40,700 nt of DNA from an uncultured Brachyspira sp. (GTDB lineage Bacteria; Spirochaetota; Brachyspiria; Brachyspirales; Brachyspiraceae), in NCBI GenBank assembly GCA_944392715.1, contig CALXXQ010000173.1, positions 1 to 40,700 of the forward strand, given 5' to 3'. The translations under genes and the position numbers were made by a program. Below, piece by piece: positions 1 through 40,700 of this stretch (the first letter of the stretch is position 1; the number at the start of each line of letters is the position of its first letter). The notes beneath the pieces are model-generated. The model had not been told where the DNA came from and searched no databases. It was given only the letters and a program-made list of their open reading frames with translations.

Positions 1-1168
1 TTTTCTTAGATAAATTTTTAACAGTATATCCAGACCTTGAAAGAGCAATTATAGCCTTATTATTTAAACAATATGATAAATAAGAGGCACTGTCAGACAA
101 AGCATCATTAACACCTCTGTCTAAATAGACCATATTATCATGCATATTTTTAATTGAAGATTTTTCAGCAGCCTCTACTATAGAAACCATAGCTTTAACA
201 GATTCTATAGGATAGTCCCCAGAAGCAGTTTCAGCAGACATCATTACAACATCTGTACCATCTAATACAGCATTAGCAACATCGCTTGCCTCTGCTCTGG
301 AAGGAACAGGGCTTTTAGTCATACTTTCAAGCATTTGTGTGGCTATTATTGTAATTTTTCCCATACCATTTGCTATTTTTAATATTTTTTTCTGCCAAAC
401 AGGTACTTCACCAAACGGTATTTCAACACCTAAATCACCGCGTGCTACCATAACTCCATCAGAATGCTTTATTATAGACTCTAAATTCTCTAAAGATTCA
501 GTATTTTCTATTTTTGATACAATTCCTACATTCTGGAAATTATTATCATCTAAAATTTTTCTAAGCCTTATAACATCATCAGCACGCCTTACAAAACTCA
601 TACCCAAATAATTTACCCCATTCTTAGCAGCAAATAAAGCATCATTAACATCTTTTTCTGTAAGTACTTCTGTTGTAACATGAGCTCCCGGCAAATTAAT
701 ACCCTTACTGCTTAATATAGTACCTCCTGTTATGACTTTGCATACAACAAGTTTTGAAGCTTCATCACTTGATTCAACTATTAATTGTATAGCACCGTCA
801 GCTATTAAAAGCATAGAACCATTCTTTACATCATGTGCTATATTAGAGTGAGTAGTAGGAATAATGCTGTCATCATTTGTTTCTTTATATCCGCTTAATT
901 TTACTATATCGCCTTCTTTTACTGCTATAGGTTCTTTTAATTTTCCTATTCTTATTTTAGGTCCCTGCAAATCTGCAAGTATTGCCACAGGTTTTTTTAA
1001 ATCGCTTGAAACTTTCCTTATTATATTAATTCTCTCTAAATGTTCATCATATGTTCCAAATGAAAAATTTAATCTGCATACATCTGCACCATTTTCAATA
1101 ATTTTTTTTACCATCTCTTCGTTAGACCATCTTGGTCCTAAAGTAGCTATTATTTTAGTTTTTCTCAT
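1..1168 (-). CDS. pyk: Pyruvate kinase (3' end beyond window)
   Basis: Last step of glycolysis: phosphoenolpyruvate + ADP to pyruvate + ATP, in the cytoplasm. The visible 389 residues begin MRKTKIIATLGP, the standard N-terminus, followed by RLNFSFGTYDEH (usually NFSHG; here His is Phe), the B-domain region, LADLQGPKIR, the SKIENTESLENL and MVARGDLGVEIP segments of the active site, ATQMLESM and PSRAEASDVANAV. The sequence leaves the window inside the C-terminal domain at ALSRSGYTVKNLSKK, so about 80 or more residues are missing. The ATG at 1168 is preceded by AAGGA with a 7-base gap; an ATG four bases upstream is out of frame. It is divergent from the lipoprotein gene at 1341. Function is certain at family level. 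Confidence 0.96.
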   Translation of the reverse strand, partial: MRKTKIIATLGPRWSNEEMVKKIIENGADVCRLNFSFGTYDEHLERINIIRKVSSDLKKPVAILADLQGPKIRIGKLKEPIAVKEGDIVKLSGYKETNDDSIIPTTHSNIAHDVKNGSMLLIADGAIQLIVESSDEASKLVVCKVITGGTILSSKGINLPGAHVTTEVLTEKDVNDALFAAKNGVNYLGMSFVRRADDVIRLRKILDDNNFQNVGIVSKIENTESLENLESIIKHSDGVMVARGDLGVEIPFGEVPVWQKKILKIANGMGKITIIATQMLESMTKSPVPSRAEASDVANAVLDGTDVVMMSAETASGDYPIESVKAMVSIVEAAEKSSIKNMHDNMVYLDRGVNDALSDSASYLSYCLNNKAIIALSRSGYTVKNLSKK

Positions 1169-1340
1169 TCATATTTCCTTTTATATTGATTTGATTTTAT
1201 ATTATTTACATCATACATTAAATTTTTTATACTATAAATATAAAAAATAATGCAGTAATGTAAAAAGATTTTTTTAATATTTATCAAAAAAATGATTTTT
1301 TACTTTAAAAATATTAATTATAATATATAATATATTAACT

Positions 1341-1895
1341 ATGAAAAAAAATATCAATAAAGTATTTCTAATAAGTTTATTAACATTATTAATAAGCTCA
1401 TGTAAGCCTGCAACTAAAACTATATCTATTTCTAATATACAAATAGATATCCCGGCAGATTTTGAAGAAAATTTTATGGAACAAGCTGTATTAAGCGACA
1501 ATAATATAGAATTTCGTAAATCATATGGAATAGAAAGAAAAACAGCAATATATACTGCAGTATACACAAAATATAAGCCTGCATACAATGGAATAATCAC
1601 ACTTGAAAATACTAGAAATGATATTGTAAATGGTATAAAAAATAATAAAGCTATACAGGATTTTGAAATAGTTAATGAAGGTGTTGTGGAAGATAATAGT
1701 AATGCTTACCAAATTTTAATGAGTTTTTATTATGGTCCTAATAAAACATATCATAAATCATTCTCTATGCTGCATGACAACGGAATGCTTCAAATAATAT
1801 GTATGTACAATGCTAACAGTAAAAAAGATGATAAACAAATAAATGATATTATAAAATATGTAAAAATAATAGAAGATACTGAAAATAATAATTAA
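1341..1895 (+). CDS. Predicted lipoprotein, possibly PsbP/DcrB-like fold
   Basis: 184 residues starting with a lipoprotein signal: basic MKKNINK, a hydrophobic stretch, then LISSC with the lipidated Cys near residue 21. The mature part alternates short strands and helices (IQIDIPADFEENF near residue 35, a YHKSFSMLHDNGMLQIICMY strand pair near 135-155, a final amphipathic helix). That order resembles the small PsbP/DcrB/Mog1-type fold seen in many bacterial lipoproteins, but this is inference from pattern only. A TATAAT at 1319-1324 lies only 17 bases before the ATG, giving a very short leader without an obvious ribosome site. The stop codon shares TTAA (1892-1895) with the end of convergent ksgA. 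Function unknown. Confidence 0.8.
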   Translation: MKKNINKVFLISLLTLLISSCKPATKTISISNIQIDIPADFEENFMEQAVLSDNNIEFRKSYGIERKTAIYTAVYTKYKPAYNGIITLENTRNDIVNGIKNNKAIQDFEIVNEGVVEDNSNAYQILMSFYYGPNKTYHKSFSMLHDNGMLQIICMYNANSKKDDKQINDIIKYVKIIEDTENNN

Positions 1896-2737
1896 ATATA
1901 TTCCATTATAATCTTAGTAAGTTCATACACTTTATCAATATTCAAAGTTTCTCCTCTCAATCCTGCATCAATGCCTGATTTTTCTAATATTTCATCTGCT
2001 TTATTTTTATCAATTTTTATATAAGGAGAATTAACTAGATTATTCTTTATTGTTTTTCTTCTATTATGAAATAATGTTTTCGCAGTTAATTTAAATATAT
2101 TAACCATATTAATATCTACTTCTTTAGGAGTAATACTAATAACAGATGAAGTAACTTTAGGAATAGGGTAAAAAACATCTTTTGAAACATTAAATTCAAG
2201 TTTAACATCCGACATAAAATTAGCAAATAATGTTAAAGCAGAATAATTTTCTGTATCTTCTTTAGCTATAAGTCTGTCAGCAAAATCACTCTGGACCATA
2301 AATACACCATAATTCCATTTAGAATAAGATTTCTCAAAAAGCCATTCTATTATAGGACTTGCTATATTATACGGTATATTCCCATATATATCATATTTAT
2401 TTTCTGAATTTGATATATCTACAGTTAATATATCTTTATGAATGATATTTATACCTTTAAATTTTGAAATTAAATGATTATATAAAGCATTATCATACTC
2501 TACAATAAGAATATTTTCTTTATATATATCAATAAGCATATTACTTAAAGCTCCAAGTCCTCCGCCAATCTCTAAAGCAAATTTACTTCTTGAAAGATTT
2601 TTAGGTATTACAGAAGATATATTATAGGCAATATTTCTATCGCATAAAAAATTCTGACCTCTACTTTTATTAGGAAAAATGGAACAATCCTTTAAATATT
2701 CTATAACTTCTTTTTTTGAATATAAATTATCTAACAT
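1892..2737 (-). CDS. ksgA: 16S rRNA dimethyladenosine transferase KsgA/RsmA
   Basis: Dimethylates two adjacent adenosines in the 3'-terminal helix of 16S rRNA using S-adenosylmethionine during 30S maturation. 281 residues, normal length. The start matches the family (KSRGQNFLCDRNIAYNI, residues 24-40), followed by the SAM-binding motif LEIGGGLGALS (55-65), acidic VEYD (79-82), and the catalytic GNIPYNIASPI (119-129; motif IV NIPY). The C-terminal helical domain holds FHNRRKTIKNNL. It is the last gene of a minus-strand operon and its start overlaps the end of the upstream membrane protein gene by 11 bp, so it is probably translationally coupled. It converges on the lipoprotein gene with a 4-bp stop overlap and no room for a terminator. 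Confidence 0.96.
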   Translation of the reverse strand: MLDNLYSKKEVIEYLKDCSIFPNKSRGQNFLCDRNIAYNISSVIPKNLSRSKFALEIGGGLGALSNMLIDIYKENILIVEYDNALYNHLISKFKGINIIHKDILTVDISNSENKYDIYGNIPYNIASPIIEWLFEKSYSKWNYGVFMVQSDFADRLIAKEDTENYSALTLFANFMSDVKLEFNVSKDVFYPIPKVTSSVISITPKEVDINMVNIFKLTAKTLFHNRRKTIKNNLVNSPYIKIDKNKADEILEKSGIDAGLRGETLNIDKVYELTKIIMEYI

Positions 2738-4451
2738 CTCTTGGAATTCTAGCCATTTGTAATATAACCATCAATATAAAAATAGTAGATAATACCACAA
2801 TAATAATAACACTTAGGACAGGTTCTGAGAACATAAGAAATAATGTTGCAATATATTCTATTATTACTTTATATACTAAAACTAAAATTATTGTACCTAC
2901 AACCCCTGTGATCTTATTGTAAAAACGAAACGGAGTAGAAGATATAGATAATCTAAATCTAAATGAATAATAAGCTATTATTATAAATAAAAGCAAATAT
3001 GTAATAGGCTCTACATTTTTGATAAACAGCTGAAAATTAAGTTCCTTGTCAGAGTATCCAAATTTCTTAAGTTCATTTCTCAAAACAAATAAATCTGCCA
3101 AACTTATATATTTTAATTCTAAAGTAGAATAATTTTTTATCACATTTACAGTACTATATGATATGGTTATAGGAATAACAACACTATTTGTATCACTATA
3201 AGTATAATCTTTTTTATTCTCATCAAATTTAGCTTTCAATATTATATTTTTACTATTATTTGTTCCTTTAAATGTATCAGCTATTTTACCATATAAATAA
3301 TTATCAGATTGCACAATTTTTAAATCACTATCTAATTTTATAATAGATACATCAAAAATATAAAAACTATCTTTAAATATGGCAGTACTTGCTGCTGATA
3401 ATAAAGTATCTTTGTCAATCATCAAATTAATTCCATTATGGTTTAAATCAGAACTATACTGAGTCATAGTAGAATCATTTATATAAGCATCTCTAATTTC
3501 TTTAGCTTCTCTTATAAAAAAATCATATCTGCTTATAGCATTTCTAATAATAGAATAATAATTATTCACTTCAGGAATATTAGGAGCATGCATATATAAT
3601 TTAGAAACAGCATCATATGCTTCCCATAATCTGCCATTTTCATATAATACAATAATATCTGCTAACCTTCCATACACTGAAGCCTCTTCAGTAGTATTGC
3701 TTTTAAATAAAGGTTTTTCATTTCTAGCTATTCTAATTCTATTCATATAATATAAAGCTAATGGATTATATTTATCTAATGCTATAACTTTATTAAAATA
3801 TTTACTAGCTTCAATATAATTAGATGAGCTAAACTCTTTAGTACCCTGTCTTATTAAATTCTTAATATTATTAATTTCTAGCTGATGATATTTTTCATGC
3901 TGTTTTGCTTTTTCTTCCTGTATACTTTTTATAAGAAGCAGAGTATTGCCGTCATCTTTATCATAAAATAAAGCTTCTTCAGCAAAAACTGATGCAGAAT
4001 TTAAATTACCTTTTGTAAGCTCTTCTTTAGCTTTTTCATATGCTTCATTCTTTAATTTAATACCATGCTCATAGTATATTCTCATATCCTTTAAATAATT
4101 ATGCTCTTTTACTGTAGAAATAAAGAAATTAACAAAGGAATAATCATATACAGCATATAAAGATACAAGTAATACAATAACTGCTATTGGTGTAGCTATA
4201 ACTTTAGAAATACTTTCCTGATATAAATATCTGGCTTTAAAAAAAGAGAAATAAACAGACAATGATATTATATATGGTATATAAGTTTTGTAAAATATTA
4301 AACTTAAAAGTACATAGGTAAATAAAGTATATTCCCTACCCTCACCTCTGGAATATAAAACATATGCTATTAAAATAATAGCTATAGTTATTATACTCAT
4401 TATTAAAAAATCTAATATAAGTCTAGTAGTGATGCTATGTTCTTTTTTCAT
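2727..4451 (-). CDS. Membrane protein with TPR insert, resembles LptF/LptG permease
   Basis: 574 residues. Hydrophobic helices lie near 10-30, 42-70 and 85-110, then a long extramembrane part, then three helices near 480-500, 515-540 and 545-568. The first part of the soluble region (about 125-320) is helical with TPR-like repeats (ALFYDKDDGNTLLL; NYIEASKYFNKVIALDKYNP; GRLWEAYDAVSKLYMHAPNIPE). The second part (about 340-455) is beta-rich (SFYIFDVSIIKLDSDLKIV). The element ISLADLFVLRNELKKFGY just before the last helix triplet, and the 3-TM / beta / 3-TM plan, recall LptF/LptG, which extract lipopolysaccharide or lipooligosaccharide from the inner membrane. The TPR block would be an insertion not found in ordinary LptF/G. 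Starts at ATG 4451, overlapping the upstream stop as ATGA. The LptF/G assignment is inference. Confidence 0.6.
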   Translation of the reverse strand: MKKEHSITTRLILDFLIMSIITIAIILIAYVLYSRGEGREYTLFTYVLLSLIFYKTYIPYIISLSVYFSFFKARYLYQESISKVIATPIAVIVLLVSLYAVYDYSFVNFFISTVKEHNYLKDMRIYYEHGIKLKNEAYEKAKEELTKGNLNSASVFAEEALFYDKDDGNTLLLIKSIQEEKAKQHEKYHQLEINNIKNLIRQGTKEFSSSNYIEASKYFNKVIALDKYNPLALYYMNRIRIARNEKPLFKSNTTEEASVYGRLADIIVLYENGRLWEAYDAVSKLYMHAPNIPEVNNYYSIIRNAISRYDFFIREAKEIRDAYINDSTMTQYSSDLNHNGINLMIDKDTLLSAASTAIFKDSFYIFDVSIIKLDSDLKIVQSDNYLYGKIADTFKGTNNSKNIILKAKFDENKKDYTYSDTNSVVIPITISYSTVNVIKNYSTLELKYISLADLFVLRNELKKFGYSDKELNFQLFIKNVEPITYLLLFIIIAYYSFRFRLSISSTPFRFYNKITGVVGTIILVLVYKVIIEYIATLFLMFSEPVLSVIIIVVLSTIFILMVILQMARIPRDVR

Positions 4452-4882
4452 GAGTCTAAATTTTCTTCAATAATTTCTACTTCCTCTTCTATAATTTCTA
4501 CAGGTTTCAATTTAGGTTTTTTTTCATAAATATCCTGCATAACTTTTTGAGCTAAAATTCTAGGAGATAAAACAGTAAAATTATTTATAACTATATTAAA
4601 ATACTCTAAAGCTTCTTTATACTTGTTCTGATAGTAATAACAAAATCCTATTTCATAATAAGCCCATGCTACATCTTTACTATAAGCATCTCTATCAAAA
4701 TTATCTATTATATATTGATAATAGGCTATAGCATTTTTATAGTTTTTATTACCAAATTCAGTATATGCTTTTTCAGCTATTATTCTAGGGTACTGTCCTT
4801 CCTCCACAGAAACTTTAACTGCCGAAGCACATGAAATTAATAAAAAAACAAGTACAACTAAAAAAACAAAACCTTTTTTCAC
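4448..4882 (-). CDS. TPR lipoprotein, short and BamD-like
   Basis: 144 residues beginning MKKGFVFLVVLVFLLISC: a lipoprotein signal with the lipidated Cys at residue 18. The mature part has two or three tetratricopeptide-type repeats (AEKAYTEFGNKNYKNAIAYY; AWAYYEIGFCYYYQNKYKEA) and an acidic tail rich in Glu and Ile. BamD and similar lipoproteins have this kind of helical repeat, but this one is much shorter and family membership is not shown. The start is GTG at 4882, 12 bases after the stop of the upstream gene; a nearby ATG is out of frame. The stop overlaps the start of the Lpt-like membrane gene (ATGA), so the two products are probably made together, perhaps as an envelope complex. Confidence 0.8.
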   Translation of the reverse strand: MKKGFVFLVVLVFLLISCASAVKVSVEEGQYPRIIAEKAYTEFGNKNYKNAIAYYQYIIDNFDRDAYSKDVAWAYYEIGFCYYYQNKYKEALEYFNIVINNFTVLSPRILAQKVMQDIYEKKPKLKPVEIIEEEVEIIEENLDS

Positions 4883-4894
4883 CCAAAATTTCCA

Positions 4895-5200
4895 TTATTT
4901 CTTTATAATATACACTTCATCACGTACAGGTAAACTTTTTCGTAAAGATTTAAGGAAACTTCTTAAATCACCCATTTCCTTATAATCATCACATTTTTCT
5001 ACTGTTCTTCTAGCCACTGTAAAATACTTGTACATTTTTTCTTCGCCAAGTTTTTTACGCCATTGCTCTTGTGCACATTTTACTCTAAGCAAATATTGAT
5101 TGCTGTCTATGCCTGTAGCTTTTCTAAACAAGACGCAATATCTGCAATTTGCACAATATATACCTGTTTCTGACAATTGTTCATTTTGTTCTTCGCTCAT
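4895..5200 (-). CDS. Small Cys-rich protein, putative metal-binding knuckle
   Basis: 101 residues, no signal or membrane segment, so cytoplasmic. Five cysteines stand out: Cys16, Cys19 and Cys22 in YCANCRYC, then Cys42 in VKCAQEQW and Cys70 in EKCDDYKEM. The CxxCxxC plus two later Cys pattern suggests a zinc ribbon or an iron-sulfur site. The C-terminal third is basic (FLKSLRKSLPVRDE), as in nucleic-acid-binding proteins. First gene of the minus-strand run ending in ksgA; ATG at 5200 follows GGTAAG. I do not recognise the family; metal binding is inference from the Cys spacing. Confidence 0.75.
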   Translation of the reverse strand: MSEEQNEQLSETGIYCANCRYCVLFRKATGIDSNQYLLRVKCAQEQWRKKLGEEKMYKYFTVARRTVEKCDDYKEMGDLRSFLKSLRKSLPVRDEVYIIKK

Positions 5201-5385
5201 AAATACTTACCATAAATTATATTTGTTATTTATGTTAAAAGTATAACAAACTTTAAGATTAAAGTCAAGATTGTATTAATAACTATAAATTAATTTTATT
5301 TTTTCATATCACATGATAATAATATAAGAATTATTTTTTATTATTGCTAATAAAAAATATTACGAGAATAAAGAAAAGGAAAAAT

Positions 5386-6045
5386 ATGAAAAAAATTTTA
5401 CCAATAATTATAATTTTATGCTCTATAGCATATTCTCAAGATGCTAATATAAATTTTCAAGATATATACAGCAAAATGAAAGAAAAATATTCTTCAATGT
5501 ATCCTAAAAAATTTGAGGCACATATAGATGGAAAAATAGTACAAAGACAAATAGATACTATACCTGCTAAAAGCTATACAAAAACAAAAAGTGATATAAA
5601 ATTAAAATTTACTTTCTCGCAAGGATATAAACCAACTATAATATTAGAAAATGTTGATAGTTTTTATAGAGGTATGTTTTCTGTATTTGAAGGAGCATTA
5701 GAAACTGTAGGATTTTATACTTTAGTGGGAGATGCTAATAATTATGATTCATTGTCAAAGAAATTTACTTTTGAAAATATAAAAGAAAATAGAAATGAAT
5801 ATGAAATAACATTAAGAGCTAAAGGCGAAAATGAAAATTATTCTGTAACTTACACAGTAAATAAAGATAGTTTAATAATTGAAAGAGCTGAATACTATAA
5901 TAAAAAATCTAAAATATATGATGTTAATATTTCATATGAAGATATAGAAAATTATACGCTTCCAAAAATTATAAAGTATAGAAGTTCTGATGGAAGAGTT
6001 AATTCTGAAATAGAATTTGTTGATATAAAAACTTATGATAAATAA
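5386..6045 (+). CDS. Secreted protein, possibly LolA-like fold
   Basis: 219 residues from ATG 5386, chosen because AAGGA lies six bases upstream and a clean signal peptide follows (MKKILPIIIILCSIAYS, then QDANINF); an in-frame TTG at 5344 would put 14 charged residues before the signal. The mature protein is strand-rich with repeated lengths of beta structure (HIDGKIVQRQID; DIKLKFTFSQGYKPTIILENVD; SVTYTVNKDSLIIERAEYY; TLPKIIKYRSSDGRVNSEIEF). The late series of strands with LPKIIKY recalls LolA/LolB-type lipoprotein carriers, but this is a guess from pattern. The next gene starts 19 bases after the stop, so the two are probably co-transcribed. Confidence 0.75.
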   Translation: MKKILPIIIILCSIAYSQDANINFQDIYSKMKEKYSSMYPKKFEAHIDGKIVQRQIDTIPAKSYTKTKSDIKLKFTFSQGYKPTIILENVDSFYRGMFSVFEGALETVGFYTLVGDANNYDSLSKKFTFENIKENRNEYEITLRAKGENENYSVTYTVNKDSLIIERAEYYNKKSKIYDVNISYEDIENYTLPKIIKYRSSDGRVNSEIEFVDIKTYDK

Positions 6046-6064
6046 AATTAATGGAATGAAAATT

Positions 6065-6811
6065 ATGAAAAAAATTTTACTAATTGCTGCAATTTTAATA
6101 TTAAATATTGAGCTTTATGCTATTGATGTAAAAAGCCTATTCAATCTTTCAGGAAACGGAGATATAGTATATTATAAAAGTGATAATATAAATAATGCCG
6201 AATACACTCAAGCAGAAAAATTGAAATCTGAGTTGGAAAGTAAAAATTACAAAGTATATTCTATAGTAATTGCTGATATTCTTCCTAAGGAAGGAAATGA
6301 ATTCATAGCTTTGGTATCATCTTCACAGGGAGATAAAATCTTTATATATAATAATGACAATGAAGAGTTTTCATATAAAACAGACAGATTCGGAAAGAAT
6401 GCTGCTATTGATTTAGAAAGCTTTTATGATAAAAAAGATGAAATTGGAATATTAAAATATTATATTATAAATGATGACGGAGTAGATAAAGATATATATA
6501 TGTATATGTTTAGAATAGATGGGTCTAGTGTAAAATTTATTGCTGATATATCTTTTTATAAAGAAATTAATTCTATGAAAAGCTCTGTAATTACTCAAAT
6601 GGATAATATATTTGAAGATATAGATGGTGATGGTATATATGAAATGTTAGTAGAATCAAAAGAAATAGTTGGAGGAAGAAACGAAAGAATTGAATATCAG
6701 ATATATAAATTAAGTAAGGGTAAGGGAAAATATGAATGTATTATGTCTTCTTGGCTTGAAGAAACGCCTATTGATTTATCAGGATATTTTAGAAAAAGAA
6801 TAGAAAAATAA
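6065..6811 (+). CDS. Secreted protein with Asp-rich DGDG motif
   Basis: 248 residues from ATG 6065, the third in-frame ATG, chosen because GGAATG lies about nine bases upstream and a signal peptide begins here (MKKILLIAAILILNIELYA, then IDVKSLF). Starts at 6035 or 6056 would add residues before the signal. The centre holds ADILPKEGNEFIALVSS, and near residue 190 EDIDGDGIYEML, a DxDGDGxxE calcium-loop motif of the kind found in FG-GAP or dockerin-like repeats. A second weaker loop is INDDGVDKDIYMY. Probably periplasmic or exported, perhaps calcium binding. Followed by a bidirectional terminator shared with rarD. Family not recognised. Confidence 0.75.
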   Translation: MKKILLIAAILILNIELYAIDVKSLFNLSGNGDIVYYKSDNINNAEYTQAEKLKSELESKNYKVYSIVIADILPKEGNEFIALVSSSQGDKIFIYNNDNEEFSYKTDRFGKNAAIDLESFYDKKDEIGILKYYIINDDGVDKDIYMYMFRIDGSSVKFIADISFYKEINSMKSSVITQMDNIFEDIDGDGIYEMLVESKEIVGGRNERIEYQIYKLSKGKGKYECIMSSWLEETPIDLSGYFRKRIEK

Positions 6812-6834
6812 TAATTAAATTTAAATAAAAATTT

Positions 6835-6869
6835 AAAGCCTTAAGTGATTAAATATTACTTAAGGCTTT
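6835..6869. terminator. Bidirectional rho-independent terminator
   Basis: A perfect 12-bp stem, AAAGCCTTAAGT (6835-6846) with ACTTAAGGCTTT (6858-6869), loop of 11, followed by a T-run on the plus strand and by TTTAAATTTTTATT on the minus strand. It sits between the convergent secreted-protein gene and rarD, and serves both. Confidence 0.9.
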
Positions 6870-7727
6870 TTATTTGATATTTTTTTGTTTATTTGAATTT
6901 TTAAATATTGATATTGCATAGAGTACGGCTGCTAATATTATTATAATTAAAGTAATTGCTCTATTTAAATTAACTTCTTCCTTATATACAAAAATTGCAA
7001 GTAAAGTAGCAAATAAAGGTACAAAAAACTGTAAAAATCCCAAAGTAGAAACCTCAAGATTCTTTGCAGCTTTTGCATATAAATATAATGGAATACCAGT
7101 AGCAATTCCTGCAAACATTAAAGAAATCCAAGATGAAACAGGCTGAGATTCAGATGGAAAATATATTTTACTTAAAATTATTGATGGTATAAGTATTGCC
7201 AATGTTTCCAAAAATAAACTTTCCCAACCTGAATATATTGTCATCTTTTTGAATAAGCCATATATTGAAAAAGTAAGACCTATAAAAAATGCCATTATAG
7301 GAGGTTTTCCTAATGTTATTGTTTGATAAATCATTCCTATAAACATTAAAATTATAGCGGCATATTCCAAGGCTGTTTTTTTCTCTTTGAAAATTATAAT
7401 TCCTATCAATATACTTAAAATAGGTGCTATGTAATATGCTAATCCTGCTTCAAGAACATGTCCAGAATTAACAGTATAAATATATAAATACCAATTAAGT
7501 CCCAAAAAAATACCTGCTATTATTATAGATATCAGTGGTTTAATTCCTCTGTATAAATTTGCTTTTTTATATATTATGATTATCAAAGTAAATATAAAAG
7601 TAGTTATAACTCTAAGCCCCAAAACAAAAGCAGAGTCAAAATTCTGAACTGATTTCCAATATATTGGAAGAAGTCCCCACATTATATATGCCGCTGCTGC
7701 AAGAAAAATAGATTTATTATTAGACAT
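6870..7727 (-). CDS. rarD: RarD-type EamA/DMT transporter
   Basis: Inner-membrane protein of 285 residues with about ten hydrophobic helices, in two EamA halves. The start AAAAYIMWGLLPIYWKSVQ is characteristic of RarD, as are SGHVLEAGLAYYIAPILSILIG in the first half and YLYAKAAKNLEVSTLGFLQF in the second. RarD proteins belong to the drug/metabolite transporter superfamily; the natural substrate is not established. ATG 7727 is preceded by CGGAT with a 7-base spacer. It lies 95 bp after rpe on the same strand, with no terminator seen between them, and ends at the bidirectional hairpin. Confidence 0.9.
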   Translation of the reverse strand: MSNNKSIFLAAAAYIMWGLLPIYWKSVQNFDSAFVLGLRVITTFIFTLIIIIYKKANLYRGIKPLISIIIAGIFLGLNWYLYIYTVNSGHVLEAGLAYYIAPILSILIGIIIFKEKKTALEYAAIILMFIGMIYQTITLGKPPIMAFFIGLTFSIYGLFKKMTIYSGWESLFLETLAILIPSIILSKIYFPSESQPVSSWISLMFAGIATGIPLYLYAKAAKNLEVSTLGFLQFFVPLFATLLAIFVYKEEVNLNRAITLIIIILAAVLYAISIFKNSNKQKNIK

Positions 7728-7822
7728 TTTTATAATCCGAATAAATTTTTGCTGCTAATAATAAAACTTAATAAAAATATTTTCAATATCAAATTTTATT
7801 TTTTTAATAATATATATATATT

Positions 7823-8476
7823 TTATTTATTTCCTCTTAATTTATTGATAGTATCTTTTTTATTATCGCTGTCTATTATAGCACTTCCAGCAACAAGAAA
7901 ATTAGCACCTGCCTCAACTACTCTATCGCAAGTTTTTAAATTAACTCCTCCATCAACTGCAAGAATTATATCTCTATTTCCTATTAATTTTTTAGCTTCT
8001 TCTATCTTTTTTACTGATGATTCAATGAATTTCTGTCCTCCAAATCCAGGATTAACACTCATCAAAAGTAAATAATCAATATCATAAATAATAGGCTCTA
8101 TTACATCAACTCTAGTATGAGGATTAAGTACAATACCAGCTTTGATATTATGTGCTTTTATCTGATAAATAAGTCTATGTATATGAATATTACCTTCAAA
8201 ATGCACACTTATAATATCGCATCCAGCCTTAGCAAAATCATCAATATGTTTTTCAGGATTTACTATCATAAGATGAGCATCAAGAGGAATGCGGCTTATT
8301 TTTTTTATATCAGAAACTACTTTAGCCCCGAATGTAATTTGAGGTACAAATACTCCATCCATTATATCTAAATGCAGATAATCGCTTCCTGCTTCTTCAA
8401 GTTCTTTTATGGTTTTCTCCAAATTTGAAAATGATGCTGTTAGTATTGAAGGCGCTATCACAACTTTATTATTCAT
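7823..8476 (-). CDS. rpe: Ribulose-phosphate 3-epimerase
   Basis: Interconverts D-ribulose 5-phosphate and D-xylulose 5-phosphate in the pentose phosphate pathway. 217 residues, typical length. All metal and catalytic positions are present: IAPSILTASF (7-16), His35 and Asp37 in LHLDIMDG, His67 in AHLMIVNP, MSVNPGFGGQKF (139-149) and Asp174 in AVDGGVN, which match the metal ligands of the family. AAGGAAA lies just before ATG 8476. It follows rnc by 33 bp on the same strand and probably shares its transcript. Confidence 0.96.
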   Translation of the reverse strand: MNNKVVIAPSILTASFSNLEKTIKELEEAGSDYLHLDIMDGVFVPQITFGAKVVSDIKKISRIPLDAHLMIVNPEKHIDDFAKAGCDIISVHFEGNIHIHRLIYQIKAHNIKAGIVLNPHTRVDVIEPIIYDIDYLLLMSVNPGFGGQKFIESSVKKIEEAKKLIGNRDIILAVDGGVNLKTCDRVVEAGANFLVAGSAIIDSDNKKDTINKLRGNK

Positions 8477-8509
8477 ATATTTTCCTTAAAAATTAATTTT
8501 TTATAATAA

Positions 8510-9229
8510 TTATTTTTTATTTTGTCTATTTTTTTTTATGGTATTGCTTACTATTTCTATTTTTTCCAATGCTCTTCTAGCTGCATCTGTTTCAGCTTCT
8601 TTTTTGCTCTTGCCTATACCATATTCAAAATTTTTATCATTTACATAAACTTCAGCTTTAAACATATCATGATATTCATATGATTTATAAATAGGACTAG
8701 TTTTATGCTTTTTTTGTATAAGCTCTTGAAATATAGTTTTATAATCTTTATCAAAATTATCAATATCTAAATTTTTTAATCTTTTATTATAAGCTTTCAT
8801 AACAAATTTGGCAGCATTCTCTATACCAGAATCCAAATATATAGCTCCCACTATAGCCTCAAATAAATCCTCAAGCATATTATCTCTATATCTTCCTCCA
8901 GAAGCCTCCTCTCCATGTCCAAGAAGAAGAAAATCTCCAAGTTTAAGCTCTTTGGAAATATCAGCCAAACTCTTTTGAGATACTAAAGAAGATTTTACCT
9001 TAGATAATAAACCCTCTTTGCTTGTATTATATTTTTTAAATAGATAATCAGAAATAATAAGAGAAAGCACAGAATCACCTAGAAATTCCAATCTCTGATT
9101 ATATTTCATTTTCTTTTTAGATTCATTGGCATAGGTTCTATGTGTAATAGCCTCTAAAAGATGATCTTTATTTTTAAAATCATATTTTATGGCCGCCTGA
9201 CAATTATTTAAAATTTCATCTACATTCAT
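8510..9229 (-). CDS. rnc: Ribonuclease III
   Basis: Cleaves double-stranded RNA in rRNA precursors and some mRNAs. 239 residues. The catalytic domain has the signature RLEFLGDSVL (46-55; Glu48 and Asp52) and the second acidic motif NMLEDLFEAIVGAIYLDSG (117-135) with the metal-binding acidic residues. The C-terminal double-stranded RNA-binding domain spans about 160-230 (FQELIQKKHKTSPIYKSYEY to GKSKKEAETDAARRALEKI). It has a promoter of its own at 9259-9286 and is followed by rpe 33 bp downstream. The start at 9229 has only a weak ribosome site (GGCAG). Confidence 0.96.
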   Translation of the reverse strand: MNVDEILNNCQAAIKYDFKNKDHLLEAITHRTYANESKKKMKYNQRLEFLGDSVLSLIISDYLFKKYNTSKEGLLSKVKSSLVSQKSLADISKELKLGDFLLLGHGEEASGGRYRDNMLEDLFEAIVGAIYLDSGIENAAKFVMKAYNKRLKNLDIDNFDKDYKTIFQELIQKKHKTSPIYKSYEYHDMFKAEVYVNDKNFEYGIGKSKKEAETDAARRALEKIEIVSNTIKKNRQNKK

Positions 9230-9258
9230 AAATTTTTTCTGCCTAATGATATAGCACT

Positions 9259-9286
9259 ATAATACAATGAATAAAATAACAGTCAA
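9259..9286 (-). promoter_or_regulatory. Sigma-70-type promoter for rnc
   Basis: On the minus strand: TTGACT (-35, 9286-9281), 16-base spacer, TATTAT (-10, 9264-9259). It lies in the gap between viaA and rnc, so rnc-rpe can be expressed without ravA-viaA. Confidence 0.6.
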
Positions 9287-9313
9287 GGATTTTTTTTATA
9301 TATTTATCAAATA

Positions 9314-10984
9314 TTAATAGCTGAATATAGTTGTATACATATTTCCTGTAATCTCTCTTACAGATGATCTTAAAGAATCATAGCACCAATTATAATCAAA
9401 TATACTTTTTCCAATATTAAATAAAGGAGAAGCGCCTATTATAAGAGAAAAAAATCTATTATCATTTTTCTTTTGAGCTTCAACTAATTTATAATCTTCA
9501 TCTGTAAAATTATTAAATAAAAAATCAGATATAAAAAGCAAATCTGACTTTTTATAATTTTCTGCATTCATAGTTTTTATGGAATGTCTCAAAGCAGGCA
9601 TAGGATCTGTTCCGCCATTAAAGCTTAATCTTAAAAATTCAATTAAATTATCCATAGTATTAGGATATGTTAAATCCATAGTTTCTATTCTAGTACTAAA
9701 ATTTATAAGATAACAGTTTCTTTTTTGCTTCATTGCCCTTGTAGCTAAATATAATGTAACAGCCTTGGCAACAGTTTCAGGAATACCAATCATAGAACCG
9801 CTAGTATCAATGCATATTATAATAGGTCCTTTTTTATCATCTTCTGCAACCTGTATTTCCTCTTCAACCATTTCATCATAAAAATAATCAGCATAGCCTT
9901 CTTTTTTAAAAGTTAAAAGCCTGCTTTCAAAATATTTCAAGCCGAATAATGTTTCAAGAACTCCTTCAGCTAAAAGCAATTTTTCCTGAGGAAGTATATT
10001 ATGTATATCTTTTGAATGCATTATTCCTACTATTTCTTCTTCAGAATTAATATCCGATACATTCGTATGAAAAGTTTTTTTTCTTAAAACCTTTTCTATT
10101 CTATAACTTTCTTCTTCCTTTGAAAATCTCCCAAGCATATCACATAGTTTCTTTATATTTCCATTACTTTTTATTAGCATTGAAAGCTTTTTTATATATT
10201 CTATATCTTTTTTTAATAAATTACCTAAACTTAAATCAAATAAGCTTCCAGCCTCTTCTCCCAAATCCTTTTCAATATCCATTATATCTTTTATATAATC
10301 AAGAAACTCTTTTATTTTTTTAAAAAATTCTTCTCTGAATTTATCTATTTCTTTTAAAGACCAATCAATATATTTATCATCTAAAGATTTTTTCCAGCTA
10401 TCTAAAACAGATTTTCTTATAGCTTTTATATCAGTATCTCTACCTAAATTTTCTTTTATATTATTAGTATTTTCTATTCCTTTAACTGAATTTATATCAT
10501 TTTTATCCAATTCTTTATTAACTTCATTAACTAAATTAATTTCACTCTCTTCATTAATCTCTTTTTTAGCCTCTTTATGAGATCCCTTTCCTTTTTTTCT
10601 CCTTGATGATTTTTTATTCATTTTATTTTTCTTATTTTTTACCTTCTTGCTATATTTATTTTTAAACTCTTCAAGCTTACCCATAAAAAAATTAATATCA
10701 GCATTAGAATCCATTTTTTTATAAATCTCCATATCTGATAATATAGACTTTTCATCAGCACCATTATATTTAAAATCATTATAAGATTTTCTATAATCTC
10801 TATAAGCATTTTCAAAAGGACTATTATCTTCTATATGAGATTTTATACTATTTTCAAATTCTTCTATTCTATTATCTATCTCTTTTTGAACATTAGAATC
10901 ATTTATAAAATCAAAAGTATCAGAAAATCTTTCCATAAGTATATTTTTTGTATTTTTTATACTATTAAAAATCTCTTCAAACAT
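9314..10984 (-). CDS. viaA: VWA-domain protein ViaA
   Basis: 556 residues, somewhat longer than E. coli ViaA. The first third is helical with a strongly basic stretch (about 110-140, SRRKKGKGSHKE) and an acidic/Asn linker; the middle is helical; the C-terminal third is a von Willebrand A domain with a full MIDAS site: DTSGSM (393-398), the Thr in FNGGTDPM and Asp in LLFISDF. ViaA works with the MoxR ATPase RavA, in E. coli linked to respiratory complexes and to iron-sulfur proteins. The ravA-like gene ends 14 bp upstream, the normal pairing. ATG 10984 has AAGGA about eleven bases upstream. The basic linker makes this version unusual. Confidence 0.85.
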   Translation of the reverse strand: MFEEIFNSIKNTKNILMERFSDTFDFINDSNVQKEIDNRIEEFENSIKSHIEDNSPFENAYRDYRKSYNDFKYNGADEKSILSDMEIYKKMDSNADINFFMGKLEEFKNKYSKKVKNKKNKMNKKSSRRKKGKGSHKEAKKEINEESEINLVNEVNKELDKNDINSVKGIENTNNIKENLGRDTDIKAIRKSVLDSWKKSLDDKYIDWSLKEIDKFREEFFKKIKEFLDYIKDIMDIEKDLGEEAGSLFDLSLGNLLKKDIEYIKKLSMLIKSNGNIKKLCDMLGRFSKEEESYRIEKVLRKKTFHTNVSDINSEEEIVGIMHSKDIHNILPQEKLLLAEGVLETLFGLKYFESRLLTFKKEGYADYFYDEMVEEEIQVAEDDKKGPIIICIDTSGSMIGIPETVAKAVTLYLATRAMKQKRNCYLINFSTRIETMDLTYPNTMDNLIEFLRLSFNGGTDPMPALRHSIKTMNAENYKKSDLLFISDFLFNNFTDEDYKLVEAQKKNDNRFFSLIIGASPLFNIGKSIFDYNWCYDSLRSSVREITGNMYTTIFSY

Positions 10985-10998
10985 GATTAAATTTTCCT

Positions 10999-12690
10999 TT
11001 AAGATTCTTTGCTTTCATTTTCAAAAAAATATTCATCTTCAGAAGCATTATTTTCTATACTGCTGATGCTATTATCATCAGTACTGCCTATATTATTATA
11101 ATTATCAACTGTATAATTATTTATAGTCTGGCACTGCTCCACTTTCTTTTTTTCATGTTCAACTTCAAGTCTTTTAGATTTAAAATCAGATATATAATCA
11201 TTGTAGTTATTTAATATTACATTTCTATAATGTTCAGAAACAAAAGGAGAATCTATCTTTTCTTTTTGTTTAATTAAATCTTCTTCAGATTTTTTTATAG
11301 CATCATCTATTCTTATTATTAATTCATCGCAGCTTCTAATATAATTTTCTTTTGTCCTTGGTGTAATTTCTTTAAAAGTATCTTTTTTTGTTTTTATTGG
11401 TATTATTGTTGAAATTTCTCTTACTTTTTCATTTTGATTATTTCTTATATAGAGATTAGGATTATAAGATGAATTTACTCTTATTTTTAAAGTTTCTCCT
11501 CCATTGAAAGAAAAATAAAAAGCTTTTTCTTCATTACCATTACTTTTCATAGGGAAAAACTCATCATTAGAATTCATTTTTTCTACAGGTACATACCAAT
11601 CGCCGCTTCCATTACCATTATTATAAAAATATAAATGTATCTTATAACATTCTTTATCTTCCATCATCTCCGTATCATATACATTCTTTACTTTTATACA
11701 TTCAGATTGTATATCTTTTTTTAATATATTAACTTCAGTTGCTAATGATTCAAAATCCTCTCTATTTATTTGTGAAAAACTCTTGATAGACTTTTCTACT
11801 ATTTTATTTACTTCACTGATATTTTCTTCAAGAGTCCATATACAATGAGCTATTAAAAAGCAATCTACAGGAAGTATTTCATCTCTATCACAAAAATATG
11901 CTGCTGTTTTTAATATATAAACTATATTCTTCCATCTTCTGTCTGAAATATATATTTTTTCATTATTGGAATTATTATATTCTTCTATTTCGCTTTTTAT
12001 AGAACATATTATATTAAGAACATTATCAGGAACTTTTATTTCTTCTATAATGCTTTTTAAATCTTTCCAATATTTTTCAGATATTTTTTCTTCTTTGGAG
12101 AATCCAGCATCAAATGAAATATCTTTATCAATTATCAATGATTTAAAATTATTTACATCTTTTGCAGGAGGAACAAATAAACGCATTATAAATCTATCAT
12201 ACATAGCTTCAAGACCTTGCCCCTTAGGAGGTGTTTCATTACTTGCCGCAACTAATGCTTTCAATGGCACTTTATCTTCCATACTTCCATTTCTATATAC
12301 TTTTTCATTTATTATAGTTAATAATGTGTTTAATATGGCTGGGCTGCTTTTCCAAATTTCATCTAAAAATACAAAATCAGCTGTAGGAAGATAACCTTCT
12401 GTTTGTCTTTCAAATTTATCTTCTTTTAATTTTGATAAACTCACAGGTCCGAATACATCTTCAGGAGTGGTAAATCTGTTCATAAGCTGTCCGAAATATT
12501 TAGAATCCTCAAATGCAGAAGCAATTCTTCTAACTATAAGACTTTTAGCCGTACCAGGAAGTCCATATAAAAATATTGATTTTCCAGCTAATGCACATAA
12601 TAAAGTTAATCCTATTATTTCCTCTTTTTCATATAATCCTTCTGAAAGCTTTTTAATGATATAGTTTATTTTATCTTTATTTAATTCCAT
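10999..12690 (-). CDS. ravA: MoxR-family AAA+ ATPase RavA
   Basis: 563 residues. AAA+ core: Walker A GLPGTAKS (43-50), FTTPEDVFGPVSL (73-85, typical of MoxR/RavA), Walker B FVFLDE (106-111), ILNTLLTIINEK, sensor ASNE (149-152), and DRFIMRLFVP arginine region (165-174). A helical lid follows to about 330. Residues 340-430 form a beta-rich segment (YKIHLYFYNNGNGSGDWYVP, EKAFYFSFNGGETLKIRV) where E. coli RavA has its small LARA domain; the sequence looks like a carbohydrate-binding-type beta sandwich rather than LARA. The rest is coiled coil with an acidic tail. Paired with viaA. Promoter at 12720-12748. Likely a chaperone-like remodeller. Confidence 0.85.
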   Translation of the reverse strand: MELNKDKINYIIKKLSEGLYEKEEIIGLTLLCALAGKSIFLYGLPGTAKSLIVRRIASAFEDSKYFGQLMNRFTTPEDVFGPVSLSKLKEDKFERQTEGYLPTADFVFLDEIWKSSPAILNTLLTIINEKVYRNGSMEDKVPLKALVAASNETPPKGQGLEAMYDRFIMRLFVPPAKDVNNFKSLIIDKDISFDAGFSKEEKISEKYWKDLKSIIEEIKVPDNVLNIICSIKSEIEEYNNSNNEKIYISDRRWKNIVYILKTAAYFCDRDEILPVDCFLIAHCIWTLEENISEVNKIVEKSIKSFSQINREDFESLATEVNILKKDIQSECIKVKNVYDTEMMEDKECYKIHLYFYNNGNGSGDWYVPVEKMNSNDEFFPMKSNGNEEKAFYFSFNGGETLKIRVNSSYNPNLYIRNNQNEKVREISTIIPIKTKKDTFKEITPRTKENYIRSCDELIIRIDDAIKKSEEDLIKQKEKIDSPFVSEHYRNVILNNYNDYISDFKSKRLEVEHEKKKVEQCQTINNYTVDNYNNIGSTDDNSISSIENNASEDEYFFENESKES

Positions 12691-12719
12691 ATATTATACC
12701 TTTAATATTCTATACTAAT

Positions 12720-12748
12720 ATTATAATCATCAAAAAAATAATTTACAA
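12720..12748 (-). promoter_or_regulatory. Promoter for ravA-viaA
   Basis: Minus strand: TTGTAA (12748-12743), 17-base spacer, TATAAT (12725-12720), 30 bases before the ravA ATG. AAAGG precedes the start. Confidence 0.6.
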
Positions 12749-12836
12749 TAGAATGTATACATTATCTAATATAATACTTAATATATACAATATCAATACA
12801 ATACATTTAAAACATATATCTTTTATTATTTTATAA

Positions 12837-12865
12837 TTGTTTTTTTACTTTATATATATTATAAT
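12837..12865 (+). promoter_or_regulatory. Promoter for the ABC exporter operon
   Basis: TTGTTT (12837-12842), 17-base spacer, TATAAT (12860-12865), about 65 bases before the ATG at 12931. Divergent from the ravA promoter. Confidence 0.55.
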
Positions 12866-12930
12866 GTTTTTCTACTTATATATTTTAGATTCTTTCTAAT
12901 TAATAAAAAATAATACTAATAAGGTACAAA

Positions 12931-13881
12931 ATGATATCGGTAGAAAATTTAAATAAATATTATGGTGATTTTCATGCCTTAAAAGGTGTGAGTTTTGAAA
13001 TAAATGCAGGCGAAATTGTAGGGATATTAGGTCCAAATGGTGCAGGAAAATCTACTACTTTAAGAATACTAACCTGCTATCTTTCTCCTACAAGCGGAAA
13101 TGCTATTATAGACGGAAAAAGTATATTAGATAATGAAAGAGAAGTAAAAAAAGTTATAGGATATTTACCAGAGTCAGCACCTTTATATGATGATATGAGC
13201 GTATTTGATTATCTTGTTTATATGGCTGAGATTCAGGAACTTGAAAGAAACAGATTAAGCGAAAGGCTTCATTATGTTGTAAATGCCTGCAGCCTTAAAG
13301 ATGTTATATCAAAATCAATTGGAGAGCTTTCAAAGGGTTATAAACAGAGAGTTGGTATTGCTGGAGCTATTATACATGATCCTAAAATACTGATATTAGA
13401 TGAACCTACTAATGGACTTGACCCTAATCAAATAGTAGAAATAAGAGAGCTTATAAAAGAGCTTGGAAAAGAAAAAACTGTTCTTATATCTACTCATATA
13501 TTAAGTGAAGTTGAGGCTACCTGCTCAAGGGCAATAATTATTAATCAGGGTAATGTTATAGCTGATGCCGATCCTAAACATTTAAGCCTAAATAATAACA
13601 GCAAAGAAAATAAAACTTCTGTAAGAATAAAATTATCTATTAAAACTAATGATGATAAAAATAAAATAATAGAAAAATTAAAAAAAATAGAAAATATATA
13701 TGATATCAAGGCAGAAGATAATGGAGAATTAAAAGATATCACAATATACTCTAATGATGAAGAACCTAGAGAAAAAATTTATTCTCTTATAAAAAGCACG
13801 GATTGGATAATATATGAAATGTTTAAAGAGAGAGAAAATTTAGAAGAGGTATTCCATACACTTACAAAAGGAGATAAATAG
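12931..13881 (+). CDS. ABC transporter ATPase, GldA-like
   Basis: 316 residues, cytoplasmic ATPase of an export-type ABC transporter. Walker A GPNGAGKS (34-41), Q-loop region GYLPESAPLY (78-86), signature LSKGYKQR (133-140), Walker B ILILDEP (153-159), switch His189 in STHILSE. The C-terminal extension (about 215-316) is the regulatory part often found in GldA/CcmA-type ATPases. The next gene starts on the last base of its stop (TAGTG), so permease translation is coupled. The order ATPase, permease, DUF4340 protein matches the gliding-associated transporter cluster found in many bacteria. The substrate is not known; the spirochaete does not glide, so the name reflects family only. Confidence 0.92.
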   Translation: MISVENLNKYYGDFHALKGVSFEINAGEIVGILGPNGAGKSTTLRILTCYLSPTSGNAIIDGKSILDNEREVKKVIGYLPESAPLYDDMSVFDYLVYMAEIQELERNRLSERLHYVVNACSLKDVISKSIGELSKGYKQRVGIAGAIIHDPKILILDEPTNGLDPNQIVEIRELIKELGKEKTVLISTHILSEVEATCSRAIIINQGNVIADADPKHLSLNNNSKENKTSVRIKLSIKTNDDKNKIIEKLKKIENIYDIKAEDNGELKDITIYSNDEEPREKIYSLIKSTDWIIYEMFKERENLEEVFHTLTKGDK

Positions 13882-14624
13882 TGGAAAATATTTTTTCATT
13901 AAATAAAATAAATCATACTATAAATAAATCTATTATTATATTAAAAAAAGAATTAAGACATATTTTCTTTTCGCCAATAGCTTATATATTCTCAGCAATA
14001 TTTTTGATAGTAAGCGGAGTATATTTTTTCTCAAGATTTTTTATACTTCAGCAAAATGATATGCAGGATTTCTTCAGCTTGCTTCCATTGATACTTTCAC
14101 TTATAGTACCTCCTATAACAATGGGACTTTTATCAAGTGAGTTTTCAAGCGGTTCATATGAGCTTATAAGTACTCAGTCAGTTTCAACATTAGAGATTAT
14201 ATTAGGTAAATTCTTTTCAGCCGTAATATTTATGCTTTTTGCTTTAATACCTACTATACTCTACCCCATAACATTAACATTTTTAGGAAGACTTGATATA
14301 GGACCCGTAATATGCGGATATATTGGAAGCATATTTCTTATCATGTCTTTATCTGCAATAGGGATATTCGCATCTTCTACAACTAAAAATCAAATAGTAG
14401 CTTTAATAGTAGGACTTGCAATTATGATATCTTTGAATATGTTTTTAAGATATCTAACTTTACTTTTTCCATCTTTAGTTAATATTATAGAAATTATAAG
14501 CGGTGATTATCATTTTGCTAATATTGCCAGAGGTGTATTAGATTTAAGGGATATTGTTTATTTCTTATCTGTTACAATAATATTTCTATATTTGTCAAAT
14601 ATTATGCTGGAAAATAGGAAATAA
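13881..14624 (+). CDS. ABC transporter permease, GldF-like
   Basis: 247 residues with six hydrophobic helices, ABC-2 type. Begins with a cytoplasmic lead (IILKKELRHIFFSPIAYIFSAIFL), as in GldF, then PPITMGLLSSEFSSGSYELISTQSVSTLEIILGKF, the conserved cytoplasmic loop for contact with the ATPase. GTG start at 13881, overlapping the upstream stop by one base; AGGAG precedes it inside the ATPase gene. Works with the ATPase at 12931. GldG, the usual partner, is not found next to it. Confidence 0.9.
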   Translation: MENIFSLNKINHTINKSIIILKKELRHIFFSPIAYIFSAIFLIVSGVYFFSRFFILQQNDMQDFFSLLPLILSLIVPPITMGLLSSEFSSGSYELISTQSVSTLEIILGKFFSAVIFMLFALIPTILYPITLTFLGRLDIGPVICGYIGSIFLIMSLSAIGIFASSTTKNQIVALIVGLAIMISLNMFLRYLTLLFPSLVNIIEIISGDYHFANIARGVLDLRDIVYFLSVTIIFLYLSNIMLENRK

Positions 14625-14664
14625 TTTACGATATTAGAAACAAAATAAAAATAGGATAAATAAA

Positions 14665-15687
14665 ATGAATAAAAATGTTACAAAAATTATAATTTTGCTT
14701 GTTGTACTAGCTGCAATAAGCATTATAGCTTTCTTAACAACTAAACAAAATAGAAAAAAAATAGAAGCAAATAAACCTAGAACACAGCTTTTTGAACTTA
14801 ATGAAACAAATGTTACTAAATATGAATTAAAATATGATGAAAATCCAATTATAGTAGAAAAAATAGATGAAACTTGGAAGATAATATCCCCTTCTAATGA
14901 TTATATGGTAGATCAATTAGAGGCTTTTGCTAATGTAAAAAACTTTAATACATTAAATATTGATATGACTATAACAAATCTTGCTGAATTAGAATCATTT
15001 GGACTTGAAAATCCTACTAATGAATTTACTGTTTGGGAAGGAGATAAGGAATATAAAATATTTGTAGGAAATAAAACTCCTGATGAAGAGAGATATTATG
15101 TTAAATACAATGATGAATATTTCAGCGTTGAGCTTGTATATATAGAAGCATTGAAAAAAAATATTGATATGCTAAGAGATAAGCAGATATTTAATAAACC
15201 TATATATATAGATTCTGTAATAAGAACTGAAAGCAATATAAGAGATTATACAAATACAATAAGAAAAGAAAATAGAACTAATTGGATTGTTGATGGAGTA
15301 GAAGAAGAAATCAGCTTGGAAAAAGCATACAGAGATTTTGAAACTTTATCATTAGTAAAGGCAACAGGTTTTGTTTATGATGAAGATATGATAAAATATT
15401 TAAATAGATTATTTAGAATACCTGATGCTACTGTTACAATATATATGGAAGATAATACTAAAAAGACTTATGAAATAGTATATGATAATAATGATAATAA
15501 ATTATATGTAAAACCTGAAAGCGGTATAATATATGAAGCTGATTATAATATATATTCTGCTGCTATGCGTGATAGAAGCTATTATATAAAAACAGATGAT
15601 GAAGAAAAAGAAGCAAATAATGAAAATGACCCTTATATGGATATGGCAGAGGATAGTATGAGATTAGATGAAAATTTGCAGCAATAA
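14665..15687 (+). CDS. DUF4340 protein, membrane-anchored
   Basis: 340 residues. A single N-terminal membrane helix (about 6-26, ILLVVLAAISIIAFLTT) anchors a periplasmic body with the DUF4340 pattern: YELKYDENPIIVEKIDETWKIISPSNDYMVDQLEAFANVKNF, then LAELESFGLENPTNEFTVWEGDKEYKIFVGNKTPDEERYYVKYNDEYFSVE. This segment appears twice in weaker form. Family members sit with Gld-type ABC exporters and probably act in the periplasm with the transporter. The C-terminus is acidic. Located 40 bp after the permease in the same operon. Substrate and role unknown. Confidence 0.88.
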   Translation: MNKNVTKIIILLVVLAAISIIAFLTTKQNRKKIEANKPRTQLFELNETNVTKYELKYDENPIIVEKIDETWKIISPSNDYMVDQLEAFANVKNFNTLNIDMTITNLAELESFGLENPTNEFTVWEGDKEYKIFVGNKTPDEERYYVKYNDEYFSVELVYIEALKKNIDMLRDKQIFNKPIYIDSVIRTESNIRDYTNTIRKENRTNWIVDGVEEEISLEKAYRDFETLSLVKATGFVYDEDMIKYLNRLFRIPDATVTIYMEDNTKKTYEIVYDNNDNKLYVKPESGIIYEADYNIYSAAMRDRSYYIKTDDEEKEANNENDPYMDMAEDSMRLDENLQQ

Positions 15688-15712
15688 ATTTAATTAAATT
15701 AAGGAAATTTTT

Positions 15713-16270
15713 ATGAAAAAGCAAATACCTAATTTATTAAGTATAAGCAGAATAGTTTTATCTCCTCTTGTTATATTTTTATATTTTTATAATTCTATAA
15801 TAAGTGCTGTACTTGCATTAATATTTCTTATTATATTAGAAATAACAGATGCTTTAGACGGGGCTATGGCTAGAAAATTAAATTTGGTAAGCGATTTAGG
15901 AAAGGTTCTAGATCCTTTTGCTGATACAGTATTTCATATAACAATGTTTACAATATTTTTATATGAAGGTTCTATGCCTATATGGATGTATATAATATCG
16001 CTTTATAGAGATATGTTTTCTATGTTCATAAGAATTTTGGGAGGACTTAGAGGATTTGCCGTTGCTGCTAAGTTTAGCGGTAAATTAAAAACTGCTGCAA
16101 GAGCTGCTGCTGTAATTATAATATTTCTTATAAAAATATTAAAATATACTGATATAGCACTTCCTTATGACAAAATAACTTATTATAGTTTATTAGTAGT
16201 AACGATAATAACTATATACTCATTCTTTGATTATATGCCTTTAATAACAGGAAAAGCAAATAAAAAATAA
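15713..16270 (+). CDS. pgsA: CDP-diacylglycerol-glycerol-3-phosphate 3-phosphatidyltransferase
   Basis: Makes phosphatidylglycerophosphate, the committed step to phosphatidylglycerol and cardiolipin, at the inner membrane. 185 residues with about five helices. The CDP-alcohol phosphotransferase motif is complete: Asp46, Asp49-Gly50, Ala53-Arg54, Gly63, Asp67 and Asp71 with the exact D-x2-DG-x2-AR-x8-G-x3-D-x3-D spacing. The opening IPNLLSISRIVLSPLVIF is typical of PgsA. PssA cannot be excluded by motif alone, but the length and start fit PgsA. ATG 15713 follows AAGGAAATTTTT, 25 bp after the DUF4340 gene, and the operon ends at the hairpin at 16292. Confidence 0.88.
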   Translation: MKKQIPNLLSISRIVLSPLVIFLYFYNSIISAVLALIFLIILEITDALDGAMARKLNLVSDLGKVLDPFADTVFHITMFTIFLYEGSMPIWMYIISLYRDMFSMFIRILGGLRGFAVAAKFSGKLKTAARAAAVIIIFLIKILKYTDIALPYDKITYYSLLVVTIITIYSFFDYMPLITGKANKK

Positions 16271-16291
16271 CTGTATTATTGTTATATAAAT

Positions 16292-16327
16292 AAAAAAGGG
16301 TTATTCTTTATATAGAATAGCCCTTTT
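16292..16327 (+). terminator. Rho-independent terminator after pgsA
   Basis: Stem GGGTTATTC with GAATAGCCC (one G-T pair), flanked by A-run and T-run, so it works in both directions and also ends the minus-strand beta-barrel gene whose stop is at 16344. Confidence 0.85.
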
Positions 16328-16343
16328 TAATATTATATGAGAA

Positions 16344-16934
16344 TCAAAACCAATACCTAAATCCGAAATCTCCAGAGAATCTAAAAAATTTAGAAAAAGT
16401 CCATCCCGTATTGCTAGGATACCAACCGAAAGTACTAAAACCATCATTTCCAATTGCTATAACATTAAAACCAGGTGCAATTTGTAAAAATATCTCCCAA
16501 TCTCTATCAACTATAAATGAGACACCTAATGGAAGTCTAAAAGCAAGTGCTAAATTCCAATAGTTATTACCAAACTCAATATCAGCCTCAGCACCAGGAC
16601 CAAAATAAATCCAAGCAATAGATCTTCCAACCTCCCCTATTCTATGTTTCAATCCCCACCAATCAGCACTGGCAGAAACACCAAACCATGCCCAGCCTTT
16701 TGAAGATATTCCTATATTAAATATACCTGAAAACATAAATGGTACAGTATCAAATTTACCAGTCATACCTAAAGATGCCTGACTTGGAAAGCTAAATCTA
16801 AGAAAAAAACCTGCAGTATTGCCATTAGGATAATTAGCATATAATTTTGGTGATAATGAAAATACATATATAAATGATATTATTAAAAAACTATAAATTA
16901 TAATTCTTTTTATATTTTGCAGAGCATTTTCCAT
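16344..16934 (-). CDS. BAPKO_0422-type outer-membrane beta-barrel protein
   Basis: 196 residues. N-terminal helix IIIYSFLIISFIYVFSLSPKLYA looks like a signal. The body alternates short amphipathic strands with Gly/aromatic turns (AWFGVSASADWWGLKHRIG; IYFGPGAEADIEFGNNYW; LPLGVSFIVDRDWEIFLQIAPGF), and ends in FRYWF, a classic barrel C-terminus with a terminal aromatic. About eight strands fit the BAPKO_0422/DUF3996 family of spirochaete outer-membrane barrels. It is a clear paralogue of the neighbouring gene at 17067: WWGLK, YFGPG, GNNYW/GSNYW, SWEVFLEVSP/DWEIFLQIAP and FRYWF all match. Between them is a terminator for the upstream copy, so it is separately expressed. Confidence 0.85.
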   Translation of the reverse strand: MENALQNIKRIIIYSFLIISFIYVFSLSPKLYANYPNGNTAGFFLRFSFPSQASLGMTGKFDTVPFMFSGIFNIGISSKGWAWFGVSASADWWGLKHRIGEVGRSIAWIYFGPGAEADIEFGNNYWNLALAFRLPLGVSFIVDRDWEIFLQIAPGFNVIAIGNDGFSTFGWYPSNTGWTFSKFFRFSGDFGFRYWF

Positions 16935-17004
16935 AAATAAAATCCCAATTTATATATTTAATAATAAATATAAAAAATAATATCGTAAATTCAATAAAAT
17001 ATTT

Positions 17005-17043
17005 TAGGTAAAATAAAAGCCCCGATATATGATATCGAGGCTT
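17005..17043 (-). terminator. Terminator of the upstream beta-barrel gene
   Basis: On the minus strand: stem AAGCCTCGATAT (17043-17032) with ATATCGGGGCTT (17028-17017), 3-base loop, one wobble pair, then TTTTATTTT. It separates the two paralogous barrel genes. Confidence 0.85.
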
Positions 17044-17066
17044 ATAATTTCAATATAATTTTAAGA

Positions 17067-17633
17067 TTAGAACCAGTATCTAAATCCTAATTGAGCACCA
17101 AATGCTAATAATCCGTCTAAACCAAATCCGCTTCTTCCATCACCTATATATAAACCAAGTAATTGAAGTCCATGGCTTCCTACAGATAATACGTTCAAAG
17201 TAGGTGATACTTCTAGGAATACTTCCCAGCTCTTAGCAAATATGAAAGAGAATCCTATAGGTACTCTTAAACCAGCATGTAAAAGCCAATAATTACTTCC
17301 AAAAGAAGCATCAACACCAAGTCCAGGTCCTAAATAGAAATGAATTCCTACACTGTCCTGAAGAAGAGGAATTTTTAATCCCCACCAGTCCATAGTGAAA
17401 CCTAAACCTAAATATTGATAATTATCTGTGAAAGTACCTCTGAAGCTTAAACCAAACATCAAAGGAACTCCGCTGAACTGTCCTGTTAAAGCTAAACCAG
17501 CATGAGCAGGAAAACCGCCTACAAAAGCTAAACCTATTGCTGCTCCGTCAGAATATGCTGCCTGAGCTTTTTTAGGCATACCAACAGCCAATACAACAAC
17601 CATAGCTGTTAGTAATATAATCTTTTTTAACAT
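17067..17633 (-). CDS. BAPKO_0422-type outer-membrane beta-barrel protein
   Basis: 188 residues from ATG 17633, chosen because GGAG stands eight bases upstream; the in-frame ATG at 17645 lacks a ribosome site. Signal peptide MLKKIILLTAMVVVLAVGMPKKAQA, then AYSDGAA. About eight amphipathic strands with Gly and aromatic girdle residues (LGLGFTMDWWGLKIP; HFYLGPGLGVDASFGSNYW; PIGFSFIFAKSWEVFLEVSPTL) and the terminal FRYWF. Paralogue of the gene at 16344. It has the best promoter in the window (17663-17691) and operator-like palindromes further upstream, suggesting a strongly expressed and regulated surface protein. Confidence 0.9.
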   Translation of the reverse strand: MLKKIILLTAMVVVLAVGMPKKAQAAYSDGAAIGLAFVGGFPAHAGLALTGQFSGVPLMFGLSFRGTFTDNYQYLGLGFTMDWWGLKIPLLQDSVGIHFYLGPGLGVDASFGSNYWLLHAGLRVPIGFSFIFAKSWEVFLEVSPTLNVLSVGSHGLQLLGLYIGDGRSGFGLDGLLAFGAQLGFRYWF

Positions 17634-17662
17634 AATATTCTCCATATTTATTTATTTCTAAA

Positions 17663-17691
17663 ACTATACTACTTATACAAAAAAATGTCAA
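17663..17691 (-). promoter_or_regulatory. Strong promoter for the beta-barrel gene
   Basis: Minus strand: TTGACA (17691-17686), exactly 17 bases, TATAGT (17668-17663), 30 bases before ATG 17633. Near-consensus sigma-70 spacing. Confidence 0.8.
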
Positions 17692-17739
17692 TAAGTAACA
17701 TAATATTATTAAAAAACTTTAATTTACATCACAATATTC

Positions 17740-17782
17740 AAAGTTACTTTACATCGATAAAAATCAATTAAAGTTACTTTAC
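17740..17782. promoter_or_regulatory. Two palindromic operator-like repeats upstream of barrel gene
   Basis: AAAGTTACTTTAC occurs at 17740-17752 and again at 17770-17782, exactly 30 bp apart. The core AAAGT-T-ACTTT is a perfect inverted repeat. They lie about 50-90 bp upstream of the -35 box at 17686. A related AAAGTTACTT is at 18929-18938, before prfB. Regulator binding is inference. Confidence 0.5.
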
Positions 17783-17799
17783 TTTACGATAAAATAATT

Positions 17800-18904
17800 T
17801 TATTTTTTTATTTGCTGTTTAAGATAAGATGATATAAACTCATCTATATTGCCGTCCATAACTGAATTCATATTTCCGCTTTCATGACCTGTTCTCAAAT
17901 CTTTTACCATCTGATAAGGCTGAAAAACATAACTTCTAATCTGATTTCCCCAAGCTATATCAGTTTTCTCTCCAGCTATTTTCTGTTTTTCTTTATCTAA
18001 TTTTTCTTTCTCTAATTGATAAAGTTTAGCCTTAAGCATCTTCATAGCCATATCCTTATTATTATGCTGGCTTCTCTCAGCCTGACACTGAACAACTATA
18101 TTAGTAGGTATATGAGTAATCCTTATAGCAGAAGAGGTTTTATTGACATGCTGTCCGCCTGCTCCTGAAGCTCTGTAAGTATCTATTCTCAAATCAGCTT
18201 GATTTATTTCAACTTCAATATCTTCATCTATATCAGGCATAACGCTCACAGCAACAAATGAAGTATGTCTTTTTGCATTGGCATCGAATGGAGATATTCT
18301 AACAAGTCTATGAACACCAATTTCCGAACGCAAATATCCATAAGCATAAAGACCTTGTACATAAAAGCTTATTTGCTTTATTCCAGCCTCATCGCCTGGA
18401 AGTTCATCAGTAGTTTCAACTGTAAACCCATGTCTTTCACAGAATCTCACATACATTCTTGAAAGCATAGAAGCCCAGTCACAGCTTTCAGTACCGCCTG
18501 CCCCAGCATTTAATGTTAAATATGCATTCTTACTGTCAAACTCTCCTGAAAATAAATTTTTAGTTTCTAATTCATTAAAAACTTTCTGTAATTCCATACA
18601 TTCAGCTTCTAATTCCTTCTCCATTTCAGTATCATTTGACTCTATAGCCATTTCCACCAATTCATATACATTATTAGAATTTTTTATCAAATTTTCTATA
18701 GGCTCTATCTTATCTAAAAGAAGCATTCTCTCCTTCATAATCTTTTGAGCCGCTATATTATCATTCCAAAAATCATCTTGAGATGATATTTCATCTATCT
18801 CTTTAACCCTTTTATAAATAGAATTAGGGTCAAAGATACCCCCTTAATATTTCTGATTGTTCTTTAATATTAGATACTATACTTTTAATTTCTGATAATG
18901 TCAT
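17800..18904 (-). CDS. prfB: Peptide chain release factor 2, with programmed +1 frameshift
   Basis: Terminates translation at UGA and UAA. The first 24 codons start at ATG 18904 (MTLSEIKSIVSNIKEQSEILRGYL), then an in-frame TGA (18832-18830) is passed by a +1 shift on CTT-T into GAC (DPNSIYKRVKEIDEIS) and on to the stop at 17800; joined product 367 residues, the usual RF2 length. Visible motifs: SPF (RISPFDANAKRHTSF), which reads UGA, and GGQ (RASGAGGQHVNKTSS) for peptidyl hydrolysis. An SD-like AGGGGG at 18844-18839 precedes the shift site as in E. coli prfB. Reading from an internal ATG (18738) would lose about 55 N-terminal residues. The shift couples RF2 level to synthesis. Confidence 0.96.
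18829..18844 (-). promoter_or_regulatory. Programmed +1 frameshift site of prfB
   Basis: Minus strand reads AGGGGGTATCTTTGAC: the internal SD-like AGGGGG, slippery CTT, stop TGA followed by C. This is the classic autoregulatory RF2 frameshift signal. Confidence 0.95.
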
Positions 18905-18996
18905 AAAATGTTCCTATATTGTATATATAAAGTTACTTATATTTAGATTATAACTGACTATTATTATAATTTGCCATTTATATTTTCAATTAAAAA

Positions 18997-20178
18997 TTAT
19001 TCTTCTGTAGGTAAAATTCTAGTGCCATTTGATAGTTTTAATATATAAACATCAGCATCTCTTCTGGTTCTTTCTTTATAATGAGTATATAAATTTTCTA
19101 TAACATTCTCAACTTCAGTCTTTTTAAGGAATAATAAAACTCCTCCGCCGAAACCAGTACCTATCATTCTAGCACCCAAAACCCCATCCATATTCATAGA
19201 TTCTTCAACTAAAATATCAAGTTCTGCAGTTGAAACTTCATATAATTTACTCAAACCATCATGCGTCTTAAGTATCAAATTAGCTAAATCCTTAACAGAT
19301 CCTTTTTTTATAGCCTTAACAGCCTGATTAACTCTATCCTGTTCAGCAGAAACATATAAAGCACGTCTTTGTTCTTTATTTTGTAAAGTTTCTTTAATAA
19401 AATCTGCATCCTTAACTTTTAAATCAGATAATGATTTTAAATTACTTTTTTTCTCTTTAAGTTTTTTTAATGCATTTTCGCATTCTCTTTTTCTAGCATT
19501 GTATTCGCTGTCGCTTGAAGTTCTTTTTTTATTACTATTAATAACAGCCATACAATAATCGCCTAAATTAAAATCGAAATATTCATATTTAAGCGTTTTC
19601 ATATTAAAGAAAAATAGAGTATTTTCTTTAGACATAAAAATAGTAACATGGTCGCTTAAAGATGTTCTATGAGAAGCATATTTTATTTCACCTTCATATG
19701 ATAGCTTAGCCATTTCAATAGGGTCAACATCTTTAATATTATTTATATCCAAAGCAGCAAAAGTCAGACATGCACATAATGAACTAGATGATGATAAAGA
19801 TGTATTAAAAGGAAGGTCTGTATATACAAATATGTCCATACCATGTATTTTATACTCTTTTTCCAAAAGCACAGAAAATACACCTTTAAAATAAACAGCC
19901 CATTCATCTTCTTTATTTTTTTCTAAATCATATAATGTAAATGACTTTCTAGCTTTAAAAGAATGAGCATAGATATTAACTTTATTATCAGGTCTCTTTC
20001 TAGCTACTATATAAGTTCCCCTATCAACAGCACATGTTATTGTATCTCCGCCTGAATAATCTATAAGCTCCCCTATAACTGTTACTCTTCCTGGGGCAAA
20101 ATAAAGTTTAGTATCACCCTTATGCCCAAAAACTTCTCTAAATCTTGCTACTATTTTTAAATGTAATCTAGGTATCAT
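18997..20178 (-). CDS. galK: Galactokinase-family GHMP kinase, altered sugar-site motif
   Basis: 393 residues from ATG 20178 (GAGAG seven bases upstream); a TTG two codons earlier is less likely. GHMP motifs: galactokinase signature region GRVTVIGELIDYSGG (residues 30-44), glycine/serine loop LPFNTSLSSSSSLCACLTFAAL, and GARMIGTGFGGGVLLFL near the C-terminus. INSNKKRTSSDSEYNARKRECENA matches the galactokinase INSN-KR-SEYN-RR-CE segment closely. The signature usually reads GR-N-IGEHTDYNGG; here Asn is Thr and the sugar-contacting His is Leu, while Glu and Asp remain. The catalytic GIMDQ motif is SLSDH. It would phosphorylate galactose or a related sugar; the specificity may differ. No gal partner genes nearby. 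Confidence 0.8.
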   Translation of the reverse strand: MIPRLHLKIVARFREVFGHKGDTKLYFAPGRVTVIGELIDYSGGDTITCAVDRGTYIVARKRPDNKVNIYAHSFKARKSFTLYDLEKNKEDEWAVYFKGVFSVLLEKEYKIHGMDIFVYTDLPFNTSLSSSSSLCACLTFAALDINNIKDVDPIEMAKLSYEGEIKYASHRTSLSDHVTIFMSKENTLFFFNMKTLKYEYFDFNLGDYCMAVINSNKKRTSSDSEYNARKRECENALKKLKEKKSNLKSLSDLKVKDADFIKETLQNKEQRRALYVSAEQDRVNQAVKAIKKGSVKDLANLILKTHDGLSKLYEVSTAELDILVEESMNMDGVLGARMIGTGFGGGVLLFLKKTEVENVIENLYTHYKERTRRDADVYILKLSNGTRILPTEE

Positions 20179-20346
20179 ACTCAATCTCTCTAAAATTATC
20201 TGTTATAAATATCATAAAATGAAAAAAAATCAATAGTATAAGCTGCTGTAATTATAAAAAAAATAATATTTTCATATTAACTAAACTATATAAATTCATA
20301 AATCGTAAATTTTATAAAAAACTAAAATAAAATAATTTTAATGATA

Positions 20347-20374
20347 TTGATTTTGATATAAAACATCATATAAT
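20347..20374 (+). promoter_or_regulatory. Promoter for cysteine desulfidase gene
   Basis: TTGATT (20347-20352), 16-base spacer, TATAAT (20369-20374), 34 bases before the ATG at 20408. The rest of the 20179-20407 gap is AT-rich with nothing else seen. Confidence 0.55.
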
Positions 20375-20407
20375 ACTTCAAAATATATTTAATCGGATTA
20401 TAAATTT

Positions 20408-21676
20408 ATGAATGAAATCTTATACAACAATTATATAAATATTTTAAAAGAAGAATTAATACCAGCACTTGGATGCACTGAACCTATAGCAATAGCTTTT
20501 GCAGGTGCAAAAATAAGAGAAGTAATTGGAAATATACCTGATAATATAATTGTAAAATGCAGCGGAAATATTATAAAAAATGTAAAAGGAGTTACTGTAC
20601 CTAATTCAGGCGGATTAAAAGGTATAAATATAGCAGCGACTTTAGGATTAATTGGAGGGGATGCAAGCAAGAATCTTGAAGTTTTATCTACAGTAAAAAA
20701 AGAAGATATAGAAAAAACTAAAGAGCTTATAAATAATAATTTTTGCAAATGTGATTTTATAGATGGTTCAGAAAACTTGCATATCATAATAGAAGCCAAA
20801 TATAAAGACTCTTCTGCATTAGTAGAAATAAAAAATTCTCATACAAATGTTACAAGAATAATAAAAGACGGCATTGAATTATTAAAATCAGATAATTTAG
20901 TAAGTAAAAAGGACTATGATATAAGAGAATCTTTAAAAATAAAAGATATATTTGATTTTGCAAATACAGTTAATATAGAAGATATTAGAGAAATTATAAG
21001 CAGACAAATAGAATTAAATACTAATATTTCTAGAGAAGGCATAAAAAATGATTACGGCACAGGAATAGGAAAAACAATATTAAAGTACTATGGAGATGAT
21101 GTAAAAAACAGAGCTAAGGCTTATGCTTCTGCTGGTTCTGATGCTAGAATGGGAGGATGTGCTATGCCTGTGGTAACAAATTCAGGCAGCGGTAATCAGG
21201 GAATAACTGTATCAATCCCTGTTATAGAATATGCTAAGGAGATAAATGCTTCCGAAGAAAAATTATATAGGGCATTGGTGCTTTCAAATTTAATAGCTAT
21301 ACTTCAGAAAAAACATATAGGTAAATTATCGGCATTTTGCGGAGTTGTATGTGCTGCTACAGGAGCTGCTTCTGCAATAGCATATTTACATGAAGGAGAT
21401 TATAAAGTTATTTGCGATACCATTACAAATGCATTATGTACTATAGGAGGAATGGTTTGCGATGGTGCAAAATCTTCTTGTGCTTCTAAAATAGCTGAGG
21501 CTGTTGATTGCGGAATACTTGCATTTAATTTAGCCAGAGATGGAAAAGTATTCAAATCAGGAGACGGACTTGTAAAAGATGATATAGAAGATACAATAGA
21601 TAGTATAGGAAGAATGGCTAAAGAAGGTATGAAAGGCACTGATATAGAAATCATTAATATAATGATAGATAAATAA
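20408..21676 (+). CDS. cyuA: L-cysteine desulfidase (UPF0597/CyuA family)
   Basis: 422 residues. Members break L-cysteine into pyruvate, ammonia and sulfide, with an oxygen-labile iron-sulfur cluster. The family start PALGCTEPIAIAFAGAK is intact, followed by VPNSGGLKGINIAATLG, the central PVVTNSGSGNQGITVSIPV, and the C-terminal half with FCGVVCAATGAASA and GGMVCDGAKSSCASKIAEA, which holds the conserved Cys residues. It is alone: its promoter lies at 20347-20374 and the next gene starts 125 bp later with AAGGAG. Anaerobe-typical, in line with a host-gut spirochaete. An L-serine dehydratase-like activity is the nearest alternative. Confidence 0.9.
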   Translation: MNEILYNNYINILKEELIPALGCTEPIAIAFAGAKIREVIGNIPDNIIVKCSGNIIKNVKGVTVPNSGGLKGINIAATLGLIGGDASKNLEVLSTVKKEDIEKTKELINNNFCKCDFIDGSENLHIIIEAKYKDSSALVEIKNSHTNVTRIIKDGIELLKSDNLVSKKDYDIRESLKIKDIFDFANTVNIEDIREIISRQIELNTNISREGIKNDYGTGIGKTILKYYGDDVKNRAKAYASAGSDARMGGCAMPVVTNSGSGNQGITVSIPVIEYAKEINASEEKLYRALVLSNLIAILQKKHIGKLSAFCGVVCAATGAASAIAYLHEGDYKVICDTITNALCTIGGMVCDGAKSSCASKIAEAVDCGILAFNLARDGKVFKSGDGLVKDDIEDTIDSIGRMAKEGMKGTDIEIINIMIDK

Positions 21677-21801
21677 TAAAAATGCTTCTAAAAATATACT
21701 AGATTTATTTTTAAAAAATTGTATAATCTCATAGTAATAGTTTTCGATATATTATAATAATATAATTGTACATATAAATATTCTTATAAAAGGAGTCTTA
21801 A

Positions 21802-22644
21802 ATGGCTAGTTTAAGTGATAAAGAAATTAATGCAACTTTAACAAAAATAAGAACCGAATATGAACAAGGTGCCGAAAAATACGGAAATAAAATTTACAAT
21901 GTGAATAGTTTTAATGATAGATATAGAGAAGCTTTACAAAATAGACAGGATTTATCAAATTTTTTAATAGTTGAAATTAAAATTTTAGAAGATATAAAAA
22001 CTACTTTAAGAGACAGAGAGTTAGAAAGACAAAGGAGAAAAGCTGAAGAAGAAAAAGCTAAAGAAAACTCTTTTATGAACAAAGTAGATAATATGATAGA
22101 AAAATTCAGAAGTGCTACAGAAAAATATCCGCTTGAAGATATACATTCTAAAGCAGATCAGGAAATTTGCCATTTATATGGTGCTTTCAAAGAATTATAT
22201 AATTGTTTTTCTGTTATTAGATTTTTTTCATGCGGACCTGCTAGCGATTATGTAGTAGAAACTGCTGTAAAAGATTATGATAATCAATTTCAGAAATTTA
22301 TAATACCTGTAGGAGAAAGTAAAGTTCCTCAAATATTCTCTGACTATGTTTTCGCATTAGATAATGGGGATAATTCAAGCAGAGCTGAACAATTCATACT
22401 TAAAGAATCTGGTTTCTTCTTACATTCATTTATAGATAAAATGAGCAATATAAAGCAATTGGCTCTTAAGGCTACTAGTGATGGAGAAATTGTGCTTCCT
22501 GATTATTTAAATACGCAATCTCCTAGAGTATATAAATTTTTCAAAGGAAAAACAAAAGAAGAAATGTATGATGCTACTATAGCATATGCAAATGCAATGA
22601 TAAATGACTTTAGATTGCAAAGCTTCAAAAAAGATGGGCGTTAA
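21802..22644 (+). CDS. Conserved-type protein of unknown function with coiled coil
   Basis: 280 residues, no signal or membrane segment. The first 110 residues are helical and charged (RDRELERQRRKAEEEKAKENSF, about 75-97, a coiled coil). The rest is helical with FGSCG-type features (VIRFFSCGPASDYVVETAV near 145) and a proline-containing C-terminal part ending FRLQSFKKDGR. AAGGAG is well placed before ATG 21802. The next gene starts inside its last codons (22634), so the products may be linked. I do not recognise a family. Confidence 0.75.
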   Translation: MASLSDKEINATLTKIRTEYEQGAEKYGNKIYNVNSFNDRYREALQNRQDLSNFLIVEIKILEDIKTTLRDRELERQRRKAEEEKAKENSFMNKVDNMIEKFRSATEKYPLEDIHSKADQEICHLYGAFKELYNCFSVIRFFSCGPASDYVVETAVKDYDNQFQKFIIPVGESKVPQIFSDYVFALDNGDNSSRAEQFILKESGFFLHSFIDKMSNIKQLALKATSDGEIVLPDYLNTQSPRVYKFFKGKTKEEMYDATIAYANAMINDFRLQSFKKDGR

Positions 22645-23566
22645 TAAAATAATTCTTCTACTTTTTTCATTGATTGCATTTTCATTATATCCTCAAACTA
22701 ATGAAGTATTTGAATATAATAGAAAAAATTTATCAAATGCATATAGATATTATAAAGCTAAAAATTATAAAAAAGCAGCTGAATTATTTGAATATGAAAT
22801 AGAATACTCCCCTATTCTTAAAATTGAATATTTTGAAAACCTAGCTAATTCATATATGTATTTAAAAGACTATACTAATATGCTTAGAGCTGCTAGAAAT
22901 GGAATAATAGTAAATAGATTTTCTTCAAAACTATATTTTCAAAAGGGATATGCTCTTTATAAATTAGGAGATACTAATAAAGCAATTGATTCTATAAGAT
23001 ATTCAATAAGCTTAAAACCAAATGATGCATATATGAATAATTTTTTAGGTCTATTATACTTATATGTAGAAGATTATAAACAAGCTGAATCTTCATTTTT
23101 AAAAGCTACAGTTTATAGTCCTAATAATGTAGTTTATATGGTAAATCTTGCTGCTACTTATGAAAGAGATAAAAATTACAATTCTGCTCTAAATACATAT
23201 GAAGAAGCGTACAAAATAGACCCAACTTACAGAGGCTTAAGAGACTCTATAATTAGAAATAAAAATATAATAGCAAAAATATCTGGAAATACAAATATAA
23301 ATATTGAAGATAATATTATAAATACAAATAGAAATAATATAACTTATGATGAAGATATAGAAGCAAAGCCTATAGAAATAGATATAATGGAATCTGCCAC
23401 AAATACTATAGTGACTAATAATATCATAGATACGAATAATATAGTTACAAATGATACTATGATAAATACAAATGATATATCTACAAATATTATAAACACA
23501 ACAAATACAAATAATATATCAGATAATACCAATATAGAAAATAATACTGCATCTACTAATGAATAA
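22634..23566 (+). CDS. Secreted TPR protein with Asn/Thr-rich tail
   Basis: 310 residues from ATG 22634, with signal helix KIILLLFSLIAFSLYPQ. An upstream start at 22604 would put ten residues ahead of the signal. TPR motifs run to about residue 200: AYRYYKAKNYKKAAELFEYE; KLYFQKGYALYKLGDTNKAIDSIRY; YMNNFLGLLYLYVEDYKQAESSFLKA; NLAATYERDKNYNSALNTYEEAYKIDP. The last 90 residues are low-complexity Asn, Thr and Ile. Overlaps the previous gene by 11 bp, which suggests translational coupling. Probably exported scaffold; partner unknown. Confidence 0.8.
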   Translation: MGVNKIILLLFSLIAFSLYPQTNEVFEYNRKNLSNAYRYYKAKNYKKAAELFEYEIEYSPILKIEYFENLANSYMYLKDYTNMLRAARNGIIVNRFSSKLYFQKGYALYKLGDTNKAIDSIRYSISLKPNDAYMNNFLGLLYLYVEDYKQAESSFLKATVYSPNNVVYMVNLAATYERDKNYNSALNTYEEAYKIDPTYRGLRDSIIRNKNIIAKISGNTNINIEDNIINTNRNNITYDEDIEAKPIEIDIMESATNTIVTNNIIDTNNIVTNDTMINTNDISTNIINTTNTNNISDNTNIENNTASTNE

Positions 23567-23622
23567 TATTGATTATATAAAAAATTATTGTATGATTATT
23601 ATAATGAAAATAGGATATTATA

Positions 23623-24078
23623 ATGCATACTATAAAAAATACATTAGAAGAATATTCTGATAGAAAATTATATCAAAATATAAATCTATCCAATTATATA
23701 AAGATTTCTCAAAAATGGAATGAAATTATGGGGGAAGTTCTATCAAAAATATGCTATCCTTCATTTTATAGAAATGCAGTTCTTACTGTAACTATAATAG
23801 ATAGTGTATGGGCTAATGAAATATTTATGAATAGAAATAATATATTCAAAAATATCAAAAAAGAAACCAATATAGAAGTAGTTGAATTAAAAACTAGAAT
23901 AGGAGAAATCAATAATACTTCAGAAAAAATTAATAATAAAAAAGAGCCTATTAAAGAATTAACAAAAGAACATAAAGAATGGATAGATAATGTAATAAAA
24001 GAATCAAATATAAAAGATGAAAGAATGAAAGAGATGTTTTACAATATACTAAGATATGAGGATAATGATGATAGATGA
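23623..24078 (+). CDS. DUF721/DciA-like protein
   Basis: 151 residues. The N-terminal half fits DUF721/DciA: ISQKWNEIMGEVLSKICYPSFYRNAVLTVTIIDSVWANEIFMNRNNIF matches the W-x-IxG-xLxx, L-V-V-x-S-WA-EL pattern. DciA loads the replicative helicase DnaB in bacteria that lack DnaC. Here a charged helical tail (about 100-151) follows. AGGAT precedes ATG 23623. The following gene starts inside its end (24068). Helicase-loader role is inferred from family. Confidence 0.75.
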   Translation: MHTIKNTLEEYSDRKLYQNINLSNYIKISQKWNEIMGEVLSKICYPSFYRNAVLTVTIIDSVWANEIFMNRNNIFKNIKKETNIEVVELKTRIGEINNTSEKINNKKEPIKELTKEHKEWIDNVIKESNIKDERMKEMFYNILRYEDNDDR

Positions 24079-24946
24079 TAAATTTATAAAAAAGCTGATT
24101 TTAGAATATAAATCTACTAGAAGTATTATCGCTTTAAAAGAAATCAATGAACATTTATCTAATTATATTTATAATTATCCTAGAAAAGTTTTCGGAGTTT
24201 TTCATGATGATGCTTTGGAATTTTATTCTTATTATATAGAAAGAATAGATAATATAATAATAAAATATAATGAAACTGATGCTAAATTTATTACTTGGTT
24301 TACATATACATTAAGAAGTCATTATTTGAATTTTTTGGACCATAAAAAGAGAAAAAATAAATATAAAAAACAGGAAATATCAATAGATGCTCCATTATGC
24401 GGAAAAGAAGCATTAACTCTTCATGATGTACTTTATGACAGCAAATCTTATGTTATGAATGAATATACTAATAATTATAATGAAAATAATATTGAAAAAC
24501 TTTCACTAAATATGTTTAATTATATAGAAAAACAATTCACAGATAGAGATTCAATAGCATTCTTTATACATAATTTAGAATTATTTATAAATCTTATAAT
24601 ACAGCCTTTAATGAAATATTTTAATATTAATTATGAAGAAGCATATTCTATAATAGAAAAAGCAAGATCTACATATATAAACAAATATAATGAAATAATA
24701 AAACAGCAAGATAAAATAGCAAAAGTAAATCATAAAATAGAAGAAAATAATAAAAGAGGGCTTTTTACAGTACATTTGGCTAGCAAAAAACAAAATTATA
24801 TAAAAAAACTGCATTCTATAAAAATAAATGTACCTTATGATTTTATAGCAAAGCTTTTGAGTATTACAAGTAATGCTGTTACAAAAATTATAAATAAAAT
24901 AAAATCTAATTTGAAAGAACATTTTAATAATTTACTGGATTTATGA
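24068..24946 (+). CDS. Divergent sigma-70-like protein
   Basis: 292 residues from ATG 24068, selected because GAGGA lies five bases upstream, inside the end of the preceding gene (in-frame ATGs at 24056 and 24065 exist). Near residues 40-105 the pattern FHDDALEFYSYYIERIDNII then KFITWFTYTLRSHYLNFLDHKKRK resembles sigma region 2 (2.3-2.4: F-x-TW-x-x-x-IRN). The last 40 residues, VPYDFIAKLLSITSNAVTKIINKIK, look like the region-4 helix-turn-helix (IA-LLGIS-xTV-x-I-x-x). The long middle is helical and not like a normal sigma. Ends one base before a small gene that resembles an anti-sigma factor. The role is inferred; a shared ancestor could not be checked. Confidence 0.55.
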   Translation: MIDDKFIKKLILEYKSTRSIIALKEINEHLSNYIYNYPRKVFGVFHDDALEFYSYYIERIDNIIIKYNETDAKFITWFTYTLRSHYLNFLDHKKRKNKYKKQEISIDAPLCGKEALTLHDVLYDSKSYVMNEYTNNYNENNIEKLSLNMFNYIEKQFTDRDSIAFFIHNLELFINLIIQPLMKYFNINYEEAYSIIEKARSTYINKYNEIIKQQDKIAKVNHKIEENNKRGLFTVHLASKKQNYIKKLHSIKINVPYDFIAKLLSITSNAVTKIINKIKSNLKEHFNNLLDL

Positions 24947-24947
24947 T

Positions 24948-25448
24948 ATGAGCAAATATAATTATACAGAAGAAGAAATTATAAATTATGTTAATGGCAT
25001 AAAAGTATCAGATGATTTTTTAAAAGAGCTGGAATTAAATGCTGATTTACAAAGAGAAGTAAGTTCTTTAAAAAATGATTTATTTCTTATGGAAAATATA
25101 GAAGATTCTAATATGCTTAAAGAGTCAAAAATAAAACCAATTATAAATATAAAAAATGGTATAATAGATTATATGCTTTATTTCAGTAAACTTACTCCAT
25201 TAGCATCAAGAGGTGAAGATGATAAAAAAATAAAAGATATTTATGTTTATAAAAATATAGAAATATATAAAAGTGATAATGAATACTATATTAATATTAG
25301 CAATATAAAAAATTGGTGTGTTATAGAATATAATGGAGAAAAAATAGTTAATATATTCGGAGAAAGAAATAATTATTCTTCAAATTTAAAAAATGGGAAT
25401 TATAATATAAAAGCTGATGATAATGAAATTTCAATAAATATAGAATAA
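24948..25448 (+). CDS. Small soluble protein, possible anti-sigma partner
   Basis: 166 residues, no membrane helix. The first 45 residues (YTEEEIINYVNGIKVSDDFLKELELNADLQREVSSLK) follow the anti-sigma N-terminal plan: short helix, small loop, helix with a final N-D-L-Q-R-E turn, but with no Cys/His zinc site. The middle is helical, and the C-terminal half (about 95-166) is beta-rich with YKNIEIYKSDNEYYINISNIKNWCVIEYNGEKIVNIFGE. Its ATG lies one base after the stop of the sigma-like gene. Pairing is inferred from position and pattern. Confidence 0.55.
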   Translation: MSKYNYTEEEIINYVNGIKVSDDFLKELELNADLQREVSSLKNDLFLMENIEDSNMLKESKIKPIINIKNGIIDYMLYFSKLTPLASRGEDDKKIKDIYVYKNIEIYKSDNEYYINISNIKNWCVIEYNGEKIVNIFGERNNYSSNLKNGNYNIKADDNEISINIE

Positions 25449-25455
25449 ATTTAAT

Positions 25456-25752
25456 ATATACCTAAACAATTATATTTTGTCAAAAAATAAAGTTATATTT
25501 TGTTTTTAATATCTGGGGCTTTGCCCCATACCCCAGTTCTTTTATTGGTATAAAAGAACCAAAACAACTGCATTTTTAGTCTAAATTTAGGTTATACCCT
25601 ATATTTAATACATATATTTTTAATATAAAGTTATAACAATTGCATTTTTCACATAGCGTATCCGAAGGATAAAAAAATTTTTGTGCGGCAAAAAAGTAGA
25701 TACAATTTACATAAAGTGCATCAATTGACAAAATATAATTGTTTAGGTATAT
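25456..25752. mobile_element. MITE-like element with 28-bp perfect terminal inverted repeats
   Basis: The 28 bases at 25456-25483 (start ATATACCTAAACAATTATAT) are the exact reverse complement of 25725-25752. The 297-bp element has no transposase. Inside lie GGGGC-TTT-GCCCC (25515-25527) with an alternative CTGGGG/CCCCAG pairing (25513-25536), a perfect 10-bp hairpin GTTCTTTTAT-TGGT-ATAAAAGAAC (25536-25559), and a repeated AACAA(C/T)TGCATTTTT. The GC-rich hairpin is unlike the surrounding AT-rich DNA. It fills the gap between the anti-sigma-like gene and tag. Only a short, doubtful minus-strand reading frame of about 60 codons crosses it. Confidence 0.75.
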
Positions 25753-25788
25753 TACCAAATATATTACATATAGGAAATAGTTTTAATT

Positions 25789-26352
25789 ATGTCAGAAATA
25801 TGCAAATGGGCTAAAAGCGAAATAGAAATTAAATATCATAATGAAGAATGGTGCAAAGTATGCCATGATGAAAGAAAATTATTTGAAATGCTGATACTTG
25901 AAAATATGCAGGCTGGATTAAGCTGGAAATGTGTACTTGATAAAAGAGAAAATATGAGAGAGGCATTTGATAATTTTGATTATAAAAAAATATCTAAATA
26001 CGATGATAAAAAGATAAATGAACTATTAAATAATAAAGGCATAATAAGAAATAAAAGAAAAATTAATGCTCTTATAGTAAATGCAAATAAATTTATAGAA
26101 GTTCAAAAAGAGTTCGGAAGCTTTGATAAATATATATGGTCTTTTACTGATGGTAAGCAAATAGATAATAAATTAGATGATGAAAGCCCTCTTCCTGCAA
26201 AAAATGAACTTTCAGATACTATAAGCAAAGATATGATAAAAAGAGGATTTAAATTCACAGGAAGCATAATAATTTATAGTTATATGCAGGCTATAGGAAT
26301 TGTAAATGACCATTCTATTAATTGTCATTACTATAAAAATAATAAAAATTAA
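25789..26352 (+). CDS. tag: DNA-3-methyladenine glycosylase I
   Basis: Excises 3-methyladenine from DNA in base-excision repair. 187 residues, same length as E. coli Tag. Zinc site complete: Cys5 and His17 (KYHNEEW) at the N-terminus, His and Cys in VNDHSINCHYY at the C-terminus. LFEMLILENMQAGLSWKCVLDKREN and RGFKFTGSIIIYSYMQAIG are the central family motifs; the Glu in ILENMQAG is the base-binding residue. Lies directly after the MITE-like element, whose right end is 36 bp from the ATG; the promoter is not clear and could be provided in part by the element. Confidence 0.95.
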   Translation: MSEICKWAKSEIEIKYHNEEWCKVCHDERKLFEMLILENMQAGLSWKCVLDKRENMREAFDNFDYKKISKYDDKKINELLNNKGIIRNKRKINALIVNANKFIEVQKEFGSFDKYIWSFTDGKQIDNKLDDESPLPAKNELSDTISKDMIKRGFKFTGSIIIYSYMQAIGIVNDHSINCHYYKNNKN

Positions 26353-26414
26353 TAAAAAATATTGACTAATACCAAAAATAAAGCTAGAATAAAATAGCTG
26401 ATTGGGTAAAAATT

Positions 26415-27590
26415 ATGCATAAATATAATACTTTACAATTTAAAAAATCATCTATTATTTATATTAAAGATCAAAACCCAAAAAATTCTTTTTATATTAT
26501 AACTAAAGGAAAAGCCATATCATATGGAACATTTCATTCTAATATAGAATTTAATAAAGGAGATATATTAGGATTAGTTAATACAACATTAAATGAACCT
26601 TATTTTTATAATATAAAAGCATTAGAAGATACTGAGGTTATAGAATTAAATTTAAATGAAATAATTAATACCAATAATAGAGATTTAATGATAAAAATAT
26701 ATAATTATTTGAATTCTTCATTAGAAACTTGGCTTGGAAGATATTATTTATCAGTATCAGAAAGTAAAGAATTCGTGAATGAAAAAACAAAAGAAGAAAT
26801 ACTAAATATGGCAAAAGTTTATGAGAATAATAATTTCAGCCATGTATCATATAAATTATACAATGAATATATAAATAGATTTCCAAATAGCGAGGATATT
26901 GATGAAGTAAAAAATAAATTATCTAGCATAGAGCCTATAGAAGAACCTTCAGAAAAAAGGGATAATATATTTCGCTATAAAAAAGGATACTGTTTATATA
27001 CAGAATTAGAAGGAAGTGATAGATTATATATTATAAAGTCAGGTAAAATAGGAATATATAATGTTGTTAATTTACATCAAATAACTAGAGCCATTTACTC
27101 AAAAAATAGCATAATAGATGGATATAATCCAGTTTTAGAGTATCAGCCATTATCTACATGTGCTGTTATACTTGAAAACTCTGTAATTAAAGTATTAAAA
27201 AAAGAAGAACTGCTTGATATAATGGAAAAAGATAATTCTATTAAATTATACTATATAAAAATGATAAGTATAAAAATTAGAAATACGATATTAAAAATAA
27301 TGGCTCTTAATACAGATGAAATACTATCTAAATTAATAATAACATTGTATTATATTTTAAAAACAGAAATAATATCAGAAGATGTTAATTTTGTTCATTT
27401 ATTATATAGTATTCATGATATACAAACTATTATTAATATAAGTGATATAAAATCTGTAGAGAGAGAATTAGCTAAAATAAGATCTGTACAAATATCAGAA
27501 GATAATCGTATTAATATAACAGATATAAAAGGCTTTATTATAGAATATAAAAACTGTATTCATAGAATAACAAATATGCATCATTCATAG
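26415..27590 (+). CDS. Protein with two cyclic-nucleotide-binding-type domains
   Basis: 391 residues, soluble. The first cNMP-binding-type beta roll (about 5-85) has SIIYIKDQNPKNSFYIITKGKAISYG and FNKGDILGLVN. A helical linker follows with a TPR-like YKLYNEYINRFPNSEDIDEV. The second (about 185-290) has FRYKKGYCLYTELEGSDRLYIIKSGKIGIY and NSIIDGYNP. The phosphate-binding GE-R/S pattern of true cAMP sites is degenerate in both. The C-terminal 70 residues are helical and could be a degenerate Crp-type HTH (VERELAKIRSVQISEDNRINITDIKGF). Possibly a regulator. Its terminator is at 27603-27640. Confidence 0.75.
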   Translation: MHKYNTLQFKKSSIIYIKDQNPKNSFYIITKGKAISYGTFHSNIEFNKGDILGLVNTTLNEPYFYNIKALEDTEVIELNLNEIINTNNRDLMIKIYNYLNSSLETWLGRYYLSVSESKEFVNEKTKEEILNMAKVYENNNFSHVSYKLYNEYINRFPNSEDIDEVKNKLSSIEPIEEPSEKRDNIFRYKKGYCLYTELEGSDRLYIIKSGKIGIYNVVNLHQITRAIYSKNSIIDGYNPVLEYQPLSTCAVILENSVIKVLKKEELLDIMEKDNSIKLYYIKMISIKIRNTILKIMALNTDEILSKLIITLYYILKTEIISEDVNFVHLLYSIHDIQTIINISDIKSVERELAKIRSVQISEDNRINITDIKGFIIEYKNCIHRITNMHHS

Positions 27591-27602
27591 AATATTTAAA
27601 CT

Positions 27603-27640
27603 AAAGATATAAAAAATAATATTTTACTTTTTATATCTTT
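27603..27640 (+). terminator. Hairpin between cNMP gene and phosphohexomutase
   Basis: Perfect 13-bp stem AAAGATATAAAAA (27603-27615) and TTTTTATATCTTT (27628-27640), followed by ATAATTTTAT. All A/T except one G-C pair, so a weak terminator at best. Confidence 0.5.
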
Positions 27641-27682
27641 ATAATTTTATATAATAAATAAACATATATTTAGGAGTTTTAA

Positions 27683-29095
27683 ATGCCTACATTAAAAACA
27701 AGCATATCAGGAATAAGAGGAATAATAGGAGATGGTTTAGATATAAGAGCTATTGTTGATTATACTTCAGCATTTGCATGTCTTTTTCCAAAAAAAGCAA
27801 AAGTTCTAGTAGCAAGAGACACAAGAATAACAGGAGAATCTATATTAAATGCTGTAGTAGCAACTTTAACAGCATCAGGTATAAATGTAATAGATATAGG
27901 TATAACCCCTACCCCAACAGCATTGTATATGGTGGAAAAATTAAAAATACATGGCGGTATAATGATATCTGCAAGTCATAATCCTATAGAATGGAATGCT
28001 TTAAAGCTTATAGGAAAAGGCGGACATTTTTTAGATGAAAAATCAGTTAATGAACTAATGAAGCTTTATGATAAAAAAGCATCAAGATTTGTAAAAGCAT
28101 TAGAAACAGGTACTTATGAAAAAATAGACAATGCCATAGAAGAGCATATTAAACGTATATTAAGATGGATAGATGTTGAAAAAATCAAAAAATCTAATTT
28201 TAAAGTTGCATGCGATTATGTTAATGGTACAGGATTATTTGCTACACCTCCTCTTCTTAAAGCATTGGGAGTAAAAGAAGTTTCTATCAATAAAGAGCAT
28301 ACAGGAAAATTTGCTCATGTGGCAGAGCCTTCAGCAGCAAGTATGAAAAACTTATCTGATTTAGTAAAGAAAAATAAAGTAAATATTGGATTTACTCAAG
28401 ACCCAGATGCTGACAGACTTGCTTTAGTACTTGATGATGGCACTATTATAAGCGAGGAATATACTTTAGCATTATGCGCCAAATATTTATGGATGTCTGG
28501 AAAGGGAAATGCCGCTGTAAACTTATCTACTTCAAGAATGATAGATGATTTAGCTAAAGAAAAGGGATATTCTGTTGATCGCACAAAAATAGGAGAAATA
28601 AATGTTTCTTCTCATGTTGTAAAAAATAAATTATATTTCGGAGGAGAAGGAAACGGAGGAATAATAGTTCCTGCTGTTACACCTGGAAGAGATTCTCTTT
28701 TGGGTATTGCATTAATATTAGAATTAATGGCTAAAACAGGAAAAACTATTACTGAACTTGTAAATGAAATTCCAAAATATGAAATAGTAAAAGAAAAATT
28801 AGAAGTATCTAAAATAGATGAAGATAAATTCTTAAAACAAATCAAAGAAGAGTATCCTAAAGCTAAAATAACAACCATTGACGGAATAAAAATAGATTTA
28901 GAACAAGGATGGCTTCATGTGCGTTCATCAAATACAGAACCTATAGTAAGAATAATTGCTGAAGCTAAAAATAAAAAGGAAGCTAAAGAATTAATCAATA
29001 CTGCTATGGGTATGATAAAAAATGATAAACCTGCTAAAGAAACAAATAAAGAGATGAAAGCTAAAAAAGAAACAAGTAAAAAAACTAAAAAATAA
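27683..29095 (+). CDS. glmM: Phosphoglucosamine/phosphohexomutase
   Basis: 470 residues, alpha-D-phosphohexomutase family. Catalytic serine loop ISASHNP (95-101; Ser98), metal loop DPDADR (240-245), sugar loop GEGNGG (321-326) and phosphate loop RSSNTEP (414-420). GEGNGG and the ISGIRGIIG start are typical of GlmM/ManB-like enzymes rather than PgcA-type, so it probably interconverts glucosamine 6-phosphate and 1-phosphate for peptidoglycan and lipooligosaccharide, though phosphomannomutase or phosphoglucomutase activity is not excluded. The last 25 residues are Lys-rich (KETSKKTKK) and outside the fold. AGGAG precedes ATG 27683. Ends at the 29121 terminator. Confidence 0.85.
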   Translation: MPTLKTSISGIRGIIGDGLDIRAIVDYTSAFACLFPKKAKVLVARDTRITGESILNAVVATLTASGINVIDIGITPTPTALYMVEKLKIHGGIMISASHNPIEWNALKLIGKGGHFLDEKSVNELMKLYDKKASRFVKALETGTYEKIDNAIEEHIKRILRWIDVEKIKKSNFKVACDYVNGTGLFATPPLLKALGVKEVSINKEHTGKFAHVAEPSAASMKNLSDLVKKNKVNIGFTQDPDADRLALVLDDGTIISEEYTLALCAKYLWMSGKGNAAVNLSTSRMIDDLAKEKGYSVDRTKIGEINVSSHVVKNKLYFGGEGNGGIIVPAVTPGRDSLLGIALILELMAKTGKTITELVNEIPKYEIVKEKLEVSKIDEDKFLKQIKEEYPKAKITTIDGIKIDLEQGWLHVRSSNTEPIVRIIAEAKNKKEAKELINTAMGMIKNDKPAKETNKEMKAKKETSKKTKK

Positions 29096-29120
29096 TATTT
29101 TTCAATAAAATAATCAAAGC

Positions 29121-29148
29121 CCTTAGTAATTAATTTACTAGGTTTTTT
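29121..29148 (+). terminator. Rho-independent terminator after phosphohexomutase
   Basis: CCTTAGTAA pairs with TTACTAGG with one bulged T, followed by a run of six T. Confidence 0.75.
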
Positions 29149-29232
29149 AATAATATATATAAAAAATATTATTATATATCAGCTAAATTATAGAAAAACT
29201 AGTTTATTATTCATAGTAGTGAGAACTAACTA

Positions 29233-29261
29233 TTTCGACTTTTAAACCAAAAAAGTCGAAA
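29233..29261. repeat. Perfect 11-bp hairpin of unknown role
   Basis: TTTCGACTTTT (29233-29243) and AAAAGTCGAAA (29251-29261), loop of seven, in the gap before fabG. No neighbouring gene ends here and there is no good T-run on either side. It could be a dispersed palindromic repeat or an operator. The rest of 29149-29283 is AT-rich. Confidence 0.55.
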
Positions 29262-29283
29262 ATTTTAAAATCATAATTTTCAC

Positions 29284-29312
29284 TTGACAATTTTTGTATA
29301 TTTTGTTTTAAT
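29284..29312 (+). promoter_or_regulatory. Promoter of the fabG-acpP-fabF genes
   Basis: TTGACA (29284-29289), 17-base spacer, TTTAAT (29307-29312), about 75 bases before the fabG ATG. Confidence 0.75.
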
Positions 29313-29386
29313 AGTCATATATTTAACTAATAAAAATTTTTTTTGTTATATTTTATATATCTTTTACACATCAAAAAAGGATAAAT

Positions 29387-30136
29387 ATGGACTTAAATCT
29401 TAAAAATAAAACAGCTTTAATAACAGGTTCAAGCAGAGGAATAGGAAAGAAAATAGCAGAAACTCTAGCAAAAGAAGGAGTTAATGTTGTAATCACTGCT
29501 ACTAATTTTGAAAAGGCCTCTCAGGTTGCTGATGAAATAAAATCATCTTTCAATGTTGAAACTTTGGCATTACAGCATGATGCTAAATCAAGTGAATCAT
29601 GTAAAGAAGTTGTTGCTAAAACAATAGAGAAATTCGGAGCTATTGATATACTTGTTAATAATGCAGGAATTACTAAAGATATGTTAGTACTTCAAATGGA
29701 AGATAATGCTTGGAATGAGGTAATATCTACAAATCTTTCAGGTGCTTTCTATATATCAAGAGAAGCTGCTAAATCTATGCTTAGAGCTAGAAAGGGCAAA
29801 ATAATCAATATATCAAGTGTTATAGGAAAAATGGGAAATGCAGGACAGGTTAATTATTCTGCTGCTAAGGCTGGAATCATAGGAATGACTAAATCTATGG
29901 CTAAAGAATTTGCAGCTAGAAATATATGCGTAAATGCTATAGCACCTGGTTTCATACAAACAGATATGACAGGAGTTTTACCTGAAGATACAGTAAAAGG
30001 AATAATGAGCATTACACCATTAAAAAGATTAGGTACTCCAGAAGATGTAGCTAATTTAGTACTATTTTTATCTTCTGATATCAGCAGTTATATTACAGGA
30101 GAAGTAATAGCTGTTGATGGCGGAATGTCAATGTAA
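29387..30136 (+). CDS. fabG: 3-oxoacyl-ACP reductase FabG
   Basis: NADPH-dependent reduction of 3-oxoacyl-ACP in type II fatty acid elongation. 249 residues. SDR motifs: cofactor loop TGSSRGIG (13-20), NNAGIT (91-96), Asn115 region NLSGAF, catalytic Ser144 (NISS), Tyr157 and Lys161 (YSAAKAG), and the typical VDGGMSM end. ATG 29387 follows AAGGA. Promoter at 29284; acpP starts 73 bp after its stop. Confidence 0.97.
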   Translation: MDLNLKNKTALITGSSRGIGKKIAETLAKEGVNVVITATNFEKASQVADEIKSSFNVETLALQHDAKSSESCKEVVAKTIEKFGAIDILVNNAGITKDMLVLQMEDNAWNEVISTNLSGAFYISREAAKSMLRARKGKIINISSVIGKMGNAGQVNYSAAKAGIIGMTKSMAKEFAARNICVNAIAPGFIQTDMTGVLPEDTVKGIMSITPLKRLGTPEDVANLVLFLSSDISSYITGEVIAVDGGMSM

Positions 30137-30209
30137 TAATAAAAATGTATATAAGGATGCTTATAAAAGCACTTTATTAATAAAATTATAAATTTAAGGA
30201 GATTAAAAA

Positions 30210-30446
30210 ATGGCATTAATCGATGAAATTAAAGATGTTGTTGCTAATCAATTAAACATCTCAGACAAAAGTAAAATCACTGACACAGCTTCTTTCGTAG
30301 ATGATTTGAATGCTGATTCACTTGATTTAGTAGAATTGATTATGGAATTAGAAAAACGTTATGATATCAAAATTCCTCAAGAAGATCAAGAAAAAATTAA
30401 AAATGTAGCTGATGCTGCTAAATATATTGAAGAGCATAAAAAATAA
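30210..30446 (+). CDS. acpP: Acyl carrier protein
   Basis: Carries the growing acyl chain on a phosphopantetheine arm. 78 residues, acidic; the arm-bearing Ser37 sits in the invariant DSLDLVELIM. AAGGAG precedes ATG 30210. It codes with less A-ending bias (GAT/TCA/CTT mixed with ATC, ATC, TTC), suggesting high expression. It is followed by a strong hairpin terminator and then by fabF. Confidence 0.97.
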   Translation: MALIDEIKDVVANQLNISDKSKITDTASFVDDLNADSLDLVELIMELEKRYDIKIPQEDQEKIKNVADAAKYIEEHKK

Positions 30447-30457
30447 TTATATTATAT

Positions 30458-30491
30458 TTTCCCGTAAATATTATTTTACGGGAAATTTTTT
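30458..30491 (+). terminator. Terminator/attenuator between acpP and fabF
   Basis: Perfect 11-bp stem TTTCCCGTAAA (30458-30468) and TTTACGGGAAA (30475-30485), loop of six, followed by TTTTTT. A full rho-independent terminator inside the fab gene set, with TATAAT at 30494-30499 just after it. Confidence 0.9.
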
Positions 30492-30521
30492 AGTATAATT
30501 AAAATCATAGGAGTTTTATAT

Positions 30522-31775
30522 ATGAGTGAACGTAGAGTTGTGATTACAGGACTTGGAATAGTAAGTTCTTTAGGAAATGATGTAAAAACATTTTGGAATA
30601 ACTTACTTAACGGAGTTTCTGGGGTTAAAACATTAAGTAAGTATTTTGATCCTGAAAAAGAGAAACTTATTACCAAAATCGGTGCTGAAGCTTTACCACT
30701 TGAAGGCGACTATTATTCTGATAAAAAAATGTTAAGAAGATTAGACCCTTTCATTAATTTTGGAATATATGCTGCTTATCATGCATTTAAGCAAGCTGGT
30801 ATAGAACCTAAAACAGGCTTCGATCCATTAAGAGCCGGATGTGTTCTTGGTAGCGGTATTGGCGGTATAACTACTCTTTTATCAAATCATAATGTTATAC
30901 TTTCTGATGGTCCTGGAAGAGTATCACCTTTCTTTGTACCTATGCAGATAATTAATATGACTTCTGGTATGATTGCTATGGAATATGGCATGAATGGTCC
31001 TAACTATAGTGTTGTTACAGCTTGTGCTTCTTCAAATCATTCTATAGGACTTGGATATAAGCATATTAAAGATAATGAAGCTGATATTATGGTCGTAGGA
31101 GGTTCTGAAGCTACTATAAACCCTCTTACTATTGCGGGATTTAATAATGCCAGAGCTTTATCTACTAGAAATGATGAACCAACTAAAGCTTCAAGACCTT
31201 TTGATAAGGGAAGAGACGGATTTGTTATAGGGGAAGGTGCTGGTGTATTAATACTTGAAGAATATGAGCATGCTAAAAAGAGAAATGCTAATATACTAGC
31301 TGAAATTTGCGGATATGGTTTCACTGCAGATGCTAATCATATTACTGCTCCTTTAGAAGATGGTGCTATGGGGGCAAGAGCTATGTCATTAGCTATAGAA
31401 AGTGCTAAAATTTCACCTGATAAAATAAGCTATATTAATACTCATGGTACTTCTACTCCTGTAGGAGATATTGCTGAAGTTAAGGCTATTAAAAAGGCTT
31501 TAGGTGAAGATAATGCTAAGAAGATAAAAATTAATTCAACTAAATCTATGACAGGACATGCTTTAGGTGCTGCAGGCGGTATAGAAGCTATTGCAACTGT
31601 TATGAGTATCATTGAAGGTAAAGTACACCCTACTATCAATGTAGAAGAACAAGATCCTGAATGTGATTTAGATGTTGTTGCTAATACTGCTCAAGATTAC
31701 AAAATAGAATATGCTATAAGCAATTCTTTGGGATTCGGCGGACATAATGCTTCTATAGTATTTAAAAGAATATAA
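30522..31775 (+). CDS. fabF: 3-oxoacyl-ACP synthase II FabF
   Basis: Condensing enzyme of fatty acid elongation. 417 residues. Catalytic triad Cys168 (VTACASSNHS), His308 (NTHGTST) and His346 (MTGHALGAAGG), and the C-terminal NSLGFGGHNAS. AGGAG lies before ATG 30522. The only gene between acpP and the terminator at 31796. Since acpP is followed by a terminator, fabF would be expressed from readthrough and/or the -10-like TATAAT at 30494. Confidence 0.97.
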   Translation: MSERRVVITGLGIVSSLGNDVKTFWNNLLNGVSGVKTLSKYFDPEKEKLITKIGAEALPLEGDYYSDKKMLRRLDPFINFGIYAAYHAFKQAGIEPKTGFDPLRAGCVLGSGIGGITTLLSNHNVILSDGPGRVSPFFVPMQIINMTSGMIAMEYGMNGPNYSVVTACASSNHSIGLGYKHIKDNEADIMVVGGSEATINPLTIAGFNNARALSTRNDEPTKASRPFDKGRDGFVIGEGAGVLILEEYEHAKKRNANILAEICGYGFTADANHITAPLEDGAMGARAMSLAIESAKISPDKISYINTHGTSTPVGDIAEVKAIKKALGEDNAKKIKINSTKSMTGHALGAAGGIEAIATVMSIIEGKVHPTINVEEQDPECDLDVVANTAQDYKIEYAISNSLGFGGHNASIVFKRI

Positions 31776-31795
31776 TTAAAATATTTGATAAAATA

Positions 31796-31826
31796 AAGTC
31801 CTATTTTTATAAATAGGACTTTTTTA
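31796..31826 (+). terminator. Rho-independent terminator after fabF
   Basis: Perfect 11-bp stem AAGTCCTATTT (31796-31806) and AAATAGGACTT (31811-31821), four-base loop, then a T-run. Converges with the gene ending at 31866. Confidence 0.9.
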
Positions 31827-31865
31827 TTTTAACTAATTTTTTATTCTAACTAATAAACAAATAAA

Positions 31866-32531
31866 TTATTCTATCAAATATTTATCTTCCAAAACTTTTA
31901 AAGGCTTACTGATTTGCTTAGCTATAAGTCCTACAAAAATAGCAGCAATAATAGTTCCTTCCCTAACCCCTTCCAAATGTCCTATATATATTAAAACTGT
32001 AATTATAGAAATTAAAACTAATGATACATCAAAAGCTATTTTTGTATTTCCAAACTTTACAGGAAATATTTTGCATATTGCCAATACTAACCCTTCTCCA
32101 GGAGTTGTAATTAATTTTGCCATTACCTCTATACTTATACCTATACCAACTAGAATTATTCCAGCTACACATAATATCCATTGCTGAAGATAATTACTAT
32201 ATGTTATATCCTTTATTAAATATTGAGAAAAATCTATCATTATTCCAAATAAAATTAATGCTGGTATTTGAAATAATTAAAATAAATCATATTTCTTTCT
32301 AAGAAGAAGTATTTGCACCAATATAAAAATAAGATTAATTATAATAGTAGTCTCTCCTACTGACAAACCTGATATATAGCTTGCCACATATGGTACACTT
32401 GAAATTGGAGAAGTTCCAAGCGATGCCTTAATAGAAAAAGCTATTCCTAAAGACATAATAAAAAGTCCTATTAATAATATTATACATCTCTTAAAAAAAT
32501 GTTTTTTGAAAATATTAGTATTAATTCCCAT
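31866..32531 (-). pseudogene. YczE/YitT-type membrane protein gene broken by an in-frame stop
   Basis: Five to six hydrophobic helices. The first part (84 residues from ATG 32531) has FFKRCIILLIGLFIMSLGIAFSIKASLGTSPISSVPYV, the opening of COG2364 YczE-like membrane proteins. A TAA at 32279-32277 stops it after RKKYDLF. The same frame continues at once: LFQIPALILFGIMIDFSQYLIK to the end at 31866 (VGLIAKQISKPLKVLEDKYLIE), with no frameshift. A CAA-to-TAA change would explain it, restoring about 221 residues. The second half has a late ATG at 32240 but no first membrane half. GGAG precedes ATG 32531. Likely an inactivated transporter of unknown substrate in an operon with marR; a sequencing error would also fit. 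Confidence 0.75.
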
Positions 32532-32534
32532 AAT

Positions 32535-32957
32535 TCAATCTCCGTATTCTGAAAGTGATTTGCATAGCTCTGCTAATAAATGTTTCAATTCTTCTTTGTT
32601 TTCCTCTAATAAAGTTTTTGTAGCAATATTTTCTGTATTCTCAAAAACATTATTTATAATTTTTGAAGCTTCTAGTCCTTTTTCTGTTAAAGAAACATAT
32701 AGAGATCTTCTATTTCCCTCATGCTGCTTTCTTATAATAAGCTCAGCTTTCTCCATTCCTAAAAGTATGCTTCCTACTGTAGCTTGTTCTATTTCTAAAT
32801 AATTGGCTATAGTTTTTTGATCAGCTTCTCCAAATTTTGATAAAAAATATAATACTTTAGGCTGTCCTGATGTAAGTCCTATTTTATTTGCTTCGTACAT
32901 TATTTTACGGGCAAAAATAGAATTTGCTTTCATAAGCAGATAATGCAGATTTTCCAA
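32535..32957 (-). CDS. MarR-family transcriptional regulator
   Basis: 140 residues with the winged helix: LTSGQPKVLYFLSKFGEADQKTIANYLEIEQATVGSILLGMEKAELIIRKQHEGNRRSLYVSLTEKGLEA, the MarR plan with recognition helix near QATVGSIL and wing NRRSLYVSLT. The start is TTG at 32957 with AAGGA about nine bases upstream; the next ATG would remove the first helix. Three bases separate its stop from the YczE-like gene, so both form one operon, typical of local regulation of a transporter. The tandem repeats at 32961-33005 between promoter and start are likely its operator. Confidence 0.9.
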   Translation of the reverse strand: MENLHYLLMKANSIFARKIMYEANKIGLTSGQPKVLYFLSKFGEADQKTIANYLEIEQATVGSILLGMEKAELIIRKQHEGNRRSLYVSLTEKGLEASKIINNVFENTENIATKTLLEENKEELKHLLAELCKSLSEYGD

Positions 32958-32960
32958 TTG

Positions 32961-33005
32961 TAAGTATCCTTATAATAAGTATTCTTATAGTAAGTTTTAT
33001 TATAT
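32961..33005. promoter_or_regulatory. Three 15-bp tandem repeats, likely MarR operator
   Basis: TAAGTATcCTTATAa (32961-32975), TAAGTATtCTTATAg (32976-32990) and a degenerate TAAGTTTtaTTATA (32991-33005) run head to tail. Each full copy has the inverted TAAG-N4-CTTA. They lie between the -10 box (32999-33004) and the start of marR, partly over the -10. Confidence 0.65.
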
Positions 33006-33025
33006 ACTATAAAAAAATAAGTCAA
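32999..33025 (-). promoter_or_regulatory. Promoter of marR
   Basis: Minus strand: TTGACT (33025-33020), 15-base spacer, TATAAT (33004-32999). The spacer is short, which may make it weak or depend on repressor-free DNA. Confidence 0.5.
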
Positions 33026-33068
33026 TAAAAAATACCTTAGGTATGTATAGAAAAAAATCAAAAAATGA

Positions 33069-33096
33069 TTGACTTTTAATAAAGTTAGAGTATACT
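33069..33096 (+). promoter_or_regulatory. Promoter of trxA
   Basis: TTGACT (33069-33074), 16-base spacer, TATACT (33091-33096), about 40 bases before ATG 33137. Confidence 0.7.
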
Positions 33097-33136
33097 AATA
33101 AAGAGACTATAAAGATTAATAAGGAGATATAAGAAT

Positions 33137-33454
33137 ATGTCAGTACAAGAATTAAAAACAGATAATTTTGAAGCAGCTATATCAGGTGATAAAGCTATAT
33201 TAGTTGATTTTTTTGCTGAATGGTGCGGACCTTGTAAAATGCAGACTCCTATATTACATAAGGTAGCAGATCAAAATTCTGATAAAATGAATTTTGGTGC
33301 TGTTAATGTTGATGAAGCTGAGGAGGTTGCTGCTAAATATGGAGTTCAGTCTATACCTACTTTAATGGTATTTAAAGGAGGAGAAGTTGTAAAAAGAGCT
33401 GAAGGTATGAAAAATGAAGCTCAATTAAAGGAATGGTTAAAAGAATATCTATAA
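33137..33454 (+). CDS. trxA: Thioredoxin
   Basis: 105 residues, cytoplasmic disulfide reductant. The active site FAEWCGPCKM has Cys30 and Cys33; the cis-proline turn is SIPTLMVFKGGE, and AVNVDEAEEVAAKYGV is the normal core. AAGGAGAT lies before ATG 33137. Own promoter and own terminator (33478-33510), so it is a single-gene unit. Confidence 0.97.
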   Translation: MSVQELKTDNFEAAISGDKAILVDFFAEWCGPCKMQTPILHKVADQNSDKMNFGAVNVDEAEEVAAKYGVQSIPTLMVFKGGEVVKRAEGMKNEAQLKEWLKEYL

Positions 33455-33477
33455 TAAAATATAATATTTTATTTTTT

Positions 33478-33510
33478 AGCCTAATTTTATTGAAAATTAG
33501 GCTTTTTTTT
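33478..33510 (+). terminator. Rho-independent terminator after trxA
   Basis: Perfect 11-bp stem AGCCTAATTTT (33478-33488) and AAAATTAGGCT (33493-33503), loop ATTG, then a run of eight T. Confidence 0.95.
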
Positions 33511-33566
33511 ATTCTAAATTGATATATAATTCTGCAATTATATCATAAAATTTTTAGGACATAAGT

Positions 33567-35372
33567 ATGTTCAGCACAAATAATAAATTGATAGAAAATA
33601 TATCAGAAGAATTTAATATAGAAAATAATGAAGCCAATAATATAATTGAAAAACTATTTTCTAAAATATCAGAATCAATATTTAATAAAAATAGATTCTA
33701 TATGGATAAATTAGGAATAATAAGTATAGATGATAATAATAATATAATATTAAATAATGAAGATGAAAATTTTGATGAATCATTAGAATCAATAAATCTT
33801 ACAAATAATAATATAAAAAATATTTTCTTAGAAAAAACTATATATAAAAGCATATTCAAAAATATAAAAGATATTTCAAAAGATGATAATGTATATATAG
33901 AAAATTTTGGTACTTTTTCAAATGACGGAACTATAAAATTTGAAGCTGATAATTACTTAAAAAACAAAATAGAAAAATTAAATGATAATGAAATAGTTGA
34001 AGATATATTAGATGAACTAGACAGCAAAATAAAAAATAATAAAGAAAATATAGAAATAAAAAATGATGAGACTTTAGAAGAAGTTGTAGATAATAAATCA
34101 ATAGATGATAATGTTATAGGAAATATATGGAAAAATAAAACTTATAATTCTATAGATTTAGGAAGCATGATAAAAAATCTAAATGAAAAAGAAAATAAAC
34201 ATGATGAAGATAATATAAAAAATGATAATAATGTAAATAATACAGAAGAAGATAATGAAGAATCATCAAAAATAGAAGAAGACAATATTAAATCAGAAAA
34301 TAATGATTATCCAGAAATGAAAGAGTATACAAAAGATGAATTATTAAATGTTAATAATTTTGATAAAGAAGATTTGATATCTGAATCATCTAATAATATG
34401 GAAGTTCAAAAAGATAATGAAAAAAGTGATTTGGAAAATAATAAAACAGTATATGATGATAATAATAATTATCCAGAAATGAAAGAATATACAAAAGATG
34501 AATTACTAGATATTAATAATTTTGATAAAAAAGATTTACAAGATTCAAATAATATTAATGATGATTTAAAAAATTTAAAAAATGAAGAAAAATTAGAAAA
34601 TGATACTATATCTTCAATAGAAGAATTGCTAAATATAAAAAATAATCAAAAAACACTAAACACTAATATTAAAAAACTAGGAAGAAAAAATATGGAAAAA
34701 AAATCGAATAACCAAACAGGATTATTGTCGGGTATTATAAAAGTAGCCTGCATAATAATATTCATACTTATAATAGGATTATTTATATCTATTTATTTTA
34801 ATAGCAATAAAGTTGTTTCAAGTAATAATGTTGAAAATCAGAAACTTTATGATATAGTTAATATATATTTTAATAAAATAAGTTCTGTAAATTTATCATA
34901 TATAACTTCAAAAGATATGTATTATTGGGATATAGCAAAAACTTTATACGGAGATGCCACATATTGGCCTTTAATATATGCATATAATAGTGAAAAATAT
35001 AAAATAAGCAATATTATAAAAAAAGGAAGCAGCATATCATATAGGAATATACCTGATTTTAATTCTATGAGAGAAATAAAAGATTTGAATAATACATTAT
35101 CAAAATCTTATATATATGTTTATCCTATACTTATTAATGATAAAAAAACAAATCATGCTTTATGGAGTTTAAAATTAGCTGCATATTATGATTTGAATGT
35201 ATTTAAAAATAATGCTAATATGATACCTAAAGAAACATATCTCAATATATTAAAAGATAATAATGCCATAAAAACTACATATAATGAAGTTATACAATAT
35301 GGGCAATTAAGTGAAAATATGTTTTTATCATTTTTGGATTTAGTGAAAGATAAATTAGGAATTGGAAAATGA
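33567..35372 (+). CDS. Fusion protein: two HU-like domains, acidic linker, TM helix, LysM domain
   Basis: 601 residues. Residues 5-62 (LIENISEEFNIENNEANNIIEKLFSKI, RFYMDKLGIISI) and 82-135 (NIFLEKTIYKSIFKNI, DDNVYIENFGTFSNDGTIKFEADNYLKNKI) follow the HU/IHF plan of two helices and beta arms; IENFGTF mirrors the HU G-F-G-x-F motif. Residues 137-375 are an acidic Asn/Glu/Lys linker with a 24-residue repeat (247-270 and 301-324). A membrane helix spans about 386-411, preceded by basic residues, which places the N-terminus in the cytoplasm. Beyond it, residues 450-500 (YYWDIAKTLYGDATYWPLIYAYN) match LysM, a peptidoglycan-binding domain. It is joined to nnr by an ATGA overlap. Nucleoid-to-wall tethering is inference. 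Confidence 0.75.
   Translation: MFSTNNKLIENISEEFNIENNEANNIIEKLFSKISESIFNKNRFYMDKLGIISIDDNNNIILNNEDENFDESLESINLTNNNIKNIFLEKTIYKSIFKNIKDISKDDNVYIENFGTFSNDGTIKFEADNYLKNKIEKLNDNEIVEDILDELDSKIKNNKENIEIKNDETLEEVVDNKSIDDNVIGNIWKNKTYNSIDLGSMIKNLNEKENKHDEDNIKNDNNVNNTEEDNEESSKIEEDNIKSENNDYPEMKEYTKDELLNVNNFDKEDLISESSNNMEVQKDNEKSDLENNKTVYDDNNNYPEMKEYTKDELLDINNFDKKDLQDSNNINDDLKNLKNEEKLENDTISSIEELLNIKNNQKTLNTNIKKLGRKNMEKKSNNQTGLLSGIIKVACIIIFILIIGLFISIYFNSNKVVSSNNVENQKLYDIVNIYFNKISSVNLSYITSKDMYYWDIAKTLYGDATYWPLIYAYNSEKYKISNIIKKGSSISYRNIPDFNSMREIKDLNNTLSKSYIYVYPILINDKKTNHALWSLKLAAYYDLNVFKNNANMIPKETYLNILKDNNAIKTTYNEVIQYGQLSENMFLSFLDLVKDKLGIGK
34305..34538 (+). repeat. In-gene 72-bp repeat coding for 24 residues, two copies
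   Basis: Copies at 34305-34376 and 34467-34538, 162 bp apart, encode YPEMKEYTKDELL followed by (N/D)(V/I)NNFDK(E/K)DL. They lie in the acidic linker of the HU/LysM fusion. Such duplicated units could vary in number between strains. Confidence 0.75.
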
Positions 35373-36910
35373 AAGTTGTAACTACAGAAGATTTAATTAA
35401 TATAGATAAAAAGACAATAGAAAAAATACCTTCCGTGCTTCTTATGGAGCATGTAGCAAGCGAGATTTTTTATCTTTTATTAAAGAGACATAGAAAATTA
35501 TTATATACTAAAACTGTGTATATTTTTTCATCTGTTGGGGGAAATGGAGGAGACGGACTTGCTATAGCTAGGTATTTAATAAAAAATGGATATGATGTTA
35601 AAATCTATATTACAGGAAATCTTGATAGAGTTAATAAGGATACTTATGCTAATTTTAATATATTAAAGTCAATGCATGTAGATGTTAATTATTTAGGTAA
35701 TGAAGAAGATGTTTTATCTGCTGTAAATACAATAGAGCCAAAATCTATAGTATTAGACTCATTATTTGGAACAGGCGGAAACAGACCTTTGGAAGGAATA
35801 CAAAAATTATTAGTGGATAATCTTAATAAATTAAATGTTCTTAGAATAGCCATAGATATACCTTCTGGATTAGCTTCAAAAATTAATGATTATGATAATA
35901 TAAATACTTGCTTTAAAGCACATGAAACTTATACAATATGTTTTGCCAAGGATATATTCTTTTTATATAGCACTAGAGAATATATAGGAAGGCTATTTAC
36001 AATAAAATCTATATTTCCAAACGATATATTAGATAATTGGGGATATAAAGCCAAATTAATAGATTATAATGAAAAAATAAATATAGATAGAAATGCTTTT
36101 TTCAGCAAAAGAGAACAGGGAATGCTTGCTATAATAGCTGGAAGCAATAATTATATAGGTGCTGCTGTTTTGGCTGTAAATGCCGCTTATAGACTTGGTG
36201 TTGGATATATAAGGCTATATGTGCCAAATGGAATAGTTAAAAATATTAGAAATGCTATAATGCCTTCTATGCCTGAAGCGGTTATTATAGGAGTAGGAGA
36301 AGAAAATCAAAAATGCTTCACTGAAAATGATATTGATATAGTAAATGATATAAATAGAAGCGATGCATGTATAATAGGTTCAGGGATTGGCAGAAATATG
36401 TCTACAGAAGTTTTTGTAAACAGTATATTAAAACAAATAAATATACCTACTGTTATAGATGCCGATGCTTTATATTTGATGTTTGAAAGTACATTCAATG
36501 AATTAAATTATAATTTTATATTAACACCTCATATATACGAATTTGAAAAGATTACTCAAATAAATAATAAAGAAGCATTAGAAAATCCTTATGAAGCATT
36601 ATTAAAATACAGACAAAAAACAAATGCCTCAATAATATTAAAAGATGCCATAAGTTTTTTAATGTATGATAATGATATATATATAAATTATAATCCTAAG
36701 GAATCTATGGGAAAAGCTGGTATGGGTGATGTTTTCGCAGGATTTATAGGAGCATTACTTGCTAGAAAGCTAAATATATTAGATGCTGCTAAGCTAGCTT
36801 TGATTATACAGTCTAAATCTTTTAATATATTATCAAAAAAGTTTGGAAATGATTATATTCAGCCTAAAGATTTAGCAAATATTTCATATAAAATACTAAA
36901 AAGGATATAG
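35369..36910 (+). CDS. nnr: Bifunctional NAD(P)H-hydrate epimerase / dehydratase
   Basis: Repairs hydrated NAD(P)H. 513 residues. N-terminal YjeF-N epimerase domain (1-230): GGNGGDG (57-63), LDSLFGTGGNRPLEGI and IDIPSGLAS. C-terminal dehydratase (about 240-513), ribokinase-like: IIAGSNNYIGAAVLAVNAAYRLGVGYIRL, ACIIGSGIGRN, VIDADAL, TPHIYEFEKI (usually TPHPGE), and the catalytic GKAGMGD (448-454) with Asp454. Overlaps the previous gene by ATGA and continues to a small membrane gene six bases later. Housekeeping repair enzyme; its place beside the HU/LysM gene may be incidental. Confidence 0.93.
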   Translation: MKVVTTEDLINIDKKTIEKIPSVLLMEHVASEIFYLLLKRHRKLLYTKTVYIFSSVGGNGGDGLAIARYLIKNGYDVKIYITGNLDRVNKDTYANFNILKSMHVDVNYLGNEEDVLSAVNTIEPKSIVLDSLFGTGGNRPLEGIQKLLVDNLNKLNVLRIAIDIPSGLASKINDYDNINTCFKAHETYTICFAKDIFFLYSTREYIGRLFTIKSIFPNDILDNWGYKAKLIDYNEKINIDRNAFFSKREQGMLAIIAGSNNYIGAAVLAVNAAYRLGVGYIRLYVPNGIVKNIRNAIMPSMPEAVIIGVGEENQKCFTENDIDIVNDINRSDACIIGSGIGRNMSTEVFVNSILKQINIPTVIDADALYLMFESTFNELNYNFILTPHIYEFEKITQINNKEALENPYEALLKYRQKTNASIILKDAISFLMYDNDIYINYNPKESMGKAGMGDVFAGFIGALLARKLNILDAAKLALIIQSKSFNILSKKFGNDYIQPKDLANISYKILKRI

Positions 36911-36915
36911 ATAAA

Positions 36916-37368
36916 TTGCCTAGAGAAGTTTATGACCCTAAAGAAAAAGAATTAGAATTTTATGCTAAAAGAAAAATAAAACATCCTGCCCCAAGAAAGG
37001 AAGTAAGTATATTTGCAAAAAAATGGTTTATGTTTTTATACGGGACTTTTTTAACTTTGGTTGTAATAGGATTATTGCTTTATAAAAAAGGATTTTTCAA
37101 TAATATTCCTTATTTTGATATTTTTAAAACTAAAACAAATGTAATAGTAAAAATCAATAATATAGATTTTCTTAACGGAGCTATTATAACTACTATAGAG
37201 CTTGAAAATTCTAGTTATACAAATTCAGAAAATATAGAAATACTTAATGCCAGCTATTCATTATATAGAAATAGAAAATTAATATTTTCAGGACAAAATT
37301 CATTTTATAATATAAGATTCCCATTAGGGCAAAGAATAGGATTTAATCTTAATTTTCCAAACAATTAG
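36916..37368 (+). CDS. Small membrane protein, probably shortened by in-frame TAG
   Basis: 150 residues. Basic N-terminus (KRKIKHPAPRKE), one membrane helix (about 36-56, WFMFLYGTFLTLVVIGLLLY), then a small beta-rich domain (VIVKINNIDFLNGAIITTIELENSS; ASYSLYRNRKLIFSG). TTG start at 36916, with AAGGA about ten bases before. The frame stops at TAG 37366-37368, but goes on in phase for 32 more codons (WKQANRLQLILQFDNNLVKTNQ) to TAA 37465-37467, just before the terminator. Probably a nonsense-interrupted or readthrough C-terminus. Last gene of the HU/LysM-nnr run. Family not recognised. Confidence 0.65.
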   Translation: MPREVYDPKEKELEFYAKRKIKHPAPRKEVSIFAKKWFMFLYGTFLTLVVIGLLLYKKGFFNNIPYFDIFKTKTNVIVKINNIDFLNGAIITTIELENSSYTNSENIEILNASYSLYRNRKLIFSGQNSFYNIRFPLGQRIGFNLNFPNN

Positions 37369-37471
37369 TGGAAGCAGGCAAATAGATTACAGTTAATATT
37401 GCAATTTGATAATAATCTTGTCAAAACTAATCAAATAGATATAGGTAAATTAAAAAGGCCTAAGTAAATAC

Positions 37472-37512
37472 TAAAAAAGACAAAAGTTTAAACTAATGTT
37501 AAACCCTTGTCT
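37472..37512 (-). terminator. Terminator of the hydrogenase gene, perhaps bidirectional
   Basis: Stem of AGACAA / TTGTCT, then an AA/CC internal loop, then GTTTAA / TTAAAC. On the minus strand it is followed by TTTTTT, which suits the hydrogenase gene ending at 37527. It also closes the plus-strand genes. Confidence 0.75.
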
Positions 37513-37526
37513 CTTATTTGTAAAAA

Positions 37527-39005
37527 TTATTTATCAGCCTTTTTCACCTCAGTACCTGTATCAGCATATCTTTGTAACTGTACAGCAGCAGCCTTAGGAT
37601 TTTTAACTACGCAAGGTCCTCCTACACATCCGCCATTACAAGCCATAACCTCAACAAGATTAGGAGTACTGTCAGTAACAGGAGTCTCTCCAGACTGAAC
37701 TTTACCATAACCTCTAAGCTGCTTCATACCTTCCTTATCAAGTCCATTAATAACAGCAGCTTTTAATTTCTCAGGATGTTTTAATCTTACCTTAACAGCT
37801 TCAGAAACTCCTCCGCTTACAGCATATTTTCTTCCTGAAGAAGTAGGAACAGCACCTATATCCAAATCAGGCTCTTTTGCCACTTCAGTACCTGTTGCTA
37901 TAAATAAAGCATCAAGCTCTTCCATAGATAAACAATAATCAACTAAATCATCATCTATACTTTCTCTTCTCTTAGCAAGACAAGGTCCTATAAATACATT
38001 AATAGCATCAGGATCTTCGGCATGCATCATTTCAGCAGTATAATGCATAGGTGTTTTAGTTTCTGATACGCAAGGAATAAGTTCAGGTACATGCTTTCTT
38101 ACAGCTTTAACATAAGCAGGACAGCATGAAGTAGTCATAATCTTATCTCCCCTCTCCATTCTCTCTTCAAATTCAGCGGCCTCTTTATCAGAAGTAACAT
38201 CAGCACCCAAAGCAACCTCCCAAACTTTATTAAATCCTATATTCAATAAAGCACTTTTCAATTGTCCAGGTTTAGCATTAAACTGAGAAGCTATAGCAGG
38301 AGCATACATAACATTAACTTTCTTATCAGCTTTTAAATGCTTAAGAACATCTAATAACTGTCCTTTATCCATCATAGCACTGAAAGGACATTCCCTCATA
38401 CAATTACCGCAGAATATACATTTATGATAATCTATTACCTCTTTACCATGCTCATTTTTATTAATAGCTCCAACAGGACAAGATTCTTCGCAAGGAACAG
38501 GTATATAAATAATGGCATGATAAGGACAGTTCTTTAAACATAATCCGCAGTTAATACATTTATTACTGTCTATATGTGCTCTTTTTTCATCTAATATAGT
38601 TATAGCATCTTTAGGACAATTAATCATACAAGGTCTTGCAAGACAAGCCTGGCAGGCATTAGTTACCATAAAATTAGCTCTTACACATGCATTACAAGCT
38701 TCATCCAATACTGTAAGCATAGGCCAAGTAGGCTTCTCTCTTTCTAATGCCAATTTAGCATATTCTGATAATGGTATTCCGCTGTCTTCTTTACCTTCAA
38801 CACTTATTCCAAGTCTTGCCATAATTCTATTTTTCATTATTTCTCTATCATTATGAATACAGCATCTTATAGATTTACTGTCTCTAGGAATTATCTCTAT
38901 AGGCAGTCTGTCAATATCTTCTATTAATCTGTCCTCAATAAACATTAAGGCTATCTTTACTAGAATATCTTTCTTCAATTGAGAAGCATTATTATTAATA
39001 TTCAC
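37527..39005 (-). CDS. Monomeric [FeFe]-hydrogenase, group B type
   Basis: Reduces protons to H2 or oxidises H2 with a ferredoxin-type partner. 492 residues. The N-terminal half is ferredoxin-like with three cluster sites: C118/C121/C126/C130, C150/C153/C156/C160 and C196/C199/C202/C206, and an extra pair C172/C176. The H-cluster motifs are complete: TSCCPAY (292-298), PCLAKRRE (341-348; P-C-x-x-K-x-x-E) and EVMACNGGCVGG (452-463), with the four cluster cysteines Cys295, Cys342, Cys456 and Cys460. The TSCCPAY and GPC variants resemble group B enzymes. GTG start at 39005 follows AGGAG; promoter at 39043-39070. HydE/F/G maturases are not in this window. Confidence 0.93.
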   Translation of the reverse strand: MNINNNASQLKKDILVKIALMFIEDRLIEDIDRLPIEIIPRDSKSIRCCIHNDREIMKNRIMARLGISVEGKEDSGIPLSEYAKLALEREKPTWPMLTVLDEACNACVRANFMVTNACQACLARPCMINCPKDAITILDEKRAHIDSNKCINCGLCLKNCPYHAIIYIPVPCEESCPVGAINKNEHGKEVIDYHKCIFCGNCMRECPFSAMMDKGQLLDVLKHLKADKKVNVMYAPAIASQFNAKPGQLKSALLNIGFNKVWEVALGADVTSDKEAAEFEERMERGDKIMTTSCCPAYVKAVRKHVPELIPCVSETKTPMHYTAEMMHAEDPDAINVFIGPCLAKRRESIDDDLVDYCLSMEELDALFIATGTEVAKEPDLDIGAVPTSSGRKYAVSGGVSEAVKVRLKHPEKLKAAVINGLDKEGMKQLRGYGKVQSGETPVTDSTPNLVEVMACNGGCVGGPCVVKNPKAAAVQLQRYADTGTEVKKADK

Positions 39006-39042
39006 TTTTATACTCCTAATTTTTGTACTAAATTTATATATA

Positions 39043-39070
39043 ATTATAATATCTAAGTAATTTTTTTCAA
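39043..39070 (-). promoter_or_regulatory. Promoter of the hydrogenase gene
   Basis: Minus strand: TTGAAA (39070-39065), 16-base spacer, TATAAT (39048-39043), about 40 bases before the GTG start. The rest of the 39071-39186 gap is AT-rich with nothing else seen. Confidence 0.65.
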
Positions 39071-39186
39071 GTATAATATTTATTCAATATATAATTTTAG
39101 TTATCAACAAAAATATATAAAATGTATGATAAAAAAATAAAAAATTTAAAAAATAATAAAAAAATAAATAAAAAATTTTTTACTAA

Positions 39187-39215
39187 TTGACAAATACAAA
39201 TTAAATAACTATATT
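39187..39215 (+). promoter_or_regulatory. Promoter of ald
   Basis: TTGACA (39187-39192), exactly 17 bases, TATATT (39210-39215), 60 bases before ATG 39275. A strong sigma-70-type match. Confidence 0.8.
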
Positions 39216-39274
39216 GGAATATATAAGATCTTATATAAAAAAACAAATATCAATTCAACAAAAGGAGTTTTTAT

Positions 39275-40387
39275 ATGGTTATAGGATGCCCAAAAGAAAT
39301 AAAAAACCAAGAATATAGGGTTGGGTTAACCCCTTCAAATGTAGCAGACTATATTAGACATGGAAACAAAGTAATTATGGAAACTGGTGCTGGTATTGGA
39401 TCTGGATTTACTGATGAAGAATATAAAAATGCTGGTGCTGAAATTGCTGATAAAAAAAGAGTATTTGAAGCTGACATGATTATAAAAGTAAAAGAGCCAA
39501 TAGAAGAAGAATATGAATATTTCAGAGAAAATCAAATACTATATACTTATTTACATTTAGCTGCTGATAAACCTCTTACAGAGATGTTGTTAAAGAAAAA
39601 AATAAGAGCTATCGCATATGAAACTATGAAAGATGAAAATAATCAGCTTCCTTGTTTAGCTCCTATGAGTTCTATAGCAGGAAGATTATCCATACAAGAA
39701 GCTGCCAAATATATGGAGAAAAAATTTGGAGGTCAGGGAATATTATTAGGAGGAGTTCCTGGAGTTCAAAAAGCAAATGTACTAATTCTTGGTGCTGGTG
39801 TTGTTGGACTTAATGCTGCTCAAGTTGCTATGGGTATGGGTGCTAATGTATCTATAACAGATGTTAATTTAAAAAGATTAGAGTATATAGATCATATATT
39901 CAATATGAGAATTAATACTTACTTTAGTGCCCCTGCAAAATTGGAAGAATTATTTAGAACAGCAGATGTAGTTATAGGAAGTATACTTATACCTGGTGCT
40001 AAAGCTCCTAAACTTTTAAGAAAAGAACATTTAAAAATGATGAAAAAAGGTGCTGTTATTGTTGATGTTGCTATCGATCAAGGAGGATGTTTTGAAACTT
40101 CTCATCCTACTACACATGATGATCCTATATTTATTTTAGACGATGTAGTACATTATTGTGTCGCCAATATGCCTGGAGCTGTCGCCAGAACCTCAACAAT
40201 TGCACTTACTAATGCCACTACTCATTATGGAATAATGCTTGCCGAAAAAGGAATCGAAGAAATCTGCAAAACTAATAATACCATGCTTACAGGTCTTAAT
40301 ACATATAATGGAAAATGTACATTCAAAGGTGTTTCTGACGCACTTGGTATTGAATATACTGATCCTAAAGTTGCTTTGGGATGCTAA
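39275..40387 (+). CDS. ald: Alanine dehydrogenase
   Basis: NAD-dependent oxidation of L-alanine to pyruvate and ammonia. 370 residues. Start MVIGCPKEIKNQEYRVGLTP (substrate Arg15), MIIKVKEP with the substrate-contacting Lys, TYLHLAADKP with catalytic His94, NAD loop GAGVVGLNAA and the late DVAIDQGGCFETS with the catalytic Asp. AAAGGAG precedes ATG 39275. A symporter for alanine follows 121 bp later. Confidence 0.97.
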   Translation: MVIGCPKEIKNQEYRVGLTPSNVADYIRHGNKVIMETGAGIGSGFTDEEYKNAGAEIADKKRVFEADMIIKVKEPIEEEYEYFRENQILYTYLHLAADKPLTEMLLKKKIRAIAYETMKDENNQLPCLAPMSSIAGRLSIQEAAKYMEKKFGGQGILLGGVPGVQKANVLILGAGVVGLNAAQVAMGMGANVSITDVNLKRLEYIDHIFNMRINTYFSAPAKLEELFRTADVVIGSILIPGAKAPKLLRKEHLKMMKKGAVIVDVAIDQGGCFETSHPTTHDDPIFILDDVVHYCVANMPGAVARTSTIALTNATTHYGIMLAEKGIEEICKTNNTMLTGLNTYNGKCTFKGVSDALGIEYTDPKVALGC

Positions 40388-40408
40388 TTAATTAATCCTA
40401 AAGTTGTG

Positions 40409-40436
40409 TACCGCTATATAATATATTATAGCGGTA
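40409..40436 (+). other. Hairpin between ald and the symporter gene, no T-run
   Basis: Perfect 10-bp stem TACCGCTATA (40409-40418) and TATAGCGGTA (40427-40436). It is followed by TCTAAATC, not by T's, so it looks like an mRNA-stabilising or processing stem, or a poor terminator, rather than a clear stop. Confidence 0.5.
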
Positions 40437-40507
40437 TCTAAATCAATTTTAACACATCGAATAATATTTATTATTCACAAATATAATAAAACTAATAGGG
40501 GAAAATT

Positions 40508-40700
40508 ATGCTTGTAATAGAAAATATCAACAATGTAATAAATAGTTTTGTTTGGGGCCCTTACATGTTAATACTTCTTGTAGGTACTGGAATATATCTA
40601 TCTATAAGAATGAACCTATTTCAAATAACAAGAATTATTTTATGGATGAAATCAACTTATGGAAGTTTAAGTTCTAACAAAAAATCATCTCATAATGTAA
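40508..40700 (+). CDS. Sodium:alanine symporter, AGCS family (5' part only)
   Basis: 64 codons to the window edge. The start NVINSFVWGPYMLILLVGTGIYLSIRMNLFQI matches the AGCS N-terminus (W-G-P-x-L-x-x-L-L-x-G-T-G-x-Y). AGGGGA is about seven bases before ATG 40508. Placed after ald, it would import alanine for Ald. The rest is beyond the window. Confidence 0.85.
   Translation, partial: MLVIENINNVINSFVWGPYMLILLVGTGIYLSIRMNLFQITRIILWMKSTYGSLSSNKKSSHNV

Follow-up and report, generated by a model that had tools for sequence, protein, structure and literature searches.

A predicted membrane-anchored tandem HU-fold protein with a diverged LysM domain in Brachyspira and its spirochaete relatives

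HU proteins, the chief DNA packagers of bacteria, are dimers, and the connection between chromosome and peptidoglycan is usually indirect in bacteria. In Bacteroidetes, HU-CCDC81 proteins with a transmembrane (TM) helix and a SPOR domain were reportedly described by Burroughs et al. in 2017. Among spirochaetes, the LysM protein BB0323 of Borrelia is required for cell fission (PMC5462797). Here, we analyze a protein that brings such parts together. It is encoded in a 40,700-nucleotide stretch of DNA from an uncultured Brachyspira sp. (contig CALXXQ010000173.1, positions 1 to 40,700), referred to below as the window; named homologues likewise place the contig in Brachyspira. The searchable literature on HU-LysM, HU-CCDC81, and Brachyspira HU contains no description of an HU-TM-LysM architecture; the architecture is real, is conserved in spirochaetes, and is apparently so far undescribed. 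A sequence-only reading of this DNA had already proposed HU-like, membrane, and LysM segments in one chain. New here are a family that extends across the phylum and is mostly accompanied by an overlapping free HU gene, the lack of any detected free HU in Brachyspiraceae, and the loss of the DNA-gripping arms.

Domain layout of the window protein

The gene (33567..35372, + strand) is an ORF of 601 aa with same-locus orthologues across Brachyspira, and it encodes, in order, tandem HU domains, an acidic linker, a membrane helix, a LysM domain, and a helical domain. It thereby combines an N-terminal HU, one TM helix, and a C-terminal LysM in a single ORF, the features by which the spirochaete HU-TM-LysM family is defined in this analysis. 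HU1 spans residues 4–78 (33576..33800, +; PF00216, AlphaFold2 (AF2), and hhalign) and has a shortened arm. HU2 spans residues 82–140 (33810..33986, +; AF2 and hhalign), carries a YIENFGTF motif, and has its arm deleted. These boundaries are close to the HU/IHF-like segments proposed earlier at about residues 5–62 and 82–135. PF00216 matches residues 4–56, scoring 23.5 bits for the whole protein against a curated cut-off of 22.4; with only the N-terminal 144 aa as query, the score rises to 33.4 bits (E 5e-8). AF2, run on 15 aligned HU pairs, gave a confident two-HU model (pLDDT 86.9, pTM 0.83). In this model, HU1 comprises two helices (4–16 and 20–39) and a short three-strand sheet (44–46, 50–54, and 60–63), and HU2 a long helix (83–104), three strands within 109–127, and a final helix (129–140); as modeled, the two together resemble one HU dimer. 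Comparison with HU profiles by hhalign gave about 96% for HU1 and for HU2, and the HU core positions G50, F69, G115, F117, and F125 are invariant in the alignment of homologues. Foldseek searches of the PDB returned HU from E. coli, Bacillus, and Thermotoga, at probabilities reaching 0.96 across some 54 residues, with E > 0.1. The longest match, over the whole length, was to a Mycoplasma mobile gliding-motor subunit (9io5; TM 0.68), with the best, still weak, E-value of 0.17. It was set aside as a lead only; PMC11864180, on the GliD globular domain, names no HU protein, histone, or DNA binding. Because the Foldseek E-values are weak, the evidence for the HU fold comes from the Pfam match and the AF2 model.

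The HU pair is followed by an acidic, low-complexity linker, delimited by composition (residues 141–373; 33987..34685, +), with a net charge of −32 over 233 residues. The repeated unit that the sequence-only reading had noticed in it was recovered by repeat alignment as two copies of a 23-residue motif, YPEMKEYTKDELLNVNNFDKEDL within residues 247–275 (34305..34391, +) and YPEMKEYTKDELLDINNFDKKDL within residues 301–329 (34467..34553, +). The unit copies are identical at 23 of 34 positions, and the linker halves self-align with a score of 142 versus a maximum of 102 among shuffles. This genome encodes at least two further long acidic proteins with the motif core, MKEY[ST]x[DE]ELL, which is absent from shuffled sequences (20,000 trials each). 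The sharing would be explained if these proteins had a binding partner in common, and the core is possibly a shared binding motif. The two further carriers of the longer form (Y)P[ED]MKEY[ST]x[DE]ELLD, both long, acidic, and apparently disordered, lie on contigs G000:C187 (L108:672-3452 and L109:2-1816) and G000:C166 (L110:1-1287); one of the two is a membrane protein that seems to be divided between contigs, with a part on each of two.

The membrane helix was correctly placed at residues 386–411 (34722..34799, +). Hydropathy peaks at 3.05 at residue 393, the most hydrophobic stretch beginning between residues 385 and 393. The N-terminal flank is basic, the helix is conserved in the alignment, and no signal peptide was seen in the 601-aa protein. 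With this topology, the two HU folds would lie in the cytoplasm as a built-in HU pseudo-dimer on one chain, and the long acidic linker, with its binding-type motifs, would lead to the single membrane helix.

The LysM domain (residues 444–498; 34896..35060, +) had been proposed at 450–500. The proposal stands by homology to LysM-bearing relatives, although PF01476 gave no direct match in the window protein and a Brachyspira-only C-terminal profile found no LysM in the PDB. Against the LysM-bearing relatives, a C-terminal profile built from Brachyspira aligns with 97.9% probability (E 4e-13) across both the LysM and the conserved helical segment behind it (residues 505–565; 35079..35261, +; profile homology). 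Two homologues of the C-terminal domain match PF01476 (2.7e-8 and 3.3e-6). In L027, from the sister-family genome G026, PF00216 (1.4e-7) and PF01476 (2.7e-8) are found in a single 467-aa ORF. A mixed profile matched solved LysM proteins in the PDB, the best at 8.7e-6. These data suggest that the window protein carries a diverged LysM. The AlphaFold prediction of the C-terminus has a pLDDT of 48, too low to bear on this assignment, with 30 residues at pLDDT 70–90. No part of the alignment is better conserved than the LysM and helical columns, and both domains are probably periplasmic, on peptidoglycan.

Downstream, an nnr-like gene for a putative NAD(P)H-hydrate repair enzyme (35369..36910, +) overlaps the stop of the HU-TM-LysM gene with its start (ATGA), an order shared throughout Brachyspira and also by one sister genus (G044). 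A small single-TM protein follows at 36916-37368 (+) and is conserved in sister genera too (L066, L067, and L068). On the other side, adjoining ORFs of 124 and 84 aa at 31866-32531 (−) resemble halves of a single membrane protein, a split that may reflect gene breakage or faulty assembly. A promoter scan gave no excess above shuffled sequences.

Conservation in Brachyspirales and the search for free HU

The sequence-only reading had made conservation in related genomes a test of the architecture, and that conservation is found. The C-terminal part is present in 31/31 Brachyspirales genomes and in seven other spirochaete families; within the order, HU is fused to it in all but one genome. The HU part lies at the same locus in all 26 Brachyspira genomes. 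The HU and C-terminal parts are on two contigs in G017 and separated by an assembly gap in G024, and the frame is interrupted in G007; what looks like a broken gene in Brachyspira sp. G79 is an assembly gap of Ns. Two other genera of Brachyspiraceae (G042 and G044) encode tandem HU, TM, and LysM-like parts in one ORF, and the G043 copy is cut by a contig end. G025 has a TM-LysM-helical protein of 310 aa without any HU, together with two free HU genes (5e-20 and 6e-17). In a clade that includes B. pilosicoli and B. catarrhinii, four HU-like units, arranged as two pairs, sit on the same membrane protein (L020-L025, L042, L044, and L045).

A six-frame PF00216 search (E up to 1) of 29 Brachyspiraceae genomes and G026 detected no convincing free HU; the leftover matches are weak, partial, and in unrelated frames. 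A profile of free spirochaete HUs gave no confident match in the same genomes except to the fused protein, with G044 HU1 aligning over nearly the whole profile. Across the 29 sampled Brachyspiraceae genomes, no HU-fold protein besides the fused one was found, and extreme divergence may account for part of this apparent absence of free HU. HU is present in 89/96 other sampled spirochaete genomes, so its loss is rare yet not unique; seven non-Brachyspirales spirochaetes (G046, G092, G094, G100, G103, G109, and G112) have no HU match at E 0.001. We do not count as evidence a Fisher test of HU absence (p 4e-22), which takes no account of relatedness. ParB was found in 31/31 and YbaB in 29/31 Brachyspirales genomes, showing that other DNA organizers exist in this order. 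Brachyspiraceae thus offer a natural experiment: a large family in which a free HU gene was not found and the sole HU fold detected belongs to an armless protein bound to the membrane.

Relatives in other families and the origin of the tandem

HU matches inside long frames revealed a single HU followed by a TM helix and a LysM or LysM-like domain in seven families outside the order, represented by G028, G036, G037, G040, G051, G053, and, as one family, G075/G104/G138/G187/G266; the LysM calls come from Pfam in G028, G037, and G053, and from a profile or visual inspection in the others. Seven of these genomes have a free HU gene that overlaps the HU-TM-LysM start by 4–32 nt (14 nt in G040; 11 nt in G075, G104, G138, and G187; 4 nt in G028; up to 32 nt in G053). 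The free HU gene of G036 also overlaps, with an uncertain start codon, and in G037 and G051 no free HU gene lies next to the HU-TM-LysM gene. The gene directly upstream of the HU or HU-TM-LysM genes in G028, G037, and G051 (L100, L104, and L105) is adenylate/guanylate-cyclase-like. Long-frame HU matches in G032, G116, G126, G125, and G045 were excluded as a different, soluble HU-fused protein without a TM helix. L086, L087, L088, L091, and L093 encode proteins of about 220–245 aa whose N-terminal region is conserved ('YSGSLI') and whose C-terminus is a canonical HU; no membrane helix is seen in them.

The overlap of the two genes suggests a fixed partnership, and because HU dimerizes, a heterodimer of free HU and HU-TM-LysM is a reasonable expectation; such a heterodimer would hold DNA at the envelope. 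The Brachyspirales tandem looks like a fusion of this overlapping pair into one gene. When aligned by hhalign with both putative ancestor HU profiles, HU1 and HU2 give E-values within a factor of 2; neither has a clear ancestor assignment, and so the fusion is something that we infer.

Loss of the arms, candidate roles, and comparison with known systems

The relatives outside Brachyspirales have HU domains of pI 9–10.5 whose arm bears an NP-type motif. After the turn glycine, they have 32 residues with 5–10 basic ones, versus about 12–22 residues with 0–1 basic in the window protein. Basic residues are absent from its HU1 loop, its HU2 loop of about 12 residues contains one, and hhalign places a gap of about 20 residues in HU2 exactly at the arm. 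The window protein thus has no long basic beta-arm for minor-groove binding, and its HU pair has a net charge of −10; Brachyspirales as a whole have an acidic pair with arms that are either short or absent. The Brachyspira protein is therefore unlikely to bind the minor groove in the canonical way, and weak or indirect contact with DNA is possible. The sequence-only reading had offered two roles: a DNA-to-wall tether, and a membrane-bound protein that kept the fold and lost DNA binding. For the window protein, the missing arms and acidic pair favor the second, if canonical binding is meant; the first fits the relatives, in which the basic arm is kept and a tether is plausible.

Accordingly, arm loss and acidity lead us to rank an adaptor above a tether for Brachyspira, with the tether left as the likely role in relatives. 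The overall account that we favor, if only narrowly, is that the window protein is an envelope-anchored HU-fold protein derived by fusion of the gene pair. The Brachyspirales head would then have lost both its basic charge and its arms, and Brachyspiraceae would have dropped the free HU gene. The Brachyspira protein would act mainly as an adaptor that binds a protein partner, or DNA weakly through the fold body.

The strongest competing account, which we consider unlikely, is that the Brachyspira protein is a true DNA-to-wall tether whose armless pair still binds DNA, perhaps through the fold body or by four-HU avidity, and so secures the nucleoid at the wall. Its status as the sole HU-fold protein found in Brachyspiraceae, the near-complete alignment of G044 HU1 to the free-HU profile, and the intact basic arms of the relatives all fit this account, as does the positive charge kept by some head domains: HU3 of the four-HU protein L020 is net +4, and net charge alone says nothing certain about DNA binding. 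Against it stand the loss of arms in both halves, the acidity of the window pair, and the presence of ParB and YbaB as other organizers. An extension of the tether idea to the phylum, in which a free HU/HU-TM-LysM heterodimer is the spirochaete chromosome-to-wall anchor and the fused form has replaced free HU in Brachyspiraceae, leaving the sole HU fixed to the wall, strikes us as doubtful. If the relatives' protein does bind DNA, one polypeptide would provide a direct link between chromosome and peptidoglycan, and nucleoid anchoring in spirochaetes becomes testable with one or two genes.

We judge it improbable that the protein is an HU-CCDC81 member acquired from Bacteroidota, its SPOR replaced by LysM, with the chromosome-partition role predicted for that clade. 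The tandem HU, TM helix, and wall-binding-type domain recall that clade, and most family members match PF18175 weakly; the four-HU protein L024 passes its cut-off (41 bits vs 35), and G044 lies above that of PF14908 (27.6 vs 26.1). The window protein, however, reaches 16.3–25 bits against the PF18175 cut-off of 35, its N-terminal 144 aa fall below the cut-off of HU-CCDC81_bac_2, and PF00216 scores better. No SPOR match was found in the window protein, which has a LysM-type domain by homology instead. Single canonical HU forms with the same C-terminal domain occur elsewhere in the phylum, suggesting a local origin. The earlier proposal that LysM replaces SPOR in HU-CCDC81 is thus not established; the phylum distribution points instead to descent from the spirochaete HU and HU-TM-LysM gene pair. 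Least probable of all is a peptidoglycan or division factor whose LysM and helical domain do the work above a vestigial or merely dimerizing HU head, as the HU-less protein of G025 and the strong conservation of the C-terminal columns might suggest, since the invariant HU core and the duplicated pairs of one clade indicate that the head is kept under selection.

Compared with HU/IHF (PF00216), the window protein shares the fold, the two-unit arrangement, the GxF turn, and HU-like helices, but it is a tandem fusion that is acidic, has lost its arms, and has a membrane anchor and an attached LysM. With Borrelia BB0323 it has in common a periplasmic LysM in a spirochaete. A Borrelia-type genome (L107:1-1122) encodes a 373-aa, lipoprotein-like LysM protein without HU, probably BB0323 itself from its size and LysM position; it matched the C-terminal profile at the LysM level, and the kinship goes no further. 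The spirochaete HU-TM-LysM proteins (for example, G040 L082 and G053 L085) share HU, TM helix, LysM, and helical C-terminus with the window protein but have a single basic HU with an arm and mostly a separate, overlapping free HU gene. HU-CCDC81 proteins with TM-SPOR resemble it in the tandem HU, the membrane helix, and a wall-binding domain outside; they belong to another phylum and carry SPOR in place of LysM, whereas the window protein has an armed single-HU relative in its own phylum.
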